From assembly GCA_036511855.1 (NCBI GenBank), contig DATCBN010000039.1, positions 1-55,531 of the forward strand: DNA of 55,531 bases. The letters are read 5' to 3'. Position numbers and translations under genes: made by a program. This DNA is from Candidatus Eremiobacteraceae bacterium. GTDB lineage: Bacteria; Vulcanimicrobiota; Vulcanimicrobiia; Eremiobacterales; Eremiobacteraceae. Below the pieces are notes generated by a model. It was given only the letters and a program-made list of their open reading frames with translations, did no database searches and was not told the origin of the DNA. Below are positions 1 through 55,531 of this stretch, piece after piece (the stretch's first letter is position 1; each line of letters opens with the position of its first letter).

Positions 1-267
1 ACCGGCGTCGCAGTCGTATACAACGGCCGCTTCCTGGTCTTCGGCGGCACGAGCGTTTCGAGCCCGATCATCGCGTCGGTCTACGCCCTCGGAGCTCACA
101 CGCAAGCGCTTCAGTATGCGCGCCACGGCTACATGAACACCGGCGATCTCAACGACGTGACGTCCGGCCAAAACGGTACGTGCTCACCCGCGTATCTTTG
201 CACCGGCGAAGTCGGCTACGACGGACCAACTGGAAACGGCACGCCCAACGGGGTTGGAGCGTTCTAG
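1..267 (+). CDS. S53 (sedolisin-type) peptidase, C-terminal fragment cut by window edge
   Basis: This is the last 88 codons of a gene whose start lies before the window; it ends at the TAG at 265-267. It contains the GGTS-V-SSP block that carries the catalytic serine of sedolisin-type serine peptidases, then a Cys-containing tail (motifs CSPAYLC and GYDGPTG). The same blocks recur in the complete gene that follows at 495-1715, so the two are tandem paralogs in the same orientation. The family is secreted and usually acid-active; that role is known of the family and not shown here. A strong terminator follows directly at 286-318, so this copy is a separate transcription unit from its neighbour. 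Confidence 0.8.
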   Translation, partial: TGVAVVYNGRFLVFGGTSVSSPIIASVYALGAHTQALQYARHGYMNTGDLNDVTSGQNGTCSPAYLCTGEVGYDGPTGNGTPNGVGAF

Positions 268-285
268 AACCCGATCCCGAAAATG

Positions 286-318
286 AACGGGGGCAAGCAT
301 CGCTTGCCCCCGTTTTTT
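286..318 (+). terminator. Rho-independent terminator after the first S53 gene
   Basis: A perfect 13-bp stem (286-298 with 302-314) closes a 3-nt ATC loop and is followed by six T residues. It lies 19 bases after the stop of the first peptidase gene. The stem core GGGCAAGC/GCTTGCCC is the same unit seen in the dispersed palindromic repeats at 1.7, 17.6 and 31.1 kb, so this terminator may have been recruited from that repeat family. Confidence 0.88.
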
Positions 319-494
319 GTTAACACGCAACGCTTTGCACACACTTTTCCTATGACGCGGCGCACCCTCGCGGCCGATACCGCCCCTACCAGGACAACCC
401 TGACACAACGATGCCGGCTCTATTGTCATAATAGAGCGCCAAGCCGCGATATGCGGGCTGGGCGCCCACATCAAGCGTGCTTGGAGATTTCACC

Positions 495-1715
495 GTGCTT
501 CGAACGATCAAACCCGCCGCATTGCTGTCGCTGATACTCTTTATCTCAGCTTGCAGTGGACACAATGTCAGCAACGCGCTTCCGCAGTCGGCGATCTTTC
601 TAAGTTCGCAAGGCGACGTCGTCTCGTTCGTTTCGTCGACCTATCAGCAACCCGCAAACGTGCGGGCTGCGTGCGGCGGCCCAGCACCTTCAGGGTTCGC
701 GCGTTGCATCGCGCTTGTTCGAACCGATGCGGCCGGTGCCTCGCTGTCCTCACTCTCCTCATCGTATGGACCAGCCGACCTACAAGCGGCATACGCGTTG
801 CCGTCGAGCAGCGGCGGTCATGGACAGACGGTGGCGATCGTCGACGCGATGCACGATCCGACCGCGCTAGCTGACCTCGCGAAATACCGAAGCACATTTC
901 ATTTGCCTGCGTGCACGATCGCCAACCATTGCTTCACCGAGGTCAATCAGCTCGGCAGTCCCAACGGACCTTTTCCGGCGAACGACGCCGGCTGGTCACA
1001 GGAAATTTCGCTCGACCTGGACATGGTCTCCGCGATCTGCCCGAATTGCCATATCCTGCTAGTCGAAGCCAAGACCGCGTCGTTCAACGACCTCGCAGCA
1101 TCGGTGGACACAGCGGCGCGGCTCGGCGCGCAAGCGATCAGCAACAGTTATGGCGGGAGCGAATTCAGCGGCGAAGTGGCTGCGCAATCGCACTACAATC
1201 ACCCCGGCGTCATGATCACTGCCAGCTCCGGCGACAGCGGCTTTGGGCCCCAATTTCCAGCGGCCTCTCAGTACGTGACGGCAGTCGGCGGAACGAGCCT
1301 CGCTCGCGTCGGGTCTACGTTCTCTGAATCGGTATGGAGCGGAGCCGGCAGCGGCTGCAGCGCGTTCGTGCAAAAACCCGTTTGGCAGACGGATACGGGT
1401 TGCCTGAAGCGGACGATCGCCGACGTCTCTGCGGTGGCGGATCCGAACACAGGCGTGACCGTCGTGTACAAAGGCGGCTTTTACATCTTCGGCGGCACGA
1501 GCGTCTCGAGCCCGATCATCGCGTCGGTCTACGCGCTTGCCGGCAACTCGCGGCTGGCGCTTTACGGTAGATTCCCGTACCGGCATCTCCAGGGTTTGCG
1601 CGATGTCAAAACCGGCAGCAACGGTCAATGCTCACCGCTGTATCTCTGTCGCGGCATGAGCGGATACGACGGCCCGAGCGGACTGGGCACACCGGTCGGC
1701 GTCAGCGCGTTCTAG
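495..1715 (+). CDS. Exported S53 family (sedolisin-type) serine peptidase, putative lipoprotein
   Basis: The product is 406 residues from GTG 495, chosen over the in-frame GTG 477 because a GGAG ribosome site at 483-486 sits 8 nt before it. The N-terminus has a basic start, a hydrophobic stretch and a lipobox-like ISAC, suggesting a lipid-anchored exported protein. The sedolisin triad can be read: E170 and D174 in the QEISLD motif with the usual E-x3-D spacing, an oxyanion-region Asp in SSGDSG, and nucleophile S336 in GGTSVSSP. There is no long activation pro-domain; only about 80 residues precede the catalytic core, which is short for secreted S53 enzymes. Sedolisins are typically active at low pH on extracellular protein, so scavenging or defence outside the cell is likely. 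The partial gene at 1-267 is a tandem paralog. Confidence 0.87.
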   Translation: MLRTIKPAALLSLILFISACSGHNVSNALPQSAIFLSSQGDVVSFVSSTYQQPANVRAACGGPAPSGFARCIALVRTDAAGASLSSLSSSYGPADLQAAYALPSSSGGHGQTVAIVDAMHDPTALADLAKYRSTFHLPACTIANHCFTEVNQLGSPNGPFPANDAGWSQEISLDLDMVSAICPNCHILLVEAKTASFNDLAASVDTAARLGAQAISNSYGGSEFSGEVAAQSHYNHPGVMITASSGDSGFGPQFPAASQYVTAVGGTSLARVGSTFSESVWSGAGSGCSAFVQKPVWQTDTGCLKRTIADVSAVADPNTGVTVVYKGGFYIFGGTSVSSPIIASVYALAGNSRLALYGRFPYRHLQGLRDVKTGSNGQCSPLYLCRGMSGYDGPSGLGTPVGVSAF

Positions 1716-1728
1716 GTTAAATCAAATC

Positions 1729-1790
1729 TGTAGTAGGGTGAGCATCCCGTACTAGGGTGAGCAACGCTCACCCAATTGGGCAAGCGAATG
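1729..1790. repeat. Dispersed palindromic intergenic repeat (copy b)
   Basis: This lies between the convergent peptidase gene and clpX. It starts TGTAGTAGGGTGAGC and continues with GTACTAGGGTGAGC-AAC-GCTCACCC, then AATTGGGCAAGC. The GGTGAGC/GCTCACC and GGGCAAGC half-units are shared with copies at 17577-17632 and 31041-31162. The copy looks degenerate, since the GGGCAAGC unit has lost its partner. It may serve as a bidirectional terminator between converging genes. Confidence 0.75.
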
Positions 1791-1823
1791 CGACCATAAA
1801 AGTCGCCCTCTACAAACTAGAAA

Positions 1824-3086
1824 CTACGCGGGAACGTCTTTGGTCTGCGGACCGGGGATAAGCAGCGGCTCCTGTTGACCGTCGATCACTTCTTTGTTGA
1901 TGACGCACTTCTTGATGTTCGTGAGCGACGGCAGATCGTACATCACGTCGAGCATGACTTCTTCGAGGATGGACCGCAAGCCGCGCGCGCCGGTCTTGCG
2001 CGTTTGAGCGCGCTGCGCGATGGCCGCGAGCGCTTCTTTGGTGAAGCTCAATTCGATGCCGTCCATGGCGAAGATCTTCTGATATTGCCGGACTAACGCA
2101 TTGCGCGGCTCGGTGAGGATGCGGCGAAGCGCGAGATCGTCGAGAGGGTCCAGCGTGACCATGATGGGCAGGCGGCCGATGAATTCCGGAATGAGGCCGA
2201 ATTTCAGGAGATCTTCGGGCATCATCTGCTGCAGCAGGCGTCCGGTGCGTTTTTCCGACTTGCTTTCGGGAACGGCGCGGAAGCCAAGGCTTTGATCGGA
2301 AACCCGGCCGTCGACGATGCGCTCGAGGCCGTCGAACGCGCCGCCACAGATGAACAAAACGTTCGTCGTGTCGATCTGGATGAATTCTTGATGCGGATGT
2401 TTGCGCCCGCCCTGAGGCGGCACGTTAGCGGTGGTGCCTTCGAGTATCTTGAGCAGCGCCTGCTGCACGCCTTCGCCCGACACATCGCGCGTGATTGACG
2501 GATTCTCGCTCTTGCGGGCGATCTTATCGATCTCGTCGATATAGACGATGCCTTTTTCGGCGCGCTTGACGTCGTAGTCGGCTGCCTGGATCAGCTTCAG
2601 CAGAATGTTTTCGACGTCTTCGCCTACGTAGCCGGCTTCGGTCAGCGAGGTGGCATCGGCCATGGCAAGAGGCACGTCGAGAATCTTGGCGAGCGTTTGC
2701 GCCAGATACGTCTTGCCCGAGCCCGTGGGACCGACGAGCAGAATGTTGCTCTTGTGCAGTTCGACATCGTCGGCGCCGTTTTGGGTGGAGTTGACTCGCT
2801 TGTAGTGGTTGTACACCGCTACCGCGAGGCTCTTCTTCGCACGGTCCTGACCGATGACGTACTGGTTGAGGATATGGTTGATCTCTTTGGGCTTCGGAAT
2901 ATTGCGAAGCCGGAGATTCTCGTCGACGTTCTTGTAGAGCTCTTCCTCGATGATCTCATTGCAGAGCTCTATGCACTCGTCGCAGATATAGACGCCGGGG
3001 CCCGCGATGAGTTTACGCACCTGCTCCTGCGACTTGCCGCAGAAGCTGCACTTCAACTGACCCTTCTCGTCCCCGAATCTGAACAC
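1824..3086 (-). CDS. clpX: ATP-dependent Clp protease ATP-binding subunit ClpX
   Basis: ClpX is the AAA+ unfoldase that feeds substrates into the ClpP chamber in the cytoplasm. The 420-residue length is typical. The N-terminal zinc-binding domain has C13, C16, C35 and C38. Walker A (GPTGSGKT, around residues 119-126), Walker B ([10 protein letters not shown]) and the conserved [12 protein letters not shown] block of the small AAA domain are all present. SLGF in the insertion before that block matches the IGF-type loop that docks on ClpP. It lies 10 bp downstream of clpP in the order tig-clpP-clpX, so the three are almost certainly cotranscribed. Start is ATG 3086. Confidence 0.97.
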
Positions 3087-3096
3087 GCTACCTCGC

Positions 3097-3723
3097 CTAT
3101 TGGGTACCGGTGGGTTTCGGCATCATGGCCTCCCGTGACTGCTTACTGATGACCATATCCACGAGGCCATATTCGACCGCTTCTTCTGCCGTCAGGTGGT
3201 AGTCCCGTTCCATATCGCGCTCGATCCGCTCCATCGATTGCTTCGTGGTGGCGACATAGATCTCCGCGAGCCGGCGCCGGGTGGCGGTGAGGTCCCGGGC
3301 ATAGATCTCGATATCGGTTGCTTGCCCGCCGATTTGCGAGATCCAGGGCTGGTGAATGAGGATCTTGGAGTTGGGAAGGGAGTACCTTTTCCCTTTAGCG
3401 CCGCCGGTGAGGAGGATCGATGCCGCACTGGCTGCCATGCCGGCTACCAACGTGGCCACGTCCGGCTTGATAAGCTGCATGGCGTCGTAGATAGCAAGAC
3501 CGGCGGTCACGCTGCCGCCGGGACTATTGATGTACATCTCTATATCTTTATCGGCATCTTCTTTTTCGAGGAATAGAAGTTGGGCGATGACGAGGTTTGC
3601 GAGATTGTCGTCTATGCCGGCACCGACGAAGATGATCCGCTCCTTCAGCAGTCGCGAATAGATGTCAAAAGCCCGTTCGCCTCGCGCGGTTTGTTCGACC
3701 ACCATTGGCACCAAGTGTCCCAT
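3097..3723 (-). CDS. clpP: ATP-dependent Clp protease proteolytic subunit ClpP
   Basis: ClpP is the serine-peptidase chamber of the ClpXP protease. The 208 residues cover the full family length. The active-site serine lies in GMAASAAS, the histidine in ILIHQP, and the aspartate in the [11 protein letters not shown] region. The NSPGG motif that shapes the oxyanion hole and the LFLEKED segment are also present. ATG 3723 gives [11 protein letters not shown], a normal ClpP N-terminus with a short propeptide-like lead. The gene starts 12 bp after tig and ends 10 bp before clpX. Confidence 0.97.
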
Positions 3724-3735
3724 TATATACCTTTC

Positions 3736-5076
3736 TTATTGTCCCGCCAGCGGCGCCGAGACTTCAGTGATGGTCGCATGTTCGACCAAGAAATCGATCG
3801 CTTTCTGCTTGCGGACCGAATCGATCAGTGGACCGAACCCGGTGTTCTTTCGGATCATCTCGACCATGGAATCACGAGACAGACCATATGACCGCGCGAT
3901 CTGCGCGAGTTCGCGTTCGAGATCGCCGGTCGTCACTTCAATCGATTCGACTTTTGCGATCTCCTCGAGCAAGAGCGATGTCCGCACGCGGCGTTCCGCC
4001 TCGATGCGATACTCGGCGCGCAGACCTGCCTCGTCTACGTTCTTCGCGCTGAGATATTCTTCCCACGGCCGTCCGATGCGCTGCATATATGATTTCGCAT
4101 CTCCGAGCAGACTCTCGATCTCATTTTGGACGAGGATGTCCGGCAATGGGAAATCATGCGCGCCCGCGAGTTGCTCCAGCAGCTTCTTCTGCATGGCTTC
4201 GCGCGCTTGCGCGGCGCCCACCGCTTCGAGACGCTTGCGGATGTCGGCGCGCAACGCGTCGAGATTTGCGGCCTCTGAGACTTGCGCGACAAATGCATCA
4301 TCGAGCGCCGGCAGCATCGGCACTTTGATTTCGTGGATCGCCACGTCGAACTTCGCCGCTTTGTCGCGCAGCTGCTCGACATGATAGGTCGCCGGAAAGG
4401 TCACGTTGATCGTCCGCTTCTCGCCCGCTTCGGCTCCTATTAGTTGTTCGGCAAATCCGGGCACGAACTTATCCGGCGAGACTTCCGTGGTGTGATCGCT
4501 CGCGGTCCCGCCCTCGAACGGCTCGCCGTCGATCGTGCCGACGTAATCCATGGTGACCAAGTCGCCGATCTGGACGCCTCGACCCTCGACAGGTTCGAGC
4601 GTGGCGGCGCGCTTTCTCAGCGCCTGCAGGCTGCGCTCGACTTCGTCGTCGGTCACGCTGACCGCGGAACGGTCGACTGCAAGCTGGCGGTGATTGGCCA
4701 ACACGATTTCCGGACGAACCGCGACGACGGCCTTGATGCGAAGGCTCTTGCCTTCATCGACCTTCTCGAGGTCGATGTGCGGGCGTTCCACCGGTTCGAG
4801 ATTGTGTTCTTTGAGTGCCTTGGAGTAGGCGTCGGGAACGACGTCTTCAACCGCTTGATGCTCGATGGCTTCGACGCCGACTTGGCGCTCGAATATCCGG
4901 CGGGGAACGCGGCCTGGACGAAATCCTGGGAGACGATATTGCTTGACGAGCTTTTGAAACGCTCGTTCGCGGGCGGCTTCGAGATCCGCGGCAGAGACGT
5001 CGATGTCGAGCTCAACGATCGTGGGCTCGAGATGGCGAAAGGTTGCGGTCACAGAATCGTACGAGCCAGCCTCCAT
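3736..5076 (-). CDS. tig: Trigger factor (ribosome-associated chaperone and prolyl isomerase)
   Basis: Trigger factor binds at the ribosome exit tunnel and shields nascent chains. The N-terminal ribosome-docking domain carries the signature GFRPGRVP (usually GFRxGKxP, so Lys is replaced by Arg). A central FKBP-type domain has VTMDYVGTIDG and FVPGFAEQLIGA. A long helical C-terminal domain follows, about 446 residues in total. The start is uncertain: ATG 5076 is used here, while GTG 5052 would give the more typical N-terminus VTATFRHLEP, with a GGAGG about 17 nt before it. It heads the tig-clpP-clpX operon, a conserved arrangement that links folding and degradation. Confidence 0.95.
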   Translation of the reverse strand: MEAGSYDSVTATFRHLEPTIVELDIDVSAADLEAARERAFQKLVKQYRLPGFRPGRVPRRIFERQVGVEAIEHQAVEDVVPDAYSKALKEHNLEPVERPHIDLEKVDEGKSLRIKAVVAVRPEIVLANHRQLAVDRSAVSVTDDEVERSLQALRKRAATLEPVEGRGVQIGDLVTMDYVGTIDGEPFEGGTASDHTTEVSPDKFVPGFAEQLIGAEAGEKRTINVTFPATYHVEQLRDKAAKFDVAIHEIKVPMLPALDDAFVAQVSEAANLDALRADIRKRLEAVGAAQAREAMQKKLLEQLAGAHDFPLPDILVQNEIESLLGDAKSYMQRIGRPWEEYLSAKNVDEAGLRAEYRIEAERRVRTSLLLEEIAKVESIEVTTGDLERELAQIARSYGLSRDSMVEMIRKNTGFGPLIDSVRKQKAIDFLVEHATITEVSAPLAGQ

Positions 5077-5133
5077 CGACGCGGGCAAAGCGCTTTCGCG
5101 CGGTTCTCCGGGCTATCCTGGCATATGAAAGGC

Positions 5134-5208
5134 TGGAGCGGAAGACGAGATTCGAACTCGCGACCCTCGCCTTGGCAAGGCGATGCTCTACCACTGAGCT
5201 ACTTCCGC
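5134..5208 (-). tRNA. tRNA-Gly (GCC)
   Basis: Cloverleaf on the minus strand with acceptor stem GCGGAAG/CTTCCGC, D-arm GCTCAGTGGTAGAGC, anticodon loop TTGCCAA (anticodon GCC) and T-arm GTTCGAATC. The 3' CCA is encoded at 5134-5136. Confidence 0.96.
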
Positions 5209-5221
5209 GGACCACGCGGAA

Positions 5222-5241
5222 ACGTCGGCAAAAGCCGACGT
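5222..5241. other. Perfect 8-bp hairpin upstream of tRNA-Gly
   Basis: ACGTCGGC and GCCGACGT pair around an AAAA loop. No T-run follows on either strand, so it is not a typical terminator. It sits between tRNA-Gly and the small plus-strand ORF at 5298 and could insulate the two. Confidence 0.4.
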
Positions 5242-5297
5242 CATCGTCCTCGTTCTGTTAGGCGCGCGTCCTCGATTTCCTTGCGGGGAAACACGGC

Positions 5298-5450
5298 GTG
5301 AGCGCGAATCCGCGATGCATGACCGATACGACGCTCGTCGGATACGTACTCGTCGCGGGCGGCATTATTTTCTTGTCCACGTTCATGTGGATCACCGTCA
5401 GCCGCGTGCGCGAACTCGGTCCGTCCACCCGTCCACCGGAACACCACTAG
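5298..5450 (+). CDS. Small single-pass membrane protein (about 50 aa)
   Basis: This short ORF reads MSANPRCMTDTTLVGYVLV and continues into a strongly hydrophobic stretch (AGGIIFLSTFMWITV), then a basic turn (SRVRELG) and a proline-rich end. The layout fits one membrane span with a cytoplasmic tail. GTG 5298 is preferred because GGGGAA lies 8 nt before it; ATG 5319 is an in-frame alternative giving 43 residues. It is an isolated plus-strand gene converging on tRNA-Leu. No family is recognised. The hydrophobic pattern and ribosome site support it, but nothing else does. Confidence 0.55.
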   Translation: MSANPRCMTDTTLVGYVLVAGGIIFLSTFMWITVSRVRELGPSTRPPEHH

Positions 5451-5468
5451 CAGTTATTCGGATTTGCG

Positions 5469-5550
5469 TGGGCACGAAAGGACTCGAACCTTCACGGGTC
5501 GCCCCACGGGAACCTAAATCCCGCGCGTCTGCCAGTTTCGCCACGTGCCC
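5469..5550 (-). tRNA. tRNA-Leu (TAG)
   Basis: Class II tRNA with acceptor GGGCACG/CGTGCCC, anticodon loop TTTAGGT (anticodon TAG), a short variable arm and T-loop GTTCGAGTC. The CCA end is not encoded; the discriminator is A. Confidence 0.93.
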
Positions 5551-5615
5551 AGCGCAATTGCTGATTCACGCGACGCTCTGTTTATTCCGCCCGCCATATG
5601 GCGAGCCGGTAGTAT

Positions 5616-6086
5616 CTATTCGCTCTGCGCTTTGTGCCTGACCTGAAGCAGGTTTCGAACGGTGCCGTCCGGCGAGATATGACGAGCAAGCTGATCTGCG
5701 CTGCGCCATTCCTCATCGTCTTCGACGAGTCCATGAAGCAGCAACGTCGCACCGTGCGCGTCGACCCAGATTGTGCGGCGGCTCAACTCCGAATGGGCCG
5801 CGAATGCTGACTCTAGCCTTGCGGTGGGATTGACGGTGCGAAACCGCTCGGTGATCGCGGCCGCGGCAAGTGTAAAACCACGCTCGACCGCATCCACGAT
5901 ATCCGGAAGCGCATCGATCGCGACCGCCGACTGCTCGTAGGCGTACGACGCGATGCGGTCCGACTCGCGGCGCACTCGCGCGGCAAAGACCCATCTGCCG
6001 GAGCGCGGCGCGACGATGACTCCGGCGGCGGCGCCGAGCACGACTGCTCCGACCAGACCTATACCGAGACGATCCATGTCATTCAC
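5616..6086 (-). CDS. Membrane-anchored BON-domain-like protein
   Basis: The 156-residue product begins with a glycine/alanine-rich hydrophobic segment (LGIGLVGAVVLGAAAGVIVAP, residues about 6-26) ending in a basic RSGRW stop-transfer. A helical middle region follows. The C-terminal 60 residues resemble a BON domain: RTIWVDAHGATLLLHG matches the i-V-v-G-v-V-L-L-G pattern, followed by DDEEWRSADQLARHISP. BON domains are found in envelope-stress proteins and bind phospholipid or other proteins. The N-terminus recalls YtxH-type gas-vesicle/stress proteins. It is monocistronic between tRNA-Leu and tRNA-Lys. ATG 6077 is an alternative start. Confidence 0.7.
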   Translation of the reverse strand: MNDMDRLGIGLVGAVVLGAAAGVIVAPRSGRWVFAARVRRESDRIASYAYEQSAVAIDALPDIVDAVERGFTLAAAAITERFRTVNPTARLESAFAAHSELSRRTIWVDAHGATLLLHGLVEDDEEWRSADQLARHISPDGTVRNLLQVRHKAQSE

Positions 6087-6125
6087 GCGACATCAAGCGG
6101 CGAGGCTTGAGTCCTTCCCAATTCT

Positions 6126-6201
6126 TGGTGCGTCGTGAGGGAATCGAACCCCCAACCAACAGATTAAGAGTCTGCTGCTCTACCAATTGAGCTAACGACG
6201 C
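6126..6201 (-). tRNA. tRNA-Lys (CTT)
   Basis: Acceptor GCGTCGT/ACGACGC, D-arm GCTCAATTGGTAGAGC, anticodon loop CTCTTAA (anticodon CTT), T-arm GGTTCGATTCC. CCA is encoded at 6126-6128. Confidence 0.95.
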
Positions 6202-6314
6202 GAGGTGCGTGCGCTGGGGCTCCTATTCGATTGTGGATTGCCGCTTCGCCTTCTGCTCAGCTTCAACGGCTGCTACCCTCTTCGGCCGATGGGCGACGAC
6301 GTATGACGCGTGCC

Positions 6315-6689
6315 CTATTTGTCGTCAACTTCTTCAAACTTGACGTATCGAATGTCTATCAACAAACGCTCGCCTATAGACAGTCCGCTATCAAAATCCT
6401 TGTAGTCCCAGGTGTTCGACCAATCAAAGAATTGAACAAATGCCAGTTCGGTTGAGGAATCTTTGAGCGTCCAAAGCGACCACTTATTCATGTTCTCGTG
6501 TTTGCCTGAAAGGCGATCTATGTCCAGTCCATTTTCAGGAACGTCGTACCGAACACGGATAAACTCCGCATGCTCGCGGTTTACGTCTAAGAAATCATGG
6601 CTCCCGTCGCCCCAGTCCTTAAAGTATTTATTGTAGATCGATCTGGCGCATTCGCGGTATTGCATTAGGTTCTCAGTTATATCCGTCAT
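6315..6689 (-). CDS. Hypothetical protein, unusually AT-rich
   Basis: A 124-residue soluble protein with no recognised family. It is acidic and aromatic-rich (motifs YFKDWGDGSHDF, WSLWTLKDSS, FFDWSNTWDYKDF), without signal peptide or membrane span, and reads like a small alpha/beta protein. Its base composition is visibly lower in G+C than the surroundings, with AT-ending codons and Lys/Asn/Ile in place of the local Arg/Ala bias, which suggests recent acquisition. It sits alone between two tRNA-Lys genes, a common landing place for foreign DNA. Small immunity-type proteins can look like this, but no toxin partner is present. Confidence 0.65.
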   Translation of the reverse strand: MTDITENLMQYRECARSIYNKYFKDWGDGSHDFLDVNREHAEFIRVRYDVPENGLDIDRLSGKHENMNKWSLWTLKDSSTELAFVQFFDWSNTWDYKDFDSGLSIGERLLIDIRYVKFEEVDDK

Positions 6690-6740
6690 TGGGTTATCCT
6701 CATCACACAGACCCAGTTTAAGCTAGACGGAGCGAAGAAA

Positions 6741-6767
6741 CGCCGCGCTTTGCGATGCAGCGCGGCG
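6741..6767 (-). terminator. Terminator after tRNA-Lys (TTT)
   Basis: A 9-bp GC stem (CGCCGCGCT with AGCGCGGCG, 9-nt loop) is followed on the minus strand by TTTCTTC. It lies 38 bases beyond the 3' end of the minus-strand tRNA-Lys(TTT) and before the AT-rich gene. Confidence 0.65.
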
Positions 6768-6804
6768 ATACTCATTATTTCTTTTGGCCGCCGGAAAAAG
6801 CAAT

Positions 6805-6876
6805 TGCCCCGCCCGAGACTCGAACTCGGAACCACCCGGTTAAAAGCCGGATGCTCTACCGTTGAGCTAACGGGGC
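6805..6876 (-). tRNA. tRNA-Lys (TTT)
   Basis: Acceptor GCCCCGT/GCGGGGC, D-arm GCTCAACGGTAGAGC, anticodon loop CTTTTAA (anticodon TTT), T-arm GAGTTCGAGTCTC. CCA is not encoded. With the CTT isoacceptor 600 bp away, both Lys codon readers lie in this window. Confidence 0.94.
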
Positions 6877-6909
6877 GCGAACTAAAATCCACGGCGTCAG
6901 TGGTGATGC

Positions 6910-6987
6910 TGGGGTGAGTGAGGGGAATTGAACCCCCTACCTCCGGTGCCACAGACCGGCGCTCTAACCAAGTGAGCTACACTCACC
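6910..6987 (-). tRNA. tRNA-His (GTG)
   Basis: Acceptor GTGAGTG/CACTCAC with the extra 5' G(-1) encoded at 6987 opposite discriminator C73, the identity mark of tRNA-His. The anticodon loop is CTGTGGC (anticodon GTG), and CCA is encoded at 6910-6912. Confidence 0.95.
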
Positions 6988-7026
6988 GCGTGAGCGCGCA
7001 AGCTTCGTCGCCCGCGCACTTGCGCC

Positions 7027-7878
7027 CTACACCCCGGCGGGATGCCAGACGGTCTTGATCTCCAAAAAATCCATGATGCGATGAGGGCTCGGAGCTTGCG
7101 CCGTGGCGTCGGCGCCGAAGATGCGAACGCGCTTCACGTTTTCGACTGCGGCCGTCTGCAGACGTTTAGCAACCGTTGCATCGCAGTCCCAGATGCTCAA
7201 CGCATTGACGTCCATGTGCGAGGCGAGATGCTGCGCGACCGCTTCGCGTTTGCCGGTGAGAATGTTGAGCACACCCGCCGGAATATCGCACGTCGCCACG
7301 GATTCGGCGAGCGCGACTGCGCTCATCGGATCGAGCTCCGAGGCGAGTGCGACGATCGTGTTGGCACCGCACAGCGCCGGCATCGCCGCGGCCGCTAGGC
7401 CCAGCAGACCTGGAGCGCGCGGCGCGATCACGCCGACCACGCCCGTTGGTTCCGGCGAGCTGACGTTGAAGTGTGGTCCGTTGACCGGATTCTTCGTCGA
7501 AAATTGTTGCTCGATCTTGTCGCTCCAACCTGCATACCACACGACAAGGTCCACGGTTTTGTCGAACTCTCGCTCGGCGGCAGTTCGCGTCTTGCCGGCG
7601 AGCGCGAGACAATCTGTGAATTGCGATCGCCGTGATTCCATGATCTCGGCGAGCCGGTACAGTATCTGGCCGCGGTTGTACGCCGACCTCGCGGCCCACC
7701 CCGGCCATGCACCGCGCGCAGCCGAGACGGCATCGCGGACGTCTTTGCGACTTGCAAGTGAAACGTTGACGTGGTTGCCGCGCGATTCCAACGGATACGT
7801 TCGGCCTGATTCCGAGCGCGCGAATGCTCCGTTGATGAACAGCTTCAGCGTCTTTGCGACCGGCACACGCGTCTTCAT
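7027..7878 (-). CDS. Truncated aldehyde dehydrogenase homolog lacking the catalytic domain
   Basis: This 283-residue protein aligns in pattern with the N-terminal coenzyme-binding part of aldehyde dehydrogenases (FINGAFARSESGRTYP; AAVRGAW-type helix; PTGVVGVIAPRAPGLLG; GVLNILTG). The normal length is about 480-500. The region that should hold the catalytic cysteine is absent, and the usual PWNFP is degraded to RAPG. The protein ends in a short block, DFLEIKTVWHP. ATG 7878 overlaps the TGA of the full-length ALDH upstream by 4 bp (ATGA), so the two are translationally coupled. The arrangement recalls ALDH16-type enzymes, where a catalytic ALDH domain is followed by a degenerate second domain; here the two parts are separate genes. 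A structural or regulatory subunit is likely, and it is probably not active alone. Confidence 0.85.
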   Translation of the reverse strand: MKTRVPVAKTLKLFINGAFARSESGRTYPLESRGNHVNVSLASRKDVRDAVSAARGAWPGWAARSAYNRGQILYRLAEIMESRRSQFTDCLALAGKTRTAAEREFDKTVDLVVWYAGWSDKIEQQFSTKNPVNGPHFNVSSPEPTGVVGVIAPRAPGLLGLAAAAMPALCGANTIVALASELDPMSAVALAESVATCDIPAGVLNILTGKREAVAQHLASHMDVNALSIWDCDATVAKRLQTAAVENVKRVRIFGADATAQAPSPHRIMDFLEIKTVWHPAGV

Positions 7879-9383
7879 TGCTCGACCTCCAGGTAGGGTA
7901 GGAGACCGTGCACGCCACCCTCGCGGCCGAATCCGCTTTCCTTGTAGCCGCCGAACGGCGACGACGGATCGAACTTGTTGAAGGTGTTCCCCCACACCAC
8001 GCCGGCGCGGAGCTGCGATGCGATCTTGAAATTCTTGCTTCCTTTGTCGGTCCATATCCCCGCAGAAAGGCCGTACGGCGTGTTGTTGGCTTTTTCCACC
8101 GCTTCGTCCGGCGTGCGGAACGTGAGAATGGAAAGCACCGGGCCGAATATCTCTTCTTGCGCAATGCGGTGCGACATCGAAACGCCGGTGAAAAACGTGG
8201 GGCGGTACCAGTAGCCGCGCTCGGGCAGCGCGCACTCGGTTTGGAATCGTACGCAACCGTCGTCGTCGCCACTGCGGGCGAGAGCCGTGATCCTTGCGAG
8301 CTGTTCCTTGGAGTTGATCGCGCCGACGTCGGTGTTCTTGTCGAGCGGGTCGCCCACGCGCAGCGTCTGCATGCGCCGGTGCAGCTTCTCAACGACGAGA
8401 TCGTGCACCGATTCCTGCACGAGCAGACGCGAGCCCGCGCAGCAGACATGGCCTTGATTGAAGAAAATGCCGTTGACGATGCCTTCGACCGCTTGATCGA
8501 GCGGGGCGTCGTCGAACACGATATTCGCGGCCTTGCCGCCGAGCTCAAGCGTGAGTCGTTTGCCGGAGCCGGCACAGGCACGTGCGATTTCTTTGCCCAC
8601 GGCTGTCGACCCGGTGAACGCGATCTTGTCCACATCCGGATGTCGAACCAGAGCCGCGCCGGTTGCACCGCCGCCCGTGACGATATTCACCACTCCCGGC
8701 GGCAGGTCGGCTTGCTGGATGATCTCTGCCAAACGCAGCGCCGTGAGCGGCGTGGTCTCCGCCGGCTTGAGCACGACCGTGTTGCCGCAAGCAAGAGCCG
8801 GAGCGATCTTCCACGCTGCCATGAGAAGCGGGAAATTCCACGGGATGATCTGTCCGGCGACGCCGACGGAGCGTGGCGTTGCGTTTGGGAAACCCCACTC
8901 CAGCTTGTCTGCCCAGCCGGCGTAATAGAAGAAATGCTGCGCCGCAAGGGGCACGTCGATGTCGCGAGATTCTTTGATCGGCTTGCCGCCGTCGACCGAC
9001 TCCAACACCGCAAGTTCGCGGCTTCGTTCGGTGATCGCGCGCGCGATCCGATAGAGGTACTTGGCGCGCGAGGCCGGCGGACAGCGGCGCCAATATTTGT
9101 CGTAGGCTTTGCGCGCGCTCTTAACGGCGCGATCGATGTCGGCTGGGGACGCATCGGCGACTTCGGCGAGCGTTTCTTCCGTCGCCGGATTGATGGAGGC
9201 GAACCGCTTGCCGCTCTTCGGCCGCGACCATTCTCCGCCGATGAACAGATCGTAACGCGGAGCGATCGCGAGATAGTCGCTGGCTTCGGGTGCAGGCGCG
9301 TAGTCCCACGCCCCAGGCTTGGTCAACGGCGAACTCGTCGCGAGCGCGATGCGGCCGTTGTCATCGCCGGATTTTTTCGTCAT
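7875..9383 (-). CDS. Aldehyde dehydrogenase (NAD(P)-dependent, full length)
   Basis: A 502-residue cytosolic enzyme oxidising an aldehyde to an acid. The coenzyme-site motif IIPWNFPLLMAAWKIAPAL, the general-base Glu in LELGGKAANIVF, and nucleophile C314 in FNQGHVCCAGSR are all intact. The C-terminal EEIFGPVLS and NTPYGLSAG blocks are also present. ATG 9383 (MTKKSGDDNG) is used; the frame stays open upstream into deoC, but 27 bp of spacing to deoC makes 9383 sensible. It lies third in an aminotransferase-deoC-ALDH-short ALDH operon. The aldehyde could be acetaldehyde or glyceraldehyde phosphate from DeoC, or a semialdehyde produced by the transaminase. The substrate cannot be read from sequence. 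Confidence 0.93.
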   Translation of the reverse strand: MTKKSGDDNGRIALATSSPLTKPGAWDYAPAPEASDYLAIAPRYDLFIGGEWSRPKSGKRFASINPATEETLAEVADASPADIDRAVKSARKAYDKYWRRCPPASRAKYLYRIARAITERSRELAVLESVDGGKPIKESRDIDVPLAAQHFFYYAGWADKLEWGFPNATPRSVGVAGQIIPWNFPLLMAAWKIAPALACGNTVVLKPAETTPLTALRLAEIIQQADLPPGVVNIVTGGGATGAALVRHPDVDKIAFTGSTAVGKEIARACAGSGKRLTLELGGKAANIVFDDAPLDQAVEGIVNGIFFNQGHVCCAGSRLLVQESVHDLVVEKLHRRMQTLRVGDPLDKNTDVGAINSKEQLARITALARSGDDDGCVRFQTECALPERGYWYRPTFFTGVSMSHRIAQEEIFGPVLSILTFRTPDEAVEKANNTPYGLSAGIWTDKGSKNFKIASQLRAGVVWGNTFNKFDPSSPFGGYKESGFGREGGVHGLLPYLEVEQ

Positions 9384-9409
9384 ACGCTGCGCCACGCGCA
9401 AATCCCCTT

Positions 9410-10285
9410 CTAGTCCTTGGTGAAGTAGTCGTCGGATTGATACGCGCCGGTGCGCTCTTTCCAAAGCTGCCGCAGCACGTCGTTCAACAGCGTGCTGGCG
9501 CCGATGCGAAACGTCTGCGCTGTGAGGTAGTCGTCGCCGCGGGTCTCCTTGACCAGCACCAGATACTGCAGCGCCTGCTTCGCGGTGCGGATTCCGCCGG
9601 CAACCTTCACGCCCACGCGTCGGCCGGTGCGGTCTTCGTAGTCGCGGGTGGCTTCTAGCATCGCGAGGGCGACCGGCAGCGTGGCCGCAGGCGCAACCTT
9701 GCCCGTCGACGTCTTGATGAAATCTGCGCCGGCATCCATCGCCAACATCGAGGCACGCCGGACGTTGTCGTAGGTGCCGAGTTCGCCGGTTTCAAGAATG
9801 ACCTTCAGTTGAGCGTGTCGGCACGCGTCTTTCACGTCCGCGATCTCTCGGGCTACCTCTGCATACCGGCCGGAGAGAAATGCGCCGCGGTCGATAACCA
9901 TGTCGATCTCGTCCGCGCCTGCGGAGACGGCTTCGCGTGTTTCGGCGACCTTGACGGCTACGCTCGTTTGGCCCGAGGGGAAACCTGTGGCAACCGACGC
10001 GACCTTTACCGAGCTGCCTTTGAGCGCCAGGCTGGCAGTTTCGACGAGCGACGGATACACGCACACCGCCGCGACCGAGGGCAGCGAAGCGTCGCGCGAG
10101 TCTGGAGCGATGGCTTTGCGGCAAAGCTGCGCGACGCGCGCGGGCGTATCTTTGCCTTCCAAGGTGGTGAGGTCGATGCAGCCGATCACGATCTTGAGCC
10201 CCGTGATCTTCGCCTGCTTTTTAATGCTGCGCTTTGCAAGATCGGCTGCTCGTTCTTCAAGGCCGACCGCGTCGATGGTCATCAT
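9410..10285 (-). CDS. deoC: Deoxyribose-phosphate aldolase
   Basis: DeoC splits 2-deoxyribose 5-phosphate into acetaldehyde and glyceraldehyde 3-phosphate, the last step of deoxynucleoside catabolism. The 291 residues include the CIDLTTLEG entry strand (Asp of the proton relay), VILETGEL, the Schiff-base lysine in FIKTSTGK, and the second catalytic lysine in VKVAGGIR. An N-terminal helix of about 30 residues and a C-terminal tail make it a little longer than the E. coli enzyme. ATG 10285 overlaps the stop of the upstream aminotransferase (ATGA); a second ATG follows at once. The two ALDH genes downstream could remove the acetaldehyde released. Confidence 0.94.
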   Translation of the reverse strand: MMTIDAVGLEERAADLAKRSIKKQAKITGLKIVIGCIDLTTLEGKDTPARVAQLCRKAIAPDSRDASLPSVAAVCVYPSLVETASLALKGSSVKVASVATGFPSGQTSVAVKVAETREAVSAGADEIDMVIDRGAFLSGRYAEVAREIADVKDACRHAQLKVILETGELGTYDNVRRASMLAMDAGADFIKTSTGKVAPAATLPVALAMLEATRDYEDRTGRRVGVKVAGGIRTAKQALQYLVLVKETRGDDYLTAQTFRIGASTLLNDVLRQLWKERTGAYQSDDYFTKD

Positions 10286-11673
10286 GATGCGATGAGCTCG
10301 TGTACGGCAGATGTGAAGACGGCGGTGTGTGCGTCGACATCTTGTTCCGTGGTGGCCGGCGACATCAAGGCCATCATGTGAAACGGCGAGAGGAGGATGC
10401 CGCGATTGAGGGCGTAGAGGTGCATGAAGCGGTCAAGTTCGGGATCGGCGGCTTCTATTGCTTCGCTGCCGTTGCGCGGCGGTGTTGGTCGGAAAAGATA
10501 TTCGGCGCGGCATCCTAGGCGCGCGACGTGCCACGGAAGGCCGGCGTGTGCGATCGCGGTCTCAACCCCAGCTTCGAACCGCTCGCCGAGCGCGATCATG
10601 TGCTCGAACGCGTCGTCGGTTAAGACGTGTTCGAACGTGGCGCGCATCGCGGCCAGCGAAAGCGCATTGCCTGCGAGCGTTCCGCCGATGCCGCCGGTAT
10701 CGCTGGCGTCGCGTTCGATCATGCTCTCGACGCGCGTGCCGACCTCCGCTGTGAAGCCGTAGGTCGCCGCGGGCACGCCGCCTGCAATCGGTTTGCCGAC
10801 CACAAACATGTCCGGCTGCAATCCGTGCAGACGAGTGTATCCTCTGGGGCCCGCGCAGATGGTGTGCGTCTCGTCGATGATCAGCAGAGTGCCAGTGCGG
10901 CGCGTGATCTCCCGCAGCGCTGTATGGTAGCCGGCGTCCGGATGGACGATGCCCACGTTCGTCATCACCGGTTCCGCCAACACACATGCCACGTCACCCG
11001 GCGCGAGTGCGGCCTCGAGCGCGGTAAGATCGTTGAACTCGACGACCTTCGTGGTTTCCATCGGCGGTACAGGCGCTCCGATGTTGCCATGCCGGCTCAC
11101 GGCCGATCCATTCTCCAATGCGATGAACGTCTCGTCCACCGTGCCGTGGTAGCAGCCATTGAACACGAGCACGTACTTGCGGTTCGTGACCGCGCGCGCT
11201 AAGCGGATCGAGAACCGATTCGCGTCGGTGGCGGTGAGACAGAACTGCCAGAACGGTAGACCGAACCGGCGTGTGAGCTCCTCTGAGACCCACAGCGCGT
11301 CTTCAGTCGGCAACATCGACGTGATGCCGCGCCGTGCTCGTTGATTGATGGCATTTACAACGGCCGGCGGCGCGTGCCCGGTCATCGCGCCGGTATCTCC
11401 CAAACAGAGATCGATGTATTCGTGGCCGTCGACGTCCGTGAAGTGTGCACCCGACGCCTCGGCGACGAAGACTGGGAATCCGCCCGCCCAACGCGCCATC
11501 CAATGCATCGGCACACCGCTCAGCATGGAAGTCTGTGCGCGCTCGAAAAACGTTTTTGACTTTGGGCGTTCGCCGACGAACCGCGCCTCTTCACGACGCA
11601 TCAACTCTGCGAGACGACCGCGATCGATCACGGTGCTCCCGGAGTCCGCACGTCTCTTCGTTGTGGCCGGCAT
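10282..11673 (-). CDS. Class III pyridoxal-phosphate aminotransferase (GSA-aminotransferase-like)
   Basis: A 463-residue fold-type I PLP enzyme. The hallmark LLIIDETHTICAGPRGYT (PLP-contacting Asp) is followed by the Schiff-base lysine in DMFVVGKPIAGG. Other class III blocks are DVDGHEYIDLCLGDTGAMTGH and NGCYHGTVDE. It resembles glutamate-1-semialdehyde aminomutase, but it sits in a catabolic operon with deoC and two ALDHs, with no haem gene nearby, so an omega-amino-acid or amino-sugar transaminase role is more likely. ATG 11673 is chosen; the longer frame would run towards tRNA-Arg. It is first in the operon, with 4-bp overlap to deoC. Confidence 0.88.
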   Translation of the reverse strand: MPATTKRRADSGSTVIDRGRLAELMRREEARFVGERPKSKTFFERAQTSMLSGVPMHWMARWAGGFPVFVAEASGAHFTDVDGHEYIDLCLGDTGAMTGHAPPAVVNAINQRARRGITSMLPTEDALWVSEELTRRFGLPFWQFCLTATDANRFSIRLARAVTNRKYVLVFNGCYHGTVDETFIALENGSAVSRHGNIGAPVPPMETTKVVEFNDLTALEAALAPGDVACVLAEPVMTNVGIVHPDAGYHTALREITRRTGTLLIIDETHTICAGPRGYTRLHGLQPDMFVVGKPIAGGVPAATYGFTAEVGTRVESMIERDASDTGGIGGTLAGNALSLAAMRATFEHVLTDDAFEHMIALGERFEAGVETAIAHAGLPWHVARLGCRAEYLFRPTPPRNGSEAIEAADPELDRFMHLYALNRGILLSPFHMMALMSPATTEQDVDAHTAVFTSAVHELIAS

Positions 11674-11722
11674 GTTCGAAAGTGGCACCGGTGCTCCCGT
11701 CGTTTGACGTGCACGAAACTCT

Positions 11723-11796
11723 TGCGCCCACCGTGACTCGAACACGGGACAACCCGCTTAGAAGGCGGGTGCTCTATCCAACTGAGCTATGGGCGC
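11723..11796 (-). tRNA. tRNA-Arg (TCT)
   Basis: Acceptor GCGCCCA/TGGGCGC, D-arm GCTCAGTTGGATAGAGC, anticodon loop CTTCTAA (anticodon TCT), T-arm GTGTTCGAGTCAC. CCA is not encoded. Confidence 0.95.
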
Positions 11797-11873
11797 GCGC
11801 ATCGGACCCGCGCGGAAAGTTTAGGTAAGCGGCGCGAAATCGCCTGGCATGGTTCCCGTGCGCATCCGCATCA

Positions 11874-12044
11874 TCACGGCGAGGCTTTCGTGATGTGCAC
11901 CCAACCCGACGCGATCGCGACGATGAGAAAAATGGCGATGACGACGAAGAGCGTGATGAAAATGCCTCGACATCCCACCGCTCCGCCGGGACCGGGTCTC
12001 GGAAACCATCCACCATAGGGGTCATCGCGGGCGGCCCGATTCAC
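11874..12044 (-). CDS. Small single-pass membrane protein (56 aa)
   Basis: The frame from GTG 12044 reads MNRAARDDPYGGWFPRPGPG, a Gly/Pro/aromatic N-terminal segment, then a clear transmembrane helix (IFITLFVVIAIFLIVAIASGW) and a short basic end. No other in-frame ATG, GTG or TTG exists before the upstream TAA. AAAGGA lies about 14 nt before the start, which is distant. It is isolated between tRNA-Arg and tRNA-Pro. It resembles the small ORF at 5298-5450 in size and layout but not in sequence. No family is recognised. Confidence 0.5.
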   Translation of the reverse strand: MNRAARDDPYGGWFPRPGPGGAVGCRGIFITLFVVIAIFLIVAIASGWVHITKASP

Positions 12045-12101
12045 GGCTGATTCACGTGTCCTTTAGTTGCGCGCTACGACGATTTCTTATTTGGCGCAAG
12101 A

Positions 12102-12133
12102 ATATCGACCGCGGTGATATCCGCGGTCGATAT
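12102..12133 (-). terminator. Long hairpin after tRNA-Pro
   Basis: A perfect 13-bp stem (12102-12114 with 12121-12133) closes a 6-nt TGATAT loop. It lies 7 bases past the encoded CCA of minus-strand tRNA-Pro and is followed by TCTTG, so it is a plausible terminator without a real T-run. Confidence 0.55.
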
Positions 12134-12139
12134 CGGAAT

Positions 12140-12215
12140 TGGTCGGGCGGACAGGTCTCGAACCTGCGACCTGTGCCTCCCAAAGGCACCGCTCTACCAA
12201 CTGAGCTACCGCCCG
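12140..12215 (-). tRNA. tRNA-Pro (TGG)
   Basis: Acceptor CGGGCGG/CCGCCCG, D-arm GCTCAGTTGGTAGAGC, anticodon loop TTTGGGA (anticodon TGG), T-arm AGGTTCGAGACCT. CCA is encoded at 12140-12142. Its 5' end overlaps the last codons of the HNH gene. Confidence 0.95.
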
Positions 12216-12705
12216 TGTACGACTGATTCCGTACGGCGCCGCTGCGCCACCTTCCATCCGAGTTGGATGGCCGTCTTTTTGCGATGACAGTTTGCACATC
12301 GCACCTCGCATTTCGTCAGTTCCCGCTCGAGCCACTCTCGGCTCGCATTGCTTCCAACGAGAACGCTGATCTCGCGATCCTTCGTGCCGGTCACGTGGTC
12401 GAACTCCAGAACCACAATGTCGCGTTCGCCGCAATCAACACACGGGTGCGCCTCAAGATACCACCAGATGTACTCGCGCTTCCCCTTCCGCTCTCCTTTC
12501 GCCCGATTATACCGACCCTTGTTATGTTGATCGCGGTTGCGCCGATAGTGCGCCTTGCAATATGCCCGCTGGCATTTTCGACAATAAGAACTCGGGCGGA
12601 ATTCTTCGATGTTTTGCGACGAAACGCTGACCACGGTTTCGTGATGCCGCAGTTCGGGCAGCGCTTCGTCTGAATGTCCAGAGCCGGGAGATACATTTGT
12701 TTCAT
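12206..12705 (-). pseudogene. HNH endonuclease, frameshifted
   Basis: The catalytic HNH half lies in the frame 12634-12206: CVDCGE, the metal-site Asp-His in LEFDHVTGT, and VRCANCHRKKT. The natural N-terminus is in another frame starting at ATG 12705, which has a strong GAGGAAAGG ribosome site. It reads MKQMYLPALD and then a first zinc pair, CPNCGITKPWSAF. The partner pair (CRKC) is in the HNH frame. A one-base shift around 12600 separates the two halves, so the gene is broken or the assembly has an indel; no convincing slippery heptamer is seen. The stop codon TAG is supplied by bases 8-10 of tRNA-Pro. Standalone HNH genes of this type are mobile-element or phage associated, and the tRNA-abutting site fits transfer. 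Confidence 0.7.
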
Positions 12706-12764
12706 GACCCTTTCCTCACGCACGTGTGTGCGCTAGACAAGGGACTGGAACAAATTGGAAAAGA

Positions 12765-13382
12765 TTATTTTGGCTCGACGATCGCATCCTGGCGAAGCAT
12801 CGCGCGAAGCGCCCTCACCGCGCGGCCACGATGAGAAACTACATGCTTGCGCTCATCGCCCGCCTGCGCGAACGTCATGCGATACGGCGGATAGACAAAG
12901 ATCGGATCGTATCCAAATCCGGCATCACCCGCAGGGGCAAGAGCTATTGAACCCTCGACTTCTCCGCGAGAAACAACCGGCTCCATGCCCGGCACAACCA
13001 ACGCACACACGCAAACGAAGCGCGCGCGCCGGGCAGGATCGCCAAACGAATCGCATGCCGCGATGATGTGCGCATTCCGTTCCTGCCACGAACTGTCCAC
13101 CGAAGGCGTGCGCGCAGACAAAACGCCCGGTCCCCAACCGAGCGCCTCCACTTCGAGGCCGGAATCATCGGCAAGCGCCGGCCCGCTACGTGCAAAGGCA
13201 AGCGCACGCGCCTTCAACAAAGCATTGGCTTCATAGGTCGAGCCTGTCTCAACAACCTCGCTATACTCCGGACCGGCCGCGACAAGCAAAGGCGGATCCG
13301 GCCCCCACAGCACAAGCAGCTCGCGCAGTTTCCCCGGATTGTGAGTCGCGACCGCCACCGGCACGCGCGGATCGAGAAGCAC
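12765..13382 (-). CDS. rdgB: RdgB/HAM1 non-canonical purine NTP pyrophosphatase
   Basis: This cytosolic enzyme hydrolyses dITP, XTP and ITP to monophosphates and keeps deaminated purines out of DNA. The 205 residues contain the start motif [13 protein letters not shown], the substrate-pocket [28 protein letters not shown] and the closing SHRGRA, all diagnostic of the family. GTG 13382 directly follows the lepA TAG with no gap, implying translational coupling. The C-terminal tail (RQDAIVEPK) is short and unremarkable. Confidence 0.95.
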
Positions 13383-15193
<1,811 letters not shown>

Positions 15194-15209
<16 letters not shown>

Positions 15210-15463
15210 GTCGGCACGTAATGGGCGATTGCTTGCAAAACGAACAGCGCGGCCAGGGGCGAGAGGTCCATGCCGCCCAGGATCGGTATGATCGCTTGGA
15301 ACGGCAGCAATACCCCGTCGGTCAACCAGCGCAGCAGCGTCGCCAGCCCCCGAGGTACGTCAGGCACCCAGGACGCGACGACGCGCGCGAAAATGGCGGC
15401 GCACTCGGCCATCAAGACGAAGCGAGCCACATCGAAGAACGTGCAGATAAATCGCTCGTACAA
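15194..15463 (-). CDS. YggT family membrane protein
   Basis: A small integral membrane protein with two hydrophobic segments: [24 protein letters not shown], where the family normally has an R-x-x-W motif, and [42 protein letters not shown] matches the YggT consensus P-x-R-x-x-P-G-x-D-x-S-P with some changes. The family is linked to cell-division and osmotic roles, but its biochemistry is unclear. The start is uncertain: TTG 15463 gives about 89 residues, the normal length, and ATG 15412 is an internal alternative. It overlaps lepA by 16 bp. Confidence 0.78.
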
Positions 15464-15554
15464 AGGGTTGATATGTGGATCGCTCCCCTGAATATGCGAG
15501 CGGCCGACTGATCTAGTCGACCGCAACCGTACCCTAGCCGTCGGCGTCTGCTCG

Positions 15555-16595
15555 TTACTGGGCCGCCACTTGCGCCGGGATGCCGTCGAGGAACGGCGTC
15601 GGATCTATGGGTTTGCTCCAGAGCAGTATCTCGTAATGGCAGTGAGGACCCGTGGCGAATCCGGTCGCGCCGATCTCCGCGATTTCTTGGCCCTTATGAA
15701 CCGTCTGCCCTGCGCTCACCAGCATGCGCGAGTTGTGCCCATACCACGTCACGTAACCATTGCCGTGATCGAGGACGACCTTGTAACCGTAGCCGCCGTC
15801 CCAGTCGGCCGATACAACCGTGCCGCTCGCGGTCGCATAGACGGGCGAGCCGTAATCATTTGTGATATCGACACCAGGATGAAACTCCGAATCCGGATAC
15901 GACCGATAACCGAAGCCCGAAGACACGTAGCCTTGCGTCGGCCACATCGAAGGAATCGCGTCAAGATAGCGCTGATGCGCTTGAACCGCTGCGAGGCGAG
16001 CATCCGCAGCCGATTTCGCTTGCGACTTAAGCAAGCTCTCTTCAACCCACACGTGATTCAACTGCACGTTGAGCGCGGCCAACTGCTCCGACTCGCTTGC
16101 AAAAGAAATCGGCCCGCCTTCGCGTCCTCCGGTGAGCCACTGCGCGAACGCCGACCAAAGCGGCGACACCGTGCGCGCCGAAACGCCGACCCGCGCCGCA
16201 TGAGATTGCGGCTGCATGCCCGCGCGCTGCGGCGTTATCAGCATCGTCGCTTTTGCCGGCGTCTTCTTCGCCCCGATCCCCGTCAGCGTGCGGATCTCTT
16301 TTTCATTTTGCTGCAGCAGTTTGAGCCGCTTCCAAATCGATTGCGTCTGTTTGGAAATGTCGGCGAGCTGTTTTTTCTGCTGCGCGTCCATGCGCTGAAG
16401 CGTCTGTACCTTCGCTTCCGCCGCATGCACCGCGCCGACATGGGACACCATCAGCGCGATGCAAAGCAACGCGGTGCATAGCGCCGTGACGGCCAGATGC
16501 AAATGAGAAATCTCGATCTTGTATATCGATTCGGTGTGGTGAGGGATGATTTTGATAAGGAGCCGCTTATGCGGCGAGAGCAAGAAGTTTTTCAC
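15555..16595 (-). CDS. M23 family (LytM-like) peptidoglycan metallopeptidase, membrane anchored
   Basis: The 346-residue product has an N-terminal membrane anchor (LAVTALCTALLCIALMVSHVG), then a coiled-coil stretch (KVQTLQRMDAQQKKQLADISKQ), a linker, and an M23 domain. The zinc ligands are visible as H and D in FHPGVDITNDYG and the final His pair in GPHCHYEI. GTG 16595 is preferred because AGGGGAG lies 5 nt before it; the ATG at 16646 has no such site. M23 enzymes cut peptide cross-links in cell wall, or act as activators when degenerate. This one keeps its metal ligands, so it is probably catalytic. It is likely monocistronic. Confidence 0.92.
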   Translation of the reverse strand: MKNFLLSPHKRLLIKIIPHHTESIYKIEISHLHLAVTALCTALLCIALMVSHVGAVHAAEAKVQTLQRMDAQQKKQLADISKQTQSIWKRLKLLQQNEKEIRTLTGIGAKKTPAKATMLITPQRAGMQPQSHAARVGVSARTVSPLWSAFAQWLTGGREGGPISFASESEQLAALNVQLNHVWVEESLLKSQAKSAADARLAAVQAHQRYLDAIPSMWPTQGYVSSGFGYRSYPDSEFHPGVDITNDYGSPVYATASGTVVSADWDGGYGYKVVLDHGNGYVTWYGHNSRMLVSAGQTVHKGQEIAEIGATGFATGPHCHYEILLWSKPIDPTPFLDGIPAQVAAQ

Positions 16596-16659
16596 ACGAC
16601 TCCCCTGTAGTGCTTGCATCGCTTGCCAAGGGAGCTCGCGCCGCATCCATTACGTCGCG

Positions 16660-17142
16660 TCAGGCGCGCTTGCGGCTCGCTATCAGGCCTTGTGCCTGGG
16701 CGAGCGCGTCGCGCTCTTCAGTGCTCACCTCTTTGTCGGCAGTGAAATTCCGCACCGCCTTGGCATAGGTCCGAACTTCTTCGCGCGAGTAGATGCTCGA
16801 CACGATGAACCCATTGCCGCGCTCGTCACACACCGCGAGCGCATAAGAGAGTTCCGATCCCACGTCTGGAAAGGCGTTGAAACGCACGAACCCGACGTTT
16901 TGTAGCGCACGTCCCGCCTGCGATTCCAGCGAGGCGAGCCGGCTCTTCAGCTCTGTAAGGTCCGGTGGGACTGCGGTTGCGCCGGGCTCCGCTCTGCGCC
17001 TAGCCGCTCCGAACCGTGGACGGGCAATGCCCCAATGGTACAGCCCGATTGCGACTACCGCGAAAAGGGCACCGGCAGCAAATTGCGGGGTGGTCGCCGC
17101 AGCCGCGAGGCCGTCGATAAACGTTTGAAATGCGTCGGTCAT
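16660..17142 (-). CDS. DUF4446 family membrane protein
   Basis: 160 residues from ATG 17142: an N-terminal hydrophobic helix (FAAGALFAVVAIGLYHWGIA), a basic linker, a short coiled segment (LTELKSRLASLESQ), then the DUF4446 core. The core motifs are VRFNAFPDVGSELSYALAV, DERGNGFIVSSIYSREE and VRTYAKAVRN. In other bacteria DUF4446 proteins are short membrane-tethered proteins of unknown role, often near parB/spo0J or cell-wall genes. Here it lies between the M23 peptidase and SRP RNA, with no overlap to either. Confidence 0.85.
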   Translation of the reverse strand: MTDAFQTFIDGLAAAATTPQFAAGALFAVVAIGLYHWGIARPRFGAARRRAEPGATAVPPDLTELKSRLASLESQAGRALQNVGFVRFNAFPDVGSELSYALAVCDERGNGFIVSSIYSREEVRTYAKAVRNFTADKEVSTEERDALAQAQGLIASRKRA

Positions 17143-17258
17143 CAAGCCGGCCTCCGATGGGCTTCGAATCGGGTCAGGTGAGTCCTGCCCTTGCTGATCC
17201 ACTGTGACCGCCGTGTCCCGGGCGCGCGACGACGATCACTCTCTTCTATGCCAAAGCT

Positions 17259-17383
17259 GGGGGAGGCTCGTGCCCAGAGCTTTCCGCGGCACTCGAAAGG
17301 TCCCGCACGCCGCTGCTACCTTCCGGTCCTGACGGGGTTAGCGGGTTTTCGTCGCGCGGGCCCTGGACGGTCGACGCCTCCCA
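17259..17383 (-). ncRNA. ffs: Signal recognition particle RNA, small (4.5S) type
   Basis: On the minus strand the conserved apical domain is clear: GTCAGGACCGGAAGGTAGCAGC, with the GGAA tetraloop, symmetric and asymmetric loops that bind Ffh. The ends pair as GGGAGGC and GCCTCCC, giving a hairpin of about 125 nt with no Alu domain. It works with FtsY and Ffh in cotranslational membrane targeting. Ends are taken from the terminal helix and may be off by a few bases. Confidence 0.95.
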
Positions 17384-17389
17384 TGCGAA

Positions 17390-17477
17390 CGGAGAGGGAG
17401 GGATTCGAACCCTCGAGACGTTTTAGGCGCCTACACGCTTTCCAGGCGTGCCTGTTCAACCACTCCAGCACCTCTCC
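17390..17477 (-). tRNA. tRNA-Ser (GGA)
   Basis: Class II cloverleaf with acceptor GGAGAGG/CCTCTCC, anticodon loop CTGGAAA (anticodon GGA), a long variable arm and T-arm GGGTTCGAATCCC. CCA is not encoded; the discriminator is G as expected for Ser. It lies 6 bases from the SRP RNA 5' end. Confidence 0.94.
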
Positions 17478-17576
17478 GCGCGGAACGAAAGCGGCCGACC
17501 TTCGCGGTCGACCGTTGCGGTTTCCTGAAGCGACGAATTCAAGCCGGGCCTGCGCCTTCCTTGCTCAAGCCGTTTC

Positions 17577-17632
17577 TGTAGGAGGGCAAGCATCGCTTGC
17601 CCATTTGGGTGAGCGATGCTCACCCTACTACA
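17577..17632. repeat. Dispersed palindromic intergenic repeat (copy c, most complete)
   Basis: A 56-bp unit between two tRNA-Ser genes. Its ends are an imperfect inverted repeat, TGTAGGAGGG and CCCTACTACA. Inside are two hairpins: GGGCAAGC-ATC-GCTTGCCC, then ATTT, then GGGTGAGC-GAT-GCTCACCC. The two internal hairpins occur separately or together at 1.7 and 31.1 kb, and the first forms the terminator stem at 286-318. No coding capacity. Confidence 0.85.
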
Positions 17633-17672
17633 ACAAAGGATGGCCACTCTTTGCGTGGCTTCATCAAAACGC

Positions 17673-17764
17673 TGGCGGAGAGGGAGGGATTCGAACCCCC
17701 GAACGGTTTTTAGCCGTTACTCGCTTTCGAGGCGAGCGCGATCAACCAACTCTGCCACCTCTCC
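17673..17764 (-). tRNA. tRNA-Ser (CGA)
   Basis: Class II cloverleaf, acceptor GGAGAGG/CCTCTCC, anticodon loop CTCGAAA (anticodon CGA), variable arm with AACGGCT-AAAA-ACCGTT stem, T-arm GGGTTCGAATCCC. CCA is encoded at 17673-17675. Confidence 0.95.
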
Positions 17765-17779
17765 GTACACAAGATATCG

Positions 17780-18250
17780 TCAAAGCTCGAGGCCGTCCTC
17801 GCGCTTCGCTTGGAAGAATGCCTTCAGCATCGCCGATGCTTCGTCTTGCAAGATCCCCTTTTCGACCGTGATGCGGTGATTGAGCAGTGCACTGGCCGTC
17901 ACATCGAAGACGGAACCGGCGCCTCCACCCTTTGGATCCGAGCACGCATACACCAGGCGCGCGATGCGAGCGCCGACGCACGCGCCCGCGCACATGACGC
18001 ACGGCTCTTTGGTGACGTAAAGCGTGGCGTTCGCTAAGCGCCAGCCCTTCTGCCTTGCGGCGGCCTGCCGGAGCGCGACGATTTCAGCATGAGCGGTCGG
18101 ATCGTGGTTGGCTTCTTTCTGGTTGAATCCGACAGCTGCGATCTCACCGTCGATTGTCACCACTGCTCCGACGGGCACGTCGCCGCGAGCTCCCGCGATC
18201 TGCGCCAGCTCGAGCGCCCTGCGCATCATCGCGGTGTCGTCGACGGCCAT
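17780..18250 (-). CDS. tadA: tRNA-adenosine(34) deaminase TadA
   Basis: TadA converts the wobble adenosine of tRNA-Arg(ACG) to inosine. The 156 residues show the cytidine-deaminase-type zinc site: HAEIVAL (His ligand and catalytic Glu) and PCVMCAGAC (two Cys ligands). The substrate-binding GFNQKEANHDPTAHAE loop is also present. ATG 18250 is used; GGAGG ends just 2 nt before it, which is close, and ATG 18229 is an alternative. The flanking tRNA genes include tRNA-Arg(ACG) at 18481-18555, its predicted substrate, 230 bp upstream on the same strand. Confidence 0.94.
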   Translation of the reverse strand: MAVDDTAMMRRALELAQIAGARGDVPVGAVVTIDGEIAAVGFNQKEANHDPTAHAEIVALRQAAARQKGWRLANATLYVTKEPCVMCAGACVGARIARLVYACSDPKGGGAGSVFDVTASALLNHRITVEKGILQDEASAMLKAFFQAKREDGLEL

Positions 18251-18269
18251 ATCCTCCGCGGATCGAATC

Positions 18270-18343
18270 TGCGCCCGAGTGGGCTCGAACCACCAACCTT
18301 CGGCTTCGGAGGCCGACACTCTATCCAGTTGAGCTACGGGCGC
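18270..18343 (-). tRNA. tRNA-Arg (CCG)
   Basis: Acceptor GCGCCCG/CGGGCGC, D-arm GCTCAACTGGATAGAGT, anticodon loop CTCCGAA (anticodon CCG), T-arm GGTTCGAGCC. CCA is not encoded. It lies 20 bp before tadA. Confidence 0.94.
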
Positions 18344-18348
18344 GGACG

Positions 18349-18423
18349 TGGTGCCTCGGGCAAGACTCGAACTTGCGACCAAGGGCTTATGAGTCCCCTG
18401 CTCTACCACTGAGCTACCGAGGC
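18349..18423 (-). tRNA. tRNA-Met (CAT), elongator type
   Basis: Acceptor GCCTCGG/CCGAGGC with a paired first base, which excludes the initiator type. D-arm GCTCAGTGGTAGAGC, anticodon loop CTCATAA (anticodon CAT), CCA encoded at 18349-18351. A lysidine-modified tRNA-Ile(CAT) cannot be ruled out from sequence alone. Confidence 0.9.
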
Positions 18424-18480
18424 AGGCACCGAATTGTGCGGTCGTCGGCCCTTTCGAGGAACCGGCGACCGCTGATGGAT

Positions 18481-18555
18481 CGCGCTCGGAGGGACTCGAA
18501 CCCCCGACCTCCAGATTCGTAGTCTGGCATTCTAATCCAGCTGAACTACGAGCGC
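18481..18555 (-). tRNA. tRNA-Arg (ACG)
   Basis: Acceptor GCGCTCG/CGAGCGC, anticodon loop CTACGAA (anticodon ACG), T-arm GGGTTCGAGTCCC, discriminator G, no encoded CCA. A34 is the expected editing site of TadA, whose gene lies in the same tRNA cluster. Confidence 0.94.
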
Positions 18556-18564
18556 GTACTGTCC

Positions 18565-18660
18565 TGGCGGAGAGAGAGGGATTCGAACCCTCGATAGCGC
18601 CTTAAAAGCACTATAACGGTTTAGCAAACCGCCGCCTTCAGCCAACTCGGCCATCTCTCC
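18565..18660 (-). tRNA. tRNA-Ser (GCT)
   Basis: Class II cloverleaf, acceptor GGAGAGA/TCTCTCC, anticodon loop TTGCTAA (anticodon GCT), long variable arm, T-arm GGGTTCGAATCCC, discriminator G, CCA encoded at 18565-18567. Confidence 0.94.
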
Positions 18661-18700
18661 ACGAGCCGCCCGTCAGTTTACCACAACCGGGGCACGCACA

Positions 18701-19864
18701 TCAAGCGCGCGGCACCCGGCGCCCAAGCCGTGCGATGATCTGTGTGATGGATTCGGCAGCATCCGGGTGAGCCAGAGAACGAGCTGCGCGCCGCATCCGC
18801 TCCAACGCTGCGGCATTGCCGAGCAAGTCGTCGATCGCCGGCGCAAGTTCGCGCGATGTCTGCACGCGAATGCCGACGCCGCGCTCTTGCAGATACCGCG
18901 TGTTGCGTTCTTCTTGCCCCGGCAACGGGCGCAGCATGACGAGCGGGAGTCCGGAAGCGAGCGCTTCCGAACTTGTGAGCCCGCCAGGCTTTGACACGAG
19001 CACGTCGGCCGCGCGCATGTAATCGCACACGTTGTCCACGAATCCACGCACGACCACCGGATGACGAAGCCGTTGGGCGACGTCCGCGAGCCGGCGCTCG
19101 AGCCGCTCGTTCTTGCCGACTACCACGACCGTCTGCACATCGAACGATACTTCGTCCAATGCGACGAGCGCTTTTTCAAGCGGACCGATGCCGAGACCGC
19201 CGCCCATCAAGAGCAGCGTGGTGCGATTGCGTTCGATGCCGATGATGTCGCGCGCCGTCGATTTAGAAATCGGCCGGGCGAATTTGCCGTCGATCGGGAT
19301 TCCAGTCACGCGCACGCGGTCGGCCAGCACGCCACGCAAGACCAGCGCTTGTTTCATGGCATTGGTGGCGACGGCGTACGCATCGATGTTCTTATGGATC
19401 CAGAACGGATGCACGACGAAATCGGTGACGATGCCGATCACGGGCGGCGCGTCGCTGAATTCGCGTTTGTATTCCGCCATGACGCCGCACGGGAACGCGT
19501 GCGTGCAGACGACGACGTCCGGCGCGAAATCTTCCATGTACTGGCGCATGTTGACAGCGGTATAATGATGCAACCACGACTTGAACGCCGATACTTTCGT
19601 CGCTCGCTCGGCCTGCTCGTAGATATAGCGGTAGAGCTGCGGCAAGACCTTGACCATGCCGAGGTAGCCGTTGCTGGCAACGCGATGGAAAACGTGAGAT
19701 GCGTAGCGGTACGAATCGACGACGTGACATTGCGCGTCCGGCCAGCGATCGATGGCCGCGAGCGAGACGGCTTGCGCGGCGGCCGTATGTCCTTCGCCGA
19801 CGCTTGCAGAGAGGAATAGAATAGTGCGCGGCCGGGCCGCGATGGGAAGCCTGTCGGACTCCAG
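18701..19864 (-). CDS. MurG/UgtP-like glycosyltransferase (diacylglycerol or MGDG synthase family)
   Basis: A GT-B enzyme of the 1,2-diacylglycerol glycosyltransferase family. The N-terminal domain shows ILFLSASVGEGHTAAAQAV (acceptor-side Gly loop), VVVCTHAFPCGVMAEYK and GIVTDFVVHPFWI. The C-terminal UDP-sugar half shows LLLMGGGLGIGPLEKAL, ADVLVSKPGGLTSSEAL and PLPGQEERN. The first ATG in the frame (19657) would remove the essential GEGHT block, and no ATG, GTG or TTG lies between it and the upstream gene. CTG 19864 is used as the working start, and ATA 19876 is 6 nt after a GGAGGA; this is unresolved. It probably makes membrane glycolipid from UDP-glucose or UDP-galactose. Confidence 0.85.
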   Translation of the reverse strand: MESDRLPIAARPRTILFLSASVGEGHTAAAQAVSLAAIDRWPDAQCHVVDSYRYASHVFHRVASNGYLGMVKVLPQLYRYIYEQAERATKVSAFKSWLHHYTAVNMRQYMEDFAPDVVVCTHAFPCGVMAEYKREFSDAPPVIGIVTDFVVHPFWIHKNIDAYAVATNAMKQALVLRGVLADRVRVTGIPIDGKFARPISKSTARDIIGIERNRTTLLLMGGGLGIGPLEKALVALDEVSFDVQTVVVVGKNERLERRLADVAQRLRHPVVVRGFVDNVCDYMRAADVLVSKPGGLTSSEALASGLPLVMLRPLPGQEERNTRYLQERGVGIRVQTSRELAPAIDDLLGNAAALERMRRAARSLAHPDAAESITQIIARLGRRVPRA

Positions 19865-19872
19865 CTGGAGCG

Positions 19873-20172
19873 CTATTGCTCGTCCTCCGCTACCGCGTCG
19901 CTTGCCTGCTCGAGAAAATCGTTGAGGATATCTTGTGCCAATGACTCGTTTTCCACAAGGCCGCCGGTCTTGTCCGTGACGATGAACTCGTCCGCCGCTT
20001 CGCTATAGCATATCGCGAAGTGCGCGCCCGAGTCTGAGTCTTCGATGATGCCCACGACCTCGAATTCGCGCTCGATTGGCGCCGTCTGCGGGTTCCCATT
20101 TGCCGGGCCGCCGACGATGATGCGATCCTGAAGCTCAAGTTCCTCGGCGTGCGCGTGATGCTCCATGTTCAC
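19873..20172 (-). CDS. DUF1292 family protein (YrzB-like)
   Basis: A 99-residue acidic cytosolic protein. The core FEVVGIIEDSDSGAHFAICYSEAADEFIV fits the DUF1292 pattern of a short beta-hairpin repeat, and the ends are rich in Glu and Asp. Family members sit beside ruvX and mltG in Firmicutes (yrrK-yrzB-yrrL), and the same three are neighbours here. The biochemical role is unknown. ATG 20172 is used; ATG 20166 (MEHHAHAEE) is the alternative. The stop overlaps the region just before the glycosyltransferase. Confidence 0.75.
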   Translation of the reverse strand: MNMEHHAHAEELELQDRIIVGGPANGNPQTAPIEREFEVVGIIEDSDSGAHFAICYSEAADEFIVTDKTGGLVENESLAQDILNDFLEQASDAVAEDEQ

Positions 20173-20220
20173 CGTCGCGGTATTCGCGTCCCGGGTATCG
20201 GGTTCATTTTTGACCCGCGG

Positions 20221-21210
20221 TCATGGCAAGAAGCGGCGCTCGGCAGCTTGCTGCTCGTCGAGCGTGTTTGAGAACTGGTGCCGGCCCTTGCCTTTGTACA
20301 CATAGTACAGATACCCGGTCGCGGCCGGATGAAAAGCGGCATCGAGCGACGCCCGGCCCGGGTTGGCGATCGGCGTTGGTGGCAAACCCGCGTACAGATA
20401 CGTGTTGTACGGACTGTCGATCTTCAGGTCCGCGAACGACAGCGCCGTCTTGTGCGTAGGCAGCGCGTACTCGATCGTCGCGTCGACCTGTAGCGGCATG
20501 CCTCGCCGCAACCGGTTGTAGTACACGCTTGCCATCAGCGGCCGCTCGACGTCGACCTTGGCTTCGCGCTCGATGAGCGACGCGGCCGTCACCACCTGCG
20601 GCACCGTCCGGCCAAGCTTTCGCGCCGCGGCGGCGTAGTCTGGGGGAAGCTCACGCATGAATCGCGCGGTGAGTGTGGCCGCGACGTCGCGCGGCGTCGC
20701 GTCGCGGCGCAATTGATAGGTGTCCGGAAAAAGAAAGCCTTCCAATCCGCGCGTCGTGACCGCGCCGAACTTCATGTTCGTCGAGCGCACGACCGCCATG
20801 AACTCATCGCGCGTTCCAATGCCGCGCCGTTGAAGCACGGCGCCGATTTGCGAGGCCGTGAAGCCCTCGGGAATCGTGACCCAAATCGTCGGCGGCCGTC
20901 CGCCCGCTTCGAGCACGCCGACAACGGTCGCAATCGATGAATGCGGCGCAAAATCATAATCCGCCGCCTGGATGTCGCGCCCGCCGCCGCGCACGCGGAC
21001 AAACGCTCCGAACGCAGACGCGGAACGGATCACGCCGGCGTCTTCGAGTTGACGGCCGATGCCGGCGACGCTGGTTCCCTGCAGAACTTCCAGCGTGACC
21101 GCTTGTGCCGGCAGCGCGGTATCGGCTTCGACAAGCCACCACGCATAGCAACCCGCGGCTAGCGCAAAAACAACGATGGTGCCCAGCGCCGAAATAATCG
21201 CGGCGCGCAC
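20221..21210 (-). CDS. mltG: Endolytic peptidoglycan transglycosylase MltG (YceG-like)
   Basis: MltG cuts nascent glycan strands at the membrane and sets their length. The 329 residues have one N-terminal transmembrane helix (ISALGTIVVFALAAGCYAWWLV), a LysM-like segment (LEVLQGTSVAGIGRQLEDAGVI), and the YceG catalytic core. The catalytic Glu lies in ASLIEREA, with LEGFLFPDTY and SPYNTYLYAGLPPTPIANPG as family marks. GTG 21210 shares one base with the ruvX stop (TAGTG). It is cotranscribed with recO-ruvX. Confidence 0.95.
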   Translation of the reverse strand: MRAAIISALGTIVVFALAAGCYAWWLVEADTALPAQAVTLEVLQGTSVAGIGRQLEDAGVIRSASAFGAFVRVRGGGRDIQAADYDFAPHSSIATVVGVLEAGGRPPTIWVTIPEGFTASQIGAVLQRRGIGTRDEFMAVVRSTNMKFGAVTTRGLEGFLFPDTYQLRRDATPRDVAATLTARFMRELPPDYAAAARKLGRTVPQVVTAASLIEREAKVDVERPLMASVYYNRLRRGMPLQVDATIEYALPTHKTALSFADLKIDSPYNTYLYAGLPPTPIANPGRASLDAAFHPAATGYLYYVYKGKGRHQFSNTLDEQQAAERRFLP

Positions 21211-21638
21211 TACGGCTGGGCTCTCCGTTGCTGCGCGAGCCAGCCCTCCAGGATCTCGACCGCAGCGAGCCGGTCGACGAGCACGCGCCGTTTGCTGCCC
21301 GACAGCCCGGTGTCCAGAAGCTTCCGATTTGCCGCCGCGCTTGTGAGGCGTTCGTCGGCTGTGACCACGGCGCCGTCGAACGCGTCGCGCAGCGCCGCCA
21401 CGAATTTGTCCATTTTTTCGGTAGCGGGACCATGCGAACCATCGAGCTTCAACGGATAGCCGACGACCAAGGTCTGCGCGCTTCGCTCCGCAGCCAAAGC
21501 GACGATCCTGCGCACGTCCTTATCACGCGACGCGCTGTCAATGGTGCACAGCGGCATCGCGGGGAGATCATCACCCTCGCAAACCGCCACGCCGATGCGC
21601 ACCGAGCCCACATCCAGACCCAAGACTGCGCCCTTCAC
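21210..21638 (-). CDS. ruvX: RuvX/YqgF putative Holliday junction resolvase
   Basis: RNase H-fold nuclease of 142 residues. The first acidic residue is in GLDVGSVRIGVAV, the second block is VVGYPLKLDGSHGPATEK, and the last is VVTADERLTSAAANR, with the closing DRLAAVEILEGWL helix. The family is implicated in 16S rRNA maturation and in branched-DNA processing. The start overlaps the recO stop (ATGA, 4 bp) and the end overlaps mltG by 1 bp, so the three are translationally coupled. Confidence 0.93.
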   Translation of the reverse strand: MKGAVLGLDVGSVRIGVAVCEGDDLPAMPLCTIDSASRDKDVRRIVALAAERSAQTLVVGYPLKLDGSHGPATEKMDKFVAALRDAFDGAVVTADERLTSAAANRKLLDTGLSGSKRRVLVDRLAAVEILEGWLAQQRRAQP

Positions 21639-22408
21639 GACCGGTCGGCCGCCAGCAGCGACCTCGAGCGTTTGCCGAGATGATGCAAGACGAATGGGTG
21701 CGTGATCGATGCGAGCGATGCGAACGCTTCATGACCTGCGAGGTCCGCGAGATCGGCCGATGCGAGCGTGCGCAGCGCGGCAAGCTCGCGCGACGTCACC
21801 GTGAGCGATTGCTCTCCCGGGCGGCGGGAAACTTCGATCAGTGCGGGATCTTGTGCGCACCTGCGGCATATCAAGCCGCCGGCAAAAGGCGAGAGCGTGG
21901 CGCGGCCTCCGGCAAGAGGCCTGCGCCCAAGCTGATCGCCGCATCGTGCGCATGCCGCCAGCTCTGGCGCTAAGCCGAGCGCCGCAAGGACGTGGAGGTC
22001 GACCGCCGCCGCGATCGCTCCCGGCGAGATGCCCGCCGAAAGCGCGTCATGCGTCTCGCGCACGACGTCGAAAAGTTCCGGCACGGCCATGCCGCTCTCG
22101 CAGAGATCGTCGATCGCCGCCGCGACGTACGAGGCAAACGCGAACGCGTCAGGCTCGACGATGCGTTCCCACGCGCCGCCGACGCTGCTCGCACCGGTCA
22201 CGATTTCGAGACTCCGGCCGGCATGCAGCGTGATGATCGCGCGATTGAAGAAATCGAGGCGGGCTCCGAACTTGCTCTGGGTCTTGCGCGCTCCCTTTGC
22301 GACGGCCGAAATCTTGCCGCGCTCGTGCGACAACAACGTCAGTATCTGATCGGCTTCGCCGAGCGGCCTGCGGCGCAGCACGATCGCTTCGACGGTGTAG
22401 GTCTTCAC
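21635..22408 (-). CDS. recO: DNA repair protein RecO
   Basis: RecO loads RecA on SSB-coated DNA through RecR. The 257 residues begin with the OB-fold segment TYTVEAIVLRRRPLGEADQILTLL and include KGARKTQSKFGA. A zinc-finger region C-x2-C...C-x2-C is readable as CARCGD and CRRC. GTG 22408 is chosen because the family N-terminus begins here; the frame remains open upstream into cdd, but that extension has no homology-like character. It lies 40 bp after cdd. Confidence 0.92.
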   Translation of the reverse strand: MKTYTVEAIVLRRRPLGEADQILTLLSHERGKISAVAKGARKTQSKFGARLDFFNRAIITLHAGRSLEIVTGASSVGGAWERIVEPDAFAFASYVAAAIDDLCESGMAVPELFDVVRETHDALSAGISPGAIAAAVDLHVLAALGLAPELAACARCGDQLGRRPLAGGRATLSPFAGGLICRRCAQDPALIEVSRRPGEQSLTVTSRELAALRTLASADLADLAGHEAFASLASITHPFVLHHLGKRSRSLLAADRS

Positions 22409-22448
22409 GCGGTCACGTTGGGAGGGCTGTGCTTGAGAAAGACTCTGG

Positions 22449-22892
22449 CTAGACCCCGCTGAGTTCGGGGGCGCGCCGGTCGTCGCCCATGCCGCGCCCG
22501 GTGAAAGCCGAGGGCACAAGATCGGCAAGCGACAGCATGACGTACGAGCCGTCGGGCTTGCAGCGGAGAACGGGCAGGTCGGCGTTGAATTCGGAAAGCA
22601 CTTGGCGGCACGCACCGCACGGCGTCACGCCGAGTGTGTCGGATGCGGCGATGGCGATAGCAGCGAACGATCGCGCACCGGCGGCTGCGGCCGCCCCGAG
22701 TGCGACTCGTTCCGCGCACATGCTCAATCCCAGCGATGCATTTTCAATGTTCGCACCGGTGTAGATGCGCCCATCCGCGGAGAGCAAAGCGGCGCCTACA
22801 TGGAACTGCGAGTACGGCGCGTACGCGTTCAGCCGCGCTTCCCACGCCTTGATGACCAACTCGTCGATTCGCGCATCGTCAAGTCTCGGCAC
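22449..22892 (-). CDS. cdd: Cytidine deaminase
   Basis: Zinc-dependent deaminase of the homotetrameric class, converting (deoxy)cytidine to (deoxy)uridine. The 147 residues carry YAPYSQFHVGAAL, the catalytic Glu in MCAERVAL, and the zinc cysteines in TPCGACRQVLSEF. The C-terminal tail (GRGMGDDRRAPELSGV) is longer than usual. It lies between the CBS-domain membrane protein and recO. In Bacillus, era lies between cdd and recO; it is absent here. Confidence 0.95.
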   Translation of the reverse strand: MPRLDDARIDELVIKAWEARLNAYAPYSQFHVGAALLSADGRIYTGANIENASLGLSMCAERVALGAAAAAGARSFAAIAIAASDTLGVTPCGACRQVLSEFNADLPVLRCKPDGSYVMLSLADLVPSAFTGRGMGDDRRAPELSGV

Positions 22893-22917
22893 GTGCTCCT
22901 CCTACCGTTGTCCTTGC

Positions 22918-24222
22918 CTAAGTGTCGCGCGACGAAGCGCCAGGGCGTGAACCGTTTGGCGCTGTCGGCGGTTTGATTCGGACCGACAGCAGCCTTCTCC
23001 CGGCGGTTTTTTCTACGACTAATGTCACGCCGCCGTCGATTGCGACTTGCTCGCCCGGCAGCGGCACCCGACCGAAAAGGCCGAACGTATAACCGCCAAT
23101 GCTCTCGAAGTCCTCGGTCGGCAGGTGCAGCCCGAGCTGGTCGTTGACGTCGTCGATCCCCATACGGGCGTCGACGACCACCTCGCCGTCCGGCAGCCGT
23201 ACGATATCGGGCGCTTTGTCGCTCTCTTCCGCGTCGTACTCGTCCATGATGTCGCCGACGATCTCTTCGAGCAGGTCTTCCATCGTCACGAGGCCCGCCG
23301 TCCCGCCGTACTCGTCGACGATGATCGCGACCGACACTTTCTCGGCCTGCATCTCGCGCATGAGCTCGTCGATCTTTTTGTTCTCCGGAATCGCCTTTAT
23401 GGGACGCATGAGCGGGCGGAGCACGCCGTCCTGTTCGCCCCGGCTCACGGCGATAAGCAGTTCGCGGTCGTGGACGACGCCGATGATGTGGTCGATGTTG
23501 CCTTCATAGACCGGAAGTTTTGAATAGCCTTCCTTGATGACCAGATCGACGGCCTTCGTGATAGGCTGGTCCACGTCTGCACATACCATATCGGTTCGCG
23601 GCGTCATGACCTCCCGGACCACGGTATCCCCCATCTCGAAGATGGAATGGATCATCTCCTTTTCTTCTTCTTCCAAGACGCCTTGCTTTTCGCCGACCTC
23701 TACCAGCGTGCGGATATCGTCTTCGGTGACATACAGTCCCTTGGCGCTCGGCTTTCCGCCGACGAGCCGGATCATCCAGTGGGTTATGAACAGCATGAAT
23801 TGCGTGATGGGCCACAGCACAAAGCGGGCCGCCTTTAAGAACGGTGCCAGCCGCGGCCCCCAAATGGTGGGATTCTGGACCGCCACCATTTTCGGAACGA
23901 TTTCCCCGAAGATGAGCACGCAGACAGTCATCAGGACTGTGGCCCAGAACACCGGCTTTGTGATGCCCGCCGCGATGGCAAGCCACGTGGCGAGTGAATC
24001 ACCCACGAGCAAGACGATGACGTTGCCCACGAGGATCGTGGTCAGATAGAGATCGCGGCCGTCATGCAGCCGCATCAAGTCTTGAGTTTTTTCGTCCGCG
24101 GGGCGCTGCAAGATGCGCACGCGCGTCAAAGCCAGCAGCGCAGCTTCAGAGGCGGCGAAAAAGCCGGCAAGCGCTATCAAGAGTATCACGCCGACGAACG
24201 CCAGCGTTTTTGGATCGATCAC
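22918..24222 (-). CDS. CNNM/CorC (hemolysin C) family membrane protein with CBS domains
   Basis: The 434-residue protein has a DUF21/CNNM transmembrane domain (residues about 1-190; FVGVILLIALAGFFAASEAALLALTR, then TTILVGNVIVLLVGDSLATW). A CBS pair follows (REVMTPRTDMVCADVD; GYSKLPVYEGNIDHIIGVVHDREL), then a C-terminal CorC/HlyC domain (GGTAGLVTMEDLLEEIVGDI; FESIGGYTFGLFGRVP). The family handles Mg2+/Co2+ efflux or its control; the hemolysin name is historical. GTG 24222 starts the protein at the membrane domain. Confidence 0.93.
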   Translation of the reverse strand: MIDPKTLAFVGVILLIALAGFFAASEAALLALTRVRILQRPADEKTQDLMRLHDGRDLYLTTILVGNVIVLLVGDSLATWLAIAAGITKPVFWATVLMTVCVLIFGEIVPKMVAVQNPTIWGPRLAPFLKAARFVLWPITQFMLFITHWMIRLVGGKPSAKGLYVTEDDIRTLVEVGEKQGVLEEEEKEMIHSIFEMGDTVVREVMTPRTDMVCADVDQPITKAVDLVIKEGYSKLPVYEGNIDHIIGVVHDRELLIAVSRGEQDGVLRPLMRPIKAIPENKKIDELMREMQAEKVSVAIIVDEYGGTAGLVTMEDLLEEIVGDIMDEYDAEESDKAPDIVRLPDGEVVVDARMGIDDVNDQLGLHLPTEDFESIGGYTFGLFGRVPLPGEQVAIDGGVTLVVEKTAGRRLLSVRIKPPTAPNGSRPGASSRDT

Positions 24223-24318
24223 GCGTGAATTTCGTCCGGCAGACTGCCGGACCGCCTACTGCCGGATGTGTCCGTCATAGCTCCTCTGGTACTTAATGCT
24301 TCGCCGCGGCGCAAAGGA

Positions 24319-24681
24319 TTACTTGCCAAGCAGCGCGCTGCCGTAGACGAAGACGCCGACGATTCCCGCCGCGATAGCGGCCACCAAGACCGCCGCTGCG
24401 CCGGCGTGCTTGGCCGCGCGCGCGAGCGGGTGGTTTTCCGGTTGGTACAGATCGATCGCGTGCTCCAGACAAGTGTTGAACAGTTCGGCGGTGAGCACGA
24501 ACGCGCAGCTGAGTGTCACAACCGCCCATTGCCATGGACCGAATCGCAGCGCGAGTCCGCCGGCGACGGCGACGGCGGTGAGCACGAACTGGATGCGGAA
24601 ATTCGGCTGCTCGACGAGCGTATGATAGATGCCGTCCACTGCATCGATCACGGCGTGCGCGAACGAACGATCGCTGCTCAC
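24319..24681 (-). CDS. dgkA: Diacylglycerol/undecaprenol kinase (DgkA family)
   Basis: A small integral membrane kinase of 120 residues with three hydrophobic helices (FVLTAVAVAGGLALRFG; WAVVTLSCAFVLTAELF; AAAVLVAAIAAGIVGVFVYG). The conserved catalytic stretch is AELFNTCLEHAIDL with AKHAGAAAV, matching the E-x-x-N-T-A-I-E/D...K-D-x-x-A-A pattern. GTG 24681 (MSSDRSFAHAV) overlaps the ybeY stop as GTGA; the longer frame is probably false. Gram-positive members recycle undecaprenol for cell-wall lipid carriers. Confidence 0.9.
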   Translation of the reverse strand: MSSDRSFAHAVIDAVDGIYHTLVEQPNFRIQFVLTAVAVAGGLALRFGPWQWAVVTLSCAFVLTAELFNTCLEHAIDLYQPENHPLARAAKHAGAAAVLVAAIAAGIVGVFVYGSALLGK

Positions 24682-25148
24682 GATGCGGTCAACCTCGACA
24701 CGAGTCGCCTCGTAAGCCCGTGCATGCGCGCGGCCTCGCGCCGCTCGTGATGATCGTACCCGCACAGATGCAGCGTACCGTGGACGAGAAGGCGCACCAC
24801 TTCGGTCTGCAGCGGCGCATCGTATTCCCGCGCTTGGCGTCGCGCCGTCTCGACCGAGATCACGACGTCGCCGAACGGCTCTCCCGCGTCCAATCCGTTG
24901 CCGATATCGAACGCAAGCACATCGGTGGCTTGATCCTTGCCGCGGTATTCCCGGTTCAACTTGCGGATCGCGCTATCGGTGGTGAGCACGACCGTGATGT
25001 CGCCGCAGACCTTCGGCGCGGCATGCGCCAGAGTGGCCAGCGCCGCGGTCGCAAGCGCCGTTCGTCGCACGCCCCGCCAGGGCTTCGCCGCCTTGATCTG
25101 GACGCGCGGGCCCGTGCCGGGCGTCCGTTTAGCGCTGCCGCCGGCCAT
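24678..25148 (-). CDS. ybeY: Endoribonuclease YbeY
   Basis: Single-strand endoribonuclease for 16S rRNA 3' maturation and ribosome quality control. The 156 residues contain the diagnostic zinc-binding motif in VHGTLHLCGYDHHERREA (H-G-x-L-H-L-x-G-Y-D-H) and TTDSAIRKLNREYRGKDQATDVLAF. ATG 25148 is chosen; it overlaps phoH by 20 bp. The phoH-ybeY-dgkA-cdd order is conserved in Bacillus, where pgpH (yqfF) lies between phoH and ybeY; it is missing here. Confidence 0.94.
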   Translation of the reverse strand: MAGGSAKRTPGTGPRVQIKAAKPWRGVRRTALATAALATLAHAAPKVCGDITVVLTTDSAIRKLNREYRGKDQATDVLAFDIGNGLDAGEPFGDVVISVETARRQAREYDAPLQTEVVRLLVHGTLHLCGYDHHERREAARMHGLTRRLVSRLTAS

Positions 25149-26082
25149 ACGCCTCGATGATGGTGCGGATAAGCGGATGGCGCACGACATCGGCTTCCGT
25201 CAGCCGGACGACGGCGATATCGCGCGACGAACCGAACAACGATTGTGCCCGAAGCAGTCCCGAGCCCGATGGATTGGGCAAGTCTATTTGCGTATCGTCG
25301 CCGCAGACGACCATTCGCGACCCGGCGCCGATGCGCGTGAGGAACATCTTCATCTGCTCGTCGGTCGAGTTCTGCGCTTCGTCGAGGACGACAAACGATT
25401 CCGCGAGCGTGCGTCCGCGCATGTACGCAAGCGGCGCCACTTCGATCTGTCCGCGCTCGAATGCGCGCTGCACCGCTTGCGGTTCCATGATCTCCCCCAG
25501 GGCGTCGAAAAGCGGACGAAGATACGGATCCACTTTTTCCTGGAGGTCGCCCGGCAAGAAGCCGAGTTTTTCGCCGGCCTCGACCGCTGGCCGCGAGAGC
25601 ACGATGCGCTGCACTTTGCCCGACCGCAATGCTTCAAGCGCCAGCACGACCGCGAGAAAGGTCTTGCCCGTACCGGCGGGTCCGATGCCAAACGTCAACG
25701 TGTTCGCGCCCACCGCCTCGACGAATGCGCGCTGCCCCGCGCTTCGAGGGCGCACGGGCCGGCCTTTGCGCGTCACCGCAAGCGGTTCGGCCGTTTCGGC
25801 ACGCTGGTTTTCGTCGATGTCGGTCGCGAGCGCGTGGCCGACGTCCTCAACGGTGAGTTCGCGGCCGTCCAACGCCGCGCGCACGAGCCGCTTCATAGCC
25901 GCCGCGGCGGTCGAGACGGCGCGTTTGTCGCCTGCGATCACGATCTCATCGCCGTTCACGTGCACGCGCGCAAGCGTCGCGCGTTCCAGCGCGTCGAGAT
26001 TCGCATCGAGATGTCCGAAAAGACGCAAGCGGTCGTTGAGCCCGCGGATGGAGATGATCGATTCGGATGTCGCTTGGGCCAA
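25129..26082 (-). CDS. phoH: PhoH-like ATPase
   Basis: The 317-residue P-loop ATPase has an N-terminal KH-like/RNA-binding segment, then Walker A (IGPAGTGKTFLAVVLAL), Walker B (SFVVLDEAQNSTDEQMKMFLTR) and the sensor region MVVCGDDTQIDLP. PhoH proteins are probable RNA helicases or ribonucleases linked with YbeY in RNA metabolism. The long Arg-rich loop (RKGRPVRPRSAGQ) precedes the ATPase core. It is followed by ybeY with a 20-bp overlap. Confidence 0.94.
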   Translation of the reverse strand: MAQATSESIISIRGLNDRLRLFGHLDANLDALERATLARVHVNGDEIVIAGDKRAVSTAAAAMKRLVRAALDGRELTVEDVGHALATDIDENQRAETAEPLAVTRKGRPVRPRSAGQRAFVEAVGANTLTFGIGPAGTGKTFLAVVLALEALRSGKVQRIVLSRPAVEAGEKLGFLPGDLQEKVDPYLRPLFDALGEIMEPQAVQRAFERGQIEVAPLAYMRGRTLAESFVVLDEAQNSTDEQMKMFLTRIGAGSRMVVCGDDTQIDLPNPSGSGLLRAQSLFGSSRDIAVVRLTEADVVRHPLIRTIIEAYGRRQR

Positions 26083-26099
26083 CGTGATCCTTTGCGGAC

Positions 26100-26645
26100 T
26101 TACCAGTCGCTCGCGCTTTGGTTGCCTGCACGCAGTCCGACGGGCGGCCCGATGATGGCCGCCGCGATGATCGCGGCTGCGGCGACGGTCGCGCCTTCGG
26201 TCACCAAAAACTGCCGCCCTGCGAACGCAGCGCCTCTCGCGCCGCCTCCGGAAGATCCAAGCGCGCTCGGTGAGTAAACGGCGAATCCGGAATCGAGTCC
26301 GGGCGTATCGAACGCAGGCATGGTCGGCGCTTCCATGGGGGTGAGCGACGTCATCGCCTGATCTGCCGGCGGTGCGGAATACGGAAGCGCTGCCGGTCTT
26401 TGCACGGCGGGCGCCGGGCTCGGCATTACAGCCGCTTGCATTCTCGTCCGCAAGGCGCGCGCGGCCCGCTGCGCCGCCGCGGTCCGGGCCACGCTGTCGC
26501 TCTGCGCCGCTGCGGCCTCTATCTGCGCGCGAACCGCATCGGGGCCGCCGGCTGCAGCTTTCGCTTTCGCTACCGCCTTACGCACCGAGTTGATCGCGCT
26601 CACCACCCATAAGATGACGAAAACTGCGATCAGAAATCCGGACAT
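26100..26645 (-). CDS. Hypothetical membrane protein between floA and phoH
   Basis: 181 residues from ATG 26645. An N-terminal helix (GFLIAVFVILWVVSAINSV) leads into a basic and alanine-rich helical stretch (KAVAKAKAAAGG; RAQIEAAAAQSDS). A low-complexity Pro/Met-rich linker follows (PSPAPAVQRPAALP), then a final hydrophobic segment (TVAAAAIIAAAIIGPPVG). It is 7 bp downstream of floA and 17 bp upstream of phoH, so it is part of the same operon. In Bacillus this slot holds yqfB, yqfC and yqfD, but no resemblance is visible. It may work with the flotillin scaffold; that is inference from position only. Confidence 0.75.
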   Translation of the reverse strand: MSGFLIAVFVILWVVSAINSVRKAVAKAKAAAGGPDAVRAQIEAAAAQSDSVARTAAAQRAARALRTRMQAAVMPSPAPAVQRPAALPYSAPPADQAMTSLTPMEAPTMPAFDTPGLDSGFAVYSPSALGSSGGGARGAAFAGRQFLVTEGATVAAAAIIAAAIIGPPVGLRAGNQSASDW

Positions 26646-26652
26646 GTGCCGC

Positions 26653-27678
26653 CTACGACGTCGGCGGATTCGTCGGCGAGGTCGGCGGCGTCCCACCCTG
26701 CTGCCCGCCGCCCGTCGACTGGCCTGCGATCGTCTGCCGCATCTCGGTGTCGGCGAGCACGTTTCTCATGCGGTAGTAATCCATCACGCCGAGGTTGCCG
26801 CTGCGAAACGCCTCTGCCATCGCTGCGGGGACCAACGCCTCGGCCTCGACGACTTTGGCTCGCATCGCCTGCGTCTGCGCTTTCATCTCTTGTTCTTGCG
26901 CAAGCGCCGCGTACTGGCGTTCCGCGGCTTTGGCCTGCGCGACCCGGCGGTCGGCTTCCGCTTGCGCGGTTTGCAGGTCGGCGCCGACGTTGCGGCCGAC
27001 ATCGACATCGGCGATGTCGATGGAGACGATCTCGAACCCGGTTCCCGCATCGAGTCCTTTTGAGAGGACCGTCTTGCTGATGTGGTCGGGGTTCTCGAGC
27101 ACTTCTTTGTAGTCCAGACTGCTGCCGACCGCCGCGACCACGCCTTCGCCGACGCGCGCGATGATCGTGGCTTCGCCGGCGCCGCCGACGATGCGTTCGA
27201 CTTTAGTTCTGACGGTGATACGCGCCTTGACGTTCAATTGAATGCCGTCTTTGGCCACGCCCTGAAAGATGGGCGTCTCGATGACTTTCGGTGTCACGTA
27301 TGCCGCCAGCGCTTCCTGTGGATTGCGGCCTGCCAGATCGATGGCAGCGCCCTGACCCCAATCGAGGGTGACCTGCGCGCGTTGCGCGGCGATCAAACTC
27401 CCGATCACGACGTCGATGTGGCCGCCCGCCATGTAGTGCGCGATGAGTTGGTCGGTGGTGACGTGCACGCCGGCCTTCGTGGCGACGATGAGGTTATTGA
27501 CGATGATCGACGGCGACACGCGCATGATGCGCATCCGCACGAGGCTGAAGATGCCGAGGGGTACGCCGGCGGCGCGAGCGCTGATCCACAACCCGAACGG
27601 GAAGTAGTACAAAAAAATCATGAGCGCGATGAACGCGAGGACGGCGACGAACAAGAAAAACAAGCTTGGGCCTTCCAT
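26653..27678 (-). CDS. floA: Flotillin-like protein FloA (YqfA)
   Basis: FloA forms membrane microdomain scaffolds. The 341 residues begin with a membrane hairpin ([28 protein letters not shown]). The flotillin-like core follows ([61 protein letters not shown]). Then comes an Ala/Glu/Gln coiled-coil ([20 protein letters not shown]) and a Gly/Thr/Pro-rich end. It is preceded by nfeD, its usual partner. Family length is 330 or so, so it is complete. Confidence 0.95.
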
Positions 27679-27787
27679 TCCTGTGATTCGCTCCTAGCGC
27701 TCTCGCGCGTAGCCTAAAGTGCTGGAAAGTTGCGGAAGCGGTCGACTTCCTTTCGGGCGCGCGCGACACCCGCCGCACGCTCGCGGC

Positions 27788-29143
27788 TTACAACCGTTTG
27801 ACGACGATCGTCGCGCCTTCGACGCGATGCACGATCACTTTGGTCTGCGGGGGCACGAAGTCGCCCTCGGTCTGCACTTGATAGCGCTTGCCGTCCACCA
27901 CCACCACTCCGGCGGGCCGGAGCATGGACTCAGCGACGCCTTCCTTACCTACTAGGTACGTCGGCGCAGTGGCGGCGACATAGCCCTCAGATGGCAACTG
28001 TGTACCCGCGAACGCGAACTTTCGTCCGAGCGCGCTCTCCGGCAGCCAGCGCAACAAGAAGATGAATATCGCGATCGAGACGATGAGAGAAATGGCCGTC
28101 GTCGTCAGACCCAATATCCAAACGCCGCTTCCAAATGCGAGCACGATGCTCGCAAGGATGAGCGCGCTTCCGGTGAGACCCGATATCCCATGGCCGGGCA
28201 GCACGTGGAATTCGAACAGCAATCCGATGACGCCGAGTCCGAACAGTGCGGTGATCACCCAATTCGACGTGCCCGCGACGACGTGCGCGCCGAAGAAGAG
28301 TCCGAGCGCTGCGACGCCGATGATCCCGGCGATGAGATGCATCGTCTGCATCTCGACGAGGATGCCCAAGAATCCGATGGTCAGCAGCAGGCCCGACACC
28401 GCGGGCTGTGCGACGAATTCGGCGATCCGTTCGCCCCAGGTCGGCTCCGAGATCGCGATGCGCGAACCCGAGAAACCGGCGAACGCCAGTGCGCCATCTT
28501 GCGTGGATTCGATCGCGTCTGCATAACCGTGCGTGCGCGCTTGCTGCGGATTGAGAGAAAGTATCTGCCCCTTTTTCTTCAGGCCCGGGATAACGACTTC
28601 GGGATCCACGAAACCGGCCGCGATCTGCGTGTCGCGATGGTGAGCTTGGGCCAAACCTTCCATCTTGGACCGGAACGCCGCGATCATCTTCTCATCGACC
28701 GGACTCTCACCGCCTACGCCTATCGTGATCGGGAGCGCGGCGCCCAGACTCGATCCGGGTTCCATGATGATCTTATCGCAGGACAGCGCGATGAGCGCGC
28801 CTGCCGACCAAGCGCGGCCGGTGACGAACGCGATCGTCGGTATGCCAACGTCCGTCAGTGCCTGACTGATGTCGAGCGCGTCGTCCACTGACCCGCCGTC
28901 GGTGTTTATCCGCACCAAAAGCGCGCTCGCGCCGTTCGCCCGTGCTTCGTCGACCGCGCTCGCGACGCGATGCGACATGCCTGCGTTGATCTCGTCGTCG
29001 ATGTCGACCACTTGCACGAGCCGCGCGGACGGCGCGCTCGCGCCGGCGCTGCCCGCTATCGCAAACCACGGGACGAGGCCAACCGCGATGAAGGCCGCGC
29101 ACGCGGCCATGCGCAGCGGACGCAGCCGACGCGAACGAATCAC
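27788..29143 (-). CDS. nfeD: NfeD-like membrane-bound serine protease (YqeZ type)
   Basis: The 451-residue protein has a signal segment, then a ClpP-fold protease domain. The catalytic Ser lies in GRAWSAGALIALSCD and a conserved Lys in PGLKKKGQ; the substrate groove is INTDGGSVDDALDI. Four to five transmembrane helices follow (for example VSGLLLTIGFLGILVE and LIVSIAIFIFLLRW), then a C-terminal OB-fold NfeD domain (GVVVVDGKRYQVQTEGDFVP). NfeD and flotillin genes are habitual neighbours. The start overlaps the yqeY stop by 4 bp (ATGA). Confidence 0.94.
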   Translation of the reverse strand: MIRSRRLRPLRMAACAAFIAVGLVPWFAIAGSAGASAPSARLVQVVDIDDEINAGMSHRVASAVDEARANGASALLVRINTDGGSVDDALDISQALTDVGIPTIAFVTGRAWSAGALIALSCDKIIMEPGSSLGAALPITIGVGGESPVDEKMIAAFRSKMEGLAQAHHRDTQIAAGFVDPEVVIPGLKKKGQILSLNPQQARTHGYADAIESTQDGALAFAGFSGSRIAISEPTWGERIAEFVAQPAVSGLLLTIGFLGILVEMQTMHLIAGIIGVAALGLFFGAHVVAGTSNWVITALFGLGVIGLLFEFHVLPGHGISGLTGSALILASIVLAFGSGVWILGLTTTAISLIVSIAIFIFLLRWLPESALGRKFAFAGTQLPSEGYVAATAPTYLVGKEGVAESMLRPAGVVVVDGKRYQVQTEGDFVPPQTKVIVHRVEGATIVVKRL

Positions 29144-29595
29144 GTTGCAGCCCTCGCATCCATGGCGGCGTGAACAGCTTCCTGAATCGCCTTGCCGGGC
29201 GCTTTGTCTTTGAGCGCGGCCATGGCAGCCTTGATCGCTTCCGGGAATTTTGCGTCGGCGGGCAGCGAGCGAACGAGCTCACCGACGTGCGAACGAATCT
29301 CGTCGGCGGATAGCTCTTTGGGAAGATATTCCATCAAGATGACGCGCTCGCGCGACTCTTTGTCTGCGAGATCCATGCGGCCGGCTTTGGAATACTGTTC
29401 GATCGAGTCGTCGCGCTGCTTGACCTGCTTGCGCAATACGTCTTCTTGGTCAGCGTCCGCGAGGGCGGCCATGGCGTCGATCTGCTTGTATTTCATGGCC
29501 GAGATCGCCATGCGAATGGTATCGGTACGTTCGGCGTCGCGCGCTTTCATCGAGGTCTTGAGGTCGGCATGGAGTCGCTCAAGGATGCTTGGCAT
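29140..29595 (-). CDS. yqeY: GatB/YqeY domain protein
   Basis: A 151-residue helical cytosolic protein. It begins ILERLHADLKTSMKARDA, has LRKQVKQRDDSIEQYSKAGR and ends with the YqeY/GatB tail fold (KAAMAALKDKAPGKAIQEAV). The domain is shared with the tail of the tRNA-amidotransferase subunit GatB and is suspected to bind tRNA. ATG 29595 is chosen because the family begins with this helix. Downstream of rpsU as in Firmicutes (rpsU-yqeY-nfeD-floA). Confidence 0.93.
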   Translation of the reverse strand: MPSILERLHADLKTSMKARDAERTDTIRMAISAMKYKQIDAMAALADADQEDVLRKQVKQRDDSIEQYSKAGRMDLADKESRERVILMEYLPKELSADEIRSHVGELVRSLPADAKFPEAIKAAMAALKDKAPGKAIQEAVHAAMDARAAT

Positions 29596-29676
29596 TCTGC
29601 TCCATTTGGCGTCTGTGGCCAAAAGTAAGGGCGACCTTTCGGACGCCCCAAGGAAGAACCTTTACCCGTCAAGCCC

Positions 29677-29847
29677 CTACGTGCGCCGCTTGCGCGCCGC
29701 TGCGGACTTCTTCTTCTTGCGAACACTCGGCTTTTCATAGTGCTCGTGGCGGCGCGCTTCAGCGAGCACACCGGCCTTTTGACAAAGCTTCTTGAACCGC
29801 TTGAGGGCGCTCTCGATGGACTCGTTCGGACCGACTCTTGTTTCCAT
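29677..29847 (-). CDS. rpsU: 30S ribosomal protein S21
   Basis: This 56-residue basic protein reads [18 protein letters not shown], then [23 protein letters not shown] and a Lys/Arg tail ([14 protein letters not shown]). These are the hallmark S21 segments: the [13 protein letters not shown] start, the [11 protein letters not shown] middle, and the basic end. It is short enough to be missed by simple length cut-offs. ATG 29847 is preceded by GGGGGTG about 7 nt upstream. It begins the rpsU-yqeY-nfeD-floA run. A 6-bp hairpin (29917-29933) and a TATAAA-like box (29944-29949) lie upstream on the minus strand. Confidence 0.96.
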
Positions 29848-30077
29848 ATTCAACACACCCCCTTCGCCTTCGGCGCGCCTTGGCGCGTCCGTTTGCTAGC
29901 GCTTGAGACACGAGAAGCGGGCCTTCAGCCCGCACCCGGTACATTTATAGCGACTAGTTGAGGCACTGGTTCGAGCTATCGGATGGTGCCCCTTGCGCAC
30001 CAGCGCTGTACCGGCGGGTTCCGGCTTGCGATTTCAGGCAAAATCGAAAACGTTCCGAATTTCGGGACGGCCCAGGG

Positions 30078-30995
30078 CTAGCTTCGGCCGTGGCACGTGC
30101 CGCCGCCCGCGTCTGCGAAGCGCTCTCCGGGGATCGGCACGAATTGCCAATCGTAAGCCCCCGACCGCAAGGTCATGAACAGAATCCCGTAGGTGGTCCA
30201 GTTCCGCACCAAGCTGTTGGCAGCCGTCCAGCTGAAAAAATCGTGGCTCTTGCCGCCGGTGCCGACGACGAATTCTCGGATTCCGCGAGCTTGGTCGAGC
30301 TTGCCGTCGGGTGTTTGCGGCGCAAAGCGCTCGTAGTCGTGATCGTGGCCTCCCAGAACGACATCGGCTCCGGCGGCGTAGAGGTCATCCCAAAACGCCG
30401 TGTATTGCACATCCGAATGATGGCCGCCCGACGAGAATCGCGGCTGATGCCAGAACGCGAGGGTGCACGGATCCCTGTGATTTGCGAGGTCGGTGCGCAG
30501 CCAGCGCTCCTGTGGAGATCCCGTGTCGCAGCCGCCCACCTCGTCGCAGTTTCCATTGAGTGAGACGATGTGCCACGCGCCGAGGTCGATACTGTAGTAG
30601 CCTTTCGCGGCGTCTCCGGCTCGCGCACCGAAATACGCGAAGTATCCGGCTGCGTCCGGCGTGTAGTACTCGTGGTTGCCGGGCGTCGGATACGTGATCG
30701 ACTTCAGCTTGCCCCACGACAAGTCGTACGAGCGCGCGAAGCCGTCCGTTGTCGCGCTCTGGTATTGCTCGTCGCCGAGCGCGAGCACCGCGTCCACATG
30801 TCTGCCCTCGATCAGGCGCGCGGTATCGGCCATCCGGCACCATCCGAGCAGCGTTTTGAGCGTCCTGTCGATAGTGCCGTACGGGTCGCAAGCGATGTCG
30901 CCGGCGGCAGCGATCTCGATATTCGGTTGTGCGGCCGGCGCCGGAGATTGGAGCGGCTGCGCGAGCAGCGCTAGAGCAAAGATAAGCGCGAGCAT
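30078..30995 (-). CDS. Secreted metallophosphoesterase (purple-acid-phosphatase-like)
   Basis: A 305-residue exported enzyme with an N-terminal signal peptide (MLALIFALALLAQPL). The metallophosphatase signature is complete: GDIACD, LGDEQYQ, PTPGNHEYY, AFWHQPRFSSGG-HS and LGGHDHDYERF. These residues bind the di-metal centre. The C-terminal GGKSHDFFSW region is like calcineurin-type phosphatases. It probably releases phosphate from extracellular phosphomonoesters or nucleotides. It is monocistronic, flanked by the rpsU leader and by the palindromic repeats. Confidence 0.92.
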   Translation of the reverse strand: MLALIFALALLAQPLQSPAPAAQPNIEIAAAGDIACDPYGTIDRTLKTLLGWCRMADTARLIEGRHVDAVLALGDEQYQSATTDGFARSYDLSWGKLKSITYPTPGNHEYYTPDAAGYFAYFGARAGDAAKGYYSIDLGAWHIVSLNGNCDEVGGCDTGSPQERWLRTDLANHRDPCTLAFWHQPRFSSGGHHSDVQYTAFWDDLYAAGADVVLGGHDHDYERFAPQTPDGKLDQARGIREFVVGTGGKSHDFFSWTAANSLVRNWTTYGILFMTLRSGAYDWQFVPIPGERFADAGGGTCHGRS

Positions 30996-31040
30996 CGTCC
31001 GTCTTTATTCCCGCTGCGGGCTCGGCCCTGGCGGTTGTCG

Positions 31041-31162
31041 GTACTAGGGTAAGCATCGCTTGCCCCGTTTTTTGGTAGGAGGGCCATTGTACTAAGGCAA
31101 GCATCGCGTGCCCAATTGGGTGAGCGTTGCTCACCCTAGTACGAGTTGCTCACCCTCCTACA
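31041..31162. repeat. Dispersed palindromic intergenic repeats (copy d, tandem)
   Basis: Three partial to full units sit in the gap between the phosphoesterase and the sirtuin. Unit 1 at 31041-31066 is GTACTAGGGTAAGC-ATC-GCTTGCCCC, then a T-run. Unit 2 at 31089-31142 has both hairpins separated by AATT and near-perfect terminal inverted repeats GTACTAAGG and CCCTAGTAC. Unit 3 at 31143-31162 is GTTGCTCACCCTCCTACA, a half copy. It is the same modular family as at 1729-1790 and 17577-17632. Confidence 0.85.
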
Positions 31163-31171
31163 GAGGCCAGA

Positions 31172-31876
31172 CTATGCCATTTGTTCCCACACGAGCGGCA
31201 AGAACACGCCGCTCGGCGCGCGCACGGAGAGATCGCAAAGCGGTGTCGCCTCGGTGGATTCCGGATTGACTTCGACGACAAATGCGCCGGCTCGTTTCGC
31301 GATGGAGACCAAACCGGCCGCCGGATACACCGCCGCGCTCGTGCCGGCGACGATAAAGACTTCCGCCGCCGACGCGACGTGCTCGGCGCGCTCCCACGCG
31401 ACTTGTGGTAGCATCTCGCCGAACCACACAACTCCCGGCCGCATCAGCGTACTGCACGAGCAGACGATAGGTCTGTCTGCATCGAATTTCGGCCGCGCCG
31501 GCCCGCCTGAAATCGAAACTTCCCTCGCGCAGCCGACGCACCGCCACGTTCGAATGCTTCCGTGCAGCTCGACCACGTTTTGCGATCCGCCCTCCACGTG
31601 CAGCCCGTCGACGTTTTGCGTCAGCAAACAGAACGCCGCGTCGCGTTTGCCGAAGCTGCGTTCGATCCGAGCGAGCGCGACGTGACCGGGATTCGGGTGC
31701 GCTTCCAGCACCATCTGCAAACGCATCCGATACCACCGCGTCACCAGCTCGGGTTCACGCGCAAAGGCCTCCGGCGTTGCAAGGTCCTCCGGCCGATAGC
31801 CGCGCCACAGCGCTGTCGCTCCGCTGCGAAAAGTCGGAATGCCGCTTTCGGCGGATATCCCGGCGCCCGTCAGCAC
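31172..31876 (-). CDS. cobB: NAD-dependent protein deacylase, Sir2 family
   Basis: Cytosolic sirtuin that removes acyl groups from lysines using NAD. The NAD loop TGAGISAESGIPTFR, TQNVDGLH, catalytic His in VVELHGSIRTWRC, zinc cysteines (CVGC and CSC), and VVWFGEMLP are present. GTG 31876 is the first ordinary start but falls inside the first beta strand, before LTGAG. The frame is open upstream and reads AAGLEAAGVIAGWLSRARHAAV before LTGAG, a normal sirtuin N-terminus. CTG 31942 is the only start-like codon that would include it. The true start may therefore lie inside the HIT gene. Confidence 0.9.
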   Translation of the reverse strand: MLTGAGISAESGIPTFRSGATALWRGYRPEDLATPEAFAREPELVTRWYRMRLQMVLEAHPNPGHVALARIERSFGKRDAAFCLLTQNVDGLHVEGGSQNVVELHGSIRTWRCVGCAREVSISGGPARPKFDADRPIVCSCSTLMRPGVVWFGEMLPQVAWERAEHVASAAEVFIVAGTSAAVYPAAGLVSIAKRAGAFVVEVNPESTEATPLCDLSVRAPSGVFLPLVWEQMA

Positions 31877-31926
31877 GGCGGCGTGGCGCGCGCGCGAAAG
31901 CCATCCAGCGATAACGCCGGCAGCTT

Positions 31927-32277
31927 CTAACCCGGCGGCCAGCCGAAATGCCGTCCTGCCATCACGTGCATATGCAGATGGAAAACTGTCTGCCCTGCCT
32001 GCGGTCCTGAGTTGAGCACGACCCGATAGCCGCCGTCCTTCACCGCCGGCTCGCCCATCTTCGCGGCGACACTCATGAGCTTTCCGAGCAACGCCGGCGC
32101 GTTGCCGGCAGCGGCGGCGGCCGGCAGATCGGCCAAATGCGCGCGCGGAACCACCAGCACGTGACTCGGCGCGACGGCGTGGATGTCGGTGAACGCGACG
32201 ACATCTTCATCTTCGTACAAGAAATGCGTGCCGAACTTGCCCGCGACGATCTCACAAAATATGCACGTCTCAGTCAT
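31927..32277 (-). CDS. HIT family nucleotide hydrolase
   Basis: A 116-residue histidine-triad protein of the HINT/protein kinase C inhibitor-like group. It starts CIFCEIVAGKFGTHFLYED, has VPRAHLADL, and closes with the triad FHLHMHVMAGRHF, whose middle His is the nucleophile. It hydrolyses AMP-lysine or aminoacyl-adenylate-type substrates. ATG 32277 has a GGGAGGG ribosome site and overlaps the stop of the preceding substrate-binding protein by 8 bp. It lies in the run that continues to the sirtuin. Confidence 0.94.
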   Translation of the reverse strand: MTETCIFCEIVAGKFGTHFLYEDEDVVAFTDIHAVAPSHVLVVPRAHLADLPAAAAAGNAPALLGKLMSVAAKMGEPAVKDGGYRVVLNSGPQAGQTVFHLHMHVMAGRHFGWPPG

Positions 32278-33835
32278 GTGGCCCTCCCGCGAAAGACATG
32301 GTCTCGAAGTGCAACCCACTATCCGGGCTCGGGATATAGCCGAGCACGTCGGCGTCGAAGACGATCGGCGGGGACGTGTGGACGATCGCCACCACCGGCG
32401 CTTGATCCCGAATACGCGCGAGCGCCTCGCGATAGATTTTCTCTCGCGCCGCGCGATCCAGGGTCGAACGTCCGGCCAGCATCAGCCGGTGAAACGGCTC
32501 ATCCATCCAAAACGCAGTGTTGTTGGCGTCGGGCGCGACCGCGCTATCTTTGTCCAGCAGCGGATAGAGAAAATTATCGGGATCGCCGTCGTCGCCGGTC
32601 CAGCCCATGAGCGCGAGATGATGTTCGCCGCTGCCGACCTTCACGAGGTACATTCCCCATTCCATACCAGTGAGCGTCGTGGTGATCCCTACCGATCGCA
32701 GCTCGCTCTGTATGGCCTCCGCCACGCGCTGCGGTTCGGGCACGTACGGACGCGGCAGCGTCATGTACCACAAGGGCATGGAGAACCCATGAGGATATCC
32801 CGCCTGCGCGAGGAGTTTGCGCGCCCCGGCCGGGTCATAGGGGTACGCCGTGTTCACGCCGTGCGGCCAGACCTCCGGCGGAACGAATTCGGTCGCGACG
32901 ATCGCCGCCGAATCGTAAAAATTCTTGACGATCGCATGCGTGTCGATCGCCTCGTTGATCGCGCGCCGGACCAGGACGTCGTTCAGCGGCTTCAACTGAT
33001 CGTTCATGGATAGATACATGATATTGTTCGGCGGCTGCCGATAGACGCGAAACTTGGCATTGGCTTGCAGGGCGGGAAGGTCGTCCGGGCGCGGAAACTC
33101 CAGGCCGTCGATGTCGCCCTTTTCGAGCTCGAGCACCGCAGTAGCCGGGTCGGGGATGTCGCGCACGACGACGGTGCCGATCTTCGGACGTTTTCCCCAG
33201 TATCCGGACCACGACTTCAGCGTTATGTGGTCGTCCTTCACCCACTCCGCTACTTCGTACGGTCCCGTGCCGCTCGGCTGCGTGTAGTAGTTTTCGCCAA
33301 GCGTCCGAAGCGCTGTGGGCGACGAGATCGAAAAGGCCGGCATCGCGAGATCGGCGATGAATGTCGCGACAGGCGAGCGCAACTGGACGCGGATTTCGTA
33401 CGGCGAAACCACCGCGACCGACTTGATGACACTCGGGTACGACCCGAATTGGCTATGGAAGTACGAGAAATGCGGATCGTCTTTCATCCAGCGATCGAAA
33501 TTGTACTTGACGGCCGCAGCGTCGAACGGCGTGCCGTCTTGGAAGATGACGCCGCGCCGCAGGGTAAACGTGTACGTCCGTCCGTCGGCGCTCGATGTCC
33601 ACGAAGTGGCCAATTGCGGTTCGGGCGTGAATCCGCCCAAGTGGTAGTGGGTCAATCCTTGCAGCGTCACGCGCGCGATATTGAACGAAAGACCATCGGT
33701 GGCGATGGCGGGATCCAGCGACACCGCATCTTTGTTGCGGCCGAATACGAGCGGCCGGTCTTGTGCCGGCCCGGAGGCACAACCGGCGGCGAGGATCGCG
33801 GCGGCCGCGGCTGCCGCCGCGAATATCCGTCGCAC
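32270..33835 (-). CDS. Peptide/oligosaccharide ABC transporter substrate-binding lipoprotein (SBP family 5), copy 1
   Basis: The 521-residue protein starts with a lipoprotein signal (AAAAAAILAAGC, lipobox LAAGC) and belongs to the DppA/OppA family: FGRNKDAVSLDPA, WTSSADGRTYTFTLRRGVIFQDGTPF, and the C-terminal LAGRSTLDRAAREKIYREALARI. GTG 33835 is 3 bp after the previous stop. It is a paralog of the next gene upstream; both share the FGRNKDAVSLD, YDPAGARKLL and WTGDDGDPDNFLYPLLDKDS-like blocks. No permease or ATPase gene is near, so the pair must work with a transporter encoded elsewhere, or as receptors. Confidence 0.92.
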   Translation of the reverse strand: MRRIFAAAAAAAAILAAGCASGPAQDRPLVFGRNKDAVSLDPAIATDGLSFNIARVTLQGLTHYHLGGFTPEPQLATSWTSSADGRTYTFTLRRGVIFQDGTPFDAAAVKYNFDRWMKDDPHFSYFHSQFGSYPSVIKSVAVVSPYEIRVQLRSPVATFIADLAMPAFSISSPTALRTLGENYYTQPSGTGPYEVAEWVKDDHITLKSWSGYWGKRPKIGTVVVRDIPDPATAVLELEKGDIDGLEFPRPDDLPALQANAKFRVYRQPPNNIMYLSMNDQLKPLNDVLVRRAINEAIDTHAIVKNFYDSAAIVATEFVPPEVWPHGVNTAYPYDPAGARKLLAQAGYPHGFSMPLWYMTLPRPYVPEPQRVAEAIQSELRSVGITTTLTGMEWGMYLVKVGSGEHHLALMGWTGDDGDPDNFLYPLLDKDSAVAPDANNTAFWMDEPFHRLMLAGRSTLDRAAREKIYREALARIRDQAPVVAIVHTSPPIVFDADVLGYIPSPDSGLHFETMSFAGGPHD

Positions 33836-33838
33836 GCT

Positions 33839-35407
33839 CTAGTGGCTCAACGACATCAGATTGAAGTCTTCCGCGGTGTCCGGATTCGGTATGAACCCGT
33901 TCACGCCGGACCGGAAGACGGTCGGCGGCGAATTGTGCGCGATAGGAACGGCCGGCACTTGATCGTGCACGAGCAATATCGCTTTTCTGTAGATCGCGTC
34001 GCGTTTCACGGGATCGGTTTCCACTTGGCCCGCCATCATCAACGCATGAAAGGCATCGTTCTTCCAAAAACAGACGTTGTTCGCACCGGGCGGTCTCGCG
34101 CTGTCCTTATCGAGAAGGGCGTAGAGAAAGTTGTCGGGGTCGCCATTGTCGCCGGACCAGCCGTAGAGCGCAAGGTCGTGTTCGCCGCCTTGGACTTTCG
34201 CGAGGTAAACGCCCCATTCAAAACCCTGCATCGTGGCTTGGATGCCGACTTTCGCAAGATCTTGCTGGATCGCTTCGGCGACGCGTTGCGGCTCCGGAAG
34301 ATACGGGCGCGGCGCGGTCATGAACCAAAGATGCGTGGTGAATCCGTGGGGGAAGCCCGCTTGCGCGAGCAATCTGCGCGCGTCGACAGGATCGTACGCG
34401 TACGGCGTGACCACGCCGTGCGGGCGTACGGCCGCAGGCAAGAACTCGTCGGCCGGAACGGCAGATGGATCGTAGAAGTCGCGCACGATGGCACGCGTAT
34501 CGATGGCCTCGGCGATGGCGCGCCGCACCAGCACGTTTGTAAACGGCGCATGCAATTCGTTCATCGACAAGAACATGAGATTATTCGGCGGCAGGTGATA
34601 GACGGTCAGTTTGGGATCTTTGCGGATCTGCGGCAATATGTCGGGTTGAGGGTATTCCCAACCGTCGATGTCGCCGTGCTGTAGCGCGAGCAGCGAAGTG
34701 GAGGCGTCCGGTATGTCACGCAGGATGACGGTCTTGATCTTCGCCTTCACACCCCAGTAGTCTGGAAATGCCGTCAGCGTGATGTGATCGTCCCTCACCC
34801 ACTCGGTCAGCATGTATGGGCCGGTTCCGATTGGGTGAAGGAAGTAATTCTCGCCTTGGCTCTTCACCGCGGCCGGCGAGGAAATGCTGAACGACGGCAT
34901 GGCGAAGTCGACGAGCAATGGTGCCACCGGCCGCGTGAGACCGAATTCCACCCGGTCGGGCGCGAGCACCGTCACGCGCGCGATCGTGCCCGGGTAACCG
35001 CCAAATTGGCTGGCGTAGTACGCAAAGTCGCCCCACTTGTGATACGGGTTGTTCGTGAACCGCCAGCGGTCAAAGTTGAATTTCACCGCGTCTGCGTCGA
35101 ACGCCGTGCCGTCGTGGAATTTCACGCCGTTCCGCAGAGTGAAGATCCACGTCTTGCCGTCTTTGCTTTCCGTCCAGGAAGTGGCCAAGCTTGGCTCGAC
35201 ATCGAACGAACCCGGTTTGTAACGCGTCAAACCCTCTGACGTGGAGCGTGCGACGTTCAGCGAATTGCCGTCCGGCGCCAACGCAAAATCCAAGGACACC
35301 GCGTCTTTGTTGCGCCCAAAGATCAGCGTGTCGCCCGCGCTTGTCTGTGGGCCGCCGCATCCTGCATTGAGCAAGGTCACCGCGAAAAGAACGAATGCCG
35401 CGCGCAT
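33839..35407 (-). CDS. Peptide/oligosaccharide ABC transporter substrate-binding lipoprotein (SBP family 5), copy 2
   Basis: A 522-residue paralog of the preceding protein. ATG 35407 gives MRAAFVLFAVTLLNAGCGG, a lipoprotein signal with lipobox LNAGC. Family blocks are WTESKDGKTWIFTLRNGVKFHDGTAFDADAVKFN, FSISSPAAVKSQGENYF and YGWSGDNGDPDNFLYALLDKDS. The longer frame up to 35587 has no homology-like content and is inside the upstream gene. The tandem pair differ enough to bind different ligands. It is 8 bp after the stalk-domain gene. Confidence 0.92.
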   Translation of the reverse strand: MRAAFVLFAVTLLNAGCGGPQTSAGDTLIFGRNKDAVSLDFALAPDGNSLNVARSTSEGLTRYKPGSFDVEPSLATSWTESKDGKTWIFTLRNGVKFHDGTAFDADAVKFNFDRWRFTNNPYHKWGDFAYYASQFGGYPGTIARVTVLAPDRVEFGLTRPVAPLLVDFAMPSFSISSPAAVKSQGENYFLHPIGTGPYMLTEWVRDDHITLTAFPDYWGVKAKIKTVILRDIPDASTSLLALQHGDIDGWEYPQPDILPQIRKDPKLTVYHLPPNNLMFLSMNELHAPFTNVLVRRAIAEAIDTRAIVRDFYDPSAVPADEFLPAAVRPHGVVTPYAYDPVDARRLLAQAGFPHGFTTHLWFMTAPRPYLPEPQRVAEAIQQDLAKVGIQATMQGFEWGVYLAKVQGGEHDLALYGWSGDNGDPDNFLYALLDKDSARPPGANNVCFWKNDAFHALMMAGQVETDPVKRDAIYRKAILLVHDQVPAVPIAHNSPPTVFRSGVNGFIPNPDTAEDFNLMSLSH

Positions 35408-35415
35408 GCCGGCTG

Positions 35416-36915
35416 CTACGATCCGGAGATGATGAAGGACCATTTGTATTCCAGCGCATTGCCGGCGGTATCGATGCCGCGAAGCCTCACGGAAACCGGG
35501 CCCGTGCCGAGATCGTCTTGCGGAAGATACGAGATGAAATCGGACGTGCGGATGGCGGCAGCCGAAACGTCGATTCCATCCACCCATAGTCGAAGCGAAT
35601 CAACCTGCATTCCTAAATCTCCGAGCGTCGCGAACGTGGCGAATAGGCTTGGACGCCGGTTGTTGACCGAAGCGCCCGACGCCGGTGCCGCTTCTCTGAC
35701 GGAAGGCGGGGTGGTGATGATCGTGAGCGGGTCGGCGGCGACCGCCTGTGCGCGGACCGTGCCTTTCGCTGCCCGCACGATGATGGGCGCGTTGATGAAA
35801 TTCGTGCCCACTTGCACGTCGAAGGAACCTTCGTAGCGGCCGGGCTGTGTCTCCGGCATTTGAACGCCGCCCACGAGGTCTCCGATATCGAATGAGACGT
35901 CGGCGCCGCGCGACCCGTTTGCGACGACGTCCAGCACTTGACCGGCGCGCAGCGCCTGGTCGGCGTTGTCGCTGACTGAGTCGATACGCAAAGCATCGGG
36001 TTGCGGTGCGGCAGTCGCCGTGGAACCCGGCGCCGCCGGGGAGAGCGCGACGACGTCGCGGACTTTGCCCGTTTTTGGATCCGCCCGCACCGTGACCATA
36101 TCCGCGGCTTTCAGATCGCCAAGGGTCGCAGTTTGTCCGTCGAGAGAAACGGCGGTGGCCGCCTTGTCGCCGTTGACCACTCGTCCATTCGTCAAGACCA
36201 TGCTCCAACCGGCGACGCTGGCCACCGTTCCGGTATAGCCGGTGAAGATATCTGCGATCGAGGCGAGCGCGCCGGCACCGTCAAGCACCGCGATAAGTGT
36301 GTCGCCCGGCCGGACCTGAGAGATGGACCCGTTGCCCGTGATGTTGCCGCGCGTCTCGCGAAATTGGATCTTGACGCCGGGCGGCACCGCGATGCGATAT
36401 TCCTGTTGATCGACGCCGATGTAGACCGCGGGTGAACTCCCGGTGAGATCGACGCGATTCACCGTGCCCTGCAGCGTGCGAGAGAGCGCGACTTGCGTCG
36501 ACGAAGCCGCTCCCGACGGCACAACAGAGCTGTTGGCCGACGTGATCAGCACCCGGTGCGCCGGGCCGTCGAACGCGACGCTGGCGCCAAGGCCGGCCGC
36601 AAGCGAACGCAGCGGCAACATCACGCGGCCCTGCATGAGAAGCGGCGCCGCGTTGAGGGCGACGCGCTGGCCGTTGACGAGCGCGCTTGGTTCGCCGATG
36701 CGCATGACTACTTGGCGGACGACCGTCGTGAAGGTGACGGTCTTCGCATGGCCGTCGAAGGCGACATCGGCGTTCAACGCACCGGCCGCCGACCGCAGCG
36801 ACACGTACGTCTTATCCTTGACGGTGACGACTGAACTCGCGGGCAGCTTCGTGCCGTCCACGAACACGACCGTCGCGGGGCCGCCGATGAGTGCGGCAAG
36901 GACGAGAGCGATCAC
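35416..36915 (-). CDS. Exported protein with tandem copper-amine-oxidase-like (stalk) domains
   Basis: 499 residues with an N-terminal signal segment (MIALVLAALIGGPATVVFV). Two copper amine oxidase N-terminal-like domains follow: TKLPASSVVTVKDKTYVSLRSAAGALNADVAFD, and a second around LMQGRVMLPLRSLAAGLGASVAFD. The two match each other in the Y/MLPLRSL-A-LGA-V-FDG pattern. A long beta-rich region with Ig-like segments (GQVLDVVANGSRGADVSFDIG; TGPVSVRLRGIDTAGNALEYKW) completes the chain. These domains occur in secreted surface proteins and do not carry the oxidase chemistry. Its stop is next to the SBP gene and its start overlaps the glycosyltransferase stop (ATGA). Confidence 0.85.
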   Translation of the reverse strand: MIALVLAALIGGPATVVFVDGTKLPASSVVTVKDKTYVSLRSAAGALNADVAFDGHAKTVTFTTVVRQVVMRIGEPSALVNGQRVALNAAPLLMQGRVMLPLRSLAAGLGASVAFDGPAHRVLITSANSSVVPSGAASSTQVALSRTLQGTVNRVDLTGSSPAVYIGVDQQEYRIAVPPGVKIQFRETRGNITGNGSISQVRPGDTLIAVLDGAGALASIADIFTGYTGTVASVAGWSMVLTNGRVVNGDKAATAVSLDGQTATLGDLKAADMVTVRADPKTGKVRDVVALSPAAPGSTATAAPQPDALRIDSVSDNADQALRAGQVLDVVANGSRGADVSFDIGDLVGGVQMPETQPGRYEGSFDVQVGTNFINAPIIVRAAKGTVRAQAVAADPLTIITTPPSVREAAPASGASVNNRRPSLFATFATLGDLGMQVDSLRLWVDGIDVSAAAIRTSDFISYLPQDDLGTGPVSVRLRGIDTAGNALEYKWSFIISGS

Positions 36916-38006
36916 AGGCGCAGCGCCTCACGGTAGACGTCGGCGGTCATTCGCGCCGTGCGATCCCAAGTGAATGCTCGCGCGCGGCTGCGCCCTCGGG
37001 CGCGAAGCGCGTCGATCTCGGGTCCTCCCGCGATCACGGTCTTCAACTGTTCCGCCAACGACGCAGCGTCGTCGTGCGCGAACGTGAGCGCGGCGTCGCC
37101 CGCGACCTCGAGCAGCGCCGGCGTTTGCGAGACGATCACCGGCGCACCCGCCGCCATCCCCTCTAGCACCGACAATCCAAACCCCTCATACGATGACGGC
37201 TGCACCGCAGCCGCGCATCCCGCGTACAGCGCTACGAGATCCTCTACGTCCACATGCCCGAGCGGCACAATTCTTCCGTATCTCGAAGCGTACCTATCGC
37301 TCACAAATGTGAACGGTCCGTCCTCGGTCAGCGCGAGATCGCATGGCACTTCCAGCTTGCTCCACGCTTCCGCAAGCGTTTCGAGATTTTTGTGCTTGCG
37401 GTGATTGCCGGCGTACAACACGTACGGTGCGAGCAGGCCGAACCGCTCGCGCGCTGCGTGAGATCTCACGGCGCGCGCCGATTCCTCGACGTAGTATTTT
37501 TCTGCGACGCCCAACGGAACCACGCGCACTGAACTTTCAGCAAGATCGAGATGACGTTTGAGATCCGGCAATGTGGCGCGAGCATCGGTGATCACCGCAC
37601 GCGCGGCGTGAGCGAGCGGTTTTGCGACGAACGTGTAGTACACCGGAATCTTCCAGGAGAAGTATTCCGAAAACCGGCGGTGGATGAGATCGTGAATGGT
37701 GTACACGAACGGCACGGGCGAGAATCGCGGAGCATAGACCGACATGAAGTGGCTGAGATCGGCGCGGCCTCGCATAAGCCGGGGAAGCGTGACCTGTTCA
37801 CCAAATGAAAAATTGGCGGCGGCTGCATCGCTGATCCGGATCACCTCGACGCTGGGAGCGTGAATGTCGGCGTTGGTCACGATTATGAAATTGAGATCGG
37901 GGGCTACGCCCGGCAGGCGAGCGACGAGCTCGCGCACGTACGTTTTCATGCCGACGGACATCTGGCGCGTGAACCGAGCGTCCAGTACCACGTTCGGCGG
38001 CGGCAT
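36912..38006 (-). CDS. GT4-type glycosyltransferase (GT-B, group 1)
   Basis: A 364-residue retaining glycosyltransferase. The N-terminal acceptor domain has FTRQMSVGMKTYVRELVARLP. The C-terminal nucleotide-sugar domain has YVLYAGNHRKHKNLETLAEAW, the E-x7-E motif in QPSSYEGFGLSVLEGMAAGAPVIVS, and a closing AFTWDRTARMTADVYR. No signal peptide or membrane span is present, so it acts in the cytoplasm, probably on cell-surface polysaccharide. It opens the run that leads to the SBP genes. ATG 38006 is used. Confidence 0.92.
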   Translation of the reverse strand: MPPPNVVLDARFTRQMSVGMKTYVRELVARLPGVAPDLNFIIVTNADIHAPSVEVIRISDAAAANFSFGEQVTLPRLMRGRADLSHFMSVYAPRFSPVPFVYTIHDLIHRRFSEYFSWKIPVYYTFVAKPLAHAARAVITDARATLPDLKRHLDLAESSVRVVPLGVAEKYYVEESARAVRSHAARERFGLLAPYVLYAGNHRKHKNLETLAEAWSKLEVPCDLALTEDGPFTFVSDRYASRYGRIVPLGHVDVEDLVALYAGCAAAVQPSSYEGFGLSVLEGMAAGAPVIVSQTPALLEVAGDAALTFAHDDAASLAEQLKTVIAGGPEIDALRARGRSRARAFTWDRTARMTADVYREALRL

Positions 38007-38197
38007 GGGCGCTCGTTCGACTTGTAGGGCTTTTGGCCTTGGTCGTGGCCACGCGACCTATAAGGGCAGAGTATGATTGGTCACTTCTAATCAATTCGCC
38101 CCATAGTTGGCAGGGTGTGGAGTATGTTACGTCACAAAACAGTTCTTCGCCTATTTATTCGTCGGACCGGGCGAGAAAGACCCTGAGGAGGGGCGCG

Positions 38198-38592
38198 GTG
38201 GGCCTGACCGGGATACTTTTCGCATGGAGCGCCAAGGCTGCGCAGGCATCGCGCGAGCGCGCCCATTTGCGACGGTCGATGGCTGACACATCGGTCCTCA
38301 CGTCCATCTCAACAGGTCAGCTGGCTCCGGTGCGACTCGTCGATCTATCGGTGAGCGGCGCTCGCATCCAAACCACCGCGCAGATCAAACCGGGCGACGA
38401 GATCTGCCTCTCATTGCGCGTCGCGAACGGCACCGAACTGCAATTGTCGGCACTTGTCATCCACACGTTGTACACCTATGACGCGTCCGGCGCGGAATTC
38501 GGCGTACGTTTTCACTCCACGCACGCCGCCGACCGCCGCTTGCTTTCGCAATACATCGAACGTCAGGCCGCTCGCGTCGCCGTCGCTGCCGA

Positions 38593-38596
<4 letters not shown>
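38198..38596 (+). CDS. PilZ domain protein (cyclic di-GMP receptor candidate)
   Basis: 132 residues from GTG 38198, chosen because GAGGAGG lies 6 nt before it; the frame is open upstream to 38033 but that part has no ribosome site. The c-di-GMP site motifs are recognisable: RERAHLRRS (R-x3-R type), and VRLVDLSVSGARIQT (D-x-S-x-x-G). A PilZ barrel continues with KPGDEICLSLRVANG and GAEFGVRF. It would report second-messenger levels to a partner, perhaps an exopolysaccharide or motility system. It is divergent from the GT4 gene and converges on the GT2 gene, with a 4-bp overlap at the ends. Confidence 0.88.
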
Positions 38597-43138
<4,542 letters not shown>

Positions 43139-43154
43139 TCTGCGGCGTACCTTG

Positions 43155-44054
43155 TCAAGCCCAGTCGCGAGGATGCAAATAGGCGAGCGCCGCTTCCTCG
43201 CGGCTTCCCGGCTCTGGCGCGTACCCGTATTGCCAACGCGCCAGTGGCGGAAGCGACATGAGAATAGATTCCGTCCGGCCTCCCGTCGCTAGGCCAAACG
43301 CCGTCCCTCGATCATAAATAAGGTTGAATTCGACGTAGCGCCCGCGCCGGTACAGTTGGAATTGACGCTCTCTGTCGGCGAACGGTTCGTCCCGGCGACG
43401 CTCGACGATGGGCGCATAGGCATGGATGAATGACGACCCGCAATCCCGCACGAATGCGAAGTCGGCGTTGAAGTCGTCGCGCAGGTAATCGAAAAAGATG
43501 CCGCCGACTCCGCGCATCTCGCCACGGTGCGGCAACGTGAAATAGTCGTCGCACCAACGCTTGAAATGCGGATAGTGTGCGGGATCGTGGCGATCGCATG
43601 CGGATTTCCACACGGCGTGGAAGTGCTGGCAATCCTCGTCGTACGGATAGTACGGCGTGAGATCGCTGCCTCCGCCGAACCAACTGTCATCCCCGCGCTC
43701 GAAGTAGCGAAAATTCGCGTGGACGGTCGGCACCATCGGATTATGCGGGTGCAGGACAAGCGAGATGCCCGTTGCGTAAAACCGGCGCTCTTCTCCACCA
43801 AGCTTCTTCAGCGCGATATCGTCGAATTCGCCCCACACCGCGGACGAGTTGACGCCGGCCTGTTCAAATACGGCGCCGTCGGTCATCACCGCCGTGTCGC
43901 CGCCTCCGCCACCGGGCCTCTGCCAGATATCGTGCACGAATTTGCCGCGTCCGTCGCAGGCTTCCAGAAACGCGCAGAGATCGGACTGCGTCTGCTCCAC
44001 CCACGCGCGGACGGAACTTGAGGCCGTCGTGAAAGCGTTGCTCGCGCCGGTCAT
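43155..44054 (-). CDS. hemF: Oxygen-dependent coproporphyrinogen III oxidase
   Basis: HemF converts coproporphyrinogen III to protoporphyrinogen IX using O2. The 299 residues include RPGGGGGDTAVMTDGAVFEQAGVNSSAVWG, the conserved VHANFRYFE, the SDLTPYYPYDEDCQHFH block and KRWCDDYFTLPHRGEMRGVGGIFFDYL, all diagnostic. The O2-dependent form implies an aerobic lifestyle; no hemN is seen here. ATG 44054 overlaps the prmC stop by 4 bp. Confidence 0.95.
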   Translation of the reverse strand: MTGASNAFTTASSSVRAWVEQTQSDLCAFLEACDGRGKFVHDIWQRPGGGGGDTAVMTDGAVFEQAGVNSSAVWGEFDDIALKKLGGEERRFYATGISLVLHPHNPMVPTVHANFRYFERGDDSWFGGGSDLTPYYPYDEDCQHFHAVWKSACDRHDPAHYPHFKRWCDDYFTLPHRGEMRGVGGIFFDYLRDDFNADFAFVRDCGSSFIHAYAPIVERRRDEPFADRERQFQLYRRGRYVEFNLIYDRGTAFGLATGGRTESILMSLPPLARWQYGYAPEPGSREEAALAYLHPRDWA

Positions 44055-44944
44055 TCGCGCTCCGGCTTGGCTAATGCAACAACCACGAGTCGCGCTCTAT
44101 CGGATAGGTCTTCGCGAACTTCGACCCGCCCGTTTGTAAATGCCGTTCGTGCGAGCGCCGCGAGTTCGTAGGCGTTATGCGGCCCGCATTCGCAATAAAG
44201 CGATCCGGTACTTCGCAGATAGCGCGGCGCCGCGACCAGCATGCGACGATAGACGTCGAGCCCGTCGGCACCGCCGAATAGCGCAAGAGCCGGCTCGTGC
44301 TCGCGGACCTCGGCGGCAAGATCCGGATCATCGGAGGCGACGTACGGCAGATTCGCGACGATCGCGTCGAATGTGAGACTTGGAGGAACCGGTTCGAAGA
44401 GATCGCCCTGCAACACTGTGATGCGGTCGAGGAACAAATGCGCTTCGACGTTCGCGCGCGCCACCGCAAGCGCGGCATCGCTCGCATCCACCGCCCAAAG
44501 CTGTGCGCGCGGAAGCGCGTTTGCGAGCGCGCAGGCGATTGCTCCGCTACCCGTGCCCATATCCAAGATGTCGACAGATCGCCCCCGCCAATCTTCAACG
44601 ACCGCCTCAACCAGCTCTTCGGTCTCCTGGCGCGGCACGAGGACGTGCTTATCGACCGCGATCCGTAGACCGCGAAACTCTTTGAAGCCAACCAGGTACG
44701 CGATCGGCTCGCCGGCCATCCTCCGCGACGTGAGATCCGCAAGTCTTTGCGCGCGGCTGTGATCCATCAAGTTGTCGCCGTACGCCACGACTGCTGACGC
44801 GTCGAGCCCGGTGACGTGACCGGTCAACAGCCGAGCCTCGAGCCACGGCGCTTCCGAGACGGTCGCCAGTCGTCGGCGGCATGCCTCGACCGCTCCCGCG
44901 ATCGTCAGAGGTTTGTCCGCAGCCGTAGGATGCACGCGTCCCAT
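44051..44944 (-). CDS. prmC: Peptide chain release factor N5-glutamine methyltransferase
   Basis: PrmC methylates the GGQ glutamine of release factors. The 297 residues have an N-terminal helical domain (AVEACRRRLATVSEAPWLEARLL), the SAM motif DILDMGTGSGAIACALA, DASDAALAVAR, and the catalytic NLPYV (a variant of NPPY). ATG 44944 is used. It lies 4 bp after prfA, its substrate gene, a common arrangement, and its end overlaps hemF by ATGA. Confidence 0.95.
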   Translation of the reverse strand: MGRVHPTAADKPLTIAGAVEACRRRLATVSEAPWLEARLLTGHVTGLDASAVVAYGDNLMDHSRAQRLADLTSRRMAGEPIAYLVGFKEFRGLRIAVDKHVLVPRQETEELVEAVVEDWRGRSVDILDMGTGSGAIACALANALPRAQLWAVDASDAALAVARANVEAHLFLDRITVLQGDLFEPVPPSLTFDAIVANLPYVASDDPDLAAEVREHEPALALFGGADGLDVYRRMLVAAPRYLRSTGSLYCECGPHNAYELAALARTAFTNGRVEVREDLSDRARLVVVALAKPERE

Positions 44945-44948
44945 GATC

Positions 44949-46040
44949 TTACGCGACGGCATCGCCGTCCGCGAGCCGGCGGCGTTCTTCATCGGCGAGC
45001 AACGCATCGACGACGATGTCGAGATCTCCGGCTAAGATGCCCTTGAGGTTGCCGGTCGACAATCCGATGCGATGATCCGTCAGCCGGTCTTGCGGAAAAT
45101 TGTAGGTGCGGATCTTCTCGCTGCGGTCCCCGGTGCCCACTTGCGCGCGCCGCGCCGATGCTGCCGCTTCGGACTGCTCGCGCAGTTTGGCTTCGTAGAG
45201 GTGCGCGCGCAGCAGTTGCATCGCGCGCTCGCGGTTTTGGAGCTGGGACCGTTCTTCTTGGCATGCGACGACGATGCCGCTCGGACGGTGGGTGATGCGG
45301 ATGGCCGATTCCGTCTTGTTGACGTGCTGTCCGCCCGCGCCTTGCGCGCGATACGTGTCGATTTGAAGGTCGACCGGATTTATCTCGATCTCAAACGCCT
45401 CGACTTCCGGCATCACGGCCACGGTGGCGGTGGATGTGTGGATGCGGCCACTCGCTTCGGTGGCGGGTACGCGCTGCACTCGGTGCACGCCGCTCTCGTG
45501 TTTGAACAAGCGGTATGAACCCGCGCCCTTCACGCCAAGAATGACTTCTTTGAATCCGCCGGCCTGAGTTTCCACCGTGCTCACAAGCTCATGCTTGAGT
45601 TTGCGGGCCTCGGCGAATCGCGCGTACATCCGCATGAGATCGCCGGCGAACAAGCTTGCTTCGTCGCCGCCTGTGCCCGCGCGGATCTCTACGAAGATGT
45701 CCTTGTCGTCGTTTGGATCTTTCGGCACGAGCAGCATCTTGATGTGCTCGGTGAGTTCGGCCGTACGTGCGCGAAGAGATTGCACCTCGGCGCGTGCCAT
45801 CGCGACGATGTCGGGATCGGTGTCGCGCGCCATGCCTTCGGCGTCGGCGAGTTGTGCTAGTGCGGCCTTGTACTCGTCGTAGGCGCGCACCACCGGCTCG
45901 AGCGAAGCGCGTTCCTTCGCGAGCTTTGTGCTTTCCTCTTGATCGTAGTTTGCGCCCATAGCCGCCATTCGCGCTTCAATATCTTTGAAGCGATCTTCGA
46001 CGGCGGCTAGACGGGCTTCGAGTGTTGATCTTTGATCCAT
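44949..46040 (-). CDS. prfA: Peptide chain release factor 1
   Basis: RF1 recognises UAA and UAG. The 363 residues carry the stop-codon reading motif P-A-T in QRVPATEASGRIHTS and the catalytic GAGGQHVNKTESAIRITH. Helical domain 1 (RSTLEARLAAVEDRFKDIEARMA) is at the N-terminus. It lies before prmC. The ATG at 46040 starts with MDQRSTLEARL. Confidence 0.97.
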   Translation of the reverse strand: MDQRSTLEARLAAVEDRFKDIEARMAAMGANYDQEESTKLAKERASLEPVVRAYDEYKAALAQLADAEGMARDTDPDIVAMARAEVQSLRARTAELTEHIKMLLVPKDPNDDKDIFVEIRAGTGGDEASLFAGDLMRMYARFAEARKLKHELVSTVETQAGGFKEVILGVKGAGSYRLFKHESGVHRVQRVPATEASGRIHTSTATVAVMPEVEAFEIEINPVDLQIDTYRAQGAGGQHVNKTESAIRITHRPSGIVVACQEERSQLQNRERAMQLLRAHLYEAKLREQSEAAASARRAQVGTGDRSEKIRTYNFPQDRLTDHRIGLSTGNLKGILAGDLDIVVDALLADEERRRLADGDAVA

Positions 46041-46080
46041 GTGCGGAATTCCTCACGATCGAGTGGCGATCGCTATCCCG

Positions 46081-46887
46081 CTACAACTTTGGGGCGTTGG
46101 CGTCCGTCGCGTCGGCCTGCGTGGAATCGGATTTGTTCGCGACGGTTTCGGTTGTCGACGTGGCTTCGGTTGACGCCGTGGCATCGGTTGACGCGGCGGC
46201 TTGTGTCTGCTCTACCGCTTCGGCATCGGTCGCCTTAGGCGTTGCCGCGGCCTTCGGCGCCTTGTCGGCCTTCGGTGCGCCTTCAGCCTTTGGCGCCTTC
46301 GGCGCACGCGGCGCGCGGGGCGTCTTCGCCTTGACCGGCTTTTCTGCCGGCGGAGTTGCGGTGTCGGCGGGTGCCGCGATTGCGTCGGCCACTGCGACGG
46401 GCTCCGGCGCTGGGCTGGGTTGTGTTACAGCCGGCGTGGCTTCGAGCACGACCGGAACCTCCGGCGTTGCAAAGGCTTCTTGAGGTGCGGCGGTATCTGT
46501 CGAAGCTGCTGCGGCTTCCGGTGCAGCCTTCGCAACGTCCGGTGACGCTGCCGCCTCCGGTTGATGCTCAACAGGCGAAGGCTTGATCTCCGCTGTGGTC
46601 TGGGCCGGCGCGGCCTCGACCTTTGCGGGCTTGGCGGGGGCCGGTGGCGCGGCGGCCTTTGCTTCCGCTTTCTTCAACTTCTTGCTGGACACCGCGCCGT
46701 ATTTCGTCATGAACTTCTCGACGCGGCCTTCGGTGTCGACAAATTTCTGTTTTCCGGTGAAGAACGGATGACACGCAGAACAGATTTCTACGTGCAGTTT
46801 CTCTCGCGTCGAACCGGTGGTGAATTTGTTTCCGCATGCGCATACGACGTGCGCCTCATGCCATGCTGGGTGGATCTTCTCTCTCAC
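46081..46887 (-). CDS. rpmE: Ribosomal protein L31 with long Ala/Pro/Lys/Thr-rich C-terminal extension
   Basis: The first 70 or so residues are a full zinc-type L31: [50 protein letters not shown] and VEKFMTKYG, with ligands C16, C18, C36 and C39. The family normally ends near residue 70. Here the frame continues for about 198 residues of low-complexity Ala, Pro, Lys, Thr and Glu ([55 protein letters not shown]). GTG 46887 has AAAGG 8 nt before it. The open frame is clean to TAA with no internal start expected, so it looks like one protein. The tail should be disordered. Confidence 0.9.
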
Positions 46888-46994
46888 GTGACTTGCCTTT
46901 CGATGCGCTGCCCGGCGGTTGACTAAATGGGATTTTGGCAAGACGAGTTGTGGTTCGTCTTGTGTCCCGCATACCGCCACGTGCGCCGAGAAAT

Positions 46995-47003
46995 AGTATA
47001 ACA
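46995..47003 (-). promoter_or_regulatory. Extended -10 promoter upstream of rpmE
   Basis: On the minus strand TGTTATACT matches an extended -10 (TGn-TATACT). No good -35 is seen at 17 nt, as is common with extended -10 elements. Transcription would begin about 100 nt before the rpmE start. Confidence 0.5.
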
Positions 47004-47098
47004 CAGGGTGGCAAGGCCCGGCTGTCGCGCTGCGACTTGACACCCACCCTTTTTCGCGGGAAAACCCCGCCACAACGCAGTCCAAGGAGGATCGTACC

Positions 47099-47392
47099 AT
47101 GGCTTGGCTTCCTATAGTAGCGACCGCTGCCGAGCTCATCGGCCAGCATGCCACCGACGCGGCGCAAACGGCCATGCTCGGTATGGATGAAACCCATCAG
47201 CTCATGCTTCAGGCGCGGGAAATGGCCCACCAGGAGGTCATGGACGATCGATCAGAGCGCTTCAACGAGGCGATTCAAGAACGGTCCGAGCGCATGCGAG
47301 AACGATCTCTCCTCGACGATCTGAACATGACCGATCGAAAAATCGACGACAAGCTGACGAAGGATTGGATCGGTCTCATCCGCGGACAATAG
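47099..47392 (+). CDS. Hypothetical small helical protein with strong ribosome site
   Basis: 97 residues starting at ATG 47099 with AAGGAGGA 9 nt before it, one of the best ribosome sites in the window. The N-terminus is mildly hydrophobic ([15 protein letters not shown]). The rest is a highly charged Met/Gln/Glu/Arg helix ([40 protein letters not shown]), ending in [10 protein letters not shown]. It resembles the small coiled-coil components seen in secretion or phage-like assemblies, but no family is certain. It is isolated, followed by a terminator at 47421-47443. Confidence 0.7.
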
Positions 47393-47420
47393 CGGGCACG
47401 TAATCGATATGGTAGCAAAG

Positions 47421-47443
47421 CGGCCGGTACACCCGGCCGTTTT
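47421..47443. terminator. Bidirectional terminator between convergent small genes
   Basis: CGGCCGG and CCGGCCG pair around a short TACAC loop, followed by TTTT on the plus strand; the minus-strand flank CTTTGC is weaker. It ends the gene at 47099-47392 and converges with the gene at 47443-47787. Confidence 0.75.
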
Positions 47444-47787
47444 CAATGCGCCGTCTCTTCTGCTTCTCGCACAGTCTTTTCGTGCGCCTGCGTCAAGACT
47501 TTGTTGGCTGCAAGGGCATTGACCGACGTGATGTTCGACGACTCGTCCTGTTGCGCGATTTCCGCATGCGCTTCTATCGCGATGTGTTTCAGGACTGCGA
47601 CCGGCTGCGAATCGGCCGGCATGTCCGCGACGCGCTGACGCTGGTCGAGATCGGTCACCTTATCGACGGCGTCTTCGGCGATGAGCAAAACAGTATCGGA
47701 GACCGTGGTCTTGACTTCGCGAATATTGCGGCGCATGGTGCGCCCTAGGCGGTGCGCTTCTTGCGCGGTCTCATCTTTTTCATCCAT
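47443..47787 (-). CDS. Hypothetical charged helical protein
   Basis: 114 residues with no membrane span or signal. Most of it is predicted coiled coil or helix: AQEAHRLGRTMRRNIREVK, TVLLIAEDAVDKVTDLDQRQRVAD, AVLKHIAIEAHAEIAQQDES and the last NKVLTQAHEKTVREAEETAH. No recognised domain. It converges with the gene at 47099-47392 and shares its terminator. A TATACT box at about 47853-47858 lies upstream. It could be a small cytoskeletal or stress protein, but no assignment is made. Confidence 0.6.
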   Translation of the reverse strand: MDEKDETAQEAHRLGRTMRRNIREVKTTVSDTVLLIAEDAVDKVTDLDQRQRVADMPADSQPVAVLKHIAIEAHAEIAQQDESSNITSVNALAANKVLTQAHEKTVREAEETAH

Positions 47788-47960
47788 GATTTCGGTACTT
47801 TCAGCGTTTTATGAGTATATCTAAGTTAACGGCCGACTCTGGTCGTGACGGTAGTATACTGATGGAATAGTCTTAGTTCGCCGTCGCCAGTCAAAAGTCC
47901 GTTGAATCGCGGCGAACTGGGGATGCGACTGTGTGCTTGCGGTCACTCTGCAAACTTAAA

Positions 47961-48037
47961 TGGTGGGCGATACACGATTCGAACGTGTGACCTCGTCCTT
48001 ATCAGGGACGCGCTCTAACCAACTGAGCTAATCGCCC
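47961..48037 (-). tRNA. tRNA-Ile (GAT)
   Basis: Acceptor GGGCGAT/ATCGCCC, D-arm GCTCAGTTGGTTAGAGC, anticodon loop CTGATAA (anticodon GAT), T-arm CGTTCGAATCG. CCA is encoded at 47961-47963. It is a standalone tRNA, not inside an rRNA spacer. Confidence 0.96.
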
Positions 48038-48236
48038 GGAAGACCCCATTTATACGGCGCCCTACTCTGTGGTCCCTCCGGTCAACGCGTGATAGAGAAC
48101 GCGCAAGCGCGTCAACTTTCGTCCTTCCGCAAGCGCGTTTAATCGAATTATTTGTGCATTGTGTCTCCTGAGCGCATGCTATCTAAAGCTAGCATTGGCA
48201 TGGCTCGGACGGCACGCGGTAGAATGAATCCAGCCT

Positions 48237-48312
48237 GGGGGATTAGCTCAGTTGGTAGAGCGCGTGCTTTGCAAGCATGAGGTCAGCGGTTCGAACCCGC
48301 TATCCTCCACCA
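48237..48312 (+). tRNA. tRNA-Ala (TGC), probable integration target
   Basis: Acceptor GGGGGAT/ATCCTCC, D-arm GCTCAGTTGGTAGAGC, anticodon loop TTTGCAA (anticodon TGC), T-arm GGTTCGAACCC, with CCA encoded at 48310-48312. It is the only tRNA on the plus strand. Its last 41 bases (48272-48312) recur at 50660-50700 with one mismatch. Confidence 0.96.
48272..48312 (+). repeat. 41-bp direct repeat, left copy (3' half of tRNA-Ala; att-like)
   Basis: Identical at 40 of 41 positions to 50660-50700, both in the same orientation. This copy lies inside the intact tRNA-Ala from the anticodon loop to CCA. The pattern is that of an attL/attR pair left by tRNA-directed integration. Confidence 0.8.
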
Positions 48313-48324
48313 AGAAAACTTTTA

Positions 48325-48344
48325 TCCCGCAAGTGTTTGCGGGA
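48325..48344 (+). terminator. Terminator after tRNA-Ala
   Basis: An 8-bp stem TCCCGCAA/TTGCGGGA with a GTGT loop lies 13 bases after the CCA of tRNA-Ala, followed by TTTCGCTTTT. Confidence 0.7.
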
Positions 48345-48689
48345 TTTCGCTTTTCTCTATCCGCATCAGCACGGCCCTGGACAGGCGCATCCATGGATCG
48401 ACCCGTGCGGCTAACACCGGCTTCCCAACGCGTTTCCATACGACGAAGGTTTCTTGACGATCGATTATAAGAACAGCGCAAAGCTTCATCAGTCGCGAAG
48501 TCTTCCCAATCGGAATTTCAATCCCATATTGTGCCACACGCTCAACCCACCGGCAAAAAGCGCTCGACGGAGGAGACGACATGCCGAGAAAGACCGACCG
48601 GACGAGAATAGTCGGCACTAAGGGTAGAGGACACGCCACTGCTCACGACGAGAGCCAGCGGGCTTCTGATCGCCCGAACCGCTAACGAC
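48345..48689. other. No convincing gene
   Basis: Between the tRNA terminator and the lipoprotein there are open frames on both strands, but none has a ribosome site together with protein-like composition. The longest runs from 48639 to 48322 on the minus strand and looks like chance. Confidence 0.5.
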
Positions 48690-49406
48690 CTAGTACGTGA
48701 AGATGTATTTCGGCACGGGAATCACCGGGCTGCCGACGGCGAGGCTGATCTGCTCGTGTTCCGTGAGCGGTATCGTGCGAGGATCGATGCTCGTCGTCCA
48801 CGGTCCGCCGCTCGTCGGTGTAATGATTTTCACCCATACAGTCCCGGTGTAACCGGCCACATTTGTCGGGTCGAGCGGCTCGCCCCAGACGGCGAAGAAA
48901 TCGCCCAGCGTAAATCCGAGATCGCGCGGTGCCTCGTAATGAATGATGCCGCTCCGATCGTGGGTGTGCATGTAGTAAAAGCACGAACCGCCGATCACCT
49001 GATTGCCACTGTGGTTATACGTCCACGGTTTGACGATGCCGACGGCCCACGGAACCATGATCTGGGTACCGGTCGGATCGAAGATGCTCAGGTGAATATG
49101 GATGTGAAACGCCGGCGGCATGTCTTTGTGGCACCCGAGGTGCGGCGCGATCTGTTGACCTTGGCCGCCGGAAGCCGTATCGCCGTCGGGAAAAGTGTTG
49201 ACACCGATCGACATTCCCGGCACGAGCCGGACGCGGGTGCCGTCGACGACGTGCGGCGCCCCACTGCCGCTTGAACCGATGCTCGCCGGGGACGACCCGT
49301 TTGCGTGGATCGGCGCAGGCGCGGTGGATTGCGTGCTGCACGCGGTGAGCGCGACAGCAATCGTCGCAACGATCGATCGAACGACTCCGAGTTTACTAAA
49401 CCGCAT
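48690..49406 (-). CDS. Hypothetical His-rich exported lipoprotein
   Basis: 238 residues from ATG 49406 with AAGGGA about 9 nt upstream. The signal peptide ends in a lipobox (VALTAC). The mature part is rich in Gly, Pro and His, with metal-like blocks FHIHIHL, CFYYMHTHDRSGIIHYEAP and FAVWGEPLDPTNVAG. A tandem HIH and HTHD pattern could bind a divalent metal, and it resembles uncharacterised bacterial exported proteins with an HTHD-SGIIH block. No catalytic fold is recognised. It lies in the 2.4-kb segment between the two tRNA-Ala repeats, and its start overlaps the next gene. Confidence 0.75.
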   Translation of the reverse strand: MRFSKLGVVRSIVATIAVALTACSTQSTAPAPIHANGSSPASIGSSGSGAPHVVDGTRVRLVPGMSIGVNTFPDGDTASGGQGQQIAPHLGCHKDMPPAFHIHIHLSIFDPTGTQIMVPWAVGIVKPWTYNHSGNQVIGGSCFYYMHTHDRSGIIHYEAPRDLGFTLGDFFAVWGEPLDPTNVAGYTGTVWVKIITPTSGGPWTTSIDPRTIPLTEHEQISLAVGSPVIPVPKYIFTY

Positions 49407-49887
49407 GATTGTCGATCCCTTCATTGGTGAATGCCCTTTCAATCGTGATCGCGATTTCATCGAGCAGATTTCGCGCGGTTTGGCGCGCGATATGCTTGCC
49501 GACAATCGCGTCGAAGGCATCGCCGATGACCGCGAGCGGCGGATCGTAGCTTCCGTCGAGCGTGATGAAGCTCGCACTTACCGTCTCTTCTGCTTCGACG
49601 CCGACCGTGCCGGTGAATTTGGGAAAGACGCCTCCGCCCTCAGGCTCCCACGAGACGGCCATAAGCTGTTTGATGGCATCTGGCTTTGCGATCGGTGAAA
49701 AGTGAACCGAGACGGCCTTAGATACCGCGACGCAGCGGTCAATGCCCAATCGTTCAAGCGGGACCTTGACGGTCAAGACGATCCTGCCCGAACCTTCAGA
49801 TTCGATGTCTCGGACGAATCGCCCAAAGTAGCCGCGCGCTTCGGAGAGCGGTACTTCCACCGACCGTCGTTCGTAGACACAGCCCAT
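49396..49887 (-). CDS. Hypothetical protein, paralog A of a divergent pair (SRPBCC-like)
   Basis: 163 residues from ATG 49887; other ATGs upstream would extend it. The motifs RRSVEVPLSEARGYFGRFVRDI, VSWEPEGGGVFPKFTGTVGVE, LDGSYDPPLAVIGDAFDAIVG and IARQTARNLLDEIAITIE are shared block for block with the plus-strand gene at 50021-50533. The layout of a beta sheet followed by a PPL and long C-terminal helix fits the SRPBCC/polyketide-cyclase-like superfamily, which binds small hydrophobic ligands. No enzyme function can be assigned. It is downstream-overlapped by the His-rich lipoprotein. Confidence 0.75.
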   Translation of the reverse strand: MGCVYERRSVEVPLSEARGYFGRFVRDIESEGSGRIVLTVKVPLERLGIDRCVAVSKAVSVHFSPIAKPDAIKQLMAVSWEPEGGGVFPKFTGTVGVEAEETVSASFITLDGSYDPPLAVIGDAFDAIVGKHIARQTARNLLDEIAITIERAFTNEGIDNHAV

Positions 49888-50020
49888 TATTGCAGAGCCT
49901 CCATCGTGAACTTCTCCTGCCATAATACTTGCACGGGCGGAAGATGATGTGAAGGCCAAAGGGGGTACGACTTCACACGGACTTCGTCAATTCCACTAGG
50001 CTACAAAGTACATTATCGCC

Positions 50021-50533
50021 ATGGTTGGCATCGTCGAACAACGTCATATAAATGTCCCGCTCCAACTGGCGGCGGGCTACCTCAGGCAATACATCCGCGA
50101 GGTCTTCACAAAGCACAACGGCCTGCTGACGCTTTCGGTGTCATCGCCGACGCGCCGCAACGGGTCGCATGTCCAGCTACAAGAAGACGTCATCGTCGAC
50201 TTCGCAAAGATGGTCCACTTAAAACTGCTCACGGGTCAGACCGCAATCGTCTGGCGACCCGTTCATGGCGGCGGGCTGATTCCGTCGTTCACCGGACAGC
50301 TTACTCTTGAAGACGCCGATGACCGCGAATCGTGCCGGCTGTCGCTTGAAGGATCGTACACGCCGCCGCTGGGGCCCGTCGGTGCGGCATTCGACGTCTT
50401 AGTCGGTCACACCATCGCAAGGGCCACAGCACAACGTCTTTTGAAAAGCATCGCACAAGACTTGGAAATCATGCATCGCGACGCACGCATGAAGCGTTCG
50501 CCGACCCATCGCGAGAGGTGCGGCTCGTCCTGA
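50021..50533 (+). CDS. Hypothetical protein, paralog B of a divergent pair (SRPBCC-like)
   Basis: 170 residues from ATG 50021: QRHINVPLQLAAGYLRQYIREVF, IVWRPVHGGGLIPSFTGQLTLED, LEGSYTPPLGPVGAAFDVLVG and IARATAQRLLKSIAQDLE. These match paralog A in order and spacing, at roughly 35-40% identity by eye. The two genes are divergent, with a 133-bp gap that must hold both promoters. This copy has a basic tail (RDARMKRSPTHRER). A plus-strand gene here is in contrast to the minus-strand bias of the rest. Confidence 0.75.
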   Translation: MVGIVEQRHINVPLQLAAGYLRQYIREVFTKHNGLLTLSVSSPTRRNGSHVQLQEDVIVDFAKMVHLKLLTGQTAIVWRPVHGGGLIPSFTGQLTLEDADDRESCRLSLEGSYTPPLGPVGAAFDVLVGHTIARATAQRLLKSIAQDLEIMHRDARMKRSPTHRERCGSS

Positions 50534-50659
50534 ACGTATCCGACCTCGATGAGGCCGCCGACAGCGAAATCTTTCGATTGCGCCATCGTCAGGTGTAGCA
50601 GTGCTTTTATCGATTTTCCGACACTCTAGAAGAGGGCCGACAATCGCGCGACCGTTTTT

Positions 50660-50700
50660 CAAGCATGAGGTCAGCGGTTCGAACCCGCTATCCTCCGCCA
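50660..50700 (+). repeat. 41-bp direct repeat, right copy (tRNA-Ala 3' remnant; att-like)
   Basis: This matches tRNA-Ala positions 48272-48312 except for one base (A to G at the discriminator position). It has no D-arm or 5' acceptor, so it is a fragment and not a tRNA. It marks the far end of a 2,388-bp segment. Confidence 0.85.
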
Positions 50701-51231
50701 ACGTGGATCGGCGACGCGGCGCGACGGCACGTACATTCCTTTAATTTTAAATAATGGAGTGCATCGCCAGCATCGAGGGCCGAGAGCCGCCTCGATTGGA
50801 ATACCACGCGGAACGGCCGAGTATCGCTGCACAGACCGTTCGTAATTGCGTCGAGCGCTAGGGCCCTACTTCTGTTGAATCGGAGTTGATAGGACCCGGT
50901 GCGGTCACGCTTGTATCGCGGGCTTCGATGGCAGTCCGGAGTACGCCGTTCGAAGAACAATCGTGACAGACCGTCCAAGAATTCACTCTTACCACTTGAT
51001 TCCTATCGTTGTCACATAAGTCGCATTTCATTGGGCCAAACCATATTCATTCGGCGCCTTGCCGAAAATAAACCTATTCGCTGCTCACTTTGGCTAGCTA
51101 GCCGGCCCGCTCCGTGAAGCGGCACGCCTCGAAACGCCAAATTGTTTGCAACCATTAGCCAGTGCAACTGAGCTGATCGATTTACCGCAGCGACGACTAG
51201 CCGCCGTTAAAGACCAAATAGTCCGTCCGCA
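50701..51231. other. Gene-poor stretch
   Basis: No supported gene. Open frames on both strands are short and lack ribosome sites. The base composition is lower in G+C than in the housekeeping half of the window. Confidence 0.55.
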
Positions 51232-51387
51232 TTACACAGATCGCCGACCTGTTACCAGGTTGTAGATCACACCGATGACGACGATGACGATCAAGATATT
51301 GATGAGCGAGCCGCCGATGTGGCCTATGAGTCCGACTAACCATAGCACGAATAAGATCACGATGACGGTCCATAAGACGTTTGCCAT
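51232..51387 (-). CDS. Lmo0937-family small membrane protein
   Basis: 51 residues from ATG 51387, with a GGGAGGGG ribosome site 7 nt upstream. It has two hydrophobic helices (VLWTVIVILFVLWLVGLIG and NILIVIVVIGVIYNLVTG) and a basic end (RRSV), which is the layout of Lmo0937-type stress-associated membrane proteins. Function is unknown. It stands alone with no operon partner. Confidence 0.8.
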   Translation of the reverse strand: MANVLWTVIVILFVLWLVGLIGHIGGSLINILIVIVVIGVIYNLVTGRRSV

Positions 51388-51847
51388 GCTGTACCCCTCC
51401 CGCTCAAGAGCGGAGATCACGAATGAGAGTAAGTGCGAACTAGTGGTCGAATGAGAAATCTCGTCTGACAGGCGTCGCCGATCTGCGCATTCGCTCTGTT
51501 AAATCGTCGAGCGAGACGGATACGTGATAGTGGCGATGTCGCTTATCGAGGGCGGCACTCGACTTCACCGGCACCGCGGGAACTACTGCCGGATCAGAAG
51601 CTGGGAGAATTGAATTAAGCATCCTTAGTGGTTCGCCAGTCGCTAGTGGCCACCCGCGAATTGTAAATATTATTAGTCACGTTCGTGTTTCGAAGCTTTC
51701 AAAAGACTGGAGCCCTTTTCGCGTCGCCTTACTGTATCGATGCCCATGTATTCCGCTGGAACATTGCTCGTCACCGAAAGTCGCGTTGGCAGACCACTGA
51801 ATGGGTATAAGGACTTCGTTGCGGCCGGTTTCCGTCCGCTCTCTCCT
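51388..51847. other. Intergenic, weak small ORF only
   Basis: A 60-codon frame at 51440-51622 on the minus strand (MLNSILPASDPAVV...) has AAGG directly adjoining its ATG and no conserved motif. It is not accepted as a gene. Nothing else is supported. Confidence 0.3.
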
Positions 51848-52450
51848 ATGACCCGTCAAAGGCGAACGACTTTGAAAATTCAGAACTTACGCGATCTTTG
51901 GATCGGCGAATTGAAAGGTCTCTACCACGCCGAGACCCAGATCCTGAAGGCTCTCCCGAAAATGGCAAAGGCAGCGGAAGACAAAGAACTCCGCGGTGCT
52001 TTCAAGGAGCATCTGGAGCAGACGCGGGGGCACGTCAAACGGCTCGCTCAGATATTCAAGCTCATCGGAGTGCCGGCCAAGGGCAAGCAGTGCAAAGGTA
52101 TGGAGGGCATTATCGCCGAGGGTAAGGCGATGCTTGAAATGGATCTGCCCGAACCCGTGGGAGACGCTGCCCTGATCGCGGCCGCACAGCGCGTCGAACA
52201 CTACGAGATTGCGGCGTATGGCACCGTTCGCACATATGCCGAAGTCTTGGGCGAAGCAGACGCTGCCAAGTTGCTTGAAGCGACGCTTAAGGAAGAGAAA
52301 GCGACCGATGAGACTCTTACCGGTATTGCGGAACAGGTGAATGCGGACGCGGTGGAACGCAACGGTAAGGCCCAAATCGCGGCAACGCCAGGGCAGAATA
52401 GCAACGGCAAAGTTAAGAAGAAGCGTCAACCGGCCCGCGCCGCTCGTTGA
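51848..52450 (+). CDS. DUF892 ferritin-like protein (YciE/YciF type)
   Basis: 200 residues in which a four-helix bundle is evident: DLWIGELKGLYHAETQILKALPKMAKAA, LRGAFKEHLEQTRGHVKRLAQIF, AAAQRVEHYEIAAYGTVRTYAEVLG and LLEATLKEEKATDETLTGIAE. Metal-ligand Glu and His residues occur in the E-x6-Y-x2-E-x2, E-H-x2-Q and RVEHYEIAAYG contexts typical of YciF-like diiron proteins. A basic tail (KVKKKRQPARAAR) follows. ATG 51848 is used, but TTG 51872 with AAAGG 9 nt upstream gives the usual KIQNLRDLW start. These proteins accumulate in stress and stationary phase. Confidence 0.88.
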   Translation: MTRQRRTTLKIQNLRDLWIGELKGLYHAETQILKALPKMAKAAEDKELRGAFKEHLEQTRGHVKRLAQIFKLIGVPAKGKQCKGMEGIIAEGKAMLEMDLPEPVGDAALIAAAQRVEHYEIAAYGTVRTYAEVLGEADAAKLLEATLKEEKATDETLTGIAEQVNADAVERNGKAQIAATPGQNSNGKVKKKRQPARAAR

Positions 52451-52549
52451 ACGCGGGCGAAGGAGCGATGCCGAGCATGCGGCCCGCTCCTTTTCTATGT
52501 GAGGCGCCTCAGAAGGTCGTAAAACTAGCGTTGCCAGTACAATCCCGCT

Positions 52550-54082
52550 GTGATGCGTTCCAATTTTCCGGCTGCCCGATCAGAACTAATCGAGGGCCAG
52601 GACGGAAATCTCTCGTTGGAACTGATTGCGCCACACCAAGCTGGGGGTCCAACGAGTCAGATGCCTCTGCGGACTGTCATTGAAGTCGGGTCAAGGAGCG
52701 TGAGCAAAGACCGCGTCTTCGAAGCAATCGTGATCGGCGGGGGCTCTGGCGGTCTTGCGGCTGCGACGGCTCTGAAACAGGGCGGAATGCGCCGAGTCGC
52801 AGTTGTCGAGCGTGAACGCGTGGGAGGGGAGTGCGCCTTTTGGGCATGCGTCCCCTCGAAAGTGTTGCTAAGGGCAGAGCAGCCCGTAACCGATGGGAAA
52901 CGCGTCCCTGGTTCAAAACCACTTTCCGACGAGCGGCCAGATTTCGCTCAGGCGGCGGCATGGCGAACGACGATGGTCGATCAATACAGCGACGCAATTC
53001 ATGCGTCCGAATTGGCGAAAGCACACGTCGACCTGCTGCGCGGTACGGCCCGAATCGAAAGCGCTGGCATCGTCTCAGTCGACGGCGAGCGATATCGCGC
53101 CAAGCATATTGTAATAGCGACGGGCTCCACCGATGCGATTCCCGACATCCAGGGACTAAACGACTGCCCATATTGGCTATCGCGCGACGCGACCGCAGCA
53201 GACGCCGTGCCCGAACGCCTTGTTGTCTTGGGCGGCGGGCCCGTTGGTGTCGAACTTGGGCAAATGTTTGCGCGGTTCGGCGCCGAGGTCGTACTGATTG
53301 AATCATCGTCTCATATTATTCATAACGAGAGCGCCGGTATTGCGGAGATCCTAACACAACTACTGAAAAATGATGGCGTTACGATCTCGACCGGAGCGAA
53401 GGCGGTGAGCGTTGCCTGTGATGAGAGCTCCGTGAGCGTGCACCTTGATAACGGTAAGACGATTTCGGCTTCGAAGCTTCTCGTGGCGACCGGCCGCAAA
53501 GCGCGAACGGTCGATTTGGGCTTGGAACTCGTCGGGATAACGGTTGACGATGGGGGCAATATTCCAATCGATGATTCGTGCCGAGCAGCGGCCGATGTGT
53601 ACGCCGTTGGCGACGTCACCGGGAAAGCGATGTTCACGCATACGGCAAAATATCAGAGCCGAATAGCAGTAGCCGCGATACTAGGCCATCCTGAAAAATC
53701 GTCCTACGACGCTGTGCCTCGGTGCATATTTACTGATCCGGAAGTCGCGTCGGTGGGAAAGACGCAGGAGCAGGCGCGCGAAGCCGGGATCGATGCGATT
53801 TATGCGCGTGTCAACTTTGACGAAATCACAAGGCCGGCGCTCTATTTTGAGGATATCGCGAAAGGCGCCGTTGAACTCATCGCCGATAAGACGACGAGGC
53901 GATTGATCGGCGGATGGATAGTCGGACCGATGGCAAGTGAGATGACCGGGTTCATAAGTCTGGCTATTCAGAGCGGAGCTGAATTCGATACGCTTCTAAG
54001 CATAATTCAGCCGTATCCGACATTTTCTGAGGCGTTTTTCGTAGCAGTAGACAGGTTGGCAACGCAGGTCAAATACGGCTAG
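52550..54082 (+). CDS. FAD-dependent pyridine nucleotide-disulfide oxidoreductase (mercuric reductase/Lpd-like)
   Basis: 510 residues with the class I flavoprotein disulfide reductase layout: FAD loop AIVIGGGSGGLAAATALKQGG, redox cysteines in GGECAFWACVPSK (C-x4-C), NAD loop VVLGGGPVGVELGQMFARFG, GDVTGKAMFTHTA and the C-terminal dimer domain. The final motif is IQPYPTFSEAFF, where lipoamide dehydrogenases have HAHPTLSE; the catalytic His is absent, as in mercuric reductases and some quinone reductases. No mer genes or vicinal C-terminal cysteines are visible. The first 55 residues before the FAD loop are extra. GTG 52550 is used, with ATG 52553 next. Confidence 0.9.
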   Translation: MMRSNFPAARSELIEGQDGNLSLELIAPHQAGGPTSQMPLRTVIEVGSRSVSKDRVFEAIVIGGGSGGLAAATALKQGGMRRVAVVERERVGGECAFWACVPSKVLLRAEQPVTDGKRVPGSKPLSDERPDFAQAAAWRTTMVDQYSDAIHASELAKAHVDLLRGTARIESAGIVSVDGERYRAKHIVIATGSTDAIPDIQGLNDCPYWLSRDATAADAVPERLVVLGGGPVGVELGQMFARFGAEVVLIESSSHIIHNESAGIAEILTQLLKNDGVTISTGAKAVSVACDESSVSVHLDNGKTISASKLLVATGRKARTVDLGLELVGITVDDGGNIPIDDSCRAAADVYAVGDVTGKAMFTHTAKYQSRIAVAAILGHPEKSSYDAVPRCIFTDPEVASVGKTQEQAREAGIDAIYARVNFDEITRPALYFEDIAKGAVELIADKTTRRLIGGWIVGPMASEMTGFISLAIQSGAEFDTLLSIIQPYPTFSEAFFVAVDRLATQVKYG

Positions 54083-54157
54083 ACTTTGTTCTACCTTCGA
54101 CGTGAGCCCGGCGCTGCCGCTGTCTGGATGCGCAACAAAGGTCGCGCAGACGGGCTT
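54083..54157. other. Short gap after the flavoprotein
   Basis: Nothing supported; a minus-strand frame crosses it but is not protein-like. Confidence 0.3.
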
Positions 54158-54310
54158 CTAGCGCGGCAACCTCAGCTCGGGCCGACGTGCTTCGACCGGC
54201 GCCATGTATTCGGGCGATAAGGCCATCCAATGTGTGCAATGTTCGCATACCAGAGGAGTGATTACGTCGGCGGTGGCCGACATATCTTGATTGCAGACAA
54301 GGCAAACCAT
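54158..54310 (-). CDS. Small zinc-ribbon-like protein (50 aa)
   Basis: ATG 54310 reads MVCLVCNQDMSATADVITPL and then VCEHCTHWMALSPEYM. Two Cys-x2-Cys pairs separated by 17 residues form a plausible zinc ribbon, and no membrane span is present. Its ATG shares one base with the TGA of the ORF just upstream (TGATG), so the two are probably coupled. No strong ribosome site is seen, as expected when coupled. Function unknown. Confidence 0.45.
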   Translation of the reverse strand: MVCLVCNQDMSATADVITPLVCEHCTHWMALSPEYMAPVEARRPELRLPR

Positions 54311-54513
54311 CAATCGAGACCGAGAAGTGCTATGTCGGCGTCGAAACAGTTCCGCCACGATAGGCTAGGGTCGAGCACATCGAAGACTGCTTCGGTCATC
54401 ATATTCGCGGCGAGCCGCACGTCCATCGGCTGAAGTGCGTCGTCTATTCGATCTAATAGGACGGCTGCAATGGCGTTTCGTGCGTCGCGGAAGGTTCGAA
54501 GTGAAACTGTCAT
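54310..54513 (-). CDS. Hypothetical small helical protein (67 aa)
   Basis: ATG 54513 gives MTVSLRTFRDARNAIAAVLL, then helix-rich sequence (DRIDDALQPMDVRLAANMMTEAVFDVLDP) ending in DADIALLGLD. The composition is amphipathic and protein-like, and coupling to the next ORF supports translation. The only purine run upstream is AAAGAGAG at about 13 nt, which is weak. No family is recognised. Confidence 0.45.
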   Translation of the reverse strand: MTVSLRTFRDARNAIAAVLLDRIDDALQPMDVRLAANMMTEAVFDVLDPSLSWRNCFDADIALLGLD

Positions 54514-55085
54514 AGGAGGGTCTCTCTTTAGATTCGTTGAGGGACCCTTCTACTTCGACACAGGCACGCGGGAACCGCTTGTGGATCGCAAAGTAGTCAG
54601 AGGTCTGATGCTTGGTGCGAACGTCGTCACGCTCTCTCTTGTGGGCCACGATGGTTGGACAGTTGGCAGGTAGTCTTGACCTCTTGCCTGCTGCGAGTTA
54701 ATTGCCGGCGGCAACCCCTGCGTGCTAGCGATTTCGTCGAGAATCGTTCCATCGCCATTATCAAATTCGCCAATAGGGTCCCGTGATCGACATTCCCCCG
54801 GATTGCGTAGCTTGGGCTTTGTTGCCGCGAGCAACTGCCGGATCTGCCGATCAACTGCGATTGCGGGCCAACCTAACGCTCGATGAATACCGACCGCGAA
54901 AATGTCAATGCATTGAAGGCTGCAAATTCCAAACCCAAAGTTCAGACCATTCAGAAGGCGACGTCAAAGCCAAGTAAGGGCCCAGAATCTCGACGCATTC
55001 GCGAACAACTGTGCTAAGATACTAGGCCGTTACGCGCGCTGATCCGACCAAGCTTGACGGCAGCTCTCGGCCGTCGATGCCGCCG
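54514..55085. other. Gene-poor stretch before the propeller gene
   Basis: Several frames of 60-95 codons exist on both strands but none has a ribosome site plus protein-like composition. A 64-codon plus-strand frame at 54783-54977 is the least poor. No tRNA, repeat or terminator is clear. Confidence 0.5.
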
Positions 55086-55531
55086 TCAGAACGCTAGAGT
55101 GTTGGTCGTGGTAACGCCTTGTATGATCGCCGAAACTTGCTCCTTCACAAATAGGCTCTGGCCGGGGAGTGGATACTTGGCTCCGAAAACGACGTTGAAC
55201 AGGCCTGAGACATAGAGAGTATTCTCGTGGCAATCGATCACAAGTTCAATGGGAAGATTCCCCTGAGGCAGCGGCACTTCAAGCGATGCAGTCTTCGAGC
55301 CCGGCGAGAAGACGTCGATGCGATGCAATCTGCTATTTGCAGTTCCAGTTTCATCGACAACAACGTTGCCGCTAGAATCTACGGCGACACCCTGTGGATC
55401 GGACAGCGTCATGCCAATTACGTGGCCCTGACTGGAGCCCGGAGCAAACTTCTCGATGCTACCCGAGCCGCTCGGACAGGTGCGGTAGCCGACGTACAGG
55501 TTCCCATGACGGTCAAAGGCCATCCCGTCGG
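55086..55531 (-). CDS. NHL/SMP-30-like beta-propeller protein, C-terminal part cut by window edge
   Basis: Read on the minus strand, the coding frame continues off the right edge, so the start lies outside the window. The visible 148 residues are propeller blades: DGMAFDRHGNLYVGYRT, SIEKFAPGSSQGHVIGMTLSDPQGVAVDSSGNVVVDE and IDVFSPGSKTASLEV. Each has the D-x-x-G-N-x-x-V turn of NHL or SMP-30 repeats. The last part (GQSLFVKEQVSAIIQGVTT) loses the repeat. Such proteins in this type of genome are often exported and unassigned; the ligand is unknown. Confidence 0.75.
   Translation of the reverse strand, partial: DGMAFDRHGNLYVGYRTCPSGSGSIEKFAPGSSQGHVIGMTLSDPQGVAVDSSGNVVVDETGTANSRLHRIDVFSPGSKTASLEVPLPQGNLPIELVIDCHENTLYVSGLFNVVFGAKYPLPGQSLFVKEQVSAIIQGVTTTNTLAF

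Follow-up and report, generated by a model that had tools for sequence, protein, structure and literature searches.

The window analysed here, a 55,531-bp stretch of DNA that forms one entire contig (C39) of the metagenome-assembled genome G000 (3.07 Mb, 112 contigs, 96% complete) of a soil bacterium, carries a tRNA-Ala(TGC) gene followed by a displaced copy of its own 3' half. The 2.4-kb segment between the two copies is likely what remains of a site-specific integration at tRNA-Ala(TGC); on this reading, the integrase module was later lost and the segment is the tRNA-proximal piece of a composite region. The features of the segment are listed in Table 1.

In the ungapped comparison, 50660-50700 was identical to 48272-48312 at 40 of 41 positions at a constant offset of 2388 bp, confirming the first-pass annotation, which had described a same-strand copy of the last 41 bases of the tRNA gene with one mismatch. 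A longer match (43/45) begins at 50656, within the anticodon loop, where the similarity stops, and the second copy therefore has no 5' half, as had also been reported. The copies differ at position 35 of the tRNA (G to T) and again at position 73 (A to G). Similarity was at background level 5' of the fragment and past the CCA, and nothing beyond the tRNA was duplicated with it. The figure of 2388 bp, earlier given as the length of the interior, measures the repeats from start to start; some 2343 bp (48313-50655) separate the tRNA end from the fragment. The next-best match to the 41-mer in the window was 29/41, at tRNA-Ile, and among sequences outside the 15 tRNA genes of the window the fragment was the only tRNA piece. 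A search of the whole assembly (3.07 Mb, 112 contigs) returned the fragment with an E value of 5.7e-15 and no other TGC-type fragment, which excludes chance and also disposes of the alternative that the copy is a dispersed repeat. The flanks of the fragment were unique in the assembly, and in the comparison of the DNA after it with the flanks of relatives, only the tRNA part was matched. The fragment sits between predicted genes ending at 50533 and 51232, and no conserved domain of the neighbouring proteins overlaps it.

Table 1. Features of the tRNA-Ala(TGC) segment and its surroundings (window coordinates)
Feature	Position	Strand	Evidence or remark
tRNA-Ile(GAT), conserved backbone neighbour, outside the island	47961-48037	-	ARAGORN, Rfam; order kept in 11 relatives
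tRNA-Ala(TGC), intact target gene, CCA encoded; 3' half is one repeat copy	48237-48312	+	ARAGORN and Rfam agree (48237-48312/48309)
Terminator-like hairpin directly 3' of tRNA-Ala(TGC), core TCCCGCAAGTGTTTGCGGGA	48313-48356	+	Inverted repeat I1
His-containing putative lipoprotein, cargo	48690-49406	-	Family in 107/117 class genomes
Small protein, possibly SRPBCC-like, cargo	49396-49887	-	Homologues in 102/117 class genomes
Paralogue of the 49396-49887 gene, divergently arranged	50021-50533	+	36% identity; weak PF10604
Weak match (19/32) to the 32-bp motif, tentative	50615-50646	+	Motif lies 5' of the G009 and C95 fragments
tRNA-Ala(TGC) 3'-half fragment without 5' half, presumed displaced attachment-site copy	50656-50700	+	Sequence match
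More variable low-GC DNA, no backbone gene	50701-55531	.	Domain searches, comparison with relatives

A search of 13 other genomes of the family supplied their tRNA-Ala regions for comparison. The gene order is conserved, with prmC, prfA, L31 and a 97-aa gene followed by tRNA-Ile (minus strand), tRNA-Ala(TGC) (plus strand), a set of backbone genes and tRNA-Ala(GGC) (plus strand). The backbone set consists of gene 'a', an aldehyde dehydrogenase that we take, from its sequence, to be SSADH-like, an amino-acid permease and a DUF4352-type protein. Homologues of the 97-aa protein (47099-47392 in the window) were found mainly in MAGs labelled Candidatus Eremiobacterota or Eremiobacter, which places G000 in that lineage. 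tRNA-Ile(GAT), which had been read as a sign of accessory DNA, belongs instead to the family-conserved backbone, where it lies beside tRNA-Ala. The uninterrupted tRNA-Ala locus that the first-pass annotation had proposed to look for was present in 3 of the 13 relatives, in which the first backbone gene lies 41 bp (G006), 162 bp (G010) and 125 bp (G013) past tRNA-Ala(TGC). Occupied sites held 2.2 kb (G004), 2.4 kb (G012), 3.7 kb (G001) and 7.1 kb (G007), with differing contents. Fixed presence of the segment in all relatives had been named as evidence against integration; none of the 13 carries it. In contrast to G000 and the rest of the family, the congeners G001 and G002 have tRNA-Ala(TGC) genes (L041 10459-10531 and L042 8131-8203) that encode no CCA and carry another T-stem (CAGGAG...CTCC); the 3' half of these genes was possibly swapped in by an integrating element.

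Downstream of tRNA-Ala(TGC), the remaining 7.2 kb of the contig contain no backbone gene, and the backbone does not resume within the 4.8 kb between the fragment and the point where the contig ends. Neither backbone gene 'a' of the congener G001 nor an intact tRNA-Ala(GGC) was found in the G000 assembly. The GC content was 0.58 in the interval and 0.56 past the fragment, compared with 0.62 in the first 46.9 kb; it is lower all the way from the tRNA gene to where the contig stops. The DNA at 50701-55531 encodes DUF5670 and DUF892 proteins, a pyridine nucleotide-disulphide oxidoreductase and an NHL-repeat gene; the genes past tRNA-Ala(TGC) are absent at the loci of the relatives except for one weak NHL-repeat match, and similarity to plasmids was confined to short tRNA-like and DUF892-gene matches. 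Because no backbone gene occurs up to the contig end and the low GC continues, the accessory region is larger than had been reported, and the segment would be a piece of a larger composite island rather than a self-contained 2.4-kb element. The 2.4-kb boundaries of the first-pass annotation are accordingly less secure than its repeat pair, and the fragment is uncertain as the true outer end of the island.

The cargo of the segment consists of ordinary lineage genes from class-wide chromosomal families. No defence (PADLOC), phage-structural (PHROGs) or mobility annotation was found in it, and the lipoprotein had no Pfam, NCBIfam or PHROG match. The gene at 49396-49887 overlaps the start of the lipoprotein gene in an operon-like manner. 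The two small genes are paralogous, as proposed, whereas their SRPBCC label corresponds to one sub-threshold Pfam hit (E 0.067) and stays tentative. The cargo families were also matched elsewhere in G000, including another divergent pair on contig C102. There, the paralogous arrangement seen at 49396-50533 recurs at L138 5238-6319, and similar divergent small-protein pairs occur in several other genomes of the class.

In this lineage, tRNA-Ala is a genuine hotspot of integration, a conclusion that follows from the empty sites described above, from an integrase and an excisionase at tRNA-Ala(TGC) in G008 and from a set of tRNA-Ala 3' fragments, and that bears out the proposal that the tRNA 3' half is used as an integrase target. 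In G008, a 383-aa tyrosine integrase (L050:642-1793) has its end 40 bp away from the tRNA-Ala(TGC) 3' terminus, and its gene adjoins an excisionase gene (L050:302-631). A 48-bp 3' fragment bearing the T-arm variant of G008 itself lies on another contig (L051:6814-6861), where genes for an LPD7-domain protein and an S26 peptidase are nearby and the SSADH backbone gene and tRNA-Ala(GGC) follow downstream of it. Across the class, a tRNA gene lies near homologues of this integrase at roughly two thirds of the inspected loci. In G009 (L052:2888-4311), tRNA-Ala(TGC) and a terminator are followed by about 1.3 kb of DNA and a 46-bp 3' fragment, again without an integrase. G002 has two GGC-type fragments and G000 itself has one (C95:985-1026). 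Altogether, six tRNA-Ala 3' fragments were found in four genomes; all start at tRNA positions 29-36, and all run to the CCA or stop at most 2 nt short of it. No viral contig carried the tRNA-Ala attP core, and the integrase relatives in viral contigs were distant (30-35%). The G002 fragments (L140 2969-3009 and L043 2346-2386) lie on two contigs, one of them near a contig end. At C95 985-1062 (L057), a terminator-like hairpin comes after the GGC-type fragment, and two CCACTT repeats spaced 12 bp apart precede the fragment; this is probably the outer end of a separate tRNA-Ala(GGC) element in G000.

The surroundings of these fragments were also compared. The 5' flanks are alike in two fragment pairs, over 32 bp between G009 and C95 and over 76 bp between C95 and G002:C40, with scores reached by 0 of 500 shuffles. 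In G001, G008, G009 and C95, the tRNA or the fragment has a pair of CCAC-type repeats beside it, spaced by 12-13 bp, which may be integrase arm sites. In the window, no convincing arm-type repeats were found near either copy, and the motif match in Table 1 lies at about the expected distance (positional P about 0.001, found post hoc). The hairpin 3' of tRNA-Ala(TGC) has a predicted folding energy of -17.3 kcal/mol (z -5.3); related hairpins lie 3' of tRNA-Ala in G001, G004 and G009 and 3' of the GGC fragment on C95. No terminator follows the fragment in the window; it occurs only with the intact tRNA. This placement was considered as counter-evidence to integration, and that reading was dropped because in G001, G008 and G009 the terminator is on the side bearing the arm-like repeats. 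Elements at tRNA-Ala seem to bring their own terminator, and the placement in the window fits integration only if the element brought it.

No integrase, integrase remnant or excisionase was found in the window; the first-pass annotation had noted the lack of an integrase in the interior of the segment. Two PF00589 proteins are present in the G000 assembly, on C29 and C49 only. The C29 protein is taken as Xer, since most relatives have one high-scoring protein and its score is comparable to theirs. The C49 integrase (L010/L143) abuts tRNA-Pro(GGG) beside an excisionase, and the two likely belong to an integrated element of G000; as an internal positive control, the displaced tRNA-Pro 3' fragment of this element was sought in the assembly and was not found. 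Integrase-less elements mobilised in trans are known in general. A small satellite of this sort was one option of the first-pass annotation, which had advised a search for a trans-acting integrase gene elsewhere in the genome; the 2.4-kb interval would then be a complete element with both attachment sites retained, moved by an integrase encoded elsewhere. The near-identity of the two repeat copies would suit this explanation. However, the search yielded no candidate for a tRNA-Ala-directed integrase in the 96% complete assembly, the only non-Xer integrase being the one at tRNA-Pro(GGG) with its own excisionase; moreover, the segment has neither mobility nor phage genes, its cargo is of class-wide chromosomal families, arm-type repeats are absent beside both copies, the backbone does not resume past the fragment, and no relative carries the unit. 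A satellite is therefore very unlikely.

Two other origins of the arrangement were weighed, both of them unlikely. Tandem tRNA-Ala genes (TGC, then GGC) are normal in this family and the window has no integrase, so that the fragment might have been left by a plain duplication of tRNA-Ala followed by deletion of the 5' half of the extra copy, without any integrase. Random truncation, however, would not give six fragments that all start at positions 29-36 and end within 2 nt of the CCA, no DNA past the tRNA was duplicated with the fragment, and G008 carries an integrase and excisionase at tRNA-Ala(TGC). An artefact of assembly, with a misjoin made at the 41-bp repeat or at a strain variant of the metagenome, is suggested by the fragmented assembly of 112 contigs, by the contigs of several relatives that end near the tandem tRNA-Ala genes and by the failure to find tRNA-Ala(GGC) and backbone gene 'a' in G000; against it, the two mismatches tell the copies apart, the flanks of the fragment are unique, and G009 and G002, which were assembled independently, show similar arrangements. 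Finally, the tRNA-Ala TGC/GGC pair could act as a paired hotspot at which integrase-less cargo persists or moves between tRNA-Ala genes and leftover 3' fragments, through a rare integrase acting in trans or recombination at the 41-bp repeat, an idea that we regard as decidedly improbable.

With no integrase left in the segment and tRNA-Ala established as an integrase target, the decayed-island and deletion-scar options of the first-pass annotation are favoured. In this relic of integration, a tyrosine integrase would have recombined the attP of an element with tRNA-Ala(TGC) at its anticodon stem-loop. The 3' half carried by the element, together with a terminator, would have rebuilt the tRNA, and the original 3' half of the host would have been pushed downstream, to persist at 50656-50700. 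The integrase/excisionase module, which abuts this tRNA in G008, would later have been lost by deletion or replacement, leaving lineage-typical cargo behind. The 2.4-kb stretch would then be the tRNA-proximal part of a composite region undergoing turnover, at least 7.2 kb long here, rather than an autonomous element, and this region would lie where relatives have the interval from tRNA-Ala(TGC) to tRNA-Ala(GGC).

In the Islander collection, the anticodon-centred (A) class accounts for 2083 of 3919 islands (PMC4383910). The window resembles its anticodon-centred islands with a 3' fragment in having an intact tRNA gene plus an end fragment that starts at the anticodon, lies 3' of the gene in the same orientation and extends to the tRNA end; its repeat-to-repeat length of about 2.39 kb is near the lower limit of the 2-200 kb range, and the fragment lies outside conserved domains, as Islander requires (PMC4383910). 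It differs from these islands (PMC4383910) in that no backbone gene follows the fragment before the contig ends and in that no tyrosine integrase lies in the interval, PF00589 occurring only on C29 and C49; because Islander requires the integrase, the segment is by definition not a member. The G008 element shares with the window the same tRNA, a core from the anticodon stem-loop to the CCA and a terminator directly 3' of the tRNA, whereas it keeps its integrase, excisionase, paired arm-like repeats and LPD7-domain protein, carries other cargo and is split over two contigs; its fragment lies upstream of the backbone and tRNA-Ala(GGC). The G009 locus is also like the window in its tRNA, similar terminator, non-mobile DNA, fragment and lack of an integrase; it differs in its TonB-C protein cargo, in a TTTGAC(A/C)AC repeat pair beside the tRNA and in a well-preserved 32-bp motif 5' of the fragment.

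The segment works like a tRNA-targeted island and probably descends from one; the arrangement is an ordinary, decayed case of a known kind and mechanistically nothing new. Such tRNA-fragment footprints outlive the integrase, and this segment would escape Islander and other island finders that depend on an integrase. In a mostly uncultured phylum, the comparison documents tRNA-Ala as an integration hotspot with an identifiable type of integrase and excisionase.
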